From Alphaproteobacteria bacterium (GTDB lineage Bacteria; Pseudomonadota; Alphaproteobacteria; RF32; CAG-977): a stretch of 6,418 nt of DNA. Below are positions 1-6,418 of the stretch, one piece after another. A program made the translations under genes and the position numbers. The notes under the pieces were generated by a model. It saw nothing but the letters and a program-made list of their open reading frames with translations. It was not told the origin of the DNA and searched no databases. Positions within the stretch are counted from its first letter, which is position 1. Each line of letters opens with the position of its first letter. Location: positions 1-6,418 of the forward strand of contig JAFVEJ010000014.1 in the NCBI GenBank assembly GCA_017476085.1, written 5' to 3'.

Positions 1-280
1 GGTATATATGTAATATAACTGTAATAATGACGATTTTTTGGACTCTATTTTAAATGGTGTTATTTTAGGCGAGTCGGTCGGATTCTTTGAATAGCCGTTT
101 CGGTTTTGTTTTTTATTGAAAAACGGAAAACGAATCCTGATAAAACACTATACCGTCTTTGAAAAGAGAATCGTGATCACGCATTTTTCACGATTGCGCC
201 GGACATTCAGCCGTACATCGAAAACGGATAAAAATTTTTGAGACAGTGTTTAATTTATAAGGAACGTTTTGCCGTAATAC
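1..280. other. AT-rich non-coding stretch at the left edge
   Basis: I find no convincing gene here. All three plus-strand frames meet stops within the first 55 bases, and short minus-strand openings lack a ribosome site or recognisable protein. The stretch is rich in A and T. It contains a 10-bp perfect palindrome at 172-181 and an 8-bp inverted repeat (169-176 with 188-195). It lies beyond the terminator of the minus-strand dut operon. It could hold the promoter of a gene beyond the left edge, but no promoter is clear enough to call. Confidence 0.5.
169..195. repeat. Inverted repeat with embedded palindrome, possible operator
   Basis: AATCGTGA at 169-176 is exactly complementary in reverse to TCACGATT at 188-195, with 11 bases between them. 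Inside it, CGTGATCACG at 172-181 is a perfect 10-bp palindrome. The overlap gives two alternative pairings. It is not followed by a T run, so it is not a factor-independent terminator. A dimeric-regulator site is possible, but there is no adjacent gene in the window to link it to. An 8-bp repeat can also arise by chance. Confidence 0.25.
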
Positions 281-311
281 AAAAAAAGCCTGATGTGTTC
301 AGGCTTTTTTT
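281..311 (-). terminator. Perfect bidirectional hairpin terminator after the dut operon
   Basis: Positions 281-293 (seven A then GCCTGA) pair without mismatch with 299-311 (TCAGGC then seven T), giving a 13-bp stem around a 5-base loop. The A run on one side and T run on the other let it work in either direction. It lies 46 bases past the stop of the minus-strand 233-residue gene. It is the natural end of the dut - SH3-like - 233-residue transcript and would also stop any rightward transcript from the left edge. Confidence 0.85.
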
Positions 312-357
312 GTCTGTATCGGATGCGTGGGGATCTGCCGCGACAGCATTCCGAAAA

Positions 358-1059
358 TCATCGACCGTTATTTTTCGACAACAGTTTTGGCATGATCGTC
401 CGCGTGACTTTATATGCCTTTTTAAATTCTTCTTTTTGCACCATGCGATAATGCGCCCGTTTCTTTTTATCGACTTCTTTAATAACATAAGCGCCGCCTT
501 TGTCGGCGATTTGCGGGGAGGCGGCGGGACCTTGGAAAGAAAGGCCTTCCGCGACATAAAGAGCGTTCGCGGGAACCTGTTTCTTTTCAAACACAACCAT
601 TTTGCCGGATTTAATGTTTTCCGGTTTGGGGGCGTCTTTTAAGTTTGAAACAAATTCCGTATCCGTATTCCATAAATCGGCTTTTCCGGAATCGGTCACG
701 ACGTTTTCTTTTATATATTTGATAAAATCCCGGATTCCTTCCGCCGTTTCTAAAACGTTCGGGTTCTTTTTCAAATATTTTGAAATTTTTTCCCGGCGGC
801 CGAGACCGTCATAAAGAATTAAACAGCCGTCTTTCTGCTTTAAAAACTGGACAGAATTGTCTTTCGGATTAAAAAAAGTAATTCCGGCGTCCGTTTTGTT
901 TTCCCCGTTCCAATCCGTATACTCGCAAAGCTTGGCGCCGCTGAATCCGAAAACCGGAATAATAATCCGTTTCAGGTCGCTGGGGGTTACTTCTAACGTT
1001 TGTTCCGTATAGAAACGCCGGATAATTTCATTTGTGGCATTTTTATTTGTTGTAACCAT
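358..1059 (-). CDS. Basic hypothetical protein, 233 residues
   Basis: I do not recognise this protein as a whole. The ATG at 1059 follows a good AGAAGG ribosome site about 6 bases upstream, which supports the start. There is no signal peptide or membrane segment, so it is probably cytoplasmic. It is rich in lysine, especially after residue 140. Residues 25-95 look like a compact alpha/beta region with a run of aromatic and glycine residues (VFGFSG, LYDGLGRRE). Residues 165-216 (ALYVAEG, then GGAYVIKE, then EEFKKAY) resemble in layout the small beta modules that end in a conserved 'E-F-x-x-A-Y', such as PGDYG-type domains. That comparison is by eye and weak. It is the last gene before the terminator at 281-311 and lies 91 bases beyond the SH3-like gene, so it may share the dut transcript or use its own promoter. 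Confidence 0.8.
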   Translation of the reverse strand: MVTTNKNATNEIIRRFYTEQTLEVTPSDLKRIIIPVFGFSGAKLCEYTDWNGENKTDAGITFFNPKDNSVQFLKQKDGCLILYDGLGRREKISKYLKKNPNVLETAEGIRDFIKYIKENVVTDSGKADLWNTDTEFVSNLKDAPKPENIKSGKMVVFEKKQVPANALYVAEGLSFQGPAASPQIADKGGAYVIKEVDKKKRAHYRMVQKEEFKKAYKVTRTIMPKLLSKNNGR

Positions 1060-1083
1060 TGGGAGCCTTCTTGCTTTGATTCA

Positions 1084-1111
1084 AGCTTAGCAGGATTTTT
1101 ATCTGTTTCAA
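1084..1111 (-). promoter_or_regulatory. Candidate promoter for the 233-residue gene
   Basis: On the minus strand, TTGAAA (1111-1106) and TAAGCT (1089-1084) are separated by 16 bases and lie 25-52 bases upstream of the ATG at 1059. The -35 is good but the -10 matches only the key T, A and final T, so this is a weak call. A short 6-bp hairpin (1108-1113 with 1120-1125) overlaps it. It lacks a T run, so the gap shows no clear terminator. Confidence 0.25.
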
Positions 1112-1150
1112 ACGACTATGTTTGAGGGACAGGCTTTTTATGACAAGTTT

Positions 1151-1624
1151 TTATTCGAACTCTTCGTTCGGATAAACGCCCCAAAGTATGTTTTTGGGAA
1201 TCCAGCCTTGAAAATGTCCGAATTCGACTTTGCACAGAGAAATATTTTTCGGACAAGACATTAAACGACCGACAGCCCCGTTTTCAACTTTGGCTAAAGG
1301 AAGCGCTTCTTTATTGGCAGCGCGCAAAAGCAGCGTGTCTTGCGTAACGCGAACCGTGCGGCGGCCGGACAACATCGGTTGATAAATCCATCCTTCCCGC
1401 CCGTTGAAGTCTTTGATTTTGCGCCATGTTTCAAATTCTGCGGTTATTTCAACAGGCAAATCGCTTTTTAAATACACCCATTCGACGGGATAACGAAACC
1501 CCGGCCCCGTACGCAGATTAACTTGATTTGATCGTAAAGAAACGAATCGCGGAATAGGAAGGCCTGTTTGCGCTTGTGCGGGAGAGGCCGTCAAAAAAGC
1601 CAATAAAAATAAAAAAAACAGCAT
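1151..1624 (-). CDS. Periplasmic SH3-like domain protein, 157 residues
   Basis: This is a secreted protein of the alphaproteobacterial bacterial-SH3 (SH3_4-type) family, whose molecular role is not settled; such domains usually bind cell-wall material or partner proteins. Residues 1-18 form a hydrophobic signal peptide ending in PAQA. Residues 27-93 are the first SH3-like domain, with the hallmarks VNLRTGPG, YPVEWVY, an EFxxWRKI strand and EGWIYQxMLSG. Residues 94-157 look like a second, more diverged copy (QGWIPKNILWGVYP). The ATG at 1624 is only 2 bases after the dut stop. The same frame stays open to an ATG at 1696 inside dut, which would add 24 residues with many arginines before the hydrophobic stretch. 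I prefer 1624 because it avoids a 70-base overlap, although this start lacks the usual basic residues at the N-terminus and has only a weak ribosome site, so translational coupling to dut is likely. Confidence 0.85.
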   Translation of the reverse strand: MLFFLFLLAFLTASPAQAQTGLPIPRFVSLRSNQVNLRTGPGFRYPVEWVYLKSDLPVEITAEFETWRKIKDFNGREGWIYQPMLSGRRTVRVTQDTLLLRAANKEALPLAKVENGAVGRLMSCPKNISLCKVEFGHFQGWIPKNILWGVYPNEEFE

Positions 1625-1626
1625 GT

Positions 1627-2076
1627 TTAAACGCCGGTCGATCCGAAACCGCCGGTTCCTCTCTGGGTTGTGTTTAAATTTGTCAGTTCCTGCCATTCGG
1701 CTTGAAAAACGGGGGTGATAACCATTTGGGCAATTCTCATGCCGCGTTTGAGCAGAAATACCTTTTCGCTGGCATTATACAATACGACGAAAATTTCACC
1801 GCGATAGTCGGAATCGATTGTTCCCGGAGAATTTAAAACGATTATGCCGTCTGTCAGCGCCAATCCGGAGCGGGATCTGATCTGCGCTTCAAAACCGAAA
1901 GGAATGGCCATACTTATTCCCGTCGGAATTTTTTCCCAGGAACGCGGAGCTATGGTCATAGACCCGGCAATCGCCGCATACAAATCCATTCCCGCAGAAT
2001 TTGCGGTGGCATAGGAAGGCAGCGGCAAATTTCCTGCGGCTGTGTTGCGAATCACGGGAATCTGTATTTTTTTCAT
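1627..2076 (-). CDS. dut: Deoxyuridine 5'-triphosphate nucleotidohydrolase (dUTPase)
   Basis: It hydrolyses dUTP to dUMP and pyrophosphate, keeping uracil out of DNA and supplying dUMP for thymidylate synthesis. It acts in the cytoplasm as a homotrimer. All five trimeric-dUTPase motifs are present in order: GMDLYA (29-34), RSRSGLA (67-73), GTIDSDYRGE (85-94) with the catalytic Asp at 90, RIAQMV (114-119), and RGTGGFGSTG (139-148), the glycine-rich tail that closes over the active site of a neighbouring subunit. At 149 residues the length is normal for the family. The ATG at 2076 begins a typical MKKIQIPVIR strand and is preceded by a modest AGAAAG ribosome site. It heads the minus-strand operon and is divergent from the Sel1-repeat gene. 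A dut near the dnaA region is common in alphaproteobacteria. Confidence 0.97.
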   Translation of the reverse strand: MKKIQIPVIRNTAAGNLPLPSYATANSAGMDLYAAIAGSMTIAPRSWEKIPTGISMAIPFGFEAQIRSRSGLALTDGIIVLNSPGTIDSDYRGEIFVVLYNASEKVFLLKRGMRIAQMVITPVFQAEWQELTNLNTTQRGTGGFGSTGV

Positions 2077-2172
2077 AGTTCAGACTTTCTTTTTTATGGA
2101 TTTTTAATTTGAATGGCTTTATAACGATACAATAAATTTATTAACGTAATCTTGCGTGTAAGGAACGGGACT
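2077..2172. promoter_or_regulatory. Divergent promoter region between dut and the Sel1 gene
   Basis: This 96-base AT-rich gap must carry start signals for both directions. On the plus strand, TACAAT at 2128-2133 is a plausible -10 about 40 bases before the GTG, but no good -35 stands at the right distance. On the minus strand, TATAAA, read from about 2125 to 2120, is a plausible -10 for dut, again with only a weak -35. I see no obvious operator palindrome. AAGGA at 2160-2164 is the ribosome site of the plus-strand gene, 8 bases before its GTG, and it decides that start. Confidence 0.4.
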
Positions 2173-2697
2173 GTGTTGCGTAAAGTTGTTTTCGGAATAG
2201 TGTTTGCTTTAGCCTCAGCTTCTCAAGCGTTTGCTTTCGGTCTGACCGTTGATCAAATGTATCGCAACGTGCTTGGCGCGGAACAGGTAAAAGGTTCGTC
2301 GTCCGAAGGGCCGTTGTTGGCATTTAAAAAAGTTGATTCAAAGCCGGAAGCGATTTGGCAGGAAAAGAAAGCTTATTTTGAAAAACATACGCAAAAACCG
2401 GCCGACTTTGAAACGGAAAGCCAATGGAGCGATATTGTCGTTTCTGTGAAAAAAGGTCGGGTTTCTCCGTTTGATTTGGCAGAAATCCGCCGCCAGTCGG
2501 AACGTGAAAATGCCGAAGCGATTGAATTGCTGGCATGGATGTACGCTACGGGAACGGGATTGCGGCAGGATCTGCAAAAATCATACACTTATTATTTACA
2601 GGCGGCTCATATGGGCGTTCCTTCGGCTTATGACAACGTTCGCGCCGTTTATCGGGCAATGAGCCCCGATCAGAGAGCTTCTTTGCCCGCTTTTTAA
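2173..2697 (+). CDS. Secreted Sel1-repeat protein, 174 residues
   Basis: This is a periplasmic or envelope protein with one recognisable Sel1-like (TPR-related) repeat; such repeats usually mediate protein contacts, and the partner is unknown. I choose the GTG at 2173 because AAGGA lies 8 bases before it and because it puts the signal peptide at the very start: basic MLRKVV, then a hydrophobic core to about residue 18, and AxA-type cleavage after QAFA near residue 21. A TTG at 2152 in the same frame would add 7 residues but lacks a ribosome site. Residues 23-111 are charged and unassigned. Residues 112-148 carry the Sel1 pattern (NAEAIELLAWMYATGTG, then LQKSYTYYLQAAHMG), which fits one full repeat, and SAYDN after it could begin a second, truncated repeat. 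The gene is divergent from dut and its stop lies 4 bases from the stop of the convergent UbiB-like gene. Confidence 0.85.
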   Translation: MLRKVVFGIVFALASASQAFAFGLTVDQMYRNVLGAEQVKGSSSEGPLLAFKKVDSKPEAIWQEKKAYFEKHTQKPADFETESQWSDIVVSVKKGRVSPFDLAEIRRQSERENAEAIELLAWMYATGTGLRQDLQKSYTYYLQAAHMGVPSAYDNVRAVYRAMSPDQRASLPAF

Positions 2698-2701
2698 GCA
2701 G

Positions 2702-4036
2702 TTATTTTTGTAAAAGCAGCCAGGCAATAATCGAAACGCCGATAACAAGCGGCAAAATAAAATGCCGGAACCGCCATGGAGTCGGCTTGAATTGAGTTTC
2801 CAAAGTCTGATTGCAAAGCATATCCGACAACCTTTGCGGATCTTTTTGAAAGGCGGGAATTTTCTTTCCCTGAATTTCCAATCGCTCTGTTTGATGCGGT
2901 TCAAATAAAAAAGCCTGTCTGAATTCTTGCGCTGTATTTGTGACGGTCGGTCTTTTTTTGAGGGTTAAAAACAGAGAAAGCTCTTCTTTCGCGGCATCCC
3001 AGGGGGCTTTTGTTTGCAGTTCCGAAGCGCATAAATCTTCTGTTTCTTTCAGAACATGCACAATAAAACGGATAAAAAACGGTAAGAGCGAACCGTTTTG
3101 CAGGAAAGAATCAAGCAAATGATTCGCTTGTTGAGCCAGAGAAAGCGTTTTTATTTCATGTTCCGTTTCTTTTAAGAAAGTTTCCGTGCCGGGAGGACAA
3201 AAACAGTCTGACGTTTCTAAAACCTTGAGCGCGGTGGAATATTTTTTTGAAAGAAACGCTTCCGTAAAGCTGAAAATCGTTCTGTGTTCCTGAGCGGATA
3301 ACGAAACGCGATGACAGGCCCGGATAAAGTATAATCGCCCTTGATCATCGCAGCGGCATGCCGCGCCGGAAGGGCAAACGATCAGACCGTCGCGCAGAAT
3401 CATAGAGGTAATCGTTCGCACAAGACTTTCCGCCGTCTTTTTCCGATCCGGTGGTTCCCGCAAAGAAAACAGCGGCGGCAATTTTTCCAATGCCAGTTTT
3501 TGTTTGTTTGTTTGTTTCCAATCGGGCAAAGCAAAATAAATATGTTCGTCTTCGTAAAAAGCGTCGTTCAAACGTTCCAAGGCGGCGGCTTCCAATCTGA
3601 AATCCAGTACGTCGTTTAATTGTCGCTCAAAATGTCGGGCCGGTTGTACGGAAGCTTTTTCGTGCAGGATTAAAGCATAAAAAAGTTTTATTAAAGCCGT
3701 GGCCCGATTTTGGTCTTCCACGCGGATTTCATCAGGAAAGGCAGGTAAAAAACGCAAAGATCGGATGAATGCGTCGGAAAGTGTTTTCTTGACTAAATCA
3801 GGATAAAGAGCCAGACAAACGGCAAGAATTTGTTCGGGCAAACCGTAATGCATCAGAAAAGAGGTCAGGCGTTTTTCCTGTTCCTCGGGCAAATCGGAAA
3901 CGATCTTTCGTCCTGATCGCTGTGTCAAAAGCTGCAGGGGCAGCCCCTTTAAAACCGACTGCAGCCGAAATTCGGCTAAACGGCGGCTGAGAGCGCAAAG
4001 AGCGTGTGCATGCAACGGGCTGCTAAGTAAAAACAC
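2702..4036 (-). CDS. Degenerate UbiB/COQ8-family protein (predicted pseudokinase)
   Basis: Intact UbiB is a membrane-anchored atypical kinase/ATPase needed for ubiquinone synthesis. By-eye homology here: FERQLNDVLDFRLEAAALERL (135-156, quoted as FERQLND and LDFRLEAAALERL) matches the family's ExD segment; LRDG (214-217) and DDQGRL (230-235) flank the place of the catalytic loop; FLSKKYSTALKV...CFCPP (261-282) matches the helical segment that follows; 426-442 is a C-terminal membrane helix, as in UbiB. The key residues are gone: the Glu of ExD is Val143, HADxHPGN is replaced by VCPSGAAC, DFG by RAC, and no KxGQ, alanine-rich loop or VAVKV strand is seen in the shortened N-terminal part. At 444 residues it is roughly 60-80 shorter than typical UbiB. 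The GTG start at 4036 has GAAAGG 7 bases upstream. The frame is uninterrupted, so it is probably expressed, but not as a working UbiB kinase. Family placement is fairly secure; function is unknown. Confidence 0.7.
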   Translation of the reverse strand: MFLLSSPLHAHALCALSRRLAEFRLQSVLKGLPLQLLTQRSGRKIVSDLPEEQEKRLTSFLMHYGLPEQILAVCLALYPDLVKKTLSDAFIRSLRFLPAFPDEIRVEDQNRATALIKLFYALILHEKASVQPARHFERQLNDVLDFRLEAAALERLNDAFYEDEHIYFALPDWKQTNKQKLALEKLPPLFSLREPPDRKKTAESLVRTITSMILRDGLIVCPSGAACRCDDQGRLYFIRACHRVSLSAQEHRTIFSFTEAFLSKKYSTALKVLETSDCFCPPGTETFLKETEHEIKTLSLAQQANHLLDSFLQNGSLLPFFIRFIVHVLKETEDLCASELQTKAPWDAAKEELSLFLTLKKRPTVTNTAQEFRQAFLFEPHQTERLEIQGKKIPAFQKDPQRLSDMLCNQTLETQFKPTPWRFRHFILPLVIGVSIIAWLLLQK

Positions 4037-4139
4037 GGAAAAGCCTTTCAGATTAAAGAGTTTTTATGATAGCGGATATTTTGGTCACAAACAGTATTTT
4101 TCTGGTGAGAAATTAAAAAAAATGATATAAACAGAAAAC
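4037..4139. promoter_or_regulatory. Divergent intergenic region with weak promoter candidates
   Basis: This 103-base AT-rich gap separates the divergent UbiB-like gene and the small secreted-protein gene. On the minus strand, TATCAT (4071-4066) is a fair -10, but its -35 (CTGTTT, 17 bases further up) is poor. On the plus strand, TATAAA at 4126-4131 is -10-like but lies only 8 bases before the ATG, so it would give an almost leaderless message; a different start site is likely. The ribosome site before 4140 is also weak (only an A-rich ACAGAAAAC). Confidence 0.3.
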
Positions 4140-4520
4140 ATGAAAAAATTTTTGTTGATTTTATCCGGTCTTTTTCTTTTCTCCGCTTCCTGCAGCGCGG
4201 GGCAGGCCGCCTTTATGTCCGGATTTGAAGATTTGCCGCTGATGGACGGATTGAAACAGGCTGAAGATACTGCGGTTTCTTTTGATACACCGTCGGGCAG
4301 AATCATTGAAGCGTACGCGCAAAGCAATACGATCAGCAAACAAAAAATAACGGATTTTTATAATAAAACATTGCCGCAGTTGGGGTGGAGCCGTGTATCC
4401 GGAAAGGGAAAGGCCGCTTCCGTTTCTTATACGCGGGAAGGCGAAGTGCTGACGATTTCCGTTGATGACGGAACGCCGGCTTCCGTCCGTTTTGAATTGA
4501 TGACACGGGAAAAGGATTAA
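4140..4520 (+). CDS. Small secreted conserved hypothetical protein, 126 residues
   Basis: The function is unknown. Residues 1-20 are a clear signal peptide (MKKFLLILSG, hydrophobic to 14, then SASCSA). Cys18 sits near where a lipoprotein Cys might be, but the preceding residues (S-A-S) lack the usual Leu at -3, so ordinary cleavage after CSA or GQA is more likely. The mature part starts with AAFMSGFEDLPLMDGL (23-38), followed by VSFDTPSGRIIEAYA (46-60), FYNKTLPQLGW (73-83) and two beta-strand-like stretches ending in VRFELM. I recall similar 'GFEDLPLMxGL ... FDTPxGRI' proteins beside enoyl-CoA hydratase genes in Rhodospirillales-type genomes, but cannot name a family. The stop is 3 bases before the echA-like ATG, and the AAAGGA ribosome site of the next gene lies inside its last codons, so the two are co-transcribed and probably coupled. 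Confidence 0.85.
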   Translation: MKKFLLILSGLFLFSASCSAGQAAFMSGFEDLPLMDGLKQAEDTAVSFDTPSGRIIEAYAQSNTISKQKITDFYNKTLPQLGWSRVSGKGKAASVSYTREGEVLTISVDDGTPASVRFELMTREKD

Positions 4521-4523
4521 AAT

Positions 4524-5282
4524 ATGGATTTTGAAACAATTACGGTTGAAAACAGCGGGGCTGTCGGTTTGATTACGTTGAACCGTCCGGCCTCTATGAA
4601 CGCGGTATGTGCCGCAATGCTGTACGAGTTGGCCCAAGCCGTGCGCGCATTCGATGCGGAAAAAGCAATTCGCGTCATTGTCTTGAAAGGGACGGAGGAT
4701 TTTTTCGCCGCCGGAACGGATATGTCGGAATTTATTGCGGTGCAGGATACGGCGGACGGCGAATTGTACGGCAGCAGTGCGGACGCGATCGCTTCCTGTT
4801 CGAAACCAATTATAGCTGCGGTGGCGGGATACGCTTTCGGCGGCGGTTTGGAATTGGTGCTGTTGAGCGATATCGTTATCGCGGCGGAAAGCGCCAGATT
4901 CGGTTTCCCTGAAATTACGTTGGGCGTTTTGCCGCAGTTGGGCGGCGTGTCGTTGCTGACAAATCGCGTCGGACGGGCTAAAGCGGCGGATCTGTTGTTG
5001 ACAGGCCGTCATATTTCCGCCGAAGAAGCGCTGGCGTGCGGGCTTGTTTCGCGCGTTGTGGATTCGGCAGATCTGCTTAACGAGACGGAAGAAACGGCTG
5101 AACGTATCGCGGCTATGCCCGCCGTCGGCGTTCGTTTGGTCAAACAGGCGATTTTAAATGCGTGCGATTCTTCTTTGAAAAATGAGGAAACGATCGCGCG
5201 GTTGTCGTTGATGTCTGCCGATGCCAAGGAAGGATTGCGGGCCTTGACGGAAAATCGTGCGCCAAAGTTTGAACATAAGTAG
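4524..5282 (+). CDS. Enoyl-CoA hydratase/isomerase (crotonase) family protein
   Basis: Likely adds water across trans-2-enoyl-CoA in fatty-acid beta-oxidation or a related acyl-CoA pathway in the cytoplasm; the exact substrate cannot be read from sequence. The 252-residue length fits a single-domain crotonase. Landmarks in order: LNRPASMNAV (19-28), the oxyanion-hole segment FFAAGTDM (60-67), AGYAFGGGLEL (101-111) with the second oxyanion glycine and Glu110, and FPEITLGVLPQLGG (128-141) with Glu130. Glu110 and Glu130 match the two catalytic glutamates of true hydratases, which favours hydratase activity over an inactive or purely isomerase-type relative. The tail (LTENRAPKF) is typical. AAAGGA lies 7 bases before the ATG. 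It follows the small secreted-protein gene by 3 bases and precedes rpsT by 76 bases, the usual neighbour in alphaproteobacteria. No terminator is evident after it, so read-through into rpsT is possible. Confidence 0.95.
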   Translation: MDFETITVENSGAVGLITLNRPASMNAVCAAMLYELAQAVRAFDAEKAIRVIVLKGTEDFFAAGTDMSEFIAVQDTADGELYGSSADAIASCSKPIIAAVAGYAFGGGLELVLLSDIVIAAESARFGFPEITLGVLPQLGGVSLLTNRVGRAKAADLLLTGRHISAEEALACGLVSRVVDSADLLNETEETAERIAAMPAVGVRLVKQAILNACDSSLKNEETIARLSLMSADAKEGLRALTENRAPKFEHK

Positions 5283-5290
5283 TTTATCCC

Positions 5291-5320
5291 TTGACTTTTG
5301 CGTTTGTTTGATTGTATAAA
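5291..5320 (+). promoter_or_regulatory. Sigma70-type promoter of rpsT
   Basis: TTGACT at 5291-5296 and TATAAA at 5315-5320 are separated by 18 bases, close to the housekeeping consensus. Transcription would begin near 5327, giving a leader of about 32 bases before the rpsT ATG. The only Shine-Dalgarno-like element, TAGGA at 5340-5344, is about 14 bases from the ATG, longer than usual and separated by an A-rich run. Confidence 0.7.
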
Positions 5321-5358
5321 ACCTACCTTAGTTCTTTTTTAGGAAACAGTCTAAAAAA

Positions 5359-5622
5359 ATGGCTAATCATCTTTCGTCAAAACAGCGTATTCGTCGCAAC
5401 GCTCGCCGTGCAGCATTTAATGCCGCCAGAAAATCCCGCGTTCATACGTTTACGAAAAAACTTGAAACCGCTTTGACCAGCGGTGATAAGGCTGCGGCAA
5501 CGCAGGCTTTTCGTACGGCCGAATCGGAAATTATGTGCGCTGTTTCAAAAGGCGTTTTTCACAAAAACACCGCTGCTCGCAAGGTTTCTCGTTTGGCCGC
5601 GCGCGTTAAGGCTATGGGCTAA
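5359..5622 (+). CDS. rpsT: 30S ribosomal protein S20
   Basis: A primary 16S rRNA-binding protein that helps early assembly of the small ribosomal subunit. The 87-residue length is standard. It starts [17 protein letters not shown] and continues with the basic helical pattern of S20. The conserved late segment [16 protein letters not shown] (64-79) is diagnostic. The many Arg and Lys residues fit RNA binding. It has its own promoter at 5291-5320 and a strong terminator at 5694-5725, so it is probably a monocistronic unit, with possible read-through from the hydratase gene. Its place directly before dnaA is typical of alphaproteobacteria. Confidence 0.97.
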
Positions 5623-5647
5623 CGCCGGCTGATTTGTAAAACCTCTG

Positions 5648-5665
5648 CCCGACTTTAAAATCGGG
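5648..5665 (+). other. Short hairpin just after rpsT
   Basis: CCCGA at 5648-5652 pairs with TCGGG at 5661-5665 around an 8-base loop. It is followed within a few bases by TTTT (5671-5674), so it could be a weak upstream terminator or a 3'-end stabiliser of the rpsT message. The stem is short and the T run poor; the 5694-5725 structure is much stronger. Confidence 0.35.
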
Positions 5666-5693
5666 GACTGTTTTATAAAAAGCTTATGGAATT

Positions 5694-5725
5694 AAAGCAG
5701 ACTGTAGAAATACAGTCTGCTTTTT
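5694..5725 (+). terminator. Strong rpsT terminator with GAAA tetraloop
   Basis: AAAGCAGACTGTA (5694-5706) pairs perfectly with TACAGTCTGCTTT (5711-5723) around a GAAA loop (5707-5710), a stable GNRA tetraloop. The stem runs straight into T residues (5721-5725), and more T follows after a short break. It ends rpsT transcription and separates it from dnaA. Confidence 0.9.
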
Positions 5726-5900
5726 ATTGTTGTTGGTATTTTTTTATAAAATTGTTTATCTTAACAGATGAAGCCACAACATCTTGAGTCAAGAGATTTT
5801 ATTTTCTTTTTTCTTTCCGGCAAGGCTTGCCTTTCGCTTTATCTGCCCCTATTATTTGCCGGCCGGGTTAAGGCGGAACTATACTTTTTGGAATGGATAA
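5726..5900 (+). promoter_or_regulatory. dnaA upstream region: candidate promoter and leader
   Basis: This 175-base stretch should hold the dnaA promoter. The best candidate is TTGGTA (5733-5738) with TATCTT (5757-5762), spacing 18, which is moderate at best. The leader contains CCGGCAA (5817-5823), which can pair either with TTGCC at 5827-5831 or with TTGCCGG at 5856-5862, so two alternative stems are possible. I see no good match to the DnaA box TTATCCACA, so I do not call oriC here. A 109-codon open frame beginning at 5768 runs into dnaA in another frame and is not a gene. Confidence 0.4.
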
Positions 5901-6418
5901 ATGGCGCGGGAAAAACAGGATTCGATTATTTCACAAACGGCGGCTGTCGAAGCGCGTTTGCGCGAATCGTTAGGGGATTCCGTTTACGATACATGGTTGA
6001 AATCTTTGTCGGTCGGCGGATTGACGGACGGAAAGCTGACGTTGTTTTTGCCGACAAATTTCTTTTGCAGCTATATCGCGCGCAATTTTGCCGATGAAAT
6101 CACGCAGGCTTGGCAAAGCGAAAATCCCGAGGTCCGTCAAATTAAATTTGAAGCGGGCAGTCCTTCTTTCAGTGAATCTGCGGCCGTGCCGACCGAAGAA
6201 CCGGAAAAAACGGATAAACCCGTTCCTTCCGTTGAATTGATGGAAACGGAAAAAGATGTTTTGTCTGCCGCATTGGATCCGCGTTTTACATTTGACAATT
6301 TTGTTGTCGGCGCGCCGAACGAGTTCGCTTATGCCGCGGCCAGACGCGTTGCGGAATCAAGTACGCCGTCGTTTAATCCGCTTTATTTGTATTCCGGAGC
6401 GGGAATGGGCAAAACACA
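5901..6418 (+). CDS. dnaA: Chromosomal replication initiator DnaA (N-terminal part, cut by window end)
   Basis: DnaA binds ATP and the origin, opens the duplex and loads the helicase; it also acts as a transcription regulator. The ATG at 5901 has GGA about 8 bases upstream and begins MAREKQDSII. Residues 10-85 are domain I, with the family's helix YDTWLKSL (29-36), LTLFLPTNFF (46-55) and FADEITQAW (63-71), which mediates self-association and helicase contacts. Residues about 86-123 are the acidic, variable linker (domain II), moderately short. LDPRFTFDNFVVG (125-137) opens the AAA+ domain III, and LYLYSGAGMGKT (161-172) is the Walker A loop with Lys171. The window ends two bases into the next codon, so the rest of the AAA+ domain and the DNA-binding domain IV lie outside. 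SGAGMGKT differs slightly from the more common GGVGLGKT but keeps all required residues. Confidence 0.96.
   Translation, partial: MAREKQDSIISQTAAVEARLRESLGDSVYDTWLKSLSVGGLTDGKLTLFLPTNFFCSYIARNFADEITQAWQSENPEVRQIKFEAGSPSFSESAAVPTEEPEKTDKPVPSVELMETEKDVLSAALDPRFTFDNFVVGAPNEFAYAAARRVAESSTPSFNPLYLYSGAGMGKT

Follow-up and report, generated by a model that had tools for sequence, protein, structure and literature searches.

The UbiB/COQ8 family poses an old problem. Passages of PMC7263595 give UbiB proteins an ATPase activity that quinone-intermediate analogues stimulate, tie them to isoprenoid lipid synthesis and still term the function of UbiB/COQ8 mysterious. According to passages of PMC4718504, the KxGQ and ExD motifs fold into the active site of the family, and ubiB is given, in passages of PMC11707229, as the most conserved gene of the Pseudomonadota set treated there; the main text of that paper does not mention RF32, the lineage of the DNA analysed here. 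The window (the whole stretch of 6,418 nucleotides that was analysed) carries at a ubiB locus a long open frame whose product is devoid of the catalytic motifs of the family, which raises the question of why such a frame has been kept. We propose that its product, UBL, is a vertically inherited ubiB orthologue in an apparently quinone-losing lineage, now serving as an ATP-independent binding or scaffold protein at the membrane, a reading to which we give roughly an even chance (about 0.5). That UBL is a dead UbiB orthologue under purifying selection appears very probable. No description of a UbiB pseudokinase or of quinone-free gut alphaproteobacteria was found in the portions of the open-licence literature that were searched.

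Family and locus of UBL

The gene, its recognisable segments and its neighbours in the window are the following.

2702..4036, minus strand: UBL, UbiB-derived pseudoenzyme of 444 codons (frame, profile, fold)
3752..3880, minus strand: residues 53-95, helices matching the UbiB-specific N-terminal extension (KxGQ region), with KLGQ changed to ILAV (alignment, model)
3560..3646, minus strand: residues 131-159, ExDxRxEA helix pair (insert/alpha-C equivalent), VLDFRLEA in the window (alignment, model)
3509..3523, minus strand: residues 172-176, DWxxT, common to UBL and UbiB, in 28-29 of 29 members (alignment)
3356..3394, minus strand: residues 215-227, RDG retained, then VCPSGAAC replacing HADxHPGN (alignment)
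3314..3322, minus strand: residues 239-241, RAC replacing DFG (alignment)
2849..2869, minus strand: residues 390-396, GKKxPxF, conserved in the UBL family, without clear UbiB counterpart (alignment)
2708..2770, minus strand: residues 423-443, C-terminal hydrophobic helix, which presumably anchors UBL in the membrane as it does intact UbiB (model, hydropathy)
1627..2076, minus strand: dut, syntenic marker of the other flank, its orientation with respect to UBL matching that of the intact loci (Pfam, synteny)
4140..4520, plus strand: orf126, small conserved protein without Pfam family (Pfam, synteny)
4524..5282, plus strand: echA, enoyl-CoA hydratase, syntenic marker of the ubiB locus (Pfam, synteny)
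5359..5622, plus strand: rpsT, syntenic marker (Pfam, synteny)

The intact 444-codon frame with a ribosome site that had been described from the sequence is indeed present, with a GTG start at 4036 and a stop ending at 2702, and with GAAAGG, a plausible ribosome site by reading, ending 7 bases 5' of the GTG. UBL converges on a Sel1-repeat gene (2152-2697) at a spacing of 4 bases, diverges from orf126-echA and is apparently a separate transcription unit, so that its retention would not be due just to operon structure. By Pfam, the window flanks include dut, an SH3 protein, echA, rpsT and dnaA. The orf126 product may be exported, as judged by eye from its N-terminus.

Taken as a single sequence, UBL resembles UbiB only faintly. 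The window protein matches Pfam ABC1 over residues 129-223 with an E-value of 1.4e-4 and 21.6 bits, just under the cut-off of 22.9, and the TIGR01982 UbiB model with 7.7e-6 and 24.7 bits, short of the equivalog cut-off of 487.55 bits; a search of PDB sequences with UBL alone gave no credible match, the top one being DNA gyrase at E 0.57. The ABC1 cut-off was exceeded in five of the 12 clade genomes, in one of these only with neighbouring matches in frame. Such weak matches are what would speak for a chance resemblance in an unrelated helical protein, a reading that is refuted by the concordance of profile, fold and synteny and that we consider extremely improbable. Comparison by hhalign of the window protein and 19 relatives with 12 intact alphaproteobacterial UbiB proteins gave an E-value of 8.8e-23, and a 12-row set including divergent UBL members gave 5e-26, whereas the same profiles gave 0.1-0.98 when set against the UbiB alignment in reverse and 20 column-shuffled versions; these controls rule out chance similarity. 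The 19 relatives (36-97% identity, 414-453 aa) were drawn from 5.8 billion proteins by a search that scored just the 7999 candidates with the most words in common, and none of them has a Pfam domain in the table. A second search with a wider alignment, again with 7999 candidates scored, added P0020-P0023. P0021 (partial), P0022 (foreign C-terminus), P0023 (foreign N-terminus) and P0019 (internal gap) were excluded from counts. In P0022 and P0023 part of UBL is fused to a foreign stretch, which in P0023 has Pfam PF09344, and both are probably chimeric contigs.

The profile alignment keeps UBL and UbiB collinear between residue 3 and roughly residue 386, N-terminal helices included, with a single large gap at the Ala-rich loop and VAxK strand of UbiB, where 54 residues of L009 are unmatched. 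The original prediction had aligned UBL with UbiB from residue 135 on with almost no gaps; the match to UbiB stands, but the homology starts much earlier, and "almost no gaps" is slightly too strong given a 6-residue gap ahead of RDG and a C-terminal part that aligns poorly. An AF2 model, compared through Foldseek and VIA-align, overlays COQ8A from model residues 23-52 to 361-364, with a predicted kinase-like fold that includes the UbiB-specific N-terminal extension helices, and a UBL member only 24% identical has the same predicted fold. Profile comparison and predicted fold thus both return UbiB/COQ8, as the original prediction had it.

The position of the gene agrees with this assignment. 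In the intact locus of G013 (L088) the order is dnaA-rpsT-echA-mutM-ubiE-ubiB-coaBC-dut, where ubiE and ubiB were named by profile matches, dut, echA, rpsT and dnaA by similarity to the window, and mutM and coaBC presumably, from the usual gene order. In the UBL clade, dnaA-rpsT-echA-orf126 precede UBL and Sel1-dut-SH3 follow it, placing UBL in the slot and orientation of ubiB, with orf126 where the intact locus has other genes ahead of ubiB. Synteny therefore confirms that UBL sits at the usual ubiB locus, in a slot identical to that of ubiB in L088. The dnaA/rpsT/echA/orf126 flank was found in ten of 12 genomes (G001-G003, G005-G010 and G012) and the Sel1/dut flank also in ten (G001-G009 and G012). 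The UBL genes of G004 and G011 are close to a contig end, and the 18 kb of G011 hold none of the other window genes. The small orf126 lies between echA and UBL in ten of the 12 clade genomes and is also present in G014.

UBL was detected in all 12 genomes listed first as relatives (G001-G012) with the wider alignment and in 11 with the narrower; the G010 copy is barely recognisable and was found only with the former. No second ABC1 match was seen in G001-G005, each of which was searched, and no canonical ABC1 protein in G001-G012, where the best match (37.4 bits) is UBL itself. Named records of the relatives include Alphaproteobacteria MAGs from roe deer and sheep rumen. In a tree of echA the window groups with G001, G002 and G007 (91/96), and the window with ten UBL genomes is set apart from G013 and G014 (100/100).

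Motifs lost, retained and refilled

Conservation was tallied over 29 UBL members and 12 UbiB proteins; since the 29 rows are related, the counts do not represent independent events. G002, G005 and G007 lie outside the tally, the first two being represented by the near-identical P0008 and P0017 and the third being interrupted. The KxGQ motif is gone (Lys in 1/29, Gly in 1/29, Gln in 0/29), the Ala-rich loop is gapped in all members, and the VAxK Lys is gapped in 27, with two stray Thr, so that the region is deleted. The shortened N-lobe without nucleotide-binding strand, noted from the sequence beforehand, is thereby borne out. At HADxHPGN, the HAD Asp and the HxGN His are absent from all 29 members and the GN Asn persists in two; the DFG Asp is likewise absent throughout. 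The earlier identification of VCPSGAAC as a catalytic loop one residue shorter than in UbiB, and of RAC at the DFG position, proved correct by alignment. The reported loss of the ExD Glu is true of the window, which has VxD (V143), but not of the family, in which Glu is found in 16 of 29 members and Asp in 28.

Other parts of the protein are well retained. The xRxEA Glu is kept in 27/29 members (D145, R147 and E149 remain in the window), and we take it to be the alpha-C Glu, which is Glu411 in COQ8A according to passages of PMC4718504. The Thr of DWxxT (29/29), the Gly of RDG (28/29) and the Trp of NMW (24/29) also persist. The C-terminal membrane helix of the original prediction recurs in the family, with a segment hydropathy of at least 1.65 in 28 of 29 members and a helix at 423-443 in the model. 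The old catalytic positions have been refilled, mostly by the same residue type across the family: Pro takes the place of the HAD Asp in 26/29 members, Arg or Lys that of the DFG Asp in 26/29, and Ala that of the KxGQ Gly in 25/29. Newly conserved positions are E154 (29/29), K391 (28/29) and F396 (28/29).

Compared with alphaproteobacterial UbiB (TIGR01982/PF03109 ABC1), UBL thus shares the locus slot and orientation, a collinear series of helices that begins with the N-terminal extension and ends with the C-terminal hydrophobic helix, and the ExDxRxEA, DWxxT and RDG stretches, but lacks the Ala-rich loop, VAxK, KxGQ, HADxHPGN and DFG, is shorter (444 aa versus 488-546 aa in the intact set), has E154, P222 and GKKxPxF as features of its own, and occurs where the search for quinone genes was negative. 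COQ8A/ADCK3 (PDB 7udp, 5i35, 4ped) has the full set of traditional catalytic residues and gains stability from nucleotide, according to passages of PMC4718504, whereas UBL has no recognisable site; the mycobacterial ABC1 protein MSMEG_1954/Rv3197 has structures in complex with ADP and AMPPNP, judging from entry titles, whereas UBL has no N-lobe strands. With pseudokinases, as reviewed in passages of PMC4718504, UBL shares a kinase-like fold, the absence of catalytic residues and a presumed binding or scaffold role. Unlike other pseudokinases, it descends from the UbiB branch and has lost the nucleotide-binding strands in addition to motif residues.

Selection or decay

Among the genes compared, UBL changes fastest. 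Between the window and L001, UBL is 47% identical over 436 codons (dN 0.44, with dS saturated at 2.5), dut is 81% and echA 86% identical, and the dN of the neighbours rpsT, echA, dut, orf126 and Sel1 lies at 0.045-0.14 (a 22-codon SH3 fragment apart). Across relatives, identity to the window copy is 26-49% for UBL and 46-95% for the neighbours at the same loci (34-82% in G010). Such divergence, exceeding that of all compared neighbours, may indicate a relict in slow decay, in which quinone loss lifted constraint and the protein drifts without present function; the hardly recognisable copy in G010, the copies of reduced length (368-396 aa) in G008, G011 and G012, and an internal stop in G007 point the same way. 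The G007 gene (L055/L083) has an in-frame TAA after about 50 codons, followed by an open frame of 398 codons, which reflects either a MAG error or a recent loss.

The original prediction, which favoured selection over simple decay, had named dN/dS near 1 and frequent stops in relatives as marks of the latter. The NG86 method gave dN/dS of 0.12-0.38 in the six of ten pairs where it was defined, one of them of only 50 codons, and YN00 gave 0.51 (L005), the sole value from the ten pairs; these figures are soft, because dS is saturated, and none of them is a clean value. For the same reason, and because YN00 gave a value for one pair in ten, we turned to a neutral simulation (a simple model with one start sequence and 300 runs per distance). 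Fourfold-site identity between the window and L001, summed over dut, Sel1, orf126 and echA, is 152/268, and neutral drift to a fourfold identity of 0.576 led to 24-36% amino acid identity and at least 9 stops, with 0/300 runs free of stops. Among the 12 relatives' genomes, 11 have UBL without an internal stop, G007 being the only one with such a stop, so that frequent stops are not observed. The stop-free copies, an identity above the neutral expectation at the neighbours' fourfold distance, and the catalytic positions refilled by recurrent Pro and Arg/Lys, together with invariant E154, argue for selection rather than plain decay. The fold predicted to persist in the 24%-identical member also speaks against a relict, which we regard as rather unlikely.

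Quinone genes, complex I and the role of UBL

Gene searches in the relatives suggest what may have changed around UBL. Among 15 genomes, only G013 and G015 had UbiE and Ubi-hydroxylase matches above the cut-off; weak methyltransferase matches occurred in all 15. UbiA-family matches exceeded the cut-off in six of the 12 clade genomes (G002-G006 and G012). In the four that were scanned (G002, G003, G004 and G012), identity as UbiA was rejected: the best model was decaprenyl-phosphate phosphoribosyltransferase (below its curated cut-off), and UbiA scored only 32-44 bits.

L090:1711-2619, L091:5744-6661, L092:5978-6889 and L093:6383-7276: UbiA-superfamily proteins, decaprenyl-phosphate phosphoribosyltransferase-like

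The L090 protein adjoins hisH and hisF, and the L092 one lies near hisF. A single prenyl synthase match was found in 11 of the 12 clade genomes (none in G009), compared to four in G013 and two in G015, and thymidylate kinase, a housekeeping control, was present in 15/15 genomes. The searched genes of the ubiquinone pathway were thus not recognised in the clade relatives, apart from the UbiA-like matches of G005 and G006, and judging from gene content the window's relatives seem incapable of quinone synthesis; the quinone status of the window's own organism is inferred from these relatives, whose genomes the searches cover.

The 49-kDa subunit of complex I (NuoD) was found in 11 of the 12 clade genomes, with no match in G005. 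A NiFe-hydrogenase reading of these matches was rejected for G007, where ten Nuo-type proteins (NuoA/B/C/D/G/H/I/J/L/M by Pfam) are clustered (L125, G007:C14:113000-129000); NuoE and NuoF were not recognised by eye next to this cluster. In the NuoD comparison (L125, L126, L127 and L129-L139), the His of HPAAHG is gone from all 11 clade genomes and G014 and retained in G013 and G015, and the Tyr of LDY is gone from 10/11, being kept only in G009, as LNY. We take both to be quinone-headgroup residues. G009, flagged for odd composition, joins G013-G015 in the NuoD tree (99/98), in conflict with its place within the UBL group in the echA tree; transfer, MAG contamination or a composition artefact are possible.

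A divergent complex I that has lost this His would be compatible with UBL being an assembly or structural factor, a membrane-anchored helical subunit or chaperone, for an altered and apparently quinone-free complex I. UBL and NuoD occur together in 11 of 12 genomes and lie about 20 kb apart on the same contig in G007, but there UBL is outside any nuo operon, and co-occurrence within one clade may reflect a single evolutionary event; we consider such a role unlikely. Less likely still is that UBL salvages quinones, holding or moving those taken up from the gut, as might be supposed from the persistence of complex I genes and from the influence of UbiB proteins on coenzyme Q distribution in yeast reported in PMC8346625. 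Against it stand the loss of both NuoD residues and, weakly, the absence of cytochrome bd from all 12 clade genomes, since G015, which has matches to ubiE, a ubiA-type gene and ubiB, also lacks it, as does G014.

We therefore return to an ATP-independent binding or scaffold protein. By the computed alignments and model, UBL has lost the N-lobe nucleotide-binding strands, KxGQ and all catalytic residues, and has retained the helical core and the C-terminal hydrophobic helix in a frame kept open. UBL would then neither bind nor hydrolyse ATP any longer and may act as a membrane-anchored binding protein or scaffold, its helical pocket, formerly for quinone intermediates, perhaps now holding another polyprenyl, a phospholipid or a membrane protein partner. 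With the ATP site removed and the helical shell and anchor left, ATP-independent binding of a lipid or partner seems the most likely activity, although the ancestral ligand is gone without quinones and "lipid binding" comes from ancestry alone; we put a lipid-binding or scaffold role at somewhat less than an even chance. UBL would separate the ATP-dependent from any ATP-independent role of UbiB, in a manner testable with a single protein, and in a clade whose complex I apparently works, or survives, without quinone.

A possible parallel comes from G014, which lies outside the UBL clade by the echA tree and has neither UbiA nor UbiE over cut-off. Its UbiB (L143:3627-4655, plus strand, 343 aa) shares the locus type, rpsT-echA-orf126/ubiB on a single contig, and is catalytically dead by motif, but by the opposite route: KLGQ, VAVK and EMD are intact, and the protein skips in frame from a point ahead of the catalytic loop straight to a hydrophobic tail at the C-terminus, with loss of the catalytic C-lobe. 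We read this tail as that of UbiB, the alignment itself forcing it against the loop; misassembly is possible, as the gene is known from one MAG contig of 6 kb. No other UbiB without C-lobe was recognised among the matches listed for 142 relatives, short frames of 290 aa at a contig end in G135 and of 161 aa in G046 apart. Tentatively, ubiB may have died enzymatically at least twice, through the N-lobe strands in the window clade and the C-lobe in G014, with the shell kept for an ATP-independent job, in cells whose complex I has lost its quinone site; we find this joint reading doubtful. If true, UbiB would possess an older function, structural or lipid-binding, that can be separated off and that might serve a quinone-free complex I. 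A second ABC1/AarF-like protein in G014 is of general type and intact (L144:611-1924, G014:C177), and possibly stems from contamination or transfer.
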